Assembly: GCA_039801365.1 (NCBI GenBank)
Contig: JBDRUN010000008.1
Coordinates: 1 to 47,573 of the forward strand
Length of the DNA stretch: 47,573 bases
Reading direction: 5' to 3'
Source of the DNA: a candidate division WOR-3 bacterium
Lineage (GTDB): Bacteria > Hydrothermota > Tepidihabitantia > Tepidihabitantales > Tepidihabitantaceae
Part shown: positions 1-47,573 of the stretch, one piece after another
Position numbering within the stretch: the stretch's first letter is position 1
Layout of the letters: each line of letters begins with the position of its first letter
Notes under the pieces: model-generated
Told to the model about the DNA's origin: nothing
The model's database searches: none
The model's input: only the letters and a program-made list of their open reading frames with translations
Made by a program: the position numbers and the translations under genes

Positions 1-651
1 TTCTTTCAGTTTCGTCTCGTGCAGCAACGTTTTCACGCTTCCTCGCAACGCAAGCCAGTCTCTTGGCGGAATGCCAGCCGACTTTGCGGCCGCCCTCAGG
101 GGGTCACCATGTACCTGGGCTAGAGCTGAAGTCAACGTCAGGCTATGGCAACACACATAGCTGAATTCAGTGGTCGTTCCACCAGCGACCCTCTGGCCCG
201 AAGCAGATCTTATCGGCTCGCGGAGAACCATCATCTGTATCTCACCAGCATCAGTCGTCTTCCCGGATATGACACGGATCGGATTGCCACCATACCTTGG
301 CTGGTAGGTACCGTCACGCACCCCCACAAAGTCGCCGTCACCAATCCGGCCATCCCGGTCAAGGTCCAGCCAGGCGACAACGTAGTAGATGCCGGGTAAC
401 ACCCCGTCGAACTCGAACCGGGCCCAATGGGAGTACCCGGCCATGTCCGCACACACCTCGTAGCACGCCGGTTCGGAAAGGTCCTGTTTGGGATACAGTC
501 TAATAGTACTCCCCCGTACGTCACCCGATTCGCCGAGCACGGGCTTCACCGCCCCGATGACCTTGGTCGGATGCCGGCAGCCGACCAGCACAAGCATCAT
601 CGCTGCAAGGCCTAGCGGCAACCCAAGGCCTATTTGAACTGGCCTAGTCAA
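1..651 (-). CDS. Putative lipoprotein with calcium-loop-like motif (3' end outside window)
   Basis: An open frame of 217 codons runs off the left edge without a stop. The proposed TTG start (649-651) overlaps the stop region of the gene upstream (CTTGACTAG), so the two are probably co-translated. The N-terminus MTRPVQ is followed by a hydrophobic stretch and the lipobox LVGC (Cys25), which predicts export and lipidation. The middle part has a small beta-sandwich look (FDGVLPGIYYVVAWLDLD), as in carboxypeptidase-regulatory or transthyretin-like repeats. It carries the loop DLDRDGRIGDGD, which resembles EF-hand/dockerin calcium loops. No enzyme motif is visible and no family was recognised. An internal ATG at codon 18 would leave too short a signal peptide. 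Confidence 0.65.
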   Translation of the reverse strand, partial: MTRPVQIGLGLPLGLAAMMLVLVGCRHPTKVIGAVKPVLGESGDVRGSTIRLYPKQDLSEPACYEVCADMAGYSHWARFEFDGVLPGIYYVVAWLDLDRDGRIGDGDFVGVRDGTYQPRYGGNPIRVISGKTTDAGEIQMMVLREPIRSASGQRVAGGTTTEFSYVCCHSLTLTSALAQVHGDPLRAAAKSAGIPPRDWLALRGSVKTLLHETKLKE

Positions 652-1426
652 GATACTTCCTCGCAGCCTCTTCAAATTCGGCTTTGCGTCTAGCCAGTGC
701 TCTTTCTCTGGCCTCAGACCTGCGGCGGAGACTCACGGCCACATTCTGCTTGATCGAGGCCTCTGCCTGATTACCATCCGTTGCCGCCCGGCACGCAGCG
801 ATAAGCGACTCAAAAAGGGCAATCTGATCCTCATTCTCCTCCTCAAGCGCTTCCAAGTACCGTTCCGCTTTGGTACAGAAAGAACTTAGGGCATAGGCCG
901 CATCGGCCGCAAGACGGTGAGACAGCCCGAGAAGCCCCTGGTTTGCGTGCCGCGCCTGAGCTAACTCGGCACTTGAGCTGTCAAGGAGACCAAATGCAGA
1001 GTTTGTTAGATAAAGCACGGCCGCCGCGTTATCCACGGTTATTTCCTCTGTACCCAGCACCGATCTGGCCCGTAGCAAGAGCCTTGCTACCTGGGCAGTC
1101 CCAACCTTGATGCGTTCCACCTCCTGACGCACCTCGGCCTGCAGCTGACTATCAGAGTCGTCACTGCCCGCAGTTGTTGGCTCGACCGAAACCGGTGTCG
1201 CCGTGCGGATAACTGGCGGTAGCCTGGTCTGCTGCGGTCCCCACAACAGACCAGGCCTATACCGAACAAGAAGAACAATAGCAACGCCCAGCACTATAAT
1301 TGTGAACCAGAGCACCCCACGTCGGAACACGGTCACTATGGTCATCCTCTTCTGGTCGGGCCTGAAAACCAGCCTCGGCAGTTCAGGCTTCGACCCGGTG
1401 CCGCATGTCTGCTTCTCTTCAGTCAT
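644..1426 (-). CDS. Membrane-anchored coiled-coil hypothetical protein
   Basis: 260 residues. A basic, soluble N-terminus of about 35 residues precedes one transmembrane helix (about 36-54, LWFTIIVLGVAIVLLVRY). A Pro/Thr-rich linker follows, then an Ala/Glu/Arg-rich region (about 95-260) that is mostly helical and ends in a highly charged stretch (RRRSEARERALARRKAEF). The layout suggests an inner-membrane protein with a periplasmic helical domain. No family was recognised. The ATG start lies 13 nt downstream of a TAGCCT -10 box and has no Shine-Dalgarno, so the mRNA leader is very short. The lipoprotein gene follows directly and overlaps this gene's end. The gene is divergent from plsY and shares its intergenic promoter region. 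Confidence 0.75.
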   Translation of the reverse strand: MTEEKQTCGTGSKPELPRLVFRPDQKRMTIVTVFRRGVLWFTIIVLGVAIVLLVRYRPGLLWGPQQTRLPPVIRTATPVSVEPTTAGSDDSDSQLQAEVRQEVERIKVGTAQVARLLLRARSVLGTEEITVDNAAAVLYLTNSAFGLLDSSSAELAQARHANQGLLGLSHRLAADAAYALSSFCTKAERYLEALEEENEDQIALFESLIAACRAATDGNQAEASIKQNVAVSLRRRSEARERALARRKAEFEEAARKYLD

Positions 1427-1439
1427 TGCTTAGTAAACT

Positions 1440-1467
1440 AGGCTAGCCACTCGGACAACATTGTCAA
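1440..1467 (-). promoter_or_regulatory. Promoter for the 644-1426 gene
   Basis: On the minus strand TTGACA (1467-1462), a 16-nt spacer and TAGCCT (1445-1440). The ATG at 1426 is 13 nt beyond the -10 box, which predicts a 5' leader of roughly 7 nt. The promoter is back to back with the plsY promoter; the two -35 boxes are 14 bp apart. Confidence 0.6.
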
Positions 1468-1481
1468 TAGCATTCTGTGCC

Positions 1482-1509
1482 TTGACAACCGCATGGCGTG
1501 CGCTATCTT
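1482..1509 (+). promoter_or_regulatory. Promoter of the plsY operon (leaderless type)
   Basis: TTGACA (1482-1487), a 16-nt spacer and TATCTT (1504-1509). An ATG sits 6 nt after the -10 box at 1516, where transcription should begin, so the first codon of the transcript would be the start codon of the small upstream ORF. Confidence 0.65.
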
Positions 1510-1515
1510 GCAGCC

Positions 1516-1602
1516 ATGCGGAGCACTGCCGCTTCGAAATTGCCAGTCGGCATTCAGAACCAGATGGCACCGACGAGCCCTGCCACATTGGAATCGGAAT
1601 GA
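1516..1602 (+). CDS. 28-aa upstream ORF coupled to plsY
   Basis: Small open frame beginning MRSTAASKLP and ending LESE, followed by TGA. Its ATG coincides with the predicted transcription start of the TTGACA/TATCTT promoter. Its stop overlaps the plsY start (ATGA), so ribosomes finishing it could reinitiate on plsY. No homology was recognised. It may be a leader peptide or simply a device for delivering ribosomes from a leaderless mRNA end. A longer plsY start in the plsY frame would place 46 unrelated residues before the first membrane helix and lie upstream of the promoter, so this arrangement is preferred. Confidence 0.45.
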   Translation: MRSTAASKLPVGIQNQMAPTSPATLESE

Positions 1603-2201
1603 ATGCCGTCGGCTCGCTCCTCTTCGGCCTACTCTTCGGGTCAATACCGTTCGGCTATCTTTTCGGTCGGCTGAGAAGAACTGATGTCCGTACCCGTGGT
1701 TCGGGCAACATCGGATTCACGAACGTCTACCGCGTCTTCGGACTTGGCTGGGCAATCCCGGTTCTTCTGCTTGATGTTGGTAAGGGCATGGTACCGGTTG
1801 CGCTCGCCCCTACAATCAGGTTCGTGCCAGGCCTGGTCGGTGCTGGTGCAGTGCTTGGCCACGTGTTTTGCCCCTGGCTCGGCCTGCGTGGCGGCAAGGG
1901 TGTGGCAACCACAATTGGGGTCAGTGCATTACTCTGTCCCCGCAGTCTTCTAGCCGGACTTGTGCTCTACGCGGTTGTACTTCTCGCCTCTGGGTTCGTA
2001 TCGGCTTCGTCGCTCGTTTTTGCAGTTGCGCTCCCAGTCCTAACCGCGTTTCTGTATCAACACAATCCGTCGCTTCTCGCTTTCACCATCGTCGTTGCCT
2101 TAGTTATGCTCGTGCGCCACATCGGCAATATCAGACGGCTCCTCCGGGGGACCGAACCCAAGTTTGGGCTTTGGCTAAAACTGTTCAAGAAGCAGAAGTG
2201 A
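1599..2201 (+). CDS. plsY: Acyl-phosphate:glycerol-3-phosphate acyltransferase PlsY
   Basis: 200 residues, the usual family length. PlsY is an inner-membrane enzyme that transfers an acyl group from acyl-phosphate to glycerol-3-phosphate, the first step of phospholipid synthesis. The family loops are visible: GSIPFGYLFGR near the N-terminus, SGNIGFTNVYR (loop 1), GLRGGKGVATT (loop 2) and RHIGNIRRLLRGTEPKFG (loop 3), spaced by hydrophobic helices. The ATG at 1599 was chosen because it gives the canonical N-terminal helix and overlaps the stop of the upstream small ORF. gpsA follows with a GTGA overlap. This pairs the enzyme that makes glycerol-3-phosphate with the one that first uses it. Confidence 0.95.
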   Translation: MNAVGSLLFGLLFGSIPFGYLFGRLRRTDVRTRGSGNIGFTNVYRVFGLGWAIPVLLLDVGKGMVPVALAPTIRFVPGLVGAGAVLGHVFCPWLGLRGGKGVATTIGVSALLCPRSLLAGLVLYAVVLLASGFVSASSLVFAVALPVLTAFLYQHNPSLLAFTIVVALVMLVRHIGNIRRLLRGTEPKFGLWLKLFKKQK

Positions 2202-3196
2202 ACAAGGTCGCATTTGTCGGCGCTGGCCGGTGGGCCCTTGCACTCGCGCTCAGACTTGACGAGCAGGGAACCGAGACTGCACTCTGGGAGCCGGTCGAAC
2301 CACACCTGCACCGTCTGCTTGCAACAAGACGCCATCCCGACCTGCCAGATACTGCTGTCATCCCGAACCACCTGCTCGTGTCCGGCGATCTTGATCAGGT
2401 TCTGACCGGTGCACGGTTCGTTATTTTTGCGGTTCCGTCTGAATCCCTTGCAGCTGTTGCCAGGACCTGCGCACACGGAGTTCCCGCCACTGCCGAGGTC
2501 ATTATCACCGTTACCAAGGGCATCGACCCAGGAACCCATCAGCGGCTTTCAACCATACTTGCAGAAATCCTACCAGCAAGGCCAGTCGTAGTCCTCGCTG
2601 GTCCGGCAATACCGTACGACTTCGCACTCGGAGACCCAACTTCACTTGTTGCTGCGTCCGAGCACGAGTCTGCAGCCCAGACAGTACGCGACTTCCTTAC
2701 CGCCGGCAACCTGCGGGTTTACTCCTCAAGTGATGTTGTCGGCGTCGAACTCGGTGCTGCGCTCAAAAATGTCATCGCGCTGGCTGCCGGCATCAGCGAT
2801 GGTCTCGGCCTTGGCATCAACGCCAAGGCCGCGCTGCTGACCCGTGGCTTAGCCGAAATGACTCGACTCGGCATCGCTCTCAACGCGAACCCACTTACCT
2901 TTGCCGGGCTTGCTGGAATGGGTGACCTGGTCGTCACTGCTTTTTCTGAGCGTTCGCGTAACCACGCACTCGGCCGGCTAATCGGCCAGGGCCGAACCTT
3001 GGAGCAGGCGCGCACAACGCTGTCCGGTGTCGCCGAAGGCGCAGCAACATGCCGGACTGCCCTTGCCCTATCTCGGCGCTTTCACGTCGAGATGCCGATA
3101 ACCGAAGAAGTCTGTCGCATCCTGTACGAAAGTTCCAGCCCAGAACACGGCCTGAAGCGGCTCCTCCGCCGGACTCCGAAAAAGGAGGAGAATTGA
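2198..3196 (+). CDS. gpsA: Glycerol-3-phosphate dehydrogenase [NAD(P)+]
   Basis: 332 residues. It reduces dihydroxyacetone phosphate to sn-glycerol-3-phosphate in the cytosol for phospholipid synthesis. The Rossmann nucleotide loop is at the very N-terminus (VAFVGAGRWALALA). GPAIPYDFALGDPTS corresponds to the family GPSFA segment. The substrate-binding core AALKNVIALAAGISDGLGLG contains the catalytic Lys, and GLAGMGDLVVTAFSERSRNH matches the C-terminal signature. The first loop reads GAGRWA where most homologues have GxGxWG, a mild deviation. The GTG start overlaps the plsY stop by 4 nt (GTGA). The frame is open further upstream but would run through plsY. A strong AAAGGAGGAG site near its end serves the next gene. 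Confidence 0.95.
   Translation: MNKVAFVGAGRWALALALRLDEQGTETALWEPVEPHLHRLLATRRHPDLPDTAVIPNHLLVSGDLDQVLTGARFVIFAVPSESLAAVARTCAHGVPATAEVIITVTKGIDPGTHQRLSTILAEILPARPVVVLAGPAIPYDFALGDPTSLVAASEHESAAQTVRDFLTAGNLRVYSSSDVVGVELGAALKNVIALAAGISDGLGLGINAKAALLTRGLAEMTRLGIALNANPLTFAGLAGMGDLVVTAFSERSRNHALGRLIGQGRTLEQARTTLSGVAEGAATCRTALALSRRFHVEMPITEEVCRILYESSSPEHGLKRLLRRTPKKEEN
3183..3190 (+). promoter_or_regulatory. Shine-Dalgarno deciding a TTG start
   Basis: AGGAGGAG lies just before the TTG at 3193, inside the end of gpsA. It supports use of this rare start codon for the MerR-type gene rather than an ATG further upstream inside gpsA. Confidence 0.6.
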
Positions 3197-3558
3197 CGCC
3201 AAAACAGAACGAACAGCCAGTATCTGAGGACCGGCCCCAGACGAAGTTCTACACTGTCACGCAGGTCTGCCGCCAACTGGGAGTCCAGCCCCATGTTCTG
3301 CGGTACTGGGAAGAAGAGTTCGAAATCAGGGTCAAACGTAACTCAGCTGGCCGACGGGTGTTCTCAGCCGACCAGCTCGAGCGGCTGCAGACAATAAAAC
3401 ACCTCCTCCGGCGTGAGCGGCTGACCGTCCGGGGTGCAAAGGCTCGACTAGCAAAAATGGACCGCAACCCGGACCTGCGCTCAACCGACCTGCGCAGTCT
3501 CCTCCCCTGGCTCAAGAAAGAACTCATCTCGATAAGAGCGCTGCTCAGCAGCAAGTAA
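3193..3558 (+). CDS. MerR-family transcriptional regulator
   Basis: 121 residues with a TTG start overlapping the gpsA stop (TTGA) and a strong Shine-Dalgarno. The MerR helix-turn-helix is clear: FYTVTQVCRQLGVQPHVLRY followed by WEEEFE, then a wing (RNSAGRRVFSADQLERLQTI) and the helix HLLRRERLTVRGAKARL. The C-terminal part is short and helical, with no Cys or other effector-binding residues. It therefore resembles the small MerR-like proteins often placed next to lipid or cell-division genes rather than metal sensors. Being in the plsY-gpsA operon it may regulate membrane-lipid synthesis, but this is inference. Confidence 0.85.
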   Translation: MTPKQNEQPVSEDRPQTKFYTVTQVCRQLGVQPHVLRYWEEEFEIRVKRNSAGRRVFSADQLERLQTIKHLLRRERLTVRGAKARLAKMDRNPDLRSTDLRSLLPWLKKELISIRALLSSK

Positions 3559-3670
3559 TCCCACCACGATCCCCGCGCACAGATGGCACATAGCACTTGC
3601 GGCGACGAACTTGCTCACCTCCACCCTGCCGGCTCCGTAGCGCAGTAACTTCGTCTTTGCCTGGAAAATG

Positions 3671-3698
3671 CTGGCCCGGGCCATGGCGCCCGGGCCAG
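3671..3698. terminator. Bidirectional hairpin between convergent operons
   Basis: A perfect 11-bp inverted repeat, CTGGCCCGGGC / GCCCGGGCCAG, with a 6-nt loop. It lies between the merR stop (3558) and the 3' end of the minus-strand PorV-like gene (3715). A short T-rich stretch follows on each side (CTTTCTT on plus, CATTTTCC on minus). It probably terminates both operons. The 3559-3670 stretch holds no gene that I can support. Confidence 0.65.
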
Positions 3699-3714
3699 CA
3701 GACTTGCCGCTTTC

Positions 3715-4770
3715 TTAGAAGTCCACCGCAAGCGTCAGCCGATGCGAGCCGCCGAGCCGGGCCAAGTCGCGGTAGCTGTAGTCAAATCCGAGTCCGAATG
3801 TTTCGGCTGGCCGGAGTTTGAGTCCGATACCTGCTGACAAACCGGTCCGAAACCCGATGTCCTCGCCGTAGCTCATGTCGGTGTTCACGATGTAACCGGC
3901 CCGGGCCGTCAGCACACGGTAGTTATACTCAAGGCCTAGATTCACCTTCTCGTTGACGTCGTTGAAGTGGTTCAGGTCTGCGGCCGCAGTCAGTCGGGAG
4001 TTGCCGTCATCGAGGAAGTCATAGGCGACCCCGAATCGGAACACGACGGGCAGGGAGAAGTTTTCTGTCAGGTATGTACCAGGGATCGGCTCACGGGTCC
4101 AGGGCCACTCCCAGCCCGGATCGTGGGTGAAATTCAACTGGCTGCCGTGGAATGCCATGTCCGGTCCGAAGTTTGCGATCGCCATAGCGAGTCTGAGGTT
4201 GCGCCAGCCGGTATTGTAGTGTATGCCTAGGTCAAAGGCTGCACCCGTGGCACTCACGTCCCAGATTTTCTCAGAGAGCACCTTCGCCGACAGACCGAAG
4301 GCCAGCTTCTCCGTTATCATCCGGGCGTAGGAGGCTCCGAACGCGAGGTCCGTACCGGTGAACATGAACCCCGTACCCTGGTAGTCCTCGATTGTCGTCT
4401 CCTCCATCTCACCCATGGTCAGCGCAGTCACATTGAACCCGAAACTGCCCGAGGTAGTCGGCAGCACAACCGAGACGAACTCGTGGTTGATGTCGGCAAT
4501 CCAATCAATGTGGTTGACGAGCGCCTGGCGTCCGGGCACAAGGGCAAGCCCGGCCGGGTTCCAGTACGCCGCGGTGGCGTCGTCAGCAACCGCAACAAAG
4601 GCATCACCCATGCCGGTGCTCCGTCCAACTCCAATCTTGAGGAACGACATCCCGGCCATGCCGATCTTGGTGAAGAGGCCGTAAGCAGGAATCACCAGGA
4701 ACGCCAAGAGTACCGTGACTAGAATAACCCTTGGACTTCTCCGTATCGCTGTATCTCTGTTGTTTGTCAT
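3715..4770 (-). CDS. PorV/PorQ-family outer-membrane beta-barrel protein
   Basis: 351 residues. A signal peptide (about 1-31, ending IPAYG) is followed by the family signature MSFLKIGVGRSTGMGDAFVA and TAAYWNPAGLALVPG. Alternating amphipathic strands follow, ending in LTLAVDF with the terminal Phe typical of outer-membrane barrels. PorV proteins are FadL-like barrels that in Bacteroidota shuttle cargo of the type IX secretion system to its cell-surface attachment machinery. Here the gene is the last of a long operon that also encodes two proteins with type-IX-like C-termini, which fits such a role. The ATG is preceded by AGGAGGC immediately after the stop of the upstream gene. Confidence 0.8.
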   Translation of the reverse strand: MTNNRDTAIRRSPRVILVTVLLAFLVIPAYGLFTKIGMAGMSFLKIGVGRSTGMGDAFVAVADDATAAYWNPAGLALVPGRQALVNHIDWIADINHEFVSVVLPTTSGSFGFNVTALTMGEMEETTIEDYQGTGFMFTGTDLAFGASYARMITEKLAFGLSAKVLSEKIWDVSATGAAFDLGIHYNTGWRNLRLAMAIANFGPDMAFHGSQLNFTHDPGWEWPWTREPIPGTYLTENFSLPVVFRFGVAYDFLDDGNSRLTAAADLNHFNDVNEKVNLGLEYNYRVLTARAGYIVNTDMSYGEDIGFRTGLSAGIGLKLRPAETFGLGFDYSYRDLARLGGSHRLTLAVDF

Positions 4771-4779
4771 GTTCGCCTC

Positions 4780-7700
4780 CTAGTACACCAGCACAAACTT
4801 GCCGACCTGAGTACCGAGCTCATTGGCGTCAACGTGGAAGATGTACAGACCGGGAGCCGGTTTCTGACTGTTCTCGTTCAACAGGTCCCAGTCCTCGTCC
4901 CCGCCGTACTGGTTGGGCAGGCCGCCCGCCTCCGGCTTGGTCTCATCATGCGTAAGCGTCCGTACCAGGTCACCGGCAAGGTTATAGATGCGAATCGTAC
5001 ACTTCGAAGGCAGATTGATGAACTTGAGCTTGCGGAAATCAGGATGCCGCTCCCACTCATTACGCACAAGATACGGGTTCGGCACGACCTTGACGTTAAG
5101 TTTCGCGGTATCCGACTTGGCAAACTGTGCCGCCTTGAACTCAACATCGTAGGCCGCATTGTATGGTGTCGGCGAAAGTGTCTGGGAGTAGACAATCCAG
5201 GTGTCGCCTGGAGCTGGCTCGAACTTGGCCGGCCCCGACGGGTTGAATCCGAACGTGCTACCGCACAGGTACATAAACCAAGTCTTGCCCAGCGAGAACG
5301 TATCGGCTGCGTCCCGGATATCGCGGAAGCACCAGCCATCAGCTGAGTCCGGACTTGCGGCCCTCGGGCTGTAGTAGCGGTACGGCACCGCAATCTGATT
5401 CTCGATGTCGAACACATCGCAGGTCAGCTTACCAGATGGATGGCTCTTCCAGACAATGCGGTAGTTGGAGCCGCGAAATGCCCAGAGCGCCTTGTTCTGG
5501 GTTGCAATCGGCAGTGACAGCGAATCCTGTGGGTAGCTGCCACTCACGACTACAACCCGCTGGAAGGGCTGAAGCGGAATCGAATCCAGCTGCAGTCGCA
5601 AGGTCATCTCTACAACTGGCAACCATGCCCTAGACGTATCAATCACCGAGTCGCCGCCTGGCTTTGCGATCCGTGCAATTCTTGTAATCACCGAGTCGAA
5701 TACGGTCGGCACAAGCTGAAATGTGTCAGTCTTCCGGTCAATGGTCGCAACGAAGGTCACGAGCGGCACGACCGTATCTCCGGCCTTATCAGTCACGGCA
5801 AAACCGTAAACCGGTGCGCGCGCGACTGGGTCGTACACCGGTGTCCGGAACTGGATGCGGTAGGTCTCATCTTTGACTGCATGCGGACTGACCGCAAAAG
5901 GCCGCACCGACATCCGCAGTGCCGGATTGCCGGCCACCTGCCGCCACTCGCTCTGGGGCGCAGTGTAGTTTGACGGCTGGGTGCGTGGTACGGCGCGGAC
6001 CGCGGTGATGCCCGATTCCAAAGACATTGTGTCAAGCGCCCGGCCGCCGGTCGTATCGCCGAGGTAGTTGATGTCGTAAGAGGTAACCGCGTAGTAGTAT
6101 GGGAATCCGAGCCTGAGATTCGATGAATCAACGTAGCAGTACGCGAGCCCGGCATCAGTGGCCCTTGTGCGCAGCGACTCGACCACAGCCGTGTCTGCAA
6201 ACAAAATGCCATCAATCTTGTCGTACTGCGTCAGCAGTTGCCAGTCACCAGGCTGGCCGGACCGACTTCGGTATATTTTGTACCCCTGAAAATCTTGCTC
6301 GACATAGAACGGGTTCAGGAGGGCGGGTGCAACCGGGAAGAACCGGTCTTTCGCTTTCTCAGGCAGGTCGTCCCAGACGATTGTCACCCGGCCGTCACCT
6401 GGAATCGTCGTAACATCAGGCGAAGGCGGTGGCTCAGGCATTATCCAGTTATTGTCGTACGCCGCCTGCGCAGCGCGAGAAGCAATCGCCAGGTCATAGA
6501 CCATTGTGCCAGGCGGCCCGCCCAAGGAACGTTTTGCAGCAATCAGTCCGATGGTAACGGTGGCCATCTCATCCGGGGCGAGTGCAAACGGCCCTGTGGA
6601 CTGCAGGAACCGTTTGTCCGCTGGTGCCTGGTCGGAAGAGTCGTACGGGTTGTACGGATGCAACGGGTCCCAGTAGTCATACCCGGCCATTGCCAGAAAC
6701 TGCTCGGCATCGTCCTTCGGGTCCGCGTCGGTCAAGGTGAATATCTTGAAGGAGGTCATGCCGAGCTGACGGCCCTCAGCCGGTTCGTCCACAAGGCCAT
6801 TACCGTTGTCATCGAAACCGTTCGGATAGATGGAATCGTGTCCCGGTGCCGGCGCAACCTCACGCATCTTGCCGTCTGCGTCCTTCCAGAAGGGACTCTG
6901 CAGAAAATCGAACCCAACAAAACCGGAAGGTGAGGCATCGTCACTCCACACGTAGCCCATGTTATCCACCCACACCGAATCATTACCTGACGGGCTGTAG
7001 ATGTACTTGGCCAGCGCCAGTCCGCACCAGTCATCAGTCGCATTCCCGACATCGGCGTCACACGCCATTCCGAGATACATGTCCCGGAGCGTATCCTGGG
7101 TCCGGTTGCGCACTGTCAGTTTGAAGAACACAATGTCCTTGTTCCAAGGCAAAGTCCAGGAATATGTCTCCTGGTATACCTCGACGCCAATCGGCCGGTC
7201 CGCCTTGCCCCTGGGCCCGGCAACGTGCTGCTCCGGATCCCGGTCATTGAATACCGCCCAGGCGTCTCCCAGTGAGGTCGGCTTGCGCGGTACATAGAAG
7301 AATGTGTCGCGGAAGGCAGTGTCGCCTCGGATGCGCAACGGCGTTTCCCTGCCGCCCGACATCGAAGCTGGGAAATCAAGCTCGTTAGGCGGCCAGTCCC
7401 CAGGATAGATATAGACCCGTTCGAACCCGCGCTCAGAATAGCCACCGGTTGCGTTGTCGTAGGCTCCGGGCGTCATCTCGGACTTGCCCGAATTCGGGTT
7501 GTAGCCGCAGGAGACCAGGGTGTCCTTACCGCTTGAACTTTTTCTCAAGCAGCCGATCCAGATACCGGCACCGTAGATGTACATATCGCCCGAGCCAGCC
7601 GGCCATTCTCCGCCTGGCCGGCCGATGCCGTAACCGAAGGTAGCGTAGTTTGTAACCGGCAGCCGCCACTGGTTTTTCTGATACCACCGGAAGTCAAAGA

Positions 7701-7821
7701 CGCGCGAAGGTTTCCAGGGTTTGCCCGCAGTCTTCGCCCAGACCGGTGCAACAGCCGCTAAGACCGACAATAGCAACAACCAGCTAGCTGGCGGGCGTTG
7801 GTCATGGGTCATTTTTCTCAT
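4780..7821 (-). CDS. Large secreted protein with FlgD/type-IX-like C-terminal domain
   Basis: 1013 residues. A signal peptide (about 1-29) ends in VAPVWA. The long body has many Tyr/Trp/Asp-rich beta segments (WYQKNQWRLPVTNYATFGYG), a calcium-loop-like stretch FDDNGNGLVDEP, and fibronectin-like portions (GDGRVTIVWDDLP, YYYAVTSYD). The C-terminus VVPNPYLVRNEW ... IRIYNLAGDLVRTL ... APGLYIFHVDA ... GKFVLVY matches the general layout of FlgD-like or type IX sorting domains. Function is unknown; it is probably a surface or secreted structural protein. It lies between the TonB-dependent receptor and the PorV-like gene with short gaps (12 and 9 nt), so it is co-transcribed. The start follows AAGGAGGCAACT. 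The N-terminus MRKMTHDQ resembles those of its two upstream neighbours. Confidence 0.75.
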   Translation of the reverse strand: MRKMTHDQRPPASWLLLLSVLAAVAPVWAKTAGKPWKPSRVFDFRWYQKNQWRLPVTNYATFGYGIGRPGGEWPAGSGDMYIYGAGIWIGCLRKSSSGKDTLVSCGYNPNSGKSEMTPGAYDNATGGYSERGFERVYIYPGDWPPNELDFPASMSGGRETPLRIRGDTAFRDTFFYVPRKPTSLGDAWAVFNDRDPEQHVAGPRGKADRPIGVEVYQETYSWTLPWNKDIVFFKLTVRNRTQDTLRDMYLGMACDADVGNATDDWCGLALAKYIYSPSGNDSVWVDNMGYVWSDDASPSGFVGFDFLQSPFWKDADGKMREVAPAPGHDSIYPNGFDDNGNGLVDEPAEGRQLGMTSFKIFTLTDADPKDDAEQFLAMAGYDYWDPLHPYNPYDSSDQAPADKRFLQSTGPFALAPDEMATVTIGLIAAKRSLGGPPGTMVYDLAIASRAAQAAYDNNWIMPEPPPSPDVTTIPGDGRVTIVWDDLPEKAKDRFFPVAPALLNPFYVEQDFQGYKIYRSRSGQPGDWQLLTQYDKIDGILFADTAVVESLRTRATDAGLAYCYVDSSNLRLGFPYYYAVTSYDINYLGDTTGGRALDTMSLESGITAVRAVPRTQPSNYTAPQSEWRQVAGNPALRMSVRPFAVSPHAVKDETYRIQFRTPVYDPVARAPVYGFAVTDKAGDTVVPLVTFVATIDRKTDTFQLVPTVFDSVITRIARIAKPGGDSVIDTSRAWLPVVEMTLRLQLDSIPLQPFQRVVVVSGSYPQDSLSLPIATQNKALWAFRGSNYRIVWKSHPSGKLTCDVFDIENQIAVPYRYYSPRAASPDSADGWCFRDIRDAADTFSLGKTWFMYLCGSTFGFNPSGPAKFEPAPGDTWIVYSQTLSPTPYNAAYDVEFKAAQFAKSDTAKLNVKVVPNPYLVRNEWERHPDFRKLKFINLPSKCTIRIYNLAGDLVRTLTHDETKPEAGGLPNQYGGDEDWDLLNENSQKPAPGLYIFHVDANELGTQVGKFVLVY

Positions 7822-7833
7822 AGTTGCCTCCTT

Positions 7834-10647
7834 CTAGAACTCGAGGTTGATGCCGACCTTGACCTGCCGGGGTGCGCCGTAGTTCATCGGGTTGTTGACG
7901 AAGTCAAGATACGCCACCCGGTAGGCGATGTACTCTTCCTCGTCGGTAATGTAGCCGTCGTGATTGCGGTCCCGAGCCGGGTTGTACGTGCCGGATAGCA
8001 GTGTCGCATCCAGTGAGTTTGCCCAGTTGGCCGGTGAATAGGTCCAGATATAGCCGTCGTCATTGGGCTTGCCGGTTGCCCCATAAACCCACTGCACAAC
8101 CTGGGCATTGAACAGATTGGTTACGACGCAGGTCAGCCCGAGCTTGAGCCGGCCGAGGCTAAAGTACTTCGCCGCATTCAGGTCGGTGGTGAACCGTGCC
8201 GGCATCCGGGCCGAGTTCCGCTCCGCGATGCGACGGCCTGCGTTAAGCTTGCGCACCTCACGCGGGGTATATGGCAGGCCGGACCCAAAGTTTGCCAAGG
8301 CCGATGCGGTGAACTGACGTAATGGCACGAGCGCAAAGTCGTTCGGGAAGTCGCAGCCTATGCTTAGCTTGGCATTATGGGTTTCGTCGAAATCGAGCGC
8401 GTAATCCTTGCGCGGCGGCTCCATTTCCTGTCCGGTTACCGGGTCAACTCCGTAGCGGTATCGTTCGTAGTACCATTCGTAGGTGTAGGATGCCGTGCCT
8501 CGGGCCATCGAAAGGCCATAGGAGACTCGGGCATTCCAGTAGTCTGCAAGCGACTTTACGAATCCGATTTCGAATCCACGCACACTACCGTACTCCTCGT
8601 TCACCAGCGGATAGTAGCCTAATGGCACCGCCGGCTGGAACCGCGTGCCCATTAGGTCGAAGATGTCCTTATAGTAGGCGGTGAAGTCAACTAGTGTAAC
8701 ATCAGACAGCTGCTGCTCCAAACCCAGCTCATAGGCAATCGTCTGCTGGGCTGCAAGGTCCGGGTTGCCGATAATCTGATTACCCCGGGCATAGGCCGTT
8801 GAGGAGGTGTTGTCATACAGATATCGGTACGCCGGAGTCTGGAAAAAGTGGCCGTAGCTGAACCGAAACTTGGTTCGGGTCGTAATTGGGAAAGACACGC
8901 CAAGCCGAGGCGAAAGTTTGTACTTGACCATGGCCGGAATCATCGTCGTGTCGCCAACATTGGTGGGGTTGGCCCGCTTGTAGGAGTTCGGGTCAAGGTA
9001 ATCAAGTCGCAGCCCGGCCCGGACTACCAGGTCCTCAAAGTCCATGCGGTCCTGCACGAACGCAGCCACGTTCACTGGGTCGTAGTCATAGTAGTCCACA
9101 AACGGATTCGGGTCGGTGGGCAGCGAGTTGTAACGCCGGTGCAGGTAGTTCTGCTTGAACTCCAGTCCAGTCTTGATCTCGTGCACTCGGCCGACATTGT
9201 GGGTCAAATCGGCCTTCACGTTCCAAACATCAGCCCAGTGCACCTGGAAGTACCGATAGTCGCCATATCCGTAGAACAGCCCAAACACACCCCACGGATT
9301 GTTTGAGTTGGCGTTCGTCTGGGTCACGTAACCGGGCAGGGGTCGGAACAGTGCCGAAGAATCCGCGAGAACAGTATCCTCAGCCTTGAAGATGTAGTCC
9401 TCCCAGAAACGCTTTGAGAAATCACGCTCCTTGGCCTCACGCTCGAGGTCACGGACTGCGATGGTCCGCTGGTTATGGAAGTAGCCGAATCTTACCGTGT
9501 AGAACGTTTTCTCGGTGAGCATGTGGTTAGCTGATAGATCAGCCATCTTCACCCGCTCGCGCCGGGACAAGAAGTGGTCCAGGTTGTACTTGAACCCAAG
9601 ATGATTCTCGCTCTCCCGGTCATAGGGATACATCTCATACTGGGCCCGTGAGGCAAGCCCGCTCGCCGTGAACTTTAGACCCTGGTTTAGTGGCACGGAG
9701 TAAGTCAACTTGCCCGAGGCGTTATAGTCCTGGCGTCTCTGATGCGGCAGCTTGTACCGACTCGGCGCGTAGTCGTCGGTGAAGTACAGCTCGCCGGATA
9801 CAAAGTAGCGCAGGCGGTTAAGCGATGGCACCGGACCACCGACCGAAATTTCATAGCGGTTGTCACCAAAGTTCAGCGTCTTGGGGAAAACCTCGTCGGT
9901 GACGAACTTTGCCCGGCCCTGCATCGTGCCCTTACCTTCCTTGGTCACCACCTGGATAACACCGGACATTGCTTCGCCGTACTCGGCGTCAAAACCGCCG
10001 GAAATCACCACAACCTCGGCTGTCGCCTCAGGATTGACCTGGGCAGCTTGGTATCCAAAGAGCGGGTCCCGGCTCGCCACGCCGTCTACGAAATAGGCGA
10101 CCTCGTCCGGCCTGCCGCCGCGCAGGTGCTGACCATATGCGGGGCTTGTGACTACACCAGCCTGAAGCCTGACAATGTCGGCAAGACTCTGCACCGGCAT
10201 CTTGTCAAACTCCTCAGTCGTCATATACCGGCTGGTCGTCGGGTCAGTCCGAACGATCTTTGCCCGGGTCCCGGCCACGACCACTTCCTCGACACGCAGG
10301 GCCGCGCCGGGCTTCAGCTTGAAGTCCTCAGTGATTGTCTGGTCTAGTATCACGAGCACATCCTTGCGAACGAACGTCTGATAGCCGATGTAGGAAACCT
10401 CGATCGTCTGCTTTCCTACCGGCACGTTGCTGATGAGATACTCGCCATCCGCATCGGTTGCCGAGCCAAGCAGCGTCCCTTGAATCACGACGTTGGCACC
10501 AACCAATGCCTCGCCGGTCTCAGCATCGGTAACCCGGCCCCGGATACGACCAGTCTGGGCCAGGACGACTGAAGCAGTGGCAAGTACAAGCACCAACCAC
10601 CGGCTCACGCTGGTCTTTGGACTTTGGTCAATGGTCATTCTTCTCAT
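7834..10647 (-). CDS. TonB-dependent receptor with N-terminal carboxypeptidase-regulatory-like domain
   Basis: 937 residues. After a signal peptide (about 14-30, ending VVLAQ) comes a CarboxypepD_reg-like domain (about 31-115: GRIRGRVTDAETGEALVGAN ... GEYLISNVPVGKQTIEVSYI), as in SusC-type receptors. A TonB-box-like EEVVVAGTR and a plug (about 125-245: LADIVRLQAGVV, LRGGRPDEVAYFVDGV, AEYGEAMSGVIQVVTKEG) follow, then a 22-strand-type barrel ending in VKVGINLEF. The receptor should import a ligand across the outer membrane using the ExbBD-TonB genes at the head of the same operon. Near the C-terminus (893-904) a complete EF-hand loop DRNHDGYITDEE is present, which is unusual in these barrels. 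The substrate cannot be told from sequence. Confidence 0.9.
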   Translation of the reverse strand: MRRMTIDQSPKTSVSRWLVLVLATASVVLAQTGRIRGRVTDAETGEALVGANVVIQGTLLGSATDADGEYLISNVPVGKQTIEVSYIGYQTFVRKDVLVILDQTITEDFKLKPGAALRVEEVVVAGTRAKIVRTDPTTSRYMTTEEFDKMPVQSLADIVRLQAGVVTSPAYGQHLRGGRPDEVAYFVDGVASRDPLFGYQAAQVNPEATAEVVVISGGFDAEYGEAMSGVIQVVTKEGKGTMQGRAKFVTDEVFPKTLNFGDNRYEISVGGPVPSLNRLRYFVSGELYFTDDYAPSRYKLPHQRRQDYNASGKLTYSVPLNQGLKFTASGLASRAQYEMYPYDRESENHLGFKYNLDHFLSRRERVKMADLSANHMLTEKTFYTVRFGYFHNQRTIAVRDLEREAKERDFSKRFWEDYIFKAEDTVLADSSALFRPLPGYVTQTNANSNNPWGVFGLFYGYGDYRYFQVHWADVWNVKADLTHNVGRVHEIKTGLEFKQNYLHRRYNSLPTDPNPFVDYYDYDPVNVAAFVQDRMDFEDLVVRAGLRLDYLDPNSYKRANPTNVGDTTMIPAMVKYKLSPRLGVSFPITTRTKFRFSYGHFFQTPAYRYLYDNTSSTAYARGNQIIGNPDLAAQQTIAYELGLEQQLSDVTLVDFTAYYKDIFDLMGTRFQPAVPLGYYPLVNEEYGSVRGFEIGFVKSLADYWNARVSYGLSMARGTASYTYEWYYERYRYGVDPVTGQEMEPPRKDYALDFDETHNAKLSIGCDFPNDFALVPLRQFTASALANFGSGLPYTPREVRKLNAGRRIAERNSARMPARFTTDLNAAKYFSLGRLKLGLTCVVTNLFNAQVVQWVYGATGKPNDDGYIWTYSPANWANSLDATLLSGTYNPARDRNHDGYITDEEEYIAYRVAYLDFVNNPMNYGAPRQVKVGINLEF

Positions 10648-10659
10648 GGTCGCCTCCTT

Positions 10660-11772
10660 CTAGGGATTTGCCACCCGGACCGGAATCGCCCATACCGTCT
10701 CAACGTAGTCGGCCTCCGGGTAGAGCAGGTTCGACAGCGGCACCACTTTGATGTACACGTGATGATAGCCAGTGTCGGCGAATGAGAACACGCCCTGACC
10801 GTTCCGGGCGCTGGCCGTGATGTCCGCAACCTTGCCGGCAGTGTAGAGCAGAAACCGGTTCTTCTCAGTCGTCGTGTCAGGCGGTGTAGTCGTTACTACA
10901 CTTACCGTCACCTCTTCGCCGGGCCGGACCGTGTACAGCGAGTTGAGCGACTTGAGATTGTACAATCCTCGGCCATCAAGCCGCGGAGAATAGAACACCG
11001 TGTCCACCCGGCCGGGCCGAGAAAAGATGACTCTTGAAATACTAGGTGCGTCGGTTGCGCTCGGGGCGTAAACCGCGAAACCCGTAGCCTTCCTCAGTTC
11101 GTAGTAGAGCGTATCCGGCATCGTGTCCCGCGCCAAGAAAAGCTTACGCATCGCCTTCCAGGCAAAGCCCTTGGTCGCAATCACCGGTTGCTCAAACCCA
11201 CGCAGCTCGGTGTAGCTCGGCCGGAATATGATCGTGGTTTCGGGCGGTGTACCGGAGATTTGAGTGTCTGGCCTGAACCCGACAACCCACAGGCTGTCGT
11301 AGCCGAAAACTGCCCGGCACGCAGCCATTGAATCGTAGTACGTAACCTCACAAAAAGTATCCTTGAGCGCGAGAGTGTCCACTGTGACACCAAACTGATA
11401 CACATCGGCATGGCCGCTGTCGGTTGGTTCCAGGCTAAAGGACAAGAGCCGAGCGAACTTGTATAGTGTGTCGCCAGTCGTCGAGGTGCTATCCTTGGAG
11501 CTCAGCCTACTGCGCCAAACATATTCCAACCCGCCGCGCATCGCGTGATTAGCGCTGAACACGTCCTTCCAGCGGCCGAGCTCTAGTCGGACCGCAGCTG
11601 AGTCCTGGGCGGTCCACCATGGCCAGCGGGGTGGCGGTTCGGTTCCACATCCGGCAACGAAGACCACAAGAAGCAAGAAACAGCCAGTGGTAAACAGCCA
11701 GCAACTCCTGATTGCTGGCCATTGTCTGGTGCCGGGCTTGCTCATCAAACGCTGGTCACTAGTCATTCTCAT
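10660..11772 (-). CDS. Outer-membrane lipoprotein, hypothetical
   Basis: 370 residues from the ATG at 11772. That start was chosen because AAGGAGGT lies 7 nt upstream and the encoded MRMTSDQ matches the N-termini of the next two genes; ATG 11778 is too close to the site. The unusually long n-region (about 24 residues) is followed by FLLLVVFVAGC with lipobox VAGC (Cys42). The mature part is rich in Thr/Asp/Arg and beta-strands, with no recognised domain. It stands directly before the TonB-dependent receptor (12-nt gap), where lipoprotein partners of SusCD-like importers are often found, so a substrate-binding role alongside the receptor is possible. It lacks obvious SusD helical repeats. Confidence 0.7.
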   Translation of the reverse strand: MRMTSDQRLMSKPGTRQWPAIRSCWLFTTGCFLLLVVFVAGCGTEPPPRWPWWTAQDSAAVRLELGRWKDVFSANHAMRGGLEYVWRSRLSSKDSTSTTGDTLYKFARLLSFSLEPTDSGHADVYQFGVTVDTLALKDTFCEVTYYDSMAACRAVFGYDSLWVVGFRPDTQISGTPPETTIIFRPSYTELRGFEQPVIATKGFAWKAMRKLFLARDTMPDTLYYELRKATGFAVYAPSATDAPSISRVIFSRPGRVDTVFYSPRLDGRGLYNLKSLNSLYTVRPGEEVTVSVVTTTPPDTTTEKNRFLLYTAGKVADITASARNGQGVFSFADTGYHHVYIKVVPLSNLLYPEADYVETVWAIPVRVANP

Positions 11773-11848
11773 CTTCATACCTCCTTGGTGAAACTTCGAC
11801 TGCGACTGATCCGGCACCGGCCAGCTCAGCGGCGCCCACGGTAATGAA

Positions 11849-11876
11849 GCGGCGGGGCGGGAAACCGCCCCGCCGC
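11849..11876. terminator. Perfect 12-bp GC hairpin between cistrons
   Basis: GCGGCGGGGCGG-GAAA-CCGCCCCGCCGC: a 12-bp perfect stem with a 4-nt loop. It lies just after the stop of the 11885-13633 gene (minus strand) and before the lipoprotein start. There is no U-run on either side, so it may be a processing or stabilising hairpin, or an attenuator separating the secreted-protein part of the operon from the receptor part, rather than a full terminator. Confidence 0.5.
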
Positions 11877-11884
11877 CACGATGG

Positions 11885-13633
11885 TTAGCGAACTACCGTG
11901 AGCTTACCGGACAGAGAAGCGCCACCGGTGCTCAGTTTGTAGAAGTAAACCCCGGCTGCAACTGGCTCGCCGCTGTCCGAACGGCCATCCCAAGCAACCG
12001 AGTACTGACCAGGCTCGCGCTGGCCCTGTTCAAGCGCACGGACCGGCCTGCCGGCCTCATCATACACCATGACCGACACGTTGCCCGCCCTTGGCAATGC
12101 GTAGGAGATAACCGTCCGCGAGCCGAACGGGTTCGGCGTAGCGTGCACCTCATATCGAACCGGCCGCTTCACACCAGGCTCAGCGATGCCGATGGCAGAA
12201 GTCGGAATCCAATGGCAGACAATCGGGTTGTTTGAAGCAACGTTCTCCTGCTGCACAAAGGAACCGGCAATCTGGTCGATCATGTACAACACCGCAAGCT
12301 TATCTTCGGTTCCGTCGTTGTACGCTAGATCAACCATTGACGGATACCGGCAGCTTGTCGTGCCGGCCTGCGTAATCTTCACCGGCTGTCCCCATGTCTG
12401 CCCGTTATCCCTAGAGCCAGCAACGAAGATGTCAGCGCGCAGCCGGTCGGGCGGTCCGGGCTCAACGTTCGAAGAGTCGAACTGCTCCCAGGCAACATAG
12501 AGATTGCCAGCCGCGTCCTGGCCGATGCTCGGCCGGCACGCGTACAGTGCGTTGTTACCGACCGGTGCTCCGAGATTCTCCGGAGCGCAGCTCGCAGTCG
12601 CGATATGGGACCAGTTTGGTGTGTTGTCCGGGCACCAGTGCCAGATCTGCGCCGGAATAACGTAGCCGGTTCCGCCGACAACTGGACACAGGTCAGTAAC
12701 AATGTGGAGTCTGTCGTTAGCGTCATAGAACGGGAATAGCGACGTAATGTAGAAGGAAGGTGCGGTATCAGCGCTGTAGGCTGGAGGCCAAGGCAGGTCT
12801 GTCGGAGCGCCCCAGGTCAGGCCGCCATCCTCAGAGATGCGGTAGAATCCCGGCTCAGGGTCAGTGCCTGAAGCCACCCAGGTGAGACAGACCTTGTCGC
12901 TAACGTTGGAGCAGGCGATGTTCTGGTCTGGGAACTCCGGGTCTGGCTGCGGCGCAGCCACCGCCATTGGCGTTGACCAGGTGCACCACGGATCAACTCC
13001 GCTGTAGTACACCATGTCGCGGCTCGCATCATCAATCATGTGGCACTGGAACTTCGAGGTGTGCCCAGCCGCAATGTAGCCCCACAAGTAGGCATCAGGT
13101 CCGGCGCAGTATTCAAAGATACCGGCACCCGGTGCCATGTCCCGGGCCGCAGTAACCTTGATCGGCGAACCGCCGTGCGAAGAAACGTACGCCACTCCGC
13201 TGACGGGGTCAGCGCTCAGATTGCCGAATCCACACCTCGCCGTATAGGCGTTCACGCCAGACTGCATGAAATCAGGGTCAATCCAGTTCCAGGAACCAGC
13301 GCCATAGTCGTAGAAATTGTAGCGCATGTTCCGGTCCGGGAAGCTGCCGCTCTGGTCAGCCGAGAACATCCACAATGCGTGGAGTCCGGCATCAACCGAA
13401 TTGACCACAAACCGATAGGCCGGCCCATTGGCCTGCCAGTCGTAGGTGGTGCCACCAATAGTGTCCACCGTACCGACCAGCGAGACAAATCCCGGCCCTT
13501 CTTTGGTGACAACCTGCGCAGCCGGCTGGCCTTTCTGGACGCCATCATCGGCGACCACCTTTACCGGCGTCAGGCTGGCACCTGCCAGCACCAGCATCGG
13601 CACCAGCAGGCTGAGTACTAGGACGTTTCTCAT
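11885..13633 (-). CDS. Secreted protein with sialidase/BNR-like repeats and type-IX-like C-terminal domain
   Basis: 582 residues with a signal peptide (about 1-28, MRNVLVLSLLVPMLVLAG) and a strong GGAGGAG site. The body contains Asp-box-like motifs of the BNR/sialidase propeller (ISEDGGLTWGAP, GSRDNGQTWGQP) and repeated aromatic-rich strands, suggesting a beta-propeller. Asp boxes mark the fold; no sialidase catalytic residues could be assigned. The C-terminus is a well-formed sorting-type domain: ATPNPFGSRTVISYALP, VSVMVYDEAGRPVRAL, YSVAWDGRSDSGEPVAAGVY, ending GKLTVVR. This gene lies immediately downstream of the tonB gene (86-nt gap) and is probably in the same operon. It is likely displayed on or released from the cell surface. 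Confidence 0.75.
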   Translation of the reverse strand: MRNVLVLSLLVPMLVLAGASLTPVKVVADDGVQKGQPAAQVVTKEGPGFVSLVGTVDTIGGTTYDWQANGPAYRFVVNSVDAGLHALWMFSADQSGSFPDRNMRYNFYDYGAGSWNWIDPDFMQSGVNAYTARCGFGNLSADPVSGVAYVSSHGGSPIKVTAARDMAPGAGIFEYCAGPDAYLWGYIAAGHTSKFQCHMIDDASRDMVYYSGVDPWCTWSTPMAVAAPQPDPEFPDQNIACSNVSDKVCLTWVASGTDPEPGFYRISEDGGLTWGAPTDLPWPPAYSADTAPSFYITSLFPFYDANDRLHIVTDLCPVVGGTGYVIPAQIWHWCPDNTPNWSHIATASCAPENLGAPVGNNALYACRPSIGQDAAGNLYVAWEQFDSSNVEPGPPDRLRADIFVAGSRDNGQTWGQPVKITQAGTTSCRYPSMVDLAYNDGTEDKLAVLYMIDQIAGSFVQQENVASNNPIVCHWIPTSAIGIAEPGVKRPVRYEVHATPNPFGSRTVISYALPRAGNVSVMVYDEAGRPVRALEQGQREPGQYSVAWDGRSDSGEPVAAGVYFYKLSTGGASLSGKLTVVR

Positions 13634-13719
13634 CAGACTCCTCCTTTTTGTTTGGACTCCTGTTCTTCGTGGCCCGTCATCCAGACCACTTTTCTGTGGT
13701 GTAAACTCATGGCAAATCG

Positions 13720-14346
13720 CTACTGAAGCGTGAATCGGTAAGGTATCGAGACGTACACCCGCACCGGCTGATCCCGCTGCTTTGCCGGGCTGAACTTGGC
13801 CTGATACGCGGCCTCAACCGCAGCCGCATCCAGGGTCTGGTTACCTGAGCTCTTGAGAACCTCGGCCTCGATTACGTCGCCGGTCACGTCAACAAGCGCC
13901 TTGACCACTACCTGACCTTCAATCCCCGCGTTGCGAGCCATCTCCGGATAGTTTGGCGTAGGTACCTTCAAAGGCTGAGGCTTCACCTCAACCTTCCAGA
14001 ACGGAACAATGGGAATCTCGGTCTCTTCAGGCCGTCTCACTATTTCCGAGAAGGTCGTGGTCTCAATCGTCTTTGCCTCGACTTCTTCCTCGGACTGCGC
14101 TGCAACCGGCATCGAAGGCTTCTCCACCTTGGGCGGCTCTGCGACCTTTTCCAATTCCGGCGGCAAGGCCTCCATCACCATCTCCACGCTACCCCGGAGC
14201 TGATACGGCTTCACCACAAACTCCCTAGGCAGCACAAGAAAAGCCGCCAGGACAATCAACAGTGCCGCCGCGGCCGCTACTCTGATGGCTACTGCATAGT
14301 ACCGACTTTCCCACTCAAGCATCTCAATCCGAGCGACACTCCGCAT
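13720..14346 (-). CDS. tonB: TonB-family energy transducer
   Basis: 208 residues. A short cytoplasmic N-terminus (MRSVARIEMLEWESRYYAVA) is followed by one transmembrane helix (about 22-42, VAAAAALLIVLAAFLVLP) and a periplasmic Pro/Glu/Lys-rich spacer (PPELEKVAEPPKVEKPSMPV). The C-terminal TonB domain (about 125-208) shows PNYPEMARNAGIEGQVVVKA, SGNQTLDAAAVEAA and VRVYVSIPYRFTL. It transmits proton-motive force from ExbB/ExbD to the outer-membrane receptor. The ATG at 14346 is preceded by GGAGG with 5-nt spacing and lies 1 nt after the exbD stop; a GTG 12 nt upstream is less likely. Confidence 0.9.
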   Translation of the reverse strand: MRSVARIEMLEWESRYYAVAIRVAAAAALLIVLAAFLVLPREFVVKPYQLRGSVEMVMEALPPELEKVAEPPKVEKPSMPVAAQSEEEVEAKTIETTTFSEIVRRPEETEIPIVPFWKVEVKPQPLKVPTPNYPEMARNAGIEGQVVVKALVDVTGDVIEAEVLKSSGNQTLDAAAVEAAYQAKFSPAKQRDQPVRVYVSIPYRFTLQ

Positions 14347-14347
14347 A

Positions 14348-14770
14348 CTATCCTCCACGTCCCATCCGATACTCAGTGGCGAACGTCACCTTTAGGGCAC
14401 GCGCATCCTTGAGTGCCTCAAGAATATCGGTTACGTAGCCATAGCTGACGTCCCGGTCGGCCTGGACCGTGACGACCAGGTCCGGGTTGTCAATCACCTT
14501 TTCGGCCATCACCGACGTAACAATTGCCGGCGTCACCAGGTTGTCATCTACTGTCATCTTACCAGTCCGGTCAACCCAGACGCTGGCTACGTTACGCCGC
14601 TTGAGGATTCGCTCTGTTGCCTCAGCCTCGGGCAAGGTAATCTTGAGCCCGCGCGACTGACGGAATACCGTCGAGACCATGAAAAAGATAATCAGCAGGA
14701 AGGCAACGTCGGCAGTTGAAGCAGTCGGTATTTCCGGCTGGCTTGAACGCCGGTGGGCGATTCTTCTCAC
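14348..14770 (-). CDS. exbD: ExbD/TolR-family biopolymer transport protein (second copy)
   Basis: 140 residues. A basic N-terminus is followed by IPTASTADVAFLLIIFFMVS, a single transmembrane helix that keeps the Asp of the family (ADVAFLL) needed for proton use. A periplasmic domain with the usual strand-helix pattern follows (VWVDRTGKMTVDDNLV, DPDLVVTVQADRDVSYGYVT-like segment, ALKVTFATEY). The GTG start overlaps the stop of the preceding exbD (GTGA), and the stop lies 1 nt before tonB. Two consecutive ExbDs are common in this type of gene set and probably form a mixed ExbD dimer inside an ExbB pentamer. Confidence 0.9.
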   Translation of the reverse strand: MRRIAHRRSSQPEIPTASTADVAFLLIIFFMVSTVFRQSRGLKITLPEAEATERILKRRNVASVWVDRTGKMTVDDNLVTPAIVTSVMAEKVIDNPDLVVTVQADRDVSYGYVTDILEALKDARALKVTFATEYRMGRGG

Positions 14771-15189
14771 GGTCCTGCTCCTTCCTCGATAACCGGCATC
14801 AGGCTGATGCGTTGCGCCTTGGCCATCTTTAACTGGTCGAACACATCAATCATCGTCCGATAGGGCGCACTTCGGCTCACCCGCAGGCCAATCGCAAGGT
14901 CCGGATTTTCCCCTAGCCGTCTGACAACAATGTCCCTGACCTCAGGAATTGTGACAATCTGGTCACCAATCAGCACCTGACCGGTCGGATTCACCGAAAC
15001 CGTTAGAATGTTCTCGCTCTTTATCTTGACTTCCTCACCCTTCTCAGGCAGGACTATCTTCAACCCCTTCTCGCGGCTGAAGATGCTGGTCGTCATGAAG
15101 AAGATAATGATAAGGAAGGCGATGTCGCCCATCGAGGCGGTCGGGATATACGGTCTCCCAGCTGCACCCTGACCCTTCCTCAATCTCAT
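14767..15189 (-). CDS. exbD: ExbD/TolR-family biopolymer transport protein (first copy)
   Basis: 140 residues. The transmembrane segment IPTASMGDIAFLIIIFFMTT keeps the conserved Asp. The periplasmic part (GLKIVLPEKGEEVKIKSENI, VSVNPTGQVLIGDQIV, DLAIGLRVSRSAPYRTMIDV) is typical. The ATG at 15189 has GGAGG 6 nt upstream; a TTG one codon earlier is less likely. The gene is close behind exbB (12-nt gap) and overlaps the second exbD by 4 nt, giving an exbB-exbD-exbD-tonB order. It works with ExbB as the proton-driven motor in the inner membrane. Confidence 0.9.
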   Translation of the reverse strand: MRLRKGQGAAGRPYIPTASMGDIAFLIIIFFMTTSIFSREKGLKIVLPEKGEEVKIKSENILTVSVNPTGQVLIGDQIVTIPEVRDIVVRRLGENPDLAIGLRVSRSAPYRTMIDVFDQLKMAKAQRISLMPVIEEGAGP

Positions 15190-15201
15190 CAAAGCCTCCT
15201 G

Positions 15202-15816
15202 CTACCCGCACTGGGTCTTGACCAGTGCGTCGAGCAGCTCGGCCGACGCGGTCTCCATCTCTCTCAGGTACCCATTCACCCGGCTGGCAAGGAGAATGTG
15301 TACAATGGAAAGCGGAGCTGCGATGATAAGTCCCCACTTGGTAGTAATCAGCGCTTCAGAGATTCCGCTGGCAACAACCGTTGGTTCCACCTCACCGACT
15401 GCGGCCACCGCCTTGAACGCACCAATCATCCCGGTCACAGTTCCGAGGAACCCAAAAAACGGCGCAACCGTGGTGATACCAGCAAGAAGTGACATACCGC
15501 GGTCAAGAAATGCGAGCTCAGAGGTACCAGCCTGTACAACTGCATCTTCCATCGCAGTCTTGCCCTCAGCCGCTTTTTCAAGCGCAGCCCGTAGAACCTT
15601 GGCTGCCGGGCTCGGTGTCTTGTTACACAGCTCGATCCCCGCCTTTATGCCCTGAGACCCAACCGTCTCAATAAGCTGCGCCGTGAATTTGCGGACATTC
15701 ACCCGCAACCTGATAAACACTGTGAACAGACGTTCCAGTACCAGCGCGATGCCGATTACAGCACAAGCCAGCAGGAACCACATGATTCCTCCGCCGGCTC
15801 TGAATTCCTCTATCAT
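15202..15816 (-). CDS. exbB: MotA/TolQ/ExbB proton channel family protein
   Basis: 204 residues. Hydrophobic segments lie at about 11-31 (IMWFLLACAVIGIALVLERL), at about 108-130 (SLLAGITTVAPFFGFLGTVT, the family signature with GTVTGMI) and at about 150-180 (ISEALITTKWGLIIAAPLSI). These match the three membrane helices of ExbB/TolQ. The SGISEALITT stretch is the conserved region of helix 3. As first gene of the long minus-strand operon, it follows an SD AGGAGGAC and a TTGACA promoter about 44 nt upstream. It forms the inner-membrane pentamer that, with ExbD, energises TonB and so the receptor encoded at 7834-10647. Confidence 0.92.
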   Translation of the reverse strand: MIEEFRAGGGIMWFLLACAVIGIALVLERLFTVFIRLRVNVRKFTAQLIETVGSQGIKAGIELCNKTPSPAAKVLRAALEKAAEGKTAMEDAVVQAGTSELAFLDRGMSLLAGITTVAPFFGFLGTVTGMIGAFKAVAAVGEVEPTVVASGISEALITTKWGLIIAAPLSIVHILLASRVNGYLREMETASAELLDALVKTQCG

Positions 15817-15859
15817 CGAGTCCTCCTATGGTTCTTCGATAGAGCAGTCGTGTGATGAC

Positions 15860-15887
15860 AATCTAACCAAATCAACTCCGATGTCAA
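15860..15887 (-). promoter_or_regulatory. Promoter of the exbB-tonB-receptor operon
   Basis: On the minus strand TTGACA (15887-15882), a 16-nt spacer and TAGATT (15865-15860). The exbB ATG lies 43 nt further on behind a GGAGG site, so this is a conventional leadered promoter. It diverges from the M14 peptidase promoter. Confidence 0.6.
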
Positions 15888-15915
15888 GCAAATAACACAG
15901 CCACGCACCCGCATG

Positions 15916-15943
15916 TTGACACGGCCGGCTCAGGGTCTAATAT
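15916..15943 (+). promoter_or_regulatory. Promoter of the peptidase operon
   Basis: TTGACA (15916-15921), a 16-nt spacer and TAATAT (15938-15943). The leader to the GTG at 16040 is about 90 nt and carries AAAGGAG. Together with the divergent promoter it accounts for most of the 15817-16039 gap. Confidence 0.6.
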
Positions 15944-16039
15944 CTAACTTGAGCCGGACTGCTGGCTAATGCAGTTACTCCCTAGTCAATGGACCTGCGT
16001 TAGCCCCTCTGCCAGGCGCATGAATGAAAGGAGAAACCT

Positions 16040-18046
16040 GTGTCGCGAAACACATTCCTGCTGCTCATCGCACTGAAATGCCTCCTTGCCGCCGTGACAG
16101 CCCAGGCCCAGCCTGTCGAGAAGCGCGACCTTGTCCGCATCGTCGCTGCCGGACGCGGCGATGTCCGGGATATGGAAAGGACTGGAGCACTTGTCAACTA
16201 CGTTGACCGCCAGGGCATAGTTGCTGAAGCAACAGCTACCGAACAGACCCTGCTCAAGTCCCTTGGGCACCGTATCGAGATTATCACGCCTGACATTACC
16301 GGCGTGTACGAGAGAAACTTCCAAGAAGGACGTGACCTTGGTCAGTATCTTACCTACCAGCAGTTCATTGATACCATGAGGACCATTGCCCAGAACAACC
16401 CGTCAATCTGCAAGCTCGAAACCCTGGGCACATCCTATGGCGGCCGGCAACTGTTGATCATGAAGGTATCGGACAATCCTCAGGTTCACGAGAACGAACC
16501 CGCGATACACTTCGAAGGCGACATCCACGGCGACGAGAAAATCGGCTGGGCCGTTGCCTTTGAGATGCTCAAGTACCTTGTTACCCGGTACGGCACTGAT
16601 ACGCTTGTCACCCGGCTCGTCAACACCCGCGAAATCTGGCTGAACCCGATGTATAACCCAGACGGATACAATGCCGGCTCCCGTTACAACGGCCATTCTG
16701 TTGACCTGAACCGCAACTGGGGCTGGATGTGGGGCAACGAGAGCAACATGGGCGCTTCGCCTTTTTCTGAACCCGAGAATCAGGCAACGCTCGCGCACAT
16801 CATGCGCCATCCGTTCGTCATGTTCGTATCCTTCCACGCCGGCACCCTGTTCATCTCATATCCATGGAGCTATTCGCCCGACTCTGTTCCTGCGCCCGAA
16901 AACCGGCTGCTCCTGTTTCTGTCTCAACGCTACAACGCTCCTACCGGGTATGAAGTAGGTCAGGGCTACGTCGGAATGTACCCGATCAACGGCTCAACCA
17001 AGGATTTCGACTTCGGTGCCTGCGGCATGATGGGCTGGTCAATCGAAATCCACATGACCAAGACCCCACCCGCCTCAGAAATTGACCCGACCTTTGCCAA
17101 AAACCGACCCGCGATGCTTGAATTCTTTCACCGGGCCGGTCAGGGCATTCATGGCACTGTAACTGATGCCGCGACCGGCCGGCCGGTCCATGCCCAGATA
17201 CTCGTGAGCGGCGCCAACTGGCCGAGCTACAACGATACTGCGCTCGGTGACTTTCACCGATTCTATCTGCCGGGCACTTATTCGGTTACCTTCCGAGCTC
17301 CAGGCTATCAGGACACTACCATTGCCAACGTCGTTGTACCCAGCTCTGGGGACTCGTCGGTTACTCTCAACGTCAAAATGACATCAAACCAGACCGCGCC
17401 ACTTTTCGCCTTCCGCTTCATCTACTCCGCTTATGTCAACGAAACATCAAACCACACCCATCCGGTCCGCGCCCTTGGCCCGCACGACGGCGTTGCCTAT
17501 CAACTCGACAACGGCAAGTATGTCTGTCTAGACATGTATCGGCCGATAAGAAACCAGAGTGGTCCTGACATGACCGTCTATCGCTCATCCGGCACTGGTA
17601 CTGCTTCGGTCCAAGGCTCGAATTCGTGGGCCGGGCCGTGGACCACAATCGGTACTGCAAACTCGGCTCAGACAAGCTTCGACTTGGGCTCGGTTGGCCT
17701 TGACAGCGTGCGCTACGTCCGGTTGACCGCAACCGGTACTTTCTACCTCGATGCTGTCGAAGGCGTAAACTATACCGCGTTCGCCGAACACGAGAATCCG
17801 ACTTGCGGCTTCCCGATCGCAACAGTGAAAGTGCAAAGTCCGGCCCGCGGGCTTGTGCGCTTCCTGGTGAACCAAAGCCCAGACACTGATGCCCGGCTGA
17901 CAATCCGCAATGCGGCCGGCAGACTTGTCACCACGCTCCCGGTTTCCGGCCCCCTGACCTGGGACGCGCGTGCGGTTTCTGGCGGCGTGTATTTCTGCAG
18001 TCTGGCAGGTTCGCAACAACAGACCCGGTTCGTACTGGTGAAGTAG
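16040..18046 (+). CDS. Secreted M14 zinc carboxypeptidase with type-IX-like C-terminus
   Basis: 668 residues with a GTG start behind AAAGGAG. Signal peptide about 1-23. The M14 catalytic domain (about 100-360) has the zinc ligands in GDIHGDEKIG (His163, Glu166) and VSFHAG (His266). It also has the substrate-binding DLNRNW (Arg225), and the catalytic Glu in WSIEIHM (Glu336), so the enzyme should be active. It removes C-terminal residues from peptides outside the cytoplasm. A carboxypeptidase-regulatory domain follows (about 375-455, GIHGTVTDAATGRPVHAQIL), then a beta-rich region. The C-terminal segment (about 600-668, DARLTIRNAAGRLVTTLPV ... GGVYFCSLAG ... RFVLVK) resembles a type IX sorting domain. 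It is followed after 3 nt by the M16 pair, making a peptide-degradation operon. Confidence 0.92.
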   Translation: MSRNTFLLLIALKCLLAAVTAQAQPVEKRDLVRIVAAGRGDVRDMERTGALVNYVDRQGIVAEATATEQTLLKSLGHRIEIITPDITGVYERNFQEGRDLGQYLTYQQFIDTMRTIAQNNPSICKLETLGTSYGGRQLLIMKVSDNPQVHENEPAIHFEGDIHGDEKIGWAVAFEMLKYLVTRYGTDTLVTRLVNTREIWLNPMYNPDGYNAGSRYNGHSVDLNRNWGWMWGNESNMGASPFSEPENQATLAHIMRHPFVMFVSFHAGTLFISYPWSYSPDSVPAPENRLLLFLSQRYNAPTGYEVGQGYVGMYPINGSTKDFDFGACGMMGWSIEIHMTKTPPASEIDPTFAKNRPAMLEFFHRAGQGIHGTVTDAATGRPVHAQILVSGANWPSYNDTALGDFHRFYLPGTYSVTFRAPGYQDTTIANVVVPSSGDSSVTLNVKMTSNQTAPLFAFRFIYSAYVNETSNHTHPVRALGPHDGVAYQLDNGKYVCLDMYRPIRNQSGPDMTVYRSSGTGTASVQGSNSWAGPWTTIGTANSAQTSFDLGSVGLDSVRYVRLTATGTFYLDAVEGVNYTAFAEHENPTCGFPIATVKVQSPARGLVRFLVNQSPDTDARLTIRNAAGRLVTTLPVSGPLTWDARAVSGGVYFCSLAGSQQQTRFVLVK

Positions 18047-18049
18047 CAA

Positions 18050-19360
18050 GTGCCCGGGCTATTCGTCCTGCTGCTTCTTTGTTTAGGTCCGACCGATGAT
18101 TTTGCGGCCCGGGTGCATGAATTCGACCTTGCCAACGGACTGCATGGCATTGTTTACGTTGACTCATCGGCACCGGTCGTGTCGGTCAACGTTTACTACA
18201 AAGTCGGTTCCTATTACGAACCACCCGGCAAAACCGGTCTGTCCCACATGCTTGAGCATATGTCCTTCAAGCGCACCGACATCTACAGGCCAGGTGACTT
18301 CGACCGCATCCTTGACTCAGTTGGCGCCCAGAACAACGGCTTTACCTCAACTTTCTACACCGGGTACTACGAGGACTTCGCGCAGGACCGCTGGGACTTG
18401 GGACTCGTGCTCGAAGCCGCGCGCATGGGCCGCTGCGTATTCCCGGACTCGGAGTTCGAAAGCGAACACCAGGTCGTCTGGGAAGAACGCCGGCTGCATG
18501 AGAATCGGCCAGTGTCAATCTTCTGGGAATACCTCGATGCCACTGTGTTTCTTGCCAACCCTCAGCGAAACCCGACCATCGGCTGGGCCGACGACGTCGC
18601 CCGGTACCGGGTTGAGGACATCCGCAACTGGTACAACCGGTACTACAATCCGGCAAATGCGGTGCTTGTTGTTGCCGGCATGGTTGACACTGCAGACGTC
18701 CGAACCCGGGCCGAAAAGTACTTCGGCGCACTGGCCGGCAGACCGGCTCCTGATTTCGACGCCTACGCAATCGAACCGCCGCAACACGGAGAACGTCGGT
18801 TTGTAGTCCGGCGTCGCGTTTCCCAGCCTCAGGTCGTACTCGCGTTTCACACACCTGGTGTACGCGATTCGTTCCACCTTGTCGGCGACGTCGTAGCCGG
18901 CATCATTGGTCGAGGCCGCTCCTCGCGTCTGTACCGCCAGCTGGTTGTCAAGAACCGACTCTGTACCAGTGTCTGGGCCTGGAACTCAGTGGAACAGGAC
19001 CCGGGCGCACTCTACATCGGATTCCAGCCGGTGCGTGAATCAGACATCCCTAGGATTGAACGGATCATCGAACAGGAACTTGCCCGGCTTGGCTCAGAAC
19101 TCGCCACCGAGCGTGAGCTCGAACGCGTACGCAACCAGGAACTCGCAAGCGAGATGTTCGACCGGGACGACGTCTCCGACGTAGCCTACTTCCTTGCCAC
19201 TTACCACATAACACGAGGCCACTGGCGCGAGTTTCTGCGTGAACGCAAACGGGTCATGGCTGTGACGCGCGAACAGGTCCGCGACTTTAGCCGAACCTAT
19301 CTGACTCCAGAAAAACGCACGGTCGGGCTACTGCTTCCCGAGACGAAAGGTACGCGGTGA
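18050..19360 (+). CDS. M16 family zinc peptidase, catalytic subunit
   Basis: 436 residues, GTG start, with a short N-terminal hydrophobic stretch (PGLFVLLLLCLG) that may be a signal peptide. The inverted zinc motif HMLEH (His66, Glu69, His70) is intact, and Glu146 in VVWEERR is at the right distance to be the third ligand. The C-terminal M16 half contains RGRSSRLYRQLV and the expected strand pattern. At about 430 residues this is the bacterial processing-peptidase-like class, which works as a heterodimer with a non-catalytic partner. That partner is the next gene, overlapping by 4 nt. The likely role is degradation of peptides in the periplasm or outside the cell, consistent with the M14 peptidase upstream. 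Confidence 0.9.
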   Translation: MPGLFVLLLLCLGPTDDFAARVHEFDLANGLHGIVYVDSSAPVVSVNVYYKVGSYYEPPGKTGLSHMLEHMSFKRTDIYRPGDFDRILDSVGAQNNGFTSTFYTGYYEDFAQDRWDLGLVLEAARMGRCVFPDSEFESEHQVVWEERRLHENRPVSIFWEYLDATVFLANPQRNPTIGWADDVARYRVEDIRNWYNRYYNPANAVLVVAGMVDTADVRTRAEKYFGALAGRPAPDFDAYAIEPPQHGERRFVVRRRVSQPQVVLAFHTPGVRDSFHLVGDVVAGIIGRGRSSRLYRQLVVKNRLCTSVWAWNSVEQDPGALYIGFQPVRESDIPRIERIIEQELARLGSELATERELERVRNQELASEMFDRDDVSDVAYFLATYHITRGHWREFLRERKRVMAVTREQVRDFSRTYLTPEKRTVGLLLPETKGTR

Positions 19361-20718
19361 ACTCTGAAGCTCAAGCTTCCCACTCCATGTTCCGGCTCTG
19401 CATCCTGCTTTCTGCAATCTGCCTTCTGCAACCTATGTTCGCCCTTCCCCTAACCCGCGATTCTCTTCCTAACGGCCTCATCGTCCTCATCTACGAAGAC
19501 CACCGACTGCCGATAGCCGACCTGGCCCTCATATGCCGCTCCGGAGCAGCGTACGACCCTTTGGGCAAGGCCGGAGTTGCCAGCCTGACCACAGACCTAC
19601 TCACCAGGGGAATGCCCGGCATCTCGGCGGACTCAGTCGCCGCACTTGTTGAATTCCTCGGTGCCCGGTTTGATGCCGACGTCAACTTCGACCGATCAGC
19701 CCTATCCCTGCGTATCCTGTCCAAAGACCTCGACCAAGGACTTGACCTTCTCGCCGGTAGTGCGCTCAACCCGAGCTTCGACCCCAAAGAGTTAAGACTC
19801 GCCCTTGACCAGTACGTCGCTGCTGCCCGTCAGCGCACCGACCGGCCGCACACGGTCGTATCCGATGCGTTTGACCAACTCGCGTACGGCTCCCATCCCT
19901 ACGCCTGGCCAATCACTGGCGACACGATGACCCTCCGGTCAATCACCCGCACTGACCTTATCCGGTTCCACCAGACTCACTACCTGCCGAACAACTGCTT
20001 CCTGGTAGCGGTCGGCGACCTGTACCCGACAACACTGCTTGACGCCGTCAAAGCAAAGTTCGGGAACTGGCGACCAGGAACCGTGCCCGAACTTGTTGTC
20101 CCGCCCTTGCCTGAACCTGAAGGCATCAATGTGAAACTCATCTCTCGGCCGGACATGAACCAGACCTACATCGAGTTCGGCCATCCGGGCATCTCGATGC
20201 TCGATTCTGACATGCTGTCCACGCGGCTGATGTCCTACATCCTCGGTGGCGGTGCACTCTCCTCGCGCCTGGGCATCTCGGTGAGAGAACAAGCCGGACT
20301 TGCCTACGATGTCCGATGTTGGTTCGACCGGACAAAGCTCAAAGGCGCCTTCCACGCCACGGTCCAGACCGCGCAGCCCAGACAGGCAATCGAACTGATG
20401 TTCCGCGACATCAAGCAGATGCATGATTCGGGCGCGACCGCGGCCGAGCTTCTGAAAGCGCACAACTACTACACCGGCTCCTTCCCTTTGAGCTATAGCT
20501 CAAACCGCGGCAAGCTCACTCAGGTCGAGGCGCTTGAGCTCTACCGCTTCGGGCTCGACTGGCTTGAACGCTTCCCGGACGACGTTCGTGCCGTAACCCT
20601 CGAACAGATCAACCAGGCTGCCCGCGACCATCTCCGTCCTGGCAACTACTGGATGGTCGTTCTTGGCCCGGTAACCAAAGAAGACTTGGGACTCGACAAC
20701 GTCCAATGGATTGAGTAG
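19357..20718 (+). CDS. M16 family peptidase-like subunit lacking the zinc motif
   Basis: 453 residues with a GTG start overlapping the previous stop (GTGA). A hydrophobic signal-like stretch covers about 11-30 (MFRLCILLSAICLLQPMFAL). The fold is M16 (LPNGLIVLIYEDHRLPIADL, SHPYAWPITGDTMTLRSI, HYLPNNCFLVAVGD). Where the catalytic partner has HxxEH this protein reads AGVASLTTDLL, so it cannot bind zinc. The C-terminal half keeps LGGGALSSRLGISVREQAGL and YDVR, the conserved Arg/Tyr region that binds substrate in non-catalytic subunits. It therefore fits the regulatory half of a heterodimeric M16 peptidase. Confidence 0.88.
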   Translation: MNSEAQASHSMFRLCILLSAICLLQPMFALPLTRDSLPNGLIVLIYEDHRLPIADLALICRSGAAYDPLGKAGVASLTTDLLTRGMPGISADSVAALVEFLGARFDADVNFDRSALSLRILSKDLDQGLDLLAGSALNPSFDPKELRLALDQYVAAARQRTDRPHTVVSDAFDQLAYGSHPYAWPITGDTMTLRSITRTDLIRFHQTHYLPNNCFLVAVGDLYPTTLLDAVKAKFGNWRPGTVPELVVPPLPEPEGINVKLISRPDMNQTYIEFGHPGISMLDSDMLSTRLMSYILGGGALSSRLGISVREQAGLAYDVRCWFDRTKLKGAFHATVQTAQPRQAIELMFRDIKQMHDSGATAAELLKAHNYYTGSFPLSYSSNRGKLTQVEALELYRFGLDWLERFPDDVRAVTLEQINQAARDHLRPGNYWMVVLGPVTKEDLGLDNVQWIE

Positions 20719-20722
20719 CCGC

Positions 20723-20740
20723 GGTCCGAAGTCACGGACC
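20723..20740. terminator. Short hairpin between convergent genes
   Basis: GGTCCG-AAGTCA-CGGACC, a 6-bp stem with a 6-nt loop, sits between the stop of the second M16 gene and the stop of the minus-strand gene beginning at 20741. There is no clear U-run, so termination here is only a possibility. Confidence 0.3.
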
Positions 20741-21547
20741 TTACACCGCCAAAATCTCAAGATACAACAACGCGTGGTCAGAGTATGACTCTATCCACTT
20801 ACGCTGCTCGGCCCTATTCACAGCCTGTGGCCAGCCGCGTACGTCAACCTCAGCATCGCCGAACGTCTTGAAGCGAAGATGCCCTGCCGCCACGACCTGG
20901 TCAAGATTCGACGGTCCAGGTTTATTTTTCCCGTTCCACCAAGTAAACGGCTGGCTCTTGGAAAGTACCCTCATGCCGAACCCATCGGCGTCGGCCTGCA
21001 GCTTACGCAACTCGGTCTCCCACGAAATCGCATGATCGAACGGATACTCCATGCCCATTGTGTTCAGGTCACCAAGAAAGATGAAGTTCGGCCGCTCGGC
21101 TTCGGCCGCCTTGGCAAGGGTTGAACTGAACTTGAACGCACGCTCGAACTGGTCGTCGCGGATACCAAGCCCAATCGGCTTGCTACTGCTCTTGGTATGC
21201 AGAAACAATAACGAATAGTTCTTGCTCCCGATCAAAAGTGAAACCAGTAGCCCGGGTCGCAGAAACGTATTGCCGCTCTTGAACTCGGTACGCTGTGTGA
21301 AGAATGCAGTAATGCCGCCACGCACGCCGACCAGAGTTTCCTGGGTCTGGGTACCCTCGGTAATGTGGAACTGATACCCTGGCATCCGCTCGACCATCAT
21401 CTTGTAAACTTCCTTACCAGCGACCTCGAACAGACCGAACACATCCGGGTCCTGCTCGCCAATGAACTCCACCACTCGACCTACCCGCTCCGGCTCACCC
21501 TTGAAGTGCTCGACGTTCCATGATGCCAAACTGAAGACCTTTGTCAT
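20741..21547 (-). CDS. Endonuclease/exonuclease/phosphatase-family protein
   Basis: 268 residues from the ATG at 21547, preceded by AAGGGGATGACGTC. Landmarks of the EEP fold are present: SLASWNVEHF (Asn), DVFGLFEVAG (metal-binding Glu), LLFLHTKS, FIFLGDLNT (Asp/Asn pair), PSNLDQVVA and the C-terminal SDHALL with the catalytic Asp-His. Members cleave phosphodiester or phosphomonoester bonds in nucleic acids, lipids or nucleotides; which one applies here cannot be told. There is no signal peptide, so it is cytoplasmic. It is transcribed alone, convergent to the peptidase operon. Confidence 0.85.
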   Translation of the reverse strand: MTKVFSLASWNVEHFKGEPERVGRVVEFIGEQDPDVFGLFEVAGKEVYKMMVERMPGYQFHITEGTQTQETLVGVRGGITAFFTQRTEFKSGNTFLRPGLLVSLLIGSKNYSLLFLHTKSSSKPIGLGIRDDQFERAFKFSSTLAKAAEAERPNFIFLGDLNTMGMEYPFDHAISWETELRKLQADADGFGMRVLSKSQPFTWWNGKNKPGPSNLDQVVAAGHLRFKTFGDAEVDVRGWPQAVNRAEQRKWIESYSDHALLYLEILAV

Positions 21548-21579
21548 GACGTCATCCCCTTTCACTAAGTCAGCGCAAT

Positions 21580-21608
21580 CTTATAACAGCTGACATGGGA
21601 CATGTCAA
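21580..21608 (-). promoter_or_regulatory. Promoter of the EEP-family gene
   Basis: On the minus strand TTGACA (21608-21603), a 17-nt spacer and TATAAG (21585-21580). The start at 21547 is 32 nt beyond the -10 box behind a GGGG-type ribosome site, so this is a leadered promoter. Confidence 0.6.
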
Positions 21609-21787
21609 CTCCAACTATGGCCCTGCCACATTCCAAGTTGGTAACTCGACGTCCAAAGATTGCAAGGCACGGTATTCTTGCTCCTCTTCTTGCCATAAGT
21701 GTCTTGACTCCGCCGCAGCCCCCTGCAGAACGAGCGACCAGAGCTGAAACCCAGAATTGAGTCTGGCTCCTCCGCACGACGCCAACT

Positions 21788-22099
21788 ATGAGTTCTGGTC
21801 TAACTGCGACGTTCAAACCGCGGCTGAGCCCTGAAGTAAGCCGGCACCTGACAGCCTATCTGACATGGATACTAAGACCGCAACTAAGCCTACAGATCAG
21901 CCCCGCACCGACGCACCTTCTCACGTATCCGCTCAGACAGACCGTGACAGGTCATCTCAAGTCCCAGCTCATAGGGCACTTGAAATACTTTCTCACATGC
22001 TGTCTCAGTCTGGAACTAAGCTGCCGGCTGAGAAGACAGTTGAGCCTGGGTCTGAGAATCAGACTCAGATGGGGAGTCACTCCCGGGGTCACTAGGTAA
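21788..22099 (+). repeat. 26-unit degenerate 12-bp tandem array filling an open reading frame
   Basis: Cut into 12-nt units from 21788, all 26 units have A at position 4. 25 of 26 have T at position 2, 17 have C at position 1, none has T at position 3, and position 5 is G or C in 22. The consensus is CTNA(G/C) followed by seven unconserved bases. Example units: ctgagccctgaa, ctaagaccgcaa, ctcagtctggaa. The frame in phase with the units is open from ATG (unit 1) to TAA (unit 26) and reads as (L/V)-(T/S/R/K)-x-x tetrapeptides, e.g. LTAYLTWILRPQ. There is no ribosome site and no clear promoter. The conserved bases cross a codon boundary and the third position avoids T, so constraint looks nucleotide-level rather than purely protein-level. 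Function unknown. Confidence 0.75.
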
Positions 22100-22115
22100 C
22101 CCCCTGGCTATGTCC

Positions 22116-22328
22116 TCATCCACATGCCTGCCAGCGCGCCCTGCTGCGCATCATATCGTCAATCTGCGACTTATGCAACTGCCGCAGTTCTGCGGCATTC
22201 TCAGTCTGTCGCAAATAGACGCCGGACGTTGCTGCCCAGCGCTGCAACATAGCCATTTCGCTATGCGACCTCGCCAAGACCTGTTTCTCGCCTGTCCTAG
22301 AAACTAGCACTTGCCTGCCCACGCTCAA
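22116..22328 (-). CDS. Possible small hypothetical protein
   Basis: 70 codons, TTG start, no Shine-Dalgarno. The predicted protein is charged and helical in its second half (MLQRWAATSGVYLRQTENAA, then ELRQLHKSQIDDMMRSRARW), which looks more protein-like than the frames around it. No family was recognised and no promoter was found. It could be the remnant of a larger gene. Apart from this frame and the 12-bp array, the 21609-22439 stretch holds nothing that I can support. Confidence 0.25.
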   Translation of the reverse strand: MSVGRQVLVSRTGEKQVLARSHSEMAMLQRWAATSGVYLRQTENAAELRQLHKSQIDDMMRSRARWQACG

Positions 22329-22439
22329 TAGCTTTACAAAGGGTATGTAGCTACTACGTTCAGCTCAACCGCCGATTCCGGAGCCATCCAATAGCTCAGC
22401 TTTTCCTGTGGGAACAGCCCCGGTTCATCTGGCATGAAC

Positions 22440-22467
22440 TTGACAGGTGGAACCGGTGGGGTATGCT
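22440..22467 (+). promoter_or_regulatory. Promoter of the TPR/AAA+ regulator gene
   Basis: TTGACA (22440-22445), a 16-nt spacer and TATGCT (22462-22467). The ATG at 22478 is 10 nt beyond the -10 box, giving a leader of about 4 nt. The ATG at 22463 lies inside the -10 box and so could not be used from this promoter. Confidence 0.55.
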
Positions 22468-22477
22468 CGCAGTAAGC

Positions 22478-25177
22478 ATGAAGCTGCCTAGGGACACAGA
22501 ACAGAAGGTGAAGGAACTCGAGGAAAGGTTGCCCGCGACGACCTTGCCGGCTGAGCGACTCCAGATTCTCCTTGACCTTGCAAGGGAGACTTGGCTTGCT
22601 CTGCCAAGTGAAGCACGACGCTACCTGCACCGGGCAGTGGCGGAAGCAGAATCAGCCGACGAACAAGGCTACCTGTCGAGTGCCGAGAACATGTTGGCCG
22701 AAATATCACGCCGAGCCGGTGAACTGGCCGAAAGCGAGCAGCACGCAGATAGGGCGCTTGCTGCAGCCCGGGCTGCAGGCAACGCAAAGAAGGAAGCGGG
22801 TGCCGTCAATCTCAAGGGGAAACTGTTTGAGATGCGGGGCGAGTATGACCAGGCCGCGGAATGTTTCGAACAATGCCGAAGACTGTCTGAACAGGCAGGT
22901 TTCCTAGAAGGCGTGCAGGCTGCGCTCAACGAGCTGGGTGGCCTGTACGGTTTGCGCGGCCAGCCCCAGCGGGCACTGGACTGCTACCTTGAGTGCCTCA
23001 AGATCGACGATGAGCTCGGCGACAGCTACTGCATTGCCCTGCATCGCTACAACATCGGCTGGACACTAGAGCAGCTCGGCCGCTGGGAGGAAGCAGCCGA
23101 AAGCCTGTACCGGACAGTAGCTATCAGTGAGCAGCACGGGTTCCGGGACTTGATGCTCGACGCGATGAATGTGCTCGGCGAGCTTTTCTTGAAACGGGAC
23201 AACCTCGCCCGGGCAAAAGACATGTTCGGGGCGGTCGTACAGAAGGAACGGGACCAGCCCGGCTATCGAGCGCTGCTGCGGGATGCACTTGCCAATCTGG
23301 GCTTGGCGCACTTCAGGGCCGGAGAACTGGCCGCAGCCGAGAACACATATGCCGAGGCGCTTGAGATGTGCACTGAGTCCGGTGACCAGCGCGAGCGGGC
23401 GATTCTGCTCGTCCGGTTTGCCGAACTTCTCTTCGCACGCGGAAACCTTGAACGGGCTGAAGAAATGCTGAGCCAGGCTCAGGAGCTCTGCGACCGGCTG
23501 AGTCTGGCCCGGGAAAGTGCTGAGGTGCTGCGAATAAGAGGACTCATCGCCCAGGAGCGCGGTGACGCCACTGGTGCCGCCTCAAGTTTCGAACAGGCAG
23601 CCGGGAAACTGGCCGATGCTCCGGACAGCTACGAACTCGCCAGAGTAAGATTCCAGTACGGCCGATGTCTTGCCCGGTCTGGTCAACCGGAACAGGCCCG
23701 ACCACTTCTGGAGCAGGCGGCACGGACGTTCCGGCTGCTTTCAGTTGTCGCTGATGCCGAAGAAGTGAACCGGTTGCTATTTCGACTCGAAATGCCGTCT
23801 GATGCCGAAAACGCAGTACTTGGCGCTGTTGTCGGCCTGACACGGATTGGACTGGAGCCGGTATCGTTGTTCGAGCGCGCACTACGCATCATCTGCGAGG
23901 GACTGGAGTTCGACCATGCGGCCATCGTCCTGGGTGACTCGGCAGTCCTGTTGTATGGCCGGCCAGACTTAGACACTGCCGATCGGTTCAGCGGCCGGGT
24001 CGCACCGGTTGCGACCGAACGGTACGTATGGATTCCGGTGATGACCGACTGTACACCACCGGCCGGGATATATCTAGAACGGACTGAGCCTGCGTCCCGT
24101 CGGCCCAGTCCCGGCTTCCTGGTCGAGCTGATTCGGCGTTGCGCTGAGCCGATGCGGCGGCTAGCTGAGCTCCCCCTACGTCCTGAGCCGGTCGTTCGAA
24201 TTCCCAACCTGCATTACCGCGGGGTGGTCGGCCGCAACCCGAAGATGATTGAGAATCTCCGGATCGTAGCTCAGGTCGCCAGTGCGTCGGTCCCAGTGCT
24301 GGTCAAGGGTGAGAGCGGCACCGGCAAGGAACTGATTGCCCGTGCGCTGCACGACTCCAGCGTCAGAAGTGGAAAACCTTTTGTCGCGGTAAACTGCGCC
24401 GCAGTACCGGAGACACTGCTTGAGGCAGAGTTCTTTGGAGTCGAAAAAGGCGCGGCGACCGGCATTGCGCAGCGCCGGGGCAAGTTTGAACTTGCGCACG
24501 GAGGAACGATATTCTTGGACGAAATTGGCGACATGAGTCCGGCGCTCCAGGCCCGTCTACTCAGGGTACTTCAGGACAAGGTAGTCGAACGTCTGGGTGG
24601 AACTAGGCCGATTGATACCGATGTGAGAGTCGTCGCGGCCACCAACAAGAACTTGGAGGAGCTTATGCGCCGTGGAACATTCCGGCAAGACTTGTACTAC
24701 CGGCTGAACGCGGTTGAGCTGGAGGTTCCTGCGTTGCGTGACCGTAAAGAGGATATACCGGCGTTCGTGCGCTACTTTGTCACGAGCAGTAACCAGGAAT
24801 TCCACCGCAATGTCCTCGGCGTGGACGAAGCGGCGATGGCCTGTCTCATCGCATTCAACTGGCCTGGAAACATACGACAGCTGCGCCACGTCATCGAGCG
24901 AGCCGTAGTGCTCAGCAGAGCACCGGTTCTGACTACTACTGACCTTCCAGCCGAAATCTTTGCAGCCAGCACAACTGACGGACCCTGTCAGGAAAGTGAC
25001 CTGCGTACTGCCCGGCGTGCGGCTCAGAAAGCCGCGGCTGACGACTTGGAGCGCACCACGCTTGTGCAATGCCTCGAAAAGGCCAAAGGCAACGCTACTG
25101 AGGCGGCCAAGCTGGCTGGGTATTCACGGGCGCAGTTCTACCGACTGCTGCGCAAGCACAATCTGAGAACCAACTGA
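22478..25177 (+). CDS. TPR-GAF-like-AAA+ (sigma-54 activator type)-Fis regulator
   Basis: 899 residues. About 40-435: a series of tetratricopeptide repeats (GEYDQAAECFEQCRRLSEQA, GQPQRALDCYLECLKIDDEL). About 450-570: a GAF-like sensor segment. About 580-815: an AAA+ central domain with Walker A GESGTGKE, Walker B GGTIFLDEIGDM, and the conserved FRQDLYYRLNAVEL and NWPGNIRQLRHVIERAVVL. C-terminus: a Fis-type helix-turn-helix (GNATEAAKLAGYSRAQFYRL). The family hydrolyses ATP to open sigma-54 RNA polymerase. However, the GAFTGA loop that touches sigma-54 reads GAATGI here (EKGAATGIAQ), so its action may differ. TPRs in place of a receiver domain suggest control by protein partners. The gene stands alone. 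Confidence 0.9.
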   Translation: MKLPRDTEQKVKELEERLPATTLPAERLQILLDLARETWLALPSEARRYLHRAVAEAESADEQGYLSSAENMLAEISRRAGELAESEQHADRALAAARAAGNAKKEAGAVNLKGKLFEMRGEYDQAAECFEQCRRLSEQAGFLEGVQAALNELGGLYGLRGQPQRALDCYLECLKIDDELGDSYCIALHRYNIGWTLEQLGRWEEAAESLYRTVAISEQHGFRDLMLDAMNVLGELFLKRDNLARAKDMFGAVVQKERDQPGYRALLRDALANLGLAHFRAGELAAAENTYAEALEMCTESGDQRERAILLVRFAELLFARGNLERAEEMLSQAQELCDRLSLARESAEVLRIRGLIAQERGDATGAASSFEQAAGKLADAPDSYELARVRFQYGRCLARSGQPEQARPLLEQAARTFRLLSVVADAEEVNRLLFRLEMPSDAENAVLGAVVGLTRIGLEPVSLFERALRIICEGLEFDHAAIVLGDSAVLLYGRPDLDTADRFSGRVAPVATERYVWIPVMTDCTPPAGIYLERTEPASRRPSPGFLVELIRRCAEPMRRLAELPLRPEPVVRIPNLHYRGVVGRNPKMIENLRIVAQVASASVPVLVKGESGTGKELIARALHDSSVRSGKPFVAVNCAAVPETLLEAEFFGVEKGAATGIAQRRGKFELAHGGTIFLDEIGDMSPALQARLLRVLQDKVVERLGGTRPIDTDVRVVAATNKNLEELMRRGTFRQDLYYRLNAVELEVPALRDRKEDIPAFVRYFVTSSNQEFHRNVLGVDEAAMACLIAFNWPGNIRQLRHVIERAVVLSRAPVLTTTDLPAEIFAASTTDGPCQESDLRTARRAAQKAAADDLERTTLVQCLEKAKGNATEAAKLAGYSRAQFYRLLRKHNLRTN

Positions 25178-25459
25178 CCAGTATCAGGCCTATCCCCGTA
25201 TCAGTTCAGAGTTACCTGTCTCCTTACAGTAGAATCAGCCTAACCTACTGCTTGCTCAACACTTAGACCTTCCAAACCCCAGTTCTACGATACTGTAGGC
25301 GTCTCATAGACTGAGACACTCAGCATTCTCGCAAACTTCTGTGATTCCATAACCACATCGAATTGCTTGGGTTACAGAATACGCTCTGGCCGGCACGTCA
25401 TGTGCTTTCTGCTGATGCGTGCTTACTAACCATGCTACCAAGCATAGAACGGAGGACCA
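25178..25459. other. Intergenic stretch without a supported gene
   Basis: No frame with a ribosome site or recognisable product is seen. The stretch has a short inverted repeat GTCTCA-TAGAC-TGAGAC (25301-25317) and many CTNA tetramers, but these do not keep the 12-bp phase found at 21788-22099. The direct repeat GTATCAG occurs twice near its start. Confidence 0.4.
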
Positions 25460-25651
25460 GTGCGCAGGATAGAACTTGAGGTTCAGGAACGATTCTTCGG
25501 ATTCGATGCATGCTTGACGCAAGGCCGGCGCAGTGCTGAAGCTGGCCGGCTTGATGGACTTGTCGGTTCAGGTGAGCTACGGACGCCATCAGTTGGCGGA
25601 CTGAATCGGAGAAAGAAGGCAGTGGAAAAGGAGGAGGTGCCTGATGCGTAG
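25460..25651 (+). CDS. Possible 63-aa hypothetical protein
   Basis: The GTG start has a good ribosome site (CGGAGG, 4-nt spacing). The product MRRIELEVQERFFGFDACLT ... RRKKAVEKEEVPDA is charged and of unknown family. Its end overlaps the start of the next small gene by 8 nt, suggesting translational coupling. The only promoter candidate is weak (TTACTA-16-TAGAAC). Without homologues its reality is uncertain. Confidence 0.35.
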   Translation: MRRIELEVQERFFGFDACLTQGRRSAEAGRLDGLVGSGELRTPSVGGLNRRKKAVEKEEVPDA

Positions 25652-25853
25652 CACGAGGCTTGATCTTTTCATTCAGTTCCTGTTGGGTGTCGGCCTGATA
25701 GTCAGCGGAATCCTACTGATTCGAGTCAATCGGACAGCAGCCGCATTCGGGTCCGGCATTGACCCAGTAACGGCCGGCAAAATATACCACGCCAGAATGG
25801 AAGCCACCGAAACGTTGCTGAGTTCTGGCGAACTCGACCCAGACGGACAGTAA
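25644..25853 (+). CDS. Small single-pass membrane protein
   Basis: 69 residues with a very strong ribosome site (AAGGAGGAGG, 6 nt before ATG). One transmembrane helix (about 8-27: LFIQFLLGVGLIVSGILLIR) follows a short basic N-terminus MRSTRLD, then about 40 soluble residues (AFGSGIDPVTAGKIYHARME). The positive-inside rule puts the N-terminus in the cytoplasm and the tail in the periplasm. No family was recognised. It could be a subunit or regulator of a membrane complex, but its neighbours offer no clue. Confidence 0.6.
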   Translation: MRSTRLDLFIQFLLGVGLIVSGILLIRVNRTAAAFGSGIDPVTAGKIYHARMEATETLLSSGELDPDGQ

Positions 25854-25919
25854 GACTGCGGGGTTGGAGCCGGGGCCAATCAGGCCCAGCCCGAGGCGGG
25901 GTATAGGGGAAAAGCAAAG

Positions 25920-25944
25920 GCAGGGCCACTCCAAGTGGCCCTGC
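25920..25944 (-). terminator. Intrinsic terminator of the P-domain lipoprotein gene
   Basis: A perfect 11-bp inverted repeat GCAGGGCCACT / AGTGGCCCTGC with a 3-nt loop. Read on the minus strand it is followed by CTTTGCTTTTCCCC, a U-rich tail, so it ends transcripts coming from 26849. It may also stop plus-strand transcription after 25853, but there the tail is not U-rich. Confidence 0.7.
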
Positions 25945-26050
25945 CGAGCTTCGCGAGTCAACTCTCCTATTCCGATGAAAGTTCGTCCGCAACCGATTAG
26001 CTGCGTCACACAGGAAGACGAACAGACTGCTACCAGGCGAATGTGGCCAA

Positions 26051-26091
26051 CCGGCGGCAGGAAAGTCTCGCTTTCCCTCCCCCGCCGCCGG
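26051..26091. repeat. Nested inverted repeat
   Basis: CCGGCGGC (26051-26058) pairs with GCCGCCGG (26084-26091), and GGAAAG (26060-26065) with CTTTCC (26071-26076). It can fold as a long hairpin with an asymmetric internal loop, just beyond the 3' end of the minus-strand lipoprotein gene. It may protect or help end that mRNA. The rest of 25954-26108 shows nothing else. Confidence 0.4.
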
Positions 26092-26108
26092 CTTCGGATA
26101 GGAACGCG

Positions 26109-26849
26109 TTAGTAGTGGTAGAAGACGGTGAGACAGCACTCATCGGCATAACCTTCGATACCCTTGGCCTCACGCGTAACACGAAGCCGCCAGGGACCTT
26201 CGGCTGACTCACCAGCGATGCCGGGCAAAGCCATTTCGTCAACTGCAAGGTTCGTCAGGTTGAATCCGTCGTAGATAAGCACCCGGGTACCGGTCGGAGT
26301 TACAACCCATACGTTGAACTGTTCAAGTTCCAGCTCATCCAGCGGCTCGAAGTCGGTGGTGACGAACGCAGAATCAACGATGGCACCGCTCGGAAACGGG
26401 TCGCCGTCCAGCTCGAACTCAAAGGTGGTCTCGGAAGTTCCCGGGTTTGCGAGGTACGTTGATTCCGGAGTGTAGCCGTCCATGTTGAAAGAGTACCAGG
26501 CCCGAGAGCTGACGTTTCTCGTCGCCACATCTTCACCGCCCCGACCGTCTCGGCACACCACGGTGACCGTGCCGCTGGCCGCTCCGTTCGGTGCTGTCCA
26601 CGTAACGGTTTCGCCTCTGGTCGCCGACAGCGTGCCGGTAGTTGCACTCCAGGTGAACTCGAGGACGTCACCGTCCTCGTCGGCGGCACTGACTGAGATA
26701 GCGACTGCCGTGCCAGGCCGGACCGTACCGTCGGGCGTGGCGGTAAGGGAGCTGATGACCGGATTGTGGTTTCTTGGTTGGCTACAGCCGGCAAGCAAGG
26801 CCACGAGCGATGCCACCAGCAGCAGCGGTCTGATTCGCTTCAGACTCAT
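26109..26849 (-). CDS. Lipoprotein with Ig-like domain and proprotein-convertase P-like domain
   Basis: 246 residues. Signal MSLKRIRPLLLVASLVALLA with lipobox LAGC (Cys22). About 30-115: an Ig/PKD-like domain (NPVISSLTATPDGTVRPGTA, VSAADEDGDVLEFTWSATTG, TVTWTAPNG, VVCRDGRGGEDV). About 125-246: a jelly-roll that resembles the proprotein-convertase P domain (VDSAFVTTDFEPLDELELEQ, NVWVVTPTGTRVLIYDG, GPWRLRVTREAKGIEGYADE, CCLTVFYHY). P domains usually follow subtilisin-like proteases or mark secreted proteins; no protease is fused here. It is probably anchored in the outer membrane. It is monocistronic, with its own promoter and terminator. Confidence 0.75.
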   Translation of the reverse strand: MSLKRIRPLLLVASLVALLAGCSQPRNHNPVISSLTATPDGTVRPGTAVAISVSAADEDGDVLEFTWSATTGTLSATRGETVTWTAPNGAASGTVTVVCRDGRGGEDVATRNVSSRAWYSFNMDGYTPESTYLANPGTSETTFEFELDGDPFPSGAIVDSAFVTTDFEPLDELELEQFNVWVVTPTGTRVLIYDGFNLTNLAVDEMALPGIAGESAEGPWRLRVTREAKGIEGYADECCLTVFYHY

Positions 26850-26867
26850 TCCTTCCCTCCTAGTTAC

Positions 26868-26881
26868 AGCGTAGCTACGCT
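26868..26881. promoter_or_regulatory. Perfect 14-bp palindrome in the leader
   Basis: AGCGTAGCTACGCT, a perfect palindrome in the 5' leader of the P-domain lipoprotein gene, a few bases upstream of its ribosome site. It could be a binding site for a dimeric repressor or an RNA hairpin that masks the ribosome site. Confidence 0.4.
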
Positions 26882-26940
26882 TATTCGCGGTTTGTTGTGG
26901 GGAAGAAAACCGGGCTCGGCAGGGTTAGACCGACAGTAAA

Positions 26941-26968
26941 ATTATACCAGGGTGGCTGTGGAAGTCAA
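26941..26968 (-). promoter_or_regulatory. Strong promoter of the P-domain lipoprotein gene
   Basis: On the minus strand TTGACT (26968-26963), a 16-nt spacer and a perfect TATAAT (26946-26941). It begins right after the stop of the upstream Tol-like operon, and the leader to 26849 is about 85 nt. Confidence 0.65.
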
Positions 26969-26975
26969 TCCGTGG

Positions 26976-27863
26976 CTAGCGGATGTGAATCTCTATCTTC
27001 GAGAACTTTGGTTTCAGTCCTGGTATGAAGCGTGGTGCCACCTTGAGTGCCTCGGGCGGCAACACAACACGGGCCCTGAGTTCATTCAGTACCACTCCGC
27101 AACGTGCAGACGAAAGCTGTTCCAGCTCGGAATACACGTACACGCCGACCTCTTTCCGGAACTCACGCTTGATGATGTTTGCGGCCTCGTCAAGGCGCCG
27201 GCCTGCGTCCTCGCGCAACTGGGCGCTGCCTTCGGCAAAGATGAGGTCGGCGGCAATCGAAACAATCCACTCGTCGTCCTGCCGATAGACGAGACCGTTG
27301 ACCCGCTGCGGCGCTACTGGCGTGCGGGTGAGGTTGCCATGGGCATCATAGGCATTGAACGTGAAGCTGTAAACCTCACCGGTCGTAATCATCTCACCGT
27401 TGTCGGTCCGGCCATCCCAAGTAATGACTGCCGGTGGCTGTCCCTTATGCTCAGCCCGTCGAACCGTCTCACCAAGTGAGTTAGCAACGACCAGTTCCCA
27501 CTTTGCAACCTGGCTGGTAAAACTGGGCAGGAACACGACGATGTCACCGTAAACCAGGTCCCGTTCAACCGGCACCCGCAGGAAAGAAGAATGGATGAAA
27601 TGATGCGGAATAGTCAGGGAGTCAATCGTATTATAGAGCGCGTCGTCAAACACGTAACTCTCCGGCACCAAGAGCTCGTTGACCGGGGAAAACGGGTCAA
27701 TACGTGGACTAAAGAAAATCTTCGTATCTGTTATCTTTACCTCAGCCTTGCCAGTGATAACCTCCTCGCCCAAGCCATGCTCGGCCGGTGCCTTGGCAGT
27801 AGCTGCTTCGGGCTGGACTGAAGGAGTCTGAGCAACGAGTAGTGTGAAAAGCAGTTCGAACAC
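26976..27863 (-). CDS. FlgD-Ig / degenerate OmpA-like periplasmic protein
   Basis: 295 residues with a GTG start 1 nt after the TonB-like gene's stop. A short signal-like N-terminus (MFELLFTLLVAQT) has no lipobox. About 115-190: a FlgD-like Ig domain (KWELVVANSLGETVRRAEHK, ITWDGRTDNGEMITTGEVYS). About 205-295: an OmpA/Pal-like domain (SIAADLIFAEGSAQLREDAG, RRLDEAANIIKREF, LSSARCGVVLNELRA, FSKIEIHI). The usual GHTD peptidoglycan-contact segment is replaced by VYVYSELEQ, so peptidoglycan binding is doubtful. As last gene of an ExbB-ExbD-ExbD-TonB operon it stands in the position of Pal in a Tol-Pal system. Confidence 0.7.
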   Translation of the reverse strand: MFELLFTLLVAQTPSVQPEAATAKAPAEHGLGEEVITGKAEVKITDTKIFFSPRIDPFSPVNELLVPESYVFDDALYNTIDSLTIPHHFIHSSFLRVPVERDLVYGDIVVFLPSFTSQVAKWELVVANSLGETVRRAEHKGQPPAVITWDGRTDNGEMITTGEVYSFTFNAYDAHGNLTRTPVAPQRVNGLVYRQDDEWIVSIAADLIFAEGSAQLREDAGRRLDEAANIIKREFRKEVGVYVYSELEQLSSARCGVVLNELRARVVLPPEALKVAPRFIPGLKPKFSKIEIHIR

Positions 27864-27864
27864 G

Positions 27865-28776
27865 TCAGGAAAGGGTAAACCGGAACGTTATCAGACCCCA
27901 CTGGTCTTCGGCCTTTACGCCCGGCTCAAGCGGTGCGAACTCCCATGCCTTGAGCGCGTTGACGACGACCTGGTCCAAATCAGGGTAGCCTGAGCTGGAT
28001 TCGACTGTCGGAACGCCCTTGACCTTGCCGTTGGGCATGACCCACAGCCGAACCACGACGCTCCCTGATATACGCCGCTGCAGAGCCCATGCCGGGTAAC
28101 GGGGTACAACCTTGTTCGTTATCTTACGCTGCGAGATTGGACCGGCCACCATGAATTGAGTACCGGATGTTACCGGCCCGGAGACCGTTGGCAGATTCTC
28201 AGTGGACATCTCGGGCAGTTCTCTGGCCGGTGCTTTTGCCAGGGGCCGGTGTTCTATCGTCAGTTGCGCTTCCGGCGCACGGACTCCAGGGTATCCGGTA
28301 AGGCCGGGCGGTCCGCCAGCTCCGCCGCGCGCCGGTCCCCGGGCAAGTGCAACCTTGGGCTGAGCTAGTATTTCCTCAGTGGACTTGTTCGACCCTTCGC
28401 CTCCAAGCCGAATAATATCCATTGAACCGCTCCGGTCGAGCTCGTATCGGTCTAGGTCAATCTTCGCCTGACTCTGGCTGCGCTCCAGAGTGGCGCTCAG
28501 GTCCAGGGCTGCAACTTCTTCCGATGCGATTCCGGAAGCATAGGTCGGCGCCTCCGAGGCGTCGGCCGAGCCACCACCGCCCGGCGTAATCTTGGACAGA
28601 ACCTGAGCTACCTCGGGTCGGTAGGTCACGTCCATAAATGTAACTTCCTGAAGGTCACAGTAGGAACTTCGAGGTGGGGTGGCGCGTGAGAACATGAATA
28701 CGAAGCCGATGTGCAAGACTATAGAGACAACAACCGCAACCTCAATTGCATGAGACTTCTTCTGTTCCGGCATCAT
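27865..28776 (-). CDS. TonB/TolA-like energy transducer
   Basis: 303 residues. N-terminal membrane anchor (about 10-30: IEVAVVVSIVLHIGFVFMFS) with the His inside the helix that is typical of TonB/TolA. A long Gly/Ala/Pro-rich periplasmic region follows (LARGPARGGAGGPPGLTGYP). The C-terminal TonB domain (about 215-303) has KVVPRYPAWALQRRISGSVV, VESSSGYPDLDQVVVNALKA and WGLITFRFTLS. It overlaps the preceding exbD by 4 nt (ATGA). With the motor genes before it and the OmpA-like gene after it, a TolA-like role in linking inner and outer membranes is more likely than receptor-specific transport. Confidence 0.8.
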   Translation of the reverse strand: MMPEQKKSHAIEVAVVVSIVLHIGFVFMFSRATPPRSSYCDLQEVTFMDVTYRPEVAQVLSKITPGGGGSADASEAPTYASGIASEEVAALDLSATLERSQSQAKIDLDRYELDRSGSMDIIRLGGEGSNKSTEEILAQPKVALARGPARGGAGGPPGLTGYPGVRAPEAQLTIEHRPLAKAPARELPEMSTENLPTVSGPVTSGTQFMVAGPISQRKITNKVVPRYPAWALQRRISGSVVVRLWVMPNGKVKGVPTVESSSGYPDLDQVVVNALKAWEFAPLEPGVKAEDQWGLITFRFTLS

Positions 28777-29171
28777 TCCCCCTCCGCGGCCTTCTTGGTC
28801 GCGCAGGCAATCCGGAGCGCTCCGGCTCGACGGGCTGCAGCAAGAATGTCGAGCACGTCGGAGTGAAGTGCGTCCTTGTCGGCCCGTACTACCACCAGCA
28901 CGTACGGGTCCTTCATCATTGCCATCTCAAGCAGGGCTTCGAGCTCGCTGAGGTTGGCGACCGGCTGGTCATTCAAAAGAAGCTGGCCTTCTTTCGTGAA
29001 GCCAATCGTAACATCCTCTTCTGTCTTCCGTTCAGAAGTATGGGTCTGCGGTACCGCAATCGGAGCAGCGTTGTGGGCCATGACCATCGGCGAGAGGATC
29101 ATCATGATCAACACGAGTATCAGACCGACCGCCGCCATCGGCAGAATGTCAATGTTGGAAGGTGGTTTCAT
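28773..29171 (-). CDS. ExbD/TolR-like protein lacking the membrane Asp
   Basis: 132 residues, overlapping both neighbours by 4 nt. The single transmembrane helix is IDILPMAAVGLILVLIMMIL. Aligned with the preceding ExbD (LILTSLVDIALSLVIGFIVS), the functional Asp falls on Ala14. The periplasmic domain is intact (VTIGFTKEGQLLLNDQPVAN, DPYVLVVVRADKDALHSDVL, GALRIACATKK). A dimer with the Asp-containing ExbD would have only one proton-active subunit. The protein is still clearly in the family by position and fold. Confidence 0.82.
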   Translation of the reverse strand: MKPPSNIDILPMAAVGLILVLIMMILSPMVMAHNAAPIAVPQTHTSERKTEEDVTIGFTKEGQLLLNDQPVANLSELEALLEMAMMKDPYVLVVVRADKDALHSDVLDILAAARRAGALRIACATKKAAEGE

Positions 29172-29584
29172 GGAACCCTCCGCTTTCTCAGCAAAGCAAG
29201 GTCGGCCGCGCCCGCCTGCTTTGCAATGTCGAGAACTTTCATCACTCTATTATACTTCACCTGGTCATCCGCTGCAACCACTACTTTTCGCTCAACACTC
29301 CGTTCAAGGAGCTTGGGCAAGAGGTCGGCCAGGTTCTCATACGAGACCTCCGCTTCGTTCAGAAGAATCCGGCCGTCGTTCGCGACAAAGATGTTGGCCT
29401 TGATGTCCGAGCCCGGTTCCGAGGCCCCGGCCCGCGTAACACCCGGTGCGGATACAAAGATACCGGTCTCGAAGAAAAGCGGCAATGAGACGATGAAACC
29501 GATGACCAACGAAAGGGCTATGTCCACAAGAGAGGTTAGAATCAGCTCGGTGCGCGGCGGTCTCTCGTGGCGATGCCTAGGCAT
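29168..29584 (-). CDS. ExbD/TolR-like protein with intact membrane Asp
   Basis: 138 residues. A basic N-terminus MPRHRHERPPRTE is followed by the helix LILTSLVDIALSLVIGFIVS containing the conserved Asp, then a Gly/Ser linker and a periplasmic domain (NIFVANDGRILLNEAEVSYE, VERKVVVAADDQVKYNRVMK, GAADLALLRK). The start shares one base with the stop of the ExbB-like gene and the end overlaps the next exbD by 4 nt. It should be the proton-using subunit of this second motor. Confidence 0.87.
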   Translation of the reverse strand: MPRHRHERPPRTELILTSLVDIALSLVIGFIVSLPLFFETGIFVSAPGVTRAGASEPGSDIKANIFVANDGRILLNEAEVSYENLADLLPKLLERSVERKVVVAADDQVKYNRVMKVLDIAKQAGAADLALLRKRRVP

Positions 29585-30294
29585 CAGAATTCCCAGCTTG
29601 TGTCCTTAGCCGGCGAAGCCTGCGGCTTAGACCGGGAAGCGGGTTCAGCCGGGGCAACCTTAGCAGGTTCGTTCCGGCGATGCCGTTCCAGAGTCACAAC
29701 CAGCCGGTCCGCAGTGCCCTCAAGTATCAATGTCAGGTCAGCAGCTTTCTTCGAATAGTAGTTGTAGAAGAAAAGCGTCGGGATACCGATCATCAGGCCG
29801 AAGGCGGTAGTAAGTAGTGCCTCAGCAATACCGGCCGAGACAACGGCTGGGCCACCTGAGCCGGTTACGGCAATGTTGTGGAAGGCACGGATCAAACCAG
29901 TAACGGTTCCCAGCAGCCCGAGGAGGGTTGCGGCGTTAGCAAGCGTACCCATTCCACCCAGCAGTCGCTCAAAACGAATGCGTTCCTCAAGAATGAGACT
30001 GTAGAGCAGGTCGGTCAGTTCGTCGGCCGGCAAGGTGAAATTCAGCAGCGCGAGCGTGAAGAGGCGACCCAGCGGGTTTTTTTGGCTCCGGGCCCATGTC
30101 AGGGCCTCGGACTGTCCACCAGACTCAAGCAAACGGCGCAGCTCGCGCAAGCCTTTGCCCGGGTCGAACCGGTTGCGCATGAAATACCAGAATCGCTCGA
30201 TGATCAACGCCAGCGCGGCGATCGAGGCGACGAGCAGCAGGACCATAATGATGCTGCTCCTAAATATCTGAACCAGGGTCTGACCCATTATCAT
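29584..30294 (-). CDS. MotA/TolQ/ExbB proton channel family protein (second system)
   Basis: 236 residues. Helix 1 about 15-35 (IIMVLLLVASIAALALIIER). The family core is at about 115-135 (TLANAATLLGLLGTVTGLIR) and helix 3 at about 150-175 (IAEALLTTAFGLMIGIPTLF). A Pro/Ala/Lys-rich C-terminal tail (about 205-236) is longer than usual. The start overlaps the TPR gene's stop (ATGA) and has AGGAGG 9 nt upstream. It pairs with the two ExbD-like proteins downstream as the inner-membrane motor. Its position after a TPR gene and before TonB/OmpA-like genes mirrors TolQ. Confidence 0.9.
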   Translation of the reverse strand: MIMGQTLVQIFRSSIIMVLLLVASIAALALIIERFWYFMRNRFDPGKGLRELRRLLESGGQSEALTWARSQKNPLGRLFTLALLNFTLPADELTDLLYSLILEERIRFERLLGGMGTLANAATLLGLLGTVTGLIRAFHNIAVTGSGGPAVVSAGIAEALLTTAFGLMIGIPTLFFYNYYSKKAADLTLILEGTADRLVVTLERHRRNEPAKVAPAEPASRSKPQASPAKDTSWEF

Positions 30295-32789
30295 CGCAGT
30301 TTTCCTCCTTCTTTGGTACGAAGTTGTTCCTCGGGTGTCGGCGCCTGGGTCCCGGATTCAGTTGAACCCGCTCCCAAACGTTTCTTGCACGCAGCGATAT
30401 TATCCTTCGCGCTCTGAGCGTACTCCGAGTTGGGGAAGGAATCGACGACTATCTGGAACGCCTCAAGGCTATGCTGGTAGTCCCCAAGGTTGAAGCGAGC
30501 AATCGCTAGGTTGAAGTATGCGCCGTCGCGCTGAGGATGCTCGGGGAAATAGTCCAGGTGCTTCTGGTAGGCACGCGCCGCGTCCTCCCACTGCTTGAGC
30601 TGCGCATAACATTCTGCTGTCAAGAGCTGAGCATCACCGGCTACGCTTGAACCAGGAAAGCTAACAACAGCCTTCTGAAGCTCAAGCGCGGCCTGCGCGT
30701 AGTTCTTCGCTTCAAAAAGCGCCAGGCCCTTGCGGTACTGCCCCTCGGCTGCCATCTCGGACTGCGGGAAACGACGGAGGAACTCCTCCATGACCAGTGA
30801 ATCTTCTTGACCGGCGAGATAGTAGCTGCTCTCAAGACTCTTGCGAACACTCGGCCCCTGAGGGTCGGACGGGTAGAGGTCGAGAAATTTCTGATACTCC
30901 CGAACCGCATCCAGGAACTGCCGGCGGTTATAGAACGACTGGGCAATAAGCGCCTGTGACGGCGGCGCATACGGGCTGCCCGGATGACGCTCAACGACAA
31001 ACCGGAATGCGGCGACCGCTTTTTCATACTCCAGAGCCTTGAAATAGGTGTCGCCCGCCCGGAAGGCAGCTTCGGCAACCTTGACGTTTCCCTCCGGGAA
31101 TCTGTTCATCAGCGTCGTCCAAGCATCTACCGCCTGTCCATAGTAGCCCAACTGATAGTAGCAGTAGCCGGCGTAGAAGTAGCCTGGGACCGCCGCAAGT
31201 GGTTGGTCTGGAAATGTGTTAGTCAGCGCCTCGAAAACGTCCAGTGCTTTCAGGTATTCCTTCTGATTAAAGAGACTGTAACCATAGCCCAGATAGGCGC
31301 AGATGGTAAACAGTGTATCGTCAGTCCGGGCGGTCAGCAGGCTCTTGAAACCACCAACCGCCTCGATCAAACGGTCAAGGTGGAAGAGGCAGTAGCATCG
31401 GCCAAGTCGGGCGTACGGAGTAATGTCAGAACTGGCCTGGAGATTGTAGGCTTGCTGGTAGAAAGCGTCAGCTTCGGCGTACTTCTGGTAGTAGTAAAAC
31501 CCCTCGGCTAACGAGTAGAGAGTTTTGGCCCGCCACTCGCTTCGGTCGTTTGGGTAATCGGTCGTGTACTTGGCTCCAACCGCAATACACTTCTCAAAAC
31601 GTCCGGCAGTATTGAGCGTAAGGAGCAGCATCGCGCACGCAGGCTCGCGCAGCGAAGTCTGGGCATACTCGCTCAGGACCAGCTCGAACTGCTTCTCAGC
31701 CTTGTCAAACTTACCCAACTGGTAGTAAATGACGCCAGAAAGATAGTTACCCACCCCAGAAATCTCCCCGGTCTTGAACATTGTCGCCAGCTGGCTTGTT
31801 GCGAGCAAGGTCTGGGTGGTATCACCGGTGCCAAGCATTGCTTGGGTGAGCTGTAGGTTGGCAAATCCGGCGATCTTCGTATTGGGGTAGTTGGCACGGA
31901 CCTTCTGGAAGCGCTCAACTGCCTCTGCGGACTTTTTCATTGCTGTGTACGCATAGCCAATGAAATAGTTGGCGTGGGCCGCCAGAAAGTTGTTGCTGTG
32001 ACGGGTAAGCGGTGTGAGCCGTCCGATTGCCGCGGGGTACTCCCGCTGGGCAATTAGTGCGCAGCCGAGGAAATAGTGAGCATAGTCAATCAATGGTGAG
32101 TAAGGGAAGTTCTCGATGAAAAACTGGAACTTCGCCCGGGCGCCGTCGTAGTCGTGATTCATGAACAACGCCTCACCGGCTGCGAAGTGCGCCATTGTCG
32201 CAAGCGTTGTATTTGGAACCTCAGTTGTTATTTCCTTGAAGTTCAGGAGCGCTGGCAATGGCTTGCCGGTCGCGGCGTAGCACTTGCCCAGATAGAACTT
32301 CGCCTCAGGCATTGTCAGGCCAGTAAGCTTGTTTATCGCCTGGACGTAGTCTTTCTCGAAATAGTAAAGCACACCCTGCGCAAAGTTGGTGCGGGGCTCA
32401 TTCTCATAGCCGTGCGTCTTGGCCAGACTGTCGAGCGTGGCTCGGGCCTGCCGGTAGTCACCCAGCATCACCGATGAAAGCGCAAGACCGTATAGGGCTT
32501 CGGGCCTGATGTAGGACTCACGGGGACGCAGTGCAATCTCGCGGAAAAGATTCAGCGACCGGTTGTACTGACCAAGATTGAAGTAGGTCTCGGCCAATGC
32601 ATACCGCAGTTCGTCACCAAACTCGCTCGAACCGTAGTCCCGCACGAGTGCGGAGAGTCCGGCTGCGGCCCGGGTATAGTCCTGTTCGTTGATCGCAGCC
32701 TGCACCGCATTGTATCGGTCCACAAGCACACGCAACTGCTCCGGTGGAAGCGAAGCGGTCACAAGAAAAGTCAGGAGTGAAACGAGCAT
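30291..32789 (-). CDS. Periplasmic tetratricopeptide-repeat protein (CpoB/YbgF-like, large)
   Basis: 832 residues from the ATG at 32789, which begins a signal peptide (MLVSLLTFLVTASL) and lies 4 nt after the upstream stop. A longer frame upstream lies inside the neighbour. Nearly the whole protein is tetratricopeptide repeats with the typical 34-residue spacing (RYALAETYFNLGQYNRSLNL, YFYAGYCYYQLGYYGQAVDA, AYFNLAIARFNLGDYQHSLE). Many units resemble the BamD/CpoB type (FPNSEYAQSAKDNIAACKKR). TPR proteins in tol operons help couple envelope constriction with cell-wall synthesis, and the place of this gene just before the ExbB-like gene supports a comparable role. It is far longer than CpoB (about 260 residues). 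Confidence 0.85.
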   Translation of the reverse strand: MLVSLLTFLVTASLPPEQLRVLVDRYNAVQAAINEQDYTRAAAGLSALVRDYGSSEFGDELRYALAETYFNLGQYNRSLNLFREIALRPRESYIRPEALYGLALSSVMLGDYRQARATLDSLAKTHGYENEPRTNFAQGVLYYFEKDYVQAINKLTGLTMPEAKFYLGKCYAATGKPLPALLNFKEITTEVPNTTLATMAHFAAGEALFMNHDYDGARAKFQFFIENFPYSPLIDYAHYFLGCALIAQREYPAAIGRLTPLTRHSNNFLAAHANYFIGYAYTAMKKSAEAVERFQKVRANYPNTKIAGFANLQLTQAMLGTGDTTQTLLATSQLATMFKTGEISGVGNYLSGVIYYQLGKFDKAEKQFELVLSEYAQTSLREPACAMLLLTLNTAGRFEKCIAVGAKYTTDYPNDRSEWRAKTLYSLAEGFYYYQKYAEADAFYQQAYNLQASSDITPYARLGRCYCLFHLDRLIEAVGGFKSLLTARTDDTLFTICAYLGYGYSLFNQKEYLKALDVFEALTNTFPDQPLAAVPGYFYAGYCYYQLGYYGQAVDAWTTLMNRFPEGNVKVAEAAFRAGDTYFKALEYEKAVAAFRFVVERHPGSPYAPPSQALIAQSFYNRRQFLDAVREYQKFLDLYPSDPQGPSVRKSLESSYYLAGQEDSLVMEEFLRRFPQSEMAAEGQYRKGLALFEAKNYAQAALELQKAVVSFPGSSVAGDAQLLTAECYAQLKQWEDAARAYQKHLDYFPEHPQRDGAYFNLAIARFNLGDYQHSLEAFQIVVDSFPNSEYAQSAKDNIAACKKRLGAGSTESGTQAPTPEEQLRTKEGGKLR

Positions 32790-32793
32790 GGCT

Positions 32794-34101
32794 CTACTCG
32801 CCCGGTCGGATTTCGACCTTGCCGCGAGGTCCCTTGGTTTTGATCTCTGTAAGGAACCCGGAGAACTCAAGCGGCGAGTCGTGGATGTCAACGACGACGA
32901 TCTCGTACTGATAGCGGCCATCGGCAACCAGACGACCAGCGTCATCCAAACCGTCCCAGCTCATCCTAAGAGGCGGTTTCTCCCAGCCGCTGAATGTGCG
33001 GACGATTTCGCCAAACGCATTCTTTATCAGAACCTGCCAGCGCTTGATCGGAGCGCGGCTCATCAGACGCACGTCCATCCACAGAACGTTCTGCTCCTGT
33101 TCGAGTGTCGGCGTGAATACCGGTGGCGTGGCGTCAATCCAGACCCGGAACCCGGAGAAGTCCAAGAACACGCCAGCCTTGTGCGTTGGCGCTAGCCGAT
33201 AGTTAGACTGATAGTGGAGCAGGAAAGCGTAGTCAATACCAATCGCCATCTTGCCCCAGGCCTTATGCACGCCCAGTCCGAGGCTGATCTCGTTCGGGTC
33301 CATTCCGACCCGTTGGTAGAAGATACCAGGTACCAGCGCAAACTCAGCACCGCCGCGCGGTATCAGGCCTAGAGTGAAACGTGTAGTCGGGTTACCGATA
33401 GAGTCTCGGCCCAGAAGCAGCGGAGTCGAAACGTCGGCTGTAACCGTGGCCCGACCGTCGAGCAGCCGCACCGCAGCACCTGCCCTCAGACTGCGCGGAA
33501 ACTTCTCCGTCATGTTGCGCAGCTGCAGGGTCGGCGCGATGAGGTTCTGTGCAAACAGTCCGAAGCTCAATGGTTCGGGCCGGGTCACCAATACACCGAG
33601 GTCAGCGCCGATGCCGATATCTGAATACTGAGCGATGTTCTTCGTCACCACCTTCAGTGTCGCGCCGAAGCCCAGGAAACGGACCGGGCTGTAGCAGTAC
33701 GACATCATGTAGGCGTTCTCAAAGAACACGTAGTTGTCCCAATGCTGATTGTCCGGAGTACGCGACTCAAGACCTTCAGCCCCGTAGTTCAAGAGATTCA
33801 GACCGAAAGTGCCCCATTCCTTGGTCGGTAGCGCGTAGGCAATGTACTCCAGGCGAGCGCCGTACAATTGAGAATGGGCCAGCATGACTTCGTGGGAGTT
33901 GAGCTGGAAGAGTCCGCCGGGGTTGAAATAGACTGCCTGAGCATCATCAGATACACCAGTAAATGCTTTGCCAAGCGCCAGCGCCCTTGGTGCCGGCGCG
34001 TAGTTCAGCATCGCACCCGGAAGACCACCCTCAGCGTTCGCCGTAGAAAGCCACAACACCAGACTGGCAAGCGACACAAGAAGAAGGAACCGTGCTACCA
34101 T
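32794..34101 (-). CDS. PorV/PorQ-like outer-membrane protein with FlgD-like Ig domain
   Basis: 435 residues. The ATG at 34101 overlaps the previous stop by 7 nt and starts a signal peptide (MVARFLLLVSLASLVLWLST). About 25-320: a PorV/FadL-like barrel (PRALALGKAFTGVSDDAQAV, YFNPGGLFQLNSHEVMLAHS, FGFGATLKVVTKNIA-like strand). About 330-435: a FlgD-like Ig domain (RWQVLIKNAFGEIVRTFSGW, LRMSWDGLDDAGRLVADGRY, QYEIVVVD). The fusion of barrel and Ig domain differs from the simple PorV at 3715-4770. The same Ig pattern recurs in the last gene of this operon, suggesting that the two outer-membrane-side proteins pack against similar partners. Confidence 0.78.
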   Translation of the reverse strand: MVARFLLLVSLASLVLWLSTANAEGGLPGAMLNYAPAPRALALGKAFTGVSDDAQAVYFNPGGLFQLNSHEVMLAHSQLYGARLEYIAYALPTKEWGTFGLNLLNYGAEGLESRTPDNQHWDNYVFFENAYMMSYCYSPVRFLGFGATLKVVTKNIAQYSDIGIGADLGVLVTRPEPLSFGLFAQNLIAPTLQLRNMTEKFPRSLRAGAAVRLLDGRATVTADVSTPLLLGRDSIGNPTTRFTLGLIPRGGAEFALVPGIFYQRVGMDPNEISLGLGVHKAWGKMAIGIDYAFLLHYQSNYRLAPTHKAGVFLDFSGFRVWIDATPPVFTPTLEQEQNVLWMDVRLMSRAPIKRWQVLIKNAFGEIVRTFSGWEKPPLRMSWDGLDDAGRLVADGRYQYEIVVVDIHDSPLEFSGFLTEIKTKGPRGKVEIRPGE

Positions 34102-35738
34102 ACTACTCCGAGGCGATGTGCACGCCGGTACGTGGTCCCGGTGTGCTCCTCGCTCAGAACTTGGACAACATAGATGCCATTTGCCACCCGGCGACCCTGG
34201 GCATTCCTGCCGTCCCACTGGAGCCGGTTGATGCCACTCATGGCGCCCCGCTGGCCGCCTGGGAAATGCCATGACCTGACTTCATTGCCAAAGGGGTCAT
34301 AGATTGTGACCCAAGTCTCGGCTGCAGTTCGTAGGAAGTAAAAGATGGTGGCCGATTCGAGGTTGAAGCCGAAGGGGTTGGGGAATGCGCCGATTTCAGA
34401 AGCATCAGGCCGGTCAACGTAAATACCTTTATATGCGTCAATGTCCGCGCTGACCTTAATTGTATCGTGCTCAGCGCCGTGGTCCGCAGTGCAGAGGAAC
34501 CGGGCTCTGACCCTGCCCAGGGTATCTGAAAGCAGCGCGGTATCAAGCATCATACCACTGCCCCTTACCACTGCGAAGCGACACGGAGCGGAAGTAACCG
34601 GCAGGAGGTTAGCGTCCTTCAGCGTCACGTGTATGTCAGTGGTGTCGCCAGCGCGTACCGTATCCGGCGCCACAATTTCGATGCTCGCAACACGCGCCCG
34701 GATGTCGAGCCAACTCGGATACGTTGTGTACCGACCGTCAATCGTTCTGGCCCAGATGTTCTGGTTCGGTTTCGCAATGATGAACTGGGTCGAGAACTCC
34801 ACGCCATCCCCCAACTCAGCCTTTTCTGGACTGTATTGAAAGGCAAAGCTGGAGCCAAGCTCAACCGAATCACCAGGTGCACTCACTCGGTTCCAGCACG
34901 CGTCGCAGGCATAGACCGTTGTCTTGAAATCGGTCCGTGCGTACTGGGTCAGGGGCTGGCCAGCCTTACCTGGCGTATCCCATGGGTTTGTCGTCGGGTC
35001 TCCAGGCAGGGGTGTTTCACCCGGAAGGAGCAGTAGCAATTGGCTGAATACCCCTGGGCGTACGATAAACTCGGTCGAAGCGCCCGGTTTGCCAGGCGAG
35101 CCGCCGCCAGGCAGGGCGGTTATCCGGTGTTGACCCGCCTGGCGCAGAGTAGCCTGAAAAGTCCCTCGGCCGTCAATTAGCTTCCCACCAGCCGGCAGTT
35201 GGGCAAAACTGTCTGTAGCATCGAAATAGACGCTGTCGCTTCGGAACCGGACAACATTGTGCCAGCGGTCGGTCAGGTAAACGTCAAAGTCGAAGGCCAC
35301 CCCAGCATCCTGAGAGTTCGGCGGCGTTGGCATCCGGCCGGTCGGTGTGCCAGGTGCCCACTGCTCTCCGGCCAAGACAACCAGGAACTTGTCCGGTGGG
35401 CCGGTAAGCACCTCGAACTTGTTGCTCTGCCCCACTATCGTACCAAGAGAATCAATCTTTGTGCAACGGAGCGCAAGGCTGTCGGCAAGCGTCACCATTA
35501 CCTTCTTGCGACAGATGCCTTGCGTGAACTCAGCGTAATTGGGATACACGTAAGTGTACAAACCGTCCTTGGTGGTCGAAAGTATGGCCGTTGCGTTTAG
35601 CGGGTAGATGCCGCCGTACGGGTCCTTGGCGACTACCGTTATCTCGATAGAATCGCCGGCGAGCACGGTCGTATCAATGGTACTGAACTCGAACGAGTTC
35701 AGCTGGGCCACGAGCAACAGGGCCAAAGCTGTGCTCAT
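34095..35738 (-). CDS. Secreted protein with Ig-like repeats and FlgD-like C-terminal domain
   Basis: 547 residues from the ATG at 35738. An ATG at 35753 adds five residues but lies within the -10 box. A short signal (MSTALALLLVAQL) is followed by several Ig/invasin-like repeats (about 20-120, FEFSTIDTTVLAGDSIEITV; about 135-240; about 360-450, SIEIVAPDTVRAGDTTDIHV). A C-terminal FlgD-like domain follows (about 460-547, FPNPFGFNLESATIFYFL, WVTIYDPFGNEVRSW, RLQWDGRNAQGRRVANGIYV). Filamin/invasin-like repeats suggest a surface or periplasmic scaffold. It is the first gene of the eight-gene Tol-like operon. Confidence 0.75.
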   Translation of the reverse strand: MSTALALLLVAQLNSFEFSTIDTTVLAGDSIEITVVAKDPYGGIYPLNATAILSTTKDGLYTYVYPNYAEFTQGICRKKVMVTLADSLALRCTKIDSLGTIVGQSNKFEVLTGPPDKFLVVLAGEQWAPGTPTGRMPTPPNSQDAGVAFDFDVYLTDRWHNVVRFRSDSVYFDATDSFAQLPAGGKLIDGRGTFQATLRQAGQHRITALPGGGSPGKPGASTEFIVRPGVFSQLLLLLPGETPLPGDPTTNPWDTPGKAGQPLTQYARTDFKTTVYACDACWNRVSAPGDSVELGSSFAFQYSPEKAELGDGVEFSTQFIIAKPNQNIWARTIDGRYTTYPSWLDIRARVASIEIVAPDTVRAGDTTDIHVTLKDANLLPVTSAPCRFAVVRGSGMMLDTALLSDTLGRVRARFLCTADHGAEHDTIKVSADIDAYKGIYVDRPDASEIGAFPNPFGFNLESATIFYFLRTAAETWVTIYDPFGNEVRSWHFPGGQRGAMSGINRLQWDGRNAQGRRVANGIYVVQVLSEEHTGTTYRRAHRLGVVW

Positions 35739-35751
35739 CGAAATGTGCGAC

Positions 35752-35779
35752 ATTCTATACCCCTTCCACACGATGTCAA
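35752..35779 (-). promoter_or_regulatory. Promoter of the Tol-like operon
   Basis: On the minus strand TTGACA (35779-35774), a 16-nt spacer and TAGAAT (35757-35752). An A/T run of eight bases lies just upstream of the -35 box, as in UP elements. The start at 35738 is 13 nt past the -10 box, so the leader is only about 7 nt. It is back to back with the comEC promoter. Confidence 0.6.
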
Positions 35780-35803
35780 CAAAAAAAACACAATGAGGAG
35801 GAC

Positions 35804-35832
35804 TTGACCGGGCGGGGCGGTCCACATAGTCT
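35804..35832 (+). promoter_or_regulatory. Promoter of comEC (leaderless type)
   Basis: TTGACC (35804-35809), a 17-nt spacer and TAGTCT (35827-35832). The GTG start at 35839 begins after 6 nt, exactly where transcription should start. Confidence 0.6.
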
Positions 35833-35838
35833 CACTTC

Positions 35839-38139
35839 GTGCCACCGCCGACCTTCTCCACTGGCGCAGTCAGGGTCTGGGGCATGCGCTTTGCCGCGCT
35901 GCGGGCTTTCGTCTCGGCGGCCACAGGTATCGCAGTATCAAGTTTCGGACTTGTACCATGGTGGGGGGGTCTAATTTTGGTCGCACTGGGTCTGGCCGCA
36001 GCCTGGCCAACAAGGGGATGGTCTTTGTATGCTTGCCTTGCCGGTGCGACGTTTGCCTATTCCTCCTCTCGTGGCAATCCCGTGCCTGACACAAAAGTGT
36101 ACGAGTGTCACAGTTTCCGAGGGGTGGTTATCCAGGAACCGCCCGATGATTCAGTTAGCCGAGCAGTAATACAGATTGAACATCCTGTGTCCTGCAAGGT
36201 CGTACTCTGGCTCAACGGTCACTCTCCGATAAGGTACGGCGACCTTGTCCTCGTCCGCGGACAGGCCCGGAAGTTTGACCATCCGCGCAATCCGGGTGTG
36301 TTCGACCTCGACAGCTACATGCGGTCAAAAGGCATTGTCGGTGAGCTGTCCGCTGAGGCCAGGAATGTGACCATACTCAGTCACGGCCGGGGTTGCCCGG
36401 TGGTACGGTGTCTTGTGGAGCCAATGCGCAGGTATGTCCTCACCGCGGCACGCCATCTCTTGCCCAACCAGGAAGCTGGCCTGCTTGTTGGACTGCTCTT
36501 GGGCGAACGCCAGGGAATACCGCTGCCAACCCGGTCAGCGTTTGCCGATTCTGGTACGATGCATGTTCTGGCCGTATCTGGTCTTCACGTCGGGATCGTG
36601 GTCTATGCAATCTGGCTGTTACTCTCGGTAGCACGAATCCGCGGATGGTGGAGGTTCGGTCTAACCGCAGTACTTATCGCGGCGTACGTACTCCTGACCG
36701 GCGCACGTGCCTCGGCAATGCGGGCCGGGATAATGAGCCTTGCGGTGCTGCTGTCCTTCCCGACCCAGCGGAAGATTGACCCGCTCTCAAGTCTCGCGGT
36801 GGCGGGCATTATCATCTTGCTTCTTGCCCCTTCGAGCCTGTCCGACATCGGATTCCAGCTTTCCTTTGCGGCCGCAGCAAGCATCGTCCTTACGCACTCA
36901 GCGTTTGACCCAGTGGCGAGTCGAATCCAGTCCGGACTTATTCGCAACCTGGTATTCTGGCCGTTTGTCGTAAGTCTTGCTGCATCGCTGGGCACCGGCC
37001 CGCTCTTGCTCTTGCATTTCCACCGGGTGCAACTACTGTCCGCGCTGTTCAGTCCGGTCATTATCCTCCCCGTATCTGTTGCCATCCCGCTCGGAATGCT
37101 TGTGCTGACGCTCTTCCCGTTGAGCAATGTGCTGGCCGGTTTTTTCGCCGAGACCCTTCACTTGGTGCTAAGTGCGGTTCTGAAGCTCGTTTCCTTCTTT
37201 GGCACCCAGCAATGGACGATTCTCGAACCAGGGCCGGTCCCTTGGCTTGCTGTCTCTTTGGTATATGGCCTCATGCTCCTGGCAGTGAACTGGCGCCAGA
37301 ACTGGGCAAGAACCGGGCTGCGAGTCGGAATAGCATTAGGTCTGAACCTGCTTATGTGGCGCGGGGCTTTCGTCAATCCCCAGACTAGGGCGACATTCCT
37401 TGAGCCGGTGAGAGGCGACTGTTTAATGCTCGAAGACACGCTCGGCCGGCTCGTGCTCATTGATGCTGGTGTGAGCAAGACAGGGGTGCTACGTGATTAC
37501 CTACGGTACCGCGGCATCCATCGAATTGACCTCGCGGTAGTCACGCATCCGGACAATGACCACTACGGCGGGCTATTGGATATTGACGACCGATGTCGGA
37601 TACACCGTCTCGTGGTACCCACATTGTCCGGCGGCGAGGAATATCAACGTCTGCTGGCACGGTTTGCGGCCCGCGGTACCGAGCTAGTGGTTGCCGGCAA
37701 AGGCACGAAGGTCCGCGGGCTGGGCTTCAACTTGGAATTCATATGGCCCGAGCCGCAGGCTCAGACCCTCTACCGGGACAACCTCTTGCCGAGCAACGAC
37801 GTATCGCTTGTGTGCAGGTATGAACACGCTGGATTCCGCATGCTGCTGACCGGAGACTTTGAGAAACCAGACCTGATTGCTGACCAGGATATTCATGCTG
37901 CACTACTGAAGTCTCCACATCACGGAAGCATCAAAGGGAATCCGCCGTCGCTGTACGACAAAGTGCGACCGGACTACGTCGTTGTCATGGGCAGGTATCC
38001 CACGCCGGCCGAGCTTGAAACAAGACTTGCTTGGTTGGGCGAGCGGTATGTGAACACAAGGCAGCGCGGTGCGTGGGAACTCGTGTTCAGAGATGGCAGA
38101 CCTTCCACCCATTACCTTGTGCATGCGACTGGCAACTAG
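35839..38139 (+). CDS. comEC: ComEC/Rec2 DNA-internalisation channel with metallo-beta-lactamase domain
   Basis: 766 residues. Hydrophobic N-terminal helices and an OB-like segment (about 90-170, KVYECHSFRGVVIQEPP, GDLVLVRGQARKFDHPRNPG) are followed by the competence domain (about 195-470: GLLVGLLLGERQGIP, HVLAVSGLHVGIVVYAIWLL, TGARASAMRAGIMSL, FQLSFAAAASIV). The C-terminal metallo-beta-lactamase domain (about 510-740) has THPDNDHYGG, LLTGDFEKPD and KSPHHGS, so its metal site looks complete. ComEC carries single-stranded DNA through the inner membrane during transformation. No other competence gene is in the window. The GTG start is predicted to be the first base of the mRNA. Confidence 0.92.
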   Translation: MPPPTFSTGAVRVWGMRFAALRAFVSAATGIAVSSFGLVPWWGGLILVALGLAAAWPTRGWSLYACLAGATFAYSSSRGNPVPDTKVYECHSFRGVVIQEPPDDSVSRAVIQIEHPVSCKVVLWLNGHSPIRYGDLVLVRGQARKFDHPRNPGVFDLDSYMRSKGIVGELSAEARNVTILSHGRGCPVVRCLVEPMRRYVLTAARHLLPNQEAGLLVGLLLGERQGIPLPTRSAFADSGTMHVLAVSGLHVGIVVYAIWLLLSVARIRGWWRFGLTAVLIAAYVLLTGARASAMRAGIMSLAVLLSFPTQRKIDPLSSLAVAGIIILLLAPSSLSDIGFQLSFAAAASIVLTHSAFDPVASRIQSGLIRNLVFWPFVVSLAASLGTGPLLLLHFHRVQLLSALFSPVIILPVSVAIPLGMLVLTLFPLSNVLAGFFAETLHLVLSAVLKLVSFFGTQQWTILEPGPVPWLAVSLVYGLMLLAVNWRQNWARTGLRVGIALGLNLLMWRGAFVNPQTRATFLEPVRGDCLMLEDTLGRLVLIDAGVSKTGVLRDYLRYRGIHRIDLAVVTHPDNDHYGGLLDIDDRCRIHRLVVPTLSGGEEYQRLLARFAARGTELVVAGKGTKVRGLGFNLEFIWPEPQAQTLYRDNLLPSNDVSLVCRYEHAGFRMLLTGDFEKPDLIADQDIHAALLKSPHHGSIKGNPPSLYDKVRPDYVVVMGRYPTPAELETRLAWLGERYVNTRQRGAWELVFRDGRPSTHYLVHATGN

Positions 38140-38196
38140 CCCTCTGTTTCCCATCGGTCTATGATGCAATTGAAGCCGAATTTGCGCCAGGCGTGC

Positions 38197-38224
38197 TTGA
38201 CCGGTAGGCGGACCGGCCTAGTAT
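38197..38224 (+). promoter_or_regulatory. Leaderless-type promoter of a small gene
   Basis: TTGACC (38197-38202), a 16-nt spacer and TAGTAT (38219-38224). The ATG begins after 6 nt at 38231. The geometry matches the plsY, comEC and folK promoters. Confidence 0.55.
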
Positions 38225-38230
38225 TCCGGT

Positions 38231-38434
38231 ATGAAATACCGGACACCTGTGGTGCTAGTGCGACGCTATTGCTCAGAAGTACTGTCGGTGTCCAAACATC
38301 GAAACGCGGGCTTGGCACTCAAACCAAACGGCGACATGCGCATTGTCCAGAACAAGACTTCCTGCTTCTACAACTCGCTTAGATGGACATTGGTGGAGCA
38401 GGCAAAGCAGGGCTCAAAGGACAACGGCCCTTGA
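38231..38434 (+). CDS. Small basic hypothetical protein
   Basis: 67 residues (MKYRTPVVLVRRYCSEVLSV ... NKTSCFYNSLRWTLVEQAKQ), basic, with three Cys (two of them in CSEV and SCFY) and no signal peptide or recognised family. Support comes mainly from its promoter, which puts the ATG at the expected transcription start. It lies between comEC and a degraded coding stretch, so it may also be the 5' part of a broken gene. No terminator was seen after it. Confidence 0.4.
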   Translation: MKYRTPVVLVRRYCSEVLSVSKHRNAGLALKPNGDMRIVQNKTSCFYNSLRWTLVEQAKQGSKDNGP

Positions 38435-38525
38435 CACAAGGCAGAGTGGACACCAGCAGGCTAGCAGGTGGCGCACAGCATTCCGTCAGCTCTTGGTGGA
38501 TTCATCAGCAAGCGAGTCGACGCCG

Positions 38526-38720
38526 ATGAGACCTCTTTTCATCCAGAAACAGCACTACGCCGATTTAGCATCGCTCGCCGGCGCAGTTACCGGATTCCAG
38601 TCATCCGCTGCCAACGTCACGAGCATGATGAGTTCGTTCTCAACCTCGTCATCACACGGTGGCAGGTTCTCAGGCGGAGGCGGTGGTGCAGGAAGGGGTA
38701 GCAGTTCTGGTGCCGGCTAG
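38526..38720 (+). pseudogene. Remnant of a DUF2207-like membrane protein (C-terminal tail)
   Basis: One frame ends in VTSMMSSFSTSSSHGGRFSG followed by a Gly/Ser tail (GGGGAGRGSSSGAG). Ser-rich then Gly-rich endings of this kind are typical of DUF2207 and TPM-domain membrane proteins. Nothing like the rest of such proteins (membrane helices, N-terminal domain) is found upstream in any frame, so this looks like the 3' end of a deleted gene. It is followed directly by the EamA gene, whose GTG start overlaps its last codons. An alternative is that it is a chance Gly-rich frame. Confidence 0.4.
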
Positions 38721-39618
38721 TGCGGGTACGCCCGGGCGGCTTCGAGTCGGTCTTGCACTCGGATTTGGGGTAGCCGTTCTGTCGTCCGCCTCCATACTCA
38801 TCAAGAAAGCCGAGGCTCCGAGCCTTGTAATCGCGGCCGGACGGTTGCTCGTAGCTTCACTCGTGCTTGCTCCGTTTTTTTGGATCCGGTTTCCCAAGCT
38901 ACGGTCCCAACTTGGCCGGGAAAAGTGGTCCCTTGTAGTCCTGGCCGGACTCCTGCTGGCTGCTCACTTCGCCCTTTGGGTGGAGTCGCTCCGACACACC
39001 ACAGTTGCAAGTTCGGTCGTACTTGTGGCAACTGACCCGATATTTGTGGCAGTCGCATCGCCACTGATTCTGCACGAACGAGTGTCTGGCCGGCTTGCGA
39101 CTGCGGTCGGCCTGGGCGTGGTGGGTATGATGGTAATCGCCGGTCCCGGCCTTTGGTCTGGCCTGGTGACAAGGGGGAATCTTCTCGCCCTGGGAGGCGC
39201 GGCGTGCGCGGCCGGATATCTTTTGGTCGGTCGCAGGGTCCGGCCGGAAATGGACCTGCTTCCCTACATCTATATTTTATACAGCGTGGCCGGGGTTCTT
39301 CTGCTTGCAGGAACTCTGGCAGCCAGGCAGCGGTTCACCGGTTACCCAGGTACTGTCTACTTGTGGATCGTGCTTCTGGGGTTGGGGCCCCAGCTCATCG
39401 GGCACACCACCTTCAACTGGGCACTCCGGTACCTGAACGCTCCGGCGGTTGGAATGGCCATTCTCGGTGAACCGGTCGGCGCTACGATACTCGCGTGGCT
39501 GTTGCTCCGCGAAACACCGGCCTGGTTCGAACTCACCGGCGGTGCAATCATCCTCGCTGCCGTCTACCTAGCCATCGTCAGCCGGCACAGACTACAGGTC
39601 AAGGTGCCAAATGGGTGA
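38710..39618 (+). CDS. EamA-family (DMT superfamily) transporter
   Basis: 302 residues from the GTG at 38710, chosen because the first membrane helix (RLRVGLALGFGVAVLSSASI) follows and AGGAAGGGG lies about 12 nt upstream; earlier in-frame starts would add unrelated residues. Ten hydrophobic helices form two EamA repeats (ALWVESLRHTTVASSVVLVA, TDPIFVAVASPLILHERVSG; HTTFNWALRYLNAPAVGMAI, LGEPVGATILAWLLLRETPA). It is an inner-membrane drug/metabolite-type exporter; the substrate is not predictable. The stop lies just before the folE2 promoter. Confidence 0.9.
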   Translation: MPASAGTPGRLRVGLALGFGVAVLSSASILIKKAEAPSLVIAAGRLLVASLVLAPFFWIRFPKLRSQLGREKWSLVVLAGLLLAAHFALWVESLRHTTVASSVVLVATDPIFVAVASPLILHERVSGRLATAVGLGVVGMMVIAGPGLWSGLVTRGNLLALGGAACAAGYLLVGRRVRPEMDLLPYIYILYSVAGVLLLAGTLAARQRFTGYPGTVYLWIVLLGLGPQLIGHTTFNWALRYLNAPAVGMAILGEPVGATILAWLLLRETPAWFELTGGAIILAAVYLAIVSRHRLQVKVPNG

Positions 39619-39625
39619 TTTCAAC

Positions 39626-39653
39626 TTGACACGAAGACGCACGGAACTAGCCT
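39626..39653 (+). promoter_or_regulatory. Promoter of folE2 (leaderless type)
   Basis: TTGACA (39626-39631), a 16-nt spacer and TAGCCT (39648-39653). The ATG at 39659 follows after 5 nt. The -10 sequence is the same as that of the gene at 644-1426. Confidence 0.6.
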
Positions 39654-39658
39654 TGAGT

Positions 39659-40429
39659 ATGGATGACGTACGTGCCCAGGAGGACCACCGGCAGGTCCCG
39701 ATTGACCGAGTCGGTGTGAAGGGGCTGCGCTATCCGGTTGTGCTCCTAGACAAAGCTCGACGTAAGCAGCATACCGTGGCGGTAATCAACATGTACGTCT
39801 CGCTGCCTCAGAGCTCGCGCGGCACACACATGGGCCGATTCGTCGAAATCTTGAACCAGTACCATGACGAGATTGACATCCACAAGCTCGGCTCAATCCT
39901 GCGCGAGGTCAAGCAGCGGCTTGGTGCCGAGTCCGCGCATCTTGAGATGGAGTTTCCTTACTTCATTGAGAAGAAGGCACCGGTGTCAGGAGCCCAGGCA
40001 TTGATGGACTACCGCTGTACCTTACGGGCCGACCTTGCTGACCGGTTCAGATTGCGTATCGGCGCGGCAGTTCCGGTTGCAACCCTGTGTCCGTGTTCCA
40101 AAGAAATGGTCGGCACGAGCGGACACAACCAGCGGGCTGAAATCACCGTCATCGCCGAGCTCCGCGGATTCCTATGGCTTGAGGACCTGATTGAACTGGT
40201 CGAGGACTGCGGCTCAAGCGAGGTGTATTCCTTGCTGAAGCAGGAGGATGAACGGCACGTAACGAGCCGGGCGCTGGAAAACCCGGCGTTTGTCGAGGAC
40301 GTTGTTCGGAACGTGGCGCTGAAGCTCGGCGCATGCCCAGAGATAGCCGGATTCGAAGTCGCGGTCGAGAGTTTCGAGTCAATCCACCACCACGATGCGT
40401 ACGCCTTTGTACGGAGCGACAGAAAGTGA
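39659..40429 (+). CDS. folE2: GTP cyclohydrolase I type 2 (FolE2/MptA family)
   Basis: 256 residues. It converts GTP to 7,8-dihydroneopterin triphosphate, the entry to folate (and queuosine) synthesis, using a metal that need not be zinc. The start at 39659 gives the usual family N-terminus (MDDVRAQEDHRQVPIDRVGV) and is placed by the promoter; an ATG at 39611 would fall upstream of the -35 box. Signatures: PIDRVGVKGLRYPV, SSRGTHMGRF, the active-site segment VATLCPCSKEM, and SGHNQRAEI. The C-terminal HHHDAYAFV is also conserved. folK, a later enzyme of the same pathway, lies 6 kb away. Confidence 0.94.
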   Translation: MDDVRAQEDHRQVPIDRVGVKGLRYPVVLLDKARRKQHTVAVINMYVSLPQSSRGTHMGRFVEILNQYHDEIDIHKLGSILREVKQRLGAESAHLEMEFPYFIEKKAPVSGAQALMDYRCTLRADLADRFRLRIGAAVPVATLCPCSKEMVGTSGHNQRAEITVIAELRGFLWLEDLIELVEDCGSSEVYSLLKQEDERHVTSRALENPAFVEDVVRNVALKLGACPEIAGFEVAVESFESIHHHDAYAFVRSDRK

Positions 40430-40476
40430 GTCGTTTCCAGCTCGTCGAAGTGACCACCGACGCGCGCTTAGCGTGA
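40426..40476 (+). CDS. 16-codon mini-ORF bridging folE2 and the amidotransferase
   Basis: A GTG overlaps the folE2 stop (GTGA). The frame runs VSRFQLVEVTTDARLA and ends in TGA overlapping the GTG start of the next gene. Its main role may be to carry ribosomes across the 46-nt gap. The peptide vaguely resembles the N-terminus of tRNA-guanine transglycosylases, so it could be a remnant of such a gene, but this is weak. Confidence 0.25.
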   Translation: MSRFQLVEVTTDARLA

Positions 40477-41072
40477 TCGAAGTTCTGCTCGTTGACTGCT
40501 ATCCGGACAACTACAAGGATCGGGTTCCACACTACATAAGGGCGATCAATGCGTCCGGTCGTGTGGCCGTGACAGTAGACTATCGGTCAGTGCGGGCTGG
40601 CTATCGACTGCCGCCAGTCCAGGCCGTAGTCGTCTCCGGCTCGCCGATGATGCTATCCGAAACTGACCCGCCTGAAAGACTGACCGCGTTCGTCCTCAGT
40701 CTTGATCGCCCGGTGCTCGGCATCTGTTACGGGCATCAGCTGCTGGCAAGACTGGCAGGTGCGAGAGTGTACCGCGGCGAGCGCATCGAGCGTATCGAGA
40801 CGATACGGGTTTCGAAACCCCACCCCATCTTTACCGGGCTCGGAAATAGGTTCCCCATGCTTGAGAGTCACTGTGAGTACGTACTGCCGAACGAGGTTGA
40901 ATCAGCTGGATTCGAGGTGTTGGCAACTTCATCTTCCTGTCCGGTCGAAACAATCCGTCACCGGACAAGGCCATGGTTTGGAGTCCAGTTCCACCCGGAG
41001 CGCTCGGCCGAACAGGGCACGACACTAGTGAGCAACTTTGTCAGACTCGTCGTAGAATCCCTTCGAGCCTGA
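40473..41072 (+). CDS. Class I glutamine amidotransferase (GMP synthase glutaminase-like)
   Basis: 199 residues, GTG start overlapping the mini-ORF stop. The class I triad is visible: nucleophile Cys in VLGICYGHQLLARLAG, and His/Glu in WFGVQFHPERS. The oxyanion strand is AVVVSGSPMML. The GICYGHQ form is closest to the glutaminase half of GMP synthase, but there is no synthetase domain and no ATPase gene beside it. It could be a stand-alone GuaA glutaminase subunit or a related enzyme acting on another substrate. It follows folE2, another GTP-related enzyme. Its end is 13 nt from the convergent bamA stop. Confidence 0.8.
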   Translation: MIEVLLVDCYPDNYKDRVPHYIRAINASGRVAVTVDYRSVRAGYRLPPVQAVVVSGSPMMLSETDPPERLTAFVLSLDRPVLGICYGHQLLARLAGARVYRGERIERIETIRVSKPHPIFTGLGNRFPMLESHCEYVLPNEVESAGFEVLATSSSCPVETIRHRTRPWFGVQFHPERSAEQGTTLVSNFVRLVVESLRA

Positions 41073-41085
41073 TTCCTGATTAGTC

Positions 41086-43368
41086 TTAGAACGTCCTACC
41101 GACTTGGAAGTGCGGCTCCCAGCGGCCGCCACCCTCACGGTCAAACCCGTACCCGAAATCGAAACCGAGCTGTCCAAGCATCGGGATTTCCAGGCGCACG
41201 CCGACACCGGCACCGCGCTTGAGGTCCGATAGACTGAACTGCTCCAGTGAATTCCAGGTGTTGCCCGCGTCGGCAAATGCCAGGAACGAAAGCTGGGGCG
41301 AGAGCCTCAGCTTGTACTCAAGTGAGAACAAAGCCAAGGCCTTGCCACCAACCAAATACCCGGCCTGACGCGGGCTAATGCCTTGGTCCGGATAGCCGCG
41401 AACCCCGTCCGGGCCGGTGCCGCCTGCATAGAAGCGTTCATACAGCGGTACTGTATCACGAGCTGTGAACCCGGTGATGTACCCAAGTCTAGTCCGCCCC
41501 ATAAGTGAGAACTTCCAGAATAGCGGGAAGTACTGACTCGCGTCCAGGATGTGGCGGTGGAACCTGATGTCCCCAACCGACGTAGTCAGTGAGTAGGAAA
41601 CCGATGAGCCGGACGCGGCATTGAACACGTAATCGCGCGAGTCGCGGTGGAGCGTCAGGCTTGGACTGAACGCAGTCTTGTGAACCGTATCCTTGCGGAT
41701 GTCATAAGGGTTGTTCTCACCTGGGTCGTAGCCGGCAGTAATCGAAGAAGGTGGCACATACGCGTCTGAGACCCGCAGACCGAGGTACGCCCGGGCATAA
41801 TCGAGGGGCAACGGCCTGGAAAAAGACACGCCACCGCCGATTTCCTGCTTATCGTAGTAGGCATAGTTGCGGGTAAGGTAGGCAACATCGAACCCAGCCG
41901 AGGTCGGTGTGTCAAGAAACCAAGGCTCGGTGAAACTTGTCTGTACATTGGTCTTCTTTCCCCCCTTCTCCAGCTTCACCGCTGCCTGCTGGCCCCGACC
42001 GAAAAGGTTGGGCTGCTGCAGTTCAATGTATCCAGTGATACCCTCCGGACCAGAATAGGTAATACCGGCACCAATCGTGCCAAAGAACCCCTTCTCCTTC
42101 ACCCGATAGATAAGGTCAATCGAACCCAGAGTATCAGCAACCCGGTGGTCAAGACTGACGTCCTCAAAAAAGCCGAGGTTGAATATCTCTCGCTGGCTAC
42201 GGACTACATCCGAGCGCTTGAACCGATAACCCGGTAGCGTCGTAACCCGACGACGGATGACCTTATCCAGTGTCTGCTGATTACCCTCAATCACCACAAG
42301 CCGGACGAGGGCTGGTTTGTTCTCGACGATGCTATAAGTGATGTCCACCGTGTCATGCCGCATCTTCTCGGTCGGAGTAACCGAGGCGTAGATGTAGCCT
42401 TCCTCAGAGTAAGCAGCGTAGATATCGGCTAGGGTAGCCTGGGCGAGCTTAGTGTTGTAAACCTTGCCGCTACGATAGCGGACAAGCGGCCGGAGCCTGT
42501 CTTCAGGTATCACTGAGTCGCCTTCAAACTCGACCGAGCCAAAATAGTAGCGGCTTCCTTCTTTGACCACGATGGAAATCTCGGCCCAACCCTCGTTGAA
42601 CCGCATCTGGTAGTCGAGAACCTTGCAGTCGAGAAAACCGCGCTCCTTGTAGAAGTCAACGATGCGGTCAAGGTCCTTCACGAACTCGTCCTCTCTGAGC
42701 CGAGCCTTGCGGTACCAAGTCTTCTGCCGGTTCACAAGATGGATTTCGATTTGGGGGTCGGTGAAACACTCGTTGCCGATGATCTCGATGTTGCGAATCC
42801 GAACCGGCTCTCCCTCGTCAATCTGGAAGCTGAGAATCCTACGGTTGGCTGAGTCCGGTTCGGACAACTCATGTTCGACCCTTACCAACAGGAACCCGCG
42901 TTCTTTGTACAGCTTCAGGATTTCCTGCTGCCAGTCGAAAATCTTATGGTCGGACAGGATCTCGCCCGGCTGAACCTTAAGCCTGGACTCGAGGTCGCGG
43001 AGCCGCACCCGGCGATACCCCTCGAACTCAACCCTGGCAAGCTTGGGAAATTCCCTTGTTACGAACCGGATCGAAACGCCGTCGGCGATGCGAGTGGTCT
43101 CGGCAATGACCTGAGAGAATATGCCGAGCCCGTACAGCCGACGAATTGCATCGGCCAATTCGGTTCTAAAACCGGCGTTCGTGAACGCTTCACCAGGTGT
43201 AATACCGGCAGTTCGGACAACGAGCATGGAATCCGCGGTACGGGTGTAAGCCGACACAGCAAGCACCACAACCTTCTCATCAGACCTCGGTTCAGGTTGA
43301 ACCGGTGCATCATTGGTGCCGGCCGCTGTCACCCCAGCCAGCAAAAGGCAGCTGAGAAAAAGATTCAC
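41086..43368 (-). CDS. bamA: Outer-membrane protein assembly factor BamA
   Basis: 760 residues, GTG start overlapping the clpC stop (GTGA). A signal peptide (about 1-16) is followed by about five POTRA repeats (about 30-410: SIRFVTREFPKLARVEFEGY, EPVRIRNIEIIGNECFTDPQ, YYFGSVEFEGDSVIPEDRLR, LVRLVVIEGNQQTLDKVIRR). The 16-stranded barrel (about 430-760) has the lid motif GGTGPDGVRGYPDQG, the VRG(F/Y) motif of the Omp85 family. The C-terminus ends in ...PHFQVGRTF with a terminal Phe. It inserts barrels such as the TonB-dependent receptor and the PorV-like proteins encoded in this window into the outer membrane. Confidence 0.95.
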   Translation of the reverse strand: MNLFLSCLLLAGVTAAGTNDAPVQPEPRSDEKVVVLAVSAYTRTADSMLVVRTAGITPGEAFTNAGFRTELADAIRRLYGLGIFSQVIAETTRIADGVSIRFVTREFPKLARVEFEGYRRVRLRDLESRLKVQPGEILSDHKIFDWQQEILKLYKERGFLLVRVEHELSEPDSANRRILSFQIDEGEPVRIRNIEIIGNECFTDPQIEIHLVNRQKTWYRKARLREDEFVKDLDRIVDFYKERGFLDCKVLDYQMRFNEGWAEISIVVKEGSRYYFGSVEFEGDSVIPEDRLRPLVRYRSGKVYNTKLAQATLADIYAAYSEEGYIYASVTPTEKMRHDTVDITYSIVENKPALVRLVVIEGNQQTLDKVIRRRVTTLPGYRFKRSDVVRSQREIFNLGFFEDVSLDHRVADTLGSIDLIYRVKEKGFFGTIGAGITYSGPEGITGYIELQQPNLFGRGQQAAVKLEKGGKKTNVQTSFTEPWFLDTPTSAGFDVAYLTRNYAYYDKQEIGGGVSFSRPLPLDYARAYLGLRVSDAYVPPSSITAGYDPGENNPYDIRKDTVHKTAFSPSLTLHRDSRDYVFNAASGSSVSYSLTTSVGDIRFHRHILDASQYFPLFWKFSLMGRTRLGYITGFTARDTVPLYERFYAGGTGPDGVRGYPDQGISPRQAGYLVGGKALALFSLEYKLRLSPQLSFLAFADAGNTWNSLEQFSLSDLKRGAGVGVRLEIPMLGQLGFDFGYGFDREGGGRWEPHFQVGRTF

Positions 43369-45875
43369 TCGGAAGCCGGTGCCGACCCTGTAGGGGTATC
43401 TTCCTTATCAGCAGAAACCGGCTCGGTCGGAGCCTTGGTGCTATTGACTGGACCCTTAGCCTCAACCTTGGTCTCCTCGAACACCAGCCGGTCGCCGTCC
43501 CGGTCCACCTTGATGACCGAGTGGTCCCGGAAACGGTTGCGCAGCAGCTCCTCGGCAAGCGGATCCTCAAGGAGTCGGCGCAGGGCGCGCTTTATCGGTC
43601 GGGCACCGAACTGTGGATCAAACCCCTCCTGGACTAGGAGTTCCTTAGCCGCCGGAGTAAGTTCAAGCTGGAGTTTCCTTTCCCGCAGCCGTCCGGCCAA
43701 CTCGCCGAGTTGAATATCAACAATGGCTTCCATCTGGTCTTTGTCCAAGGGACGGAACACGATGACCTCATCCACCCGGTTCAGGAATTCGGGTCGGAAG
43801 AAACGCTTCACCTCGGCCATCACCTTGTCCCGAATTGACTCATAGTTAGCCTGGGCTCCTTCGGCCTTGAACCCGAAACCCGCAACGCCCCGGATTTCGG
43901 TGGAAGCAATGTTCGAAGTCATTATCACGACCGTGTTCTTGAAACTTACTCTGCGACCAAGAGAGTCCGTAACCTGGCCATCATCAAGAATCTGCAGGAG
44001 AATGTTGAAAACATCCGGATGCGCCTTCTCGATTTCGTCGAACAGGACTACCGAATACTGCTTGCGCCGCACCTTCTCGGTAAGCTGCCCGCCTTCTTCG
44101 TATCCGACGTACCCGGGTGGCGCGCCGACCAGGCGAGAGACGTTGAACTTCTCCATGTACTCTGACATGTCGAAACGCAGGAGCGCATCCTCGTCGCCAA
44201 ACATGAAAAGGGCCAGTACCCGGGCGAGCTCAGTCTTACCCACCCCGGTCGGACCAAGGAAGATAAAAGACCCGATGGGCCGCCGTGGGTCCTTGACTCC
44301 GGCCCGTGAGCGCCGGATTGCTTTGGCGATGGCAGCAATAGCATGGTCCTGACCCACAACACGCTTGCCAATCTCCTCTTCCATCCTGAGCAGGCGCGCG
44401 GACTCTTTTTCTTCGAGTTTGGCGAGCGGAACCTGGGTCCAGGACGAAACTACATAGGCAATATCTTCCTCGGTAACGACCGGGAAACTGCCTTTCCTTT
44501 CCCACTCGCGTCGCTTGCGCTTGAGATACTCTGTCAACTTCTTCTGTTCGTCCCGCAATTCGGCCGCCTTCTCGAATTCCTGACGTCTAACCGCATCCTC
44601 CTTGGCCGCGCTCAACTTCTCGATGCGACGCTCAATCTCATCCAGCTCCGGATTGATGACCGGCCGCAAGAGCTTGACGCGCGAGCCGGCCTCGTCCATA
44701 ACGTCAATTGCCTTGTCAGGGAGAAAACGGTCCGAAATGTAGCGGTCAGCCAGATAGGCTGCAGCCTCGAGCGCCTCATCGGTGTAGGCGACATTATGGT
44801 GCAGTTCGTACTTTTCCTTCAGGCCTTTCAGGATATCAATTGTCTGACTGACGTTAGGCGGGTCAACGAGAATCTTCTGGAAGCGGCGTTCGAGAGCCGA
44901 GTGGCGTTCAACGTACTTTCGATACTCCTCGAGTGTTGTGGCGCCGATCGCCTGCATTTCCCCCCGGGCCAGAGCTGGCTTGAGAATGTTGGATGCGTCA
45001 ATTGCACCCTCGGCCGCGCCCGCGCCCACGATGGTATGTAGCTCGTCGATAAAGATAATACAATCACGATGCTGCTGCAGTTCATTCAAGATAGACTTAA
45101 GTCGCTCTTCGAACTGACCTCGATACTTGGTTCCGGCAACAACCGCAGCCATATCCAGCGCAAGAACACGCCGATTCTTCAAAACACTCGGTACTCGTCC
45201 AGTCACGATGCGCTGGGCCAGCCCCTCGACGATTGCTGTCTTGCCTACACCAGCCTCACCGATAAGAACCGGGTTATTCTTCTTGCGGCGGGCGAGAATC
45301 TGGATGATCCGTTCAATCTCAACCTCTCGGCCAATAATTGGGTCAAGCTTATCTTCCTTGGCGAGCTGAGTCAGGTCACGGGAGAAGTAGTCGAGTGCGG
45401 GTGTCTTGGACCGTGATCGCTGCGGCTGGCCGGTCTTTGAACCGCCGAGCAGCTTCAGGGTTTCACTGCGCACCAGGTCAATGTCCACCCCCAGCGACTG
45501 AAGCACCTGACAGGCAAGTCCGCGTTCTTCGCGCAACAGGCCGAGGAGAAGGTGTTCCGTACCGATGTAAGTATGGTTCATCCGGCGCGCCTCGTCTACT
45601 GCGTAGTTAAGGCTCGACCGAGCCTCCTGGTTCAGCGGCACTTCACCCAGAACCAGAGTTTCAGACCCGGTCGACACCGCGTTCTCGACCGCACGGCGCA
45701 GGTCCTCCATGCTTATACCCAGATTTGTCAGCACGACCGCGGCTACTCCCTCACCTTCCTTAACTAGGCCAAGCAGCAGGTGCTCCGTACCAATGTGATC
45801 ATGATGAAGTCTAACCGCCTCTTCCCGGGCGAGAGAGATAACCTTTCTAACTCTTTCGGTGAATCGTTCTTGCAT
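43365..45875 (-). CDS. clpC: ATP-dependent Clp protease ATP-binding subunit ClpC
   Basis: 836 residues from the ATG at 45875 ([13 protein letters not shown]); a longer start would fall within the promoter. Two Clp-N repeats (about 1-150: [40 protein letters not shown]), AAA1 with GEAGVGKT and [12 protein letters not shown], a UVR coiled coil ([20 protein letters not shown]), AAA2 with [11 protein letters not shown] and [14 protein letters not shown], and a D2 small domain follow. A GFGF segment near the family ClpP-binding loop is present. The last ~35 residues are a Pro/Thr/Glu-rich tail not usual in ClpC. It unfolds proteins for ClpP and is translationally coupled to bamA. Confidence 0.95.
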
Positions 45876-45885
45876 GATCGCCCAA

Positions 45886-45914
45886 AGTTTAGATACCACT
45901 TACCAGAGTGTCAA
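45886..45914 (-). promoter_or_regulatory. Promoter of clpC-bamA
   Basis: On the minus strand TTGACA (45914-45909), a 17-nt spacer and TAAACT (45891-45886). The ATG at 45875 lies 10 nt past the -10 box, so the leader is about 4 nt and no Shine-Dalgarno is present. No CtsR- or HrcA-type operator was recognised. Confidence 0.6.
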
Positions 45915-45979
45915 GCCGACTGGTACTCTCTCCTTTAGTTAGACGCAGACGGAACCGTTGAGGGTGCCGGCAGGAATTC

Positions 45980-46007
45980 TTGACATGGCTGGTGGTTTCT
46001 CTACATT
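45980..46007 (+). promoter_or_regulatory. Promoter of the cold-shock gene
   Basis: TTGACA (45980-45985), a 16-nt spacer and TACATT (46002-46007). The leader to 46106 is about 90 nt, long for this region; csp genes often have such leaders that fold differently in the cold. Confidence 0.55.
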
Positions 46008-46105
46008 AGGTTCATGAACATTACCAGCCCGAACCGGGCAAACCGGGCAGACAGTCAAGAGGATAAGAGGTACGGACCGCTCGAAATCGCAAAGGGAGCA
46101 CGCCG

Positions 46106-46336
46106 ATGGAGTTTGTAGGAAGAGTGAAGTGGTTCGACACCAAGAAAGGGTATGGATTCATCGAAGCGCCGGACGGTGGCGATGACGTCTTTGTCCATTC
46201 AAGCGACGTGCTGCTCCAAGGCAGGCCGCTTGAGCCGGACGAAATGGTGAAGTTTGAGCTCGGCTCGACTCCGCATGGCCGAAGAGCTTTGCGGGTGCGC
46301 CGGGAGTCGTCCGCTACCGAATCGCCAGGACGATAG
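46106..46336 (+). CDS. Cold-shock domain protein
   Basis: 76 residues, ATG behind AAGGGAG. The cold-shock fold is complete: GRVKWFDTKKGYGFIEAPDG (RNP1 KGYGFIE) and DDVFVHSSDV (RNP2 VFVHSS). It binds single-stranded RNA/DNA and acts as an RNA chaperone. The C-terminal tail after about residue 62 (RRALRVRRESSATESPGR) is basic and a little longer than in CspA. It is transcribed alone with a long leader. Confidence 0.93.
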   Translation: MEFVGRVKWFDTKKGYGFIEAPDGGDDVFVHSSDVLLQGRPLEPDEMVKFELGSTPHGRRALRVRRESSATESPGR

Positions 46337-46400
46337 ATGAACCCCGATGGCCACTAGTAGCAGCAACTGGGTAGCGGAACAGAAGTCGGCCTAGCGATGA

Positions 46401-46429
46401 TTGACAACCGGCTGCGGCGTTCCTAGTTT
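46401..46429 (+). promoter_or_regulatory. Promoter of folK (leaderless type)
   Basis: TTGACA (46401-46406), a 17-nt spacer and TAGTTT (46424-46429). The folK ATG follows after 6 nt at 46436, where the transcript should begin. Confidence 0.62.
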
Positions 46430-46435
46430 TAGACA

Positions 46436-46912
46436 ATGTCACAGGTCTTTCTCGGGCTTGGAGCCAACGTAGGGAACCGTCTCAGAAACTTCGAGCTCGC
46501 TGTGGCGCATATCTCTCACTTGGGTCCGGTACGCCGCTCCTTCTGGTACGAAACCGAGCCGGTCGGGATGCCGGACGCAGCTTCTTTTCTGAACGGTGTA
46601 CTCAGACTGGATACAACGACACCACCAACGGTGCTGTTGGACCAATTGCTTGCAGTCGAGCAAGAACTTGGTCGTAAGCAAGCTGAACGGAGTGGACCTC
46701 GGACTATCGACATTGACATTCTTCTATACGGTACTCAGATTGTTGACAAACCCGGGCTGTGCGTACCGCATCCCAGAATGCACGAACGGGCATTTGTTCT
46801 TGTGCCATTGTGCGACCTCGCACCGGACGCTGTTCACCCACGACTAGGCCGGACAATGCGCGAACTGCTGGATGGCCTGGACACAAGCGGCGTTAGAAAG
46901 CAGGAGTACTAG
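46436..46912 (+). CDS. folK: 2-amino-4-hydroxy-6-hydroxymethyldihydropteridine pyrophosphokinase
   Basis: 158 residues, the usual family size. It transfers pyrophosphate from ATP to the pterin alcohol, the step before dihydropteroate synthase in folate synthesis. Motifs: VFLGLGANVGNRLRNFELAV at the N-terminus, SFWYETEPVGMPDAASFLNG, the signature ERSGPRTIDIDILLYGTQIV, and VPHPRMHERAFVLVPLCDLA. The stop shares a base with the next start, so the genes form an operon. Confidence 0.95.
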   Translation: MSQVFLGLGANVGNRLRNFELAVAHISHLGPVRRSFWYETEPVGMPDAASFLNGVLRLDTTTPPTVLLDQLLAVEQELGRKQAERSGPRTIDIDILLYGTQIVDKPGLCVPHPRMHERAFVLVPLCDLAPDAVHPRLGRTMRELLDGLDTSGVRKQEY

Positions 46913-47547
46913 TGAGATACATTGCGGTTGAGGGGCCAATTGGTGTGGGCAAAACTGCCCTGGCCGAGAAGCTAGCAGAACGACTTTCGGCCAAGCTGGT
47001 ACTGGAGGAAGTTGACGAAAATCCTTTTCTTGACCGATTCTATGATGACATGGGCGCCTACGCGTTCCAGACCCAGATGTTCTTCCTTCTATCACGGCAC
47101 CGGCAGCAGCAGAGTCTGAGAGAACCAGACCTTTTTGCCGGGACACTCGTCAGCGACTACGTATTTGAGAAAGACTTTGTATTCGCCACCGTGACCTTGT
47201 CCGAGCATGAGCTAGCGCTCTATGAGCGTATCTATAAACTCCTTGCCCAAGAAGCGGTGCGACCCGATGTACTTGTCTATCTTCAGGCACGGACCGAAGT
47301 CCTGCTGAGCCGAATAAGGCAGCGCAACCGGCCTTACGAAGCCGGCATTGACCCTGAATATGTCGAGGCAGTGGCCGACGCATATAACCACCATTTCCTG
47401 CACTATGACGCTGCACCGCTCCTCATTGTCAATACCGAACAGCTTGACTTCGTACGGAGCCGCGAAGACTTTGACGACCTGTTCCGGGCGATTGAAACAA
47501 CAACATCGGGCCGCAAGTTCTATTCTCCCCGCGGAAAAAATCGGTAG
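46912..47547 (+). CDS. Deoxynucleoside kinase (deoxyadenosine/deoxyguanosine kinase type)
   Basis: 211 residues, GTG start sharing one base with the folK stop. It phosphorylates deoxynucleosides for salvage. P-loop EGPIGVGKTALAEKLAERL at the N-terminus; VSDYVFEKDFVFA occupies the place of the DRS/ED segment; lid RIRQRNRPYEAGIDPEYVEA and the following DAYNHHF are typical of the dGK/dCK family. A nucleoside kinase behind folK is a common arrangement in several phyla. The DYVFEKD segment deviates slightly from the usual D-R-S form. Confidence 0.9.
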   Translation: MRYIAVEGPIGVGKTALAEKLAERLSAKLVLEEVDENPFLDRFYDDMGAYAFQTQMFFLLSRHRQQQSLREPDLFAGTLVSDYVFEKDFVFATVTLSEHELALYERIYKLLAQEAVRPDVLVYLQARTEVLLSRIRQRNRPYEAGIDPEYVEAVADAYNHHFLHYDAAPLLIVNTEQLDFVRSREDFDDLFRAIETTTSGRKFYSPRGKNR

Positions 47548-47569
47548 GAATTCGGAAGGAAGTCATCAG

Positions 47570-47573
47570 ATGC
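47570..47573 (+). CDS. Possible start of the next gene of the folK operon (cut by the window)
   Basis: An ATG at 47570 follows GGAAGGAAG with 7-8 nt spacing, 22 nt after the kinase stop. Only four bases are in the window. In several lineages panB or panC follows folK and the kinase, but nothing here can show this. Confidence 0.35.

Follow-up and report, generated by a model that had tools for sequence, protein, structure and literature searches.

A dispersed noncoding element with a palindromic head and a one-sided, degenerate 12-bp array in a candidate division WOR-3 bacterium

The window analysed here is a 47,573-nucleotide stretch of a candidate division WOR-3 genome (contig JBDRUN010000008.1; the host genome is hereafter denoted G000), in which an array of 26 units of 12 bp, counted unit by unit, occupies the 312 bases from 21788 to 22099. 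The element to which the array belongs extends beyond 22099, at least to about 22180, and includes a head (22064–22103) followed by a conserved flank that continues to about 22180. On one side lies a gene for an endonuclease/exonuclease/phosphatase family protein (20741–21565, minus strand), which is divergent from the element; on the other, the element is adjoined by a gene (22463–25177) for a 904-residue protein with TPR, sigma-54 activator and Fis-type HTH regions, for which a search of genome contigs returned distant relatives only. T2 and A4 denote T and A at positions 2 and 4 of the unit, and N3 the base between them. The features of the element are as follows.

21788–22063, plus strand: array body of 23 units of 12 bp in which T2 and A4 are kept (from the unit count, the scan and the sister copies)
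22064–22099, plus strand: the three units that close the array in register, shared with the head: CTCAGATGGGGA GTCACTCCCGGG GTCACTAGGTAA
22071–22085, no strand assigned: head palindrome GGGGAGTCACTCCCG (consensus GGGGAGTNACTCCCC), centred on a TNA in the register of the array
22085–22103, no strand assigned: second head dyad GGGGTCACTAGGTAACCCC, with two GTNAC cores, conserved in sister copies
22100–22130, plus strand: conserved flank beginning CCCCCTGGCTATGTCC, common to most sister copies
22150–22178, minus strand: promoter-like sequence directed into the array, with a −35-like TTGCAT (22178–22173), 17 nt and a −10-like TATGAT (22155–22150), as judged from sequence
21788–22099, plus strand: open frame of 103 residues, a chance opening and not a gene

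The periodicity described in the initial annotation was reproduced in full: A is present at position 4 in 26/26 units and T at position 2 in 25/26, position 3 is never T (C11/G10/A5/T0), and C is the most frequent letter at position 1 (17/26). The proposed core CTNAG was too long; because G is found at position 5 in only 13/26 units, the core is T-N-A, and the associated idea of CTNAG methylation sites is too unspecific, in that the copies agree at T2 and A4 but not at C1 and G5. Of the checks suggested with that description, shuffling gave best two-phase counts of at most 30 in 1000 shuffles, compared with 51/52 in the array, and autocorrelation of the array gave peaks at lags 12, 24 and 36 only. 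Elsewhere in the window the two-phase count does not exceed 35 among 1258 other 312-bp segments, and a motif-free scan of the window returned 21788–22099, with period 12, as its sole array, with none at periods 9–11, 13–15 or 18. The shuffles, the other window segments and the motif-free scan together exclude a chance origin of the 12-bp phasing. Nor is this a tandem repeat or minisatellite of the usual kind: Tandem Repeats Finder reported no row at 21788–22099, and identity between units outside T2 and A4 is about 31–35%. The period of 12 bp is shared with minisatellites, from which the array differs by its position-specific constraint and its conserved head.

That the array exactly fills an open reading frame, which had suggested a new tetrapeptide-repeat protein, is a coincidence. 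Homologous copies in G000 carry zero to six in-phase stops each (the terminal stop of the window copy being counted), with at least one in 13/14, a number close to that expected by chance since CTNA fixes codon 1 and A4 bars stops from codon 2; in most sister copies no frame is free of stops, and a Pfam scan of the window ORF gave no match. The in-phase frame is open in the window copy and in a few others, which is the observation in favour of a protein-coding repeat; against stops on this scale, we regard such a gene as next to impossible. The element is noncoding.

At least 15 interspersed copies are present in the host genome, each of about 24–28 units in strict 12-bp phase; about 14 arrays of this length were extracted as loci. 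The pattern (CTNA N8)x5 matches the genome 28 times compared with 0 for a reversed control, and a looser array pattern gave 197 matches compared with 19. A random 493 kb of the same genome contained five arrays of period 12 whose cores differ, and none at periods 9–11 and 13–16. Arrays with other cores lie at L251:7942–8330, L249:13593–13856, L256:3727–4054, L258:270–529 and L263:5285–5679; their cores include ACT and CTGGCC, the latter with a GGGGGAGTCACTTCCCCC head, and some of them adjoin GC-rich palindromes. The distal ends of the arrays face the 3′ end of a gene in 18/27 cases, compared with 41% of the ends of comparable gaps, a modest bias drawn from around 28 arrays and from mechanical ORF calls. 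An IS256-like transposase frame (L263:5984–7318; family judged from sequence) and a 586-bp repeat of 95% identity (L178, L179) lie near some arrays.

Alignment of the copies separates two positions of the unit from the rest. When five related copies in the host genome are compared in pairs, position 2 diverges by 5.5% and position 4 by 1.2%, compared with 21–33% elsewhere; in two groups of copies from G021 and in copies from G014 and G011 the divergence is 0–4.5% at T2 and A4 compared with 9–48% elsewhere. N3 is an exception: it is almost always A in G021 and G (C on the other strand) in G011, and varies freely in G000. Across the four genomes divergence therefore spans 0–5.5% at T2 and 0–4.5% at A4, and over some 300 units of the host genome T2 is present in 92% and A4 in 98%. 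The 12-bp phase is unbroken over about 300 bp in the arrays read, with roughly 25% substitution, and the sole intra-array indel in the best alignment is of exactly 12 bp. Since T2 and A4 are kept at fixed spacing while most of the remainder diverges, selection acts on the nucleotides themselves; the earlier suggestion of a periodic signal at the DNA or RNA level is borne out to the extent that two nucleotide positions are conserved, a result replicated in the copies of four genomes.

The consensus unit is symmetric about N3 (r 0.60–0.96); of the 14 sets, 12 have their best centre there and the other two their second best. Its arms vary by genome, with consensus forms CGG.TNA.CCG, CGA.TNA.T(C/T)G, TGA.TNA.TC and AGGTNACCT. 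No covariation between the two arms was detected within units, except in G014; together with the palindromic consensus this favours a dyad on duplex DNA over hairpins. We also considered a kink model based on YR steps, given that TNA always holds TG, CA or TA; units that have lost T2 mostly have G at N3 and so contain no such step, and the model was rejected.

In the aligned copies, taken in one orientation, only one of the two ends of the element is conserved, and there the head CTCAGATGGGGAGTCACTCCCnnGGTCACTGGGTAACCCCCTG is followed by further conserved flank. The palindromic head of the family, GGGGAGTNACTCCCC then GTNACNGGGTNACC, is joined to the array on one side. Seven further GGGGAGTNACTCCCC loci, beyond the first 14, all have T2 phased in the register of the head on one side only, with no phased T2 on the opposite side; some of their arrays are without A4, and one of these loci is shared with the motif-free scan and one with the head-pattern search. 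The latter gave 12 copies in the host genome and 0 in 17 family relatives. There is also a second class of head, whose arrays keep T2 and have largely lost A4. This class (L311–L314; C42, C43, C44 and C50 of G000) adjoins the 3′ ends of genes for paralogous secreted proteins, which have a Kelch-like repeat region; the loci share 0.5–1.4 kb of homology outside the array.

Among 147 genomes of the phylum, arrays with a TNA core and period 12 are concentrated in the order of the host and almost absent elsewhere. Those of relatives have another flanking consensus and other heads, and their occurrence is patchy within genera: in G021 about four arrays occur per 100 kb, their head being well conserved, and no array was found in 100 kb sampled from one relative. 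Several g4 genomes (G008, G013 and G017) were left out of the clear cases because the reversed control also scores high in them. That control (ANTC/ANT, period 12) is very high in G013, G015, G017 and G018, which indicates that other 12-bp repeats are abundant there. A blastn search for a phage or plasmid origin gave no match; in IMG/VR the head is absent, and matches to the array pattern are mostly simple or coding repeats. In the papers searched, nothing comparable to a degenerate 12-bp array was found.

Among the closest parallels, similar in outline, are the centromere and iteron arrays of plasmids (parC/ParR, tubC/TubR and the RepA iterons), whose tandem sites in strict register are described as assembling a dimeric, cooperatively binding protein into a superhelix. 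The array resembles these in its tandem, register-locked sites, on which protein would be loaded in a similar way, but it is chromosomal, has at least 15 dispersed copies without an adjacent par or rep operon, conserves two bases per unit over about 25 units, and has a one-sided head. A partition centromere is not supported, as no recurrent pair of binding protein and motor NTPase was seen among the ORFs listed around the arrays (read by sequence, with Pfam on the window neighbours only). The basal unwinding system of oriC, where DnaA boxes are followed on one side by DnaA-trios that each keep one or two bases, is alike in placing strong double-stranded sites before a one-sided, weakly conserved array; it differs in its period (3 bp versus 12 bp), whereas our element has many copies per genome and no DnaA boxes were noted in it. 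Like REP/BIME, ERIC, BOX and CIR elements, the family is multicopy, noncoding and intergenic, often beside gene ends; to our knowledge none of those contains an internal 12-bp array, and a REP/RAYT element is discounted by the absence of PF01797 (Y1 transposase) from G000 and G014. The array is likewise not a CRISPR array, having a 12-bp period and no identical repeats where a CRISPR array has near-identical repeats of about 21–47 bp with unique spacers.

We propose, giving the reading about an even chance, that the element is a noncoding site combining a strong head with a weak array on one side of it, along which a dimeric DNA-binding protein forms a cooperative, polarised filament. The head, GGGGAGTNACTCCCC followed by GTNACNGGGTNACC, would nucleate the filament with high affinity; each 12-bp unit would be a dyad site of low affinity, for which contacts to the T and the A flanking the dyad would be essential, and one dimer would occupy every 12 bp along about 25 units. 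Binding, rather than an RNA product, would then be the function, and the most likely role is that of a dispersed chromosome-organising or insulating site. In support of the filament, head and array share one register, and do so on one side only in the seven further loci; the number of copies in a single phase, the constancy of T2 and A4, the symmetric consensus with arms that vary by genome, the unbroken phase, the noncoding status and the concentration in one order also count in its favour. Against it, neighbouring dimers would be rotated by about 50 degrees, since 12 bp is not the repeat of B-DNA; a single fixed dyad does not cover all arrays, given those of the second class that are poor in A4 and those with other cores; and the promoter-like sequence directed into the array suggests that the element may act as an RNA. 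Candidate partners sought by profile do not track the presence of arrays, whether RHH_1 (absent from the array-bearing genomes G014, G021 and G027), AbrB/MazE (absent from G000) or Y1_Tnp, and a search for a partner by adjacency in genomes with few copies gave ordinary neighbours only. We hold more tentatively, and at somewhat less than even chance, the wider form of this model, in which nucleation-plus-track elements are distributed order-wide on the chromosome, the head seeds a one-way filament, some 25 units are read through two base pairs each, and arm specificity co-evolves lineage by lineage.

The main rival is an RNA gene, in which transcription from a promoter in the head would cross two GC-rich hairpins and yield about 300 nt with UNA every 12 nt; an oligomeric RNA-binding protein would use this RNA as its scaffold or sponge. 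Most copies retain the promoter-like region into the array (TTGCAT-17-TATGAT in the window), and in several of them the −10 is extended (TGNTATRNY); G021 heads have a conserved TTTATAAAAAGGGG directly upstream, hairpins are predicted in the head, and array RNA in the promoter direction folds somewhat better than column shuffles (mean z −1.1; 5/12 copies at −1.8 or below). This gain is weak overall and inconsistent between close copies, only 5/98 consensus pairs show compensatory change, no Rfam covariance model matched at its gathering threshold, and the dyad symmetry of the consensus is unexpected of a single-stranded motif. An RNA is the foremost alternative to the filament, albeit an unlikely one. 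Rather less probable is a non-autonomous mobile repeat of MITE- or REP-like type, whose copies would have spread by transposition and whose array would be a set of transposase-binding sites. The family is dispersed, multicopy and patchy within genera, copies in G016 are 82–96% identical over 300–890 bp, implying that they spread or exchange, and transposase genes lie near some arrays; yet G000 and G014 carry arrays without a Y1 transposase, conservation is found at one end only, and T2 and A4 are kept in old, diverged copies, unlike in decaying MITEs.

Near-identical 12-bp tandem arrays in some relatives are possible raw material for a slippage satellite, of which T2 and A4 would be functionless leftovers. 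Neutral decay would give equal divergence everywhere, whereas that at T2 and A4 is several-fold to more than twenty-fold lower in four genomes and the register between head and array is maintained, so that this origin appears very improbable. We consider least probable of the nucleic acid readings that dispersed arrays recognise each other by direct double-helix pairing through a triplet per 12 bp. In repeat-induced point mutation (RIP) of Neurospora the relevant signal is triplets spaced 11–12 bp apart (PMC4858203), and the arrays have this geometry, in that copies which have otherwise diverged share about three bases in every 12 bp. RIP, however, is fungal and rests on homology recognition, whereas our element has a fixed dyad motif and a head; palindromy is no requirement of a code for pairing, such a code leaves the head unexplained, and in G000 the base at N3 varies freely.

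In dozens of copies spread over the order, selection keeps two of every twelve bases along 300 bp and leaves most of the others nearly free, a combination for which we know of, and found, no counterpart among described repeats, RNAs or binding arrays. Should the filament model hold, they would represent a new kind of chromosome-architecture or insulator system in bacteria; a filament-forming protein that reads them would constitute a new mode of marking and organising the bacterial chromosome, and the naturally varied arms would make its recognition code testable. If the product is instead an RNA, periodic noncoding RNAs of this sort would form a new class. With regard to secondary structure, hairpins at the level of the unit were rejected, covariation of the arms being confined to G014, and so was a single long hairpin of the whole array, for which the best complementarity (0.41–0.49) is near the in-phase expectation. 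Unlike most of the others, two G014 arrays (L223 and L224) fold far better than column shuffles on both strands, with z of about −5 to −6.
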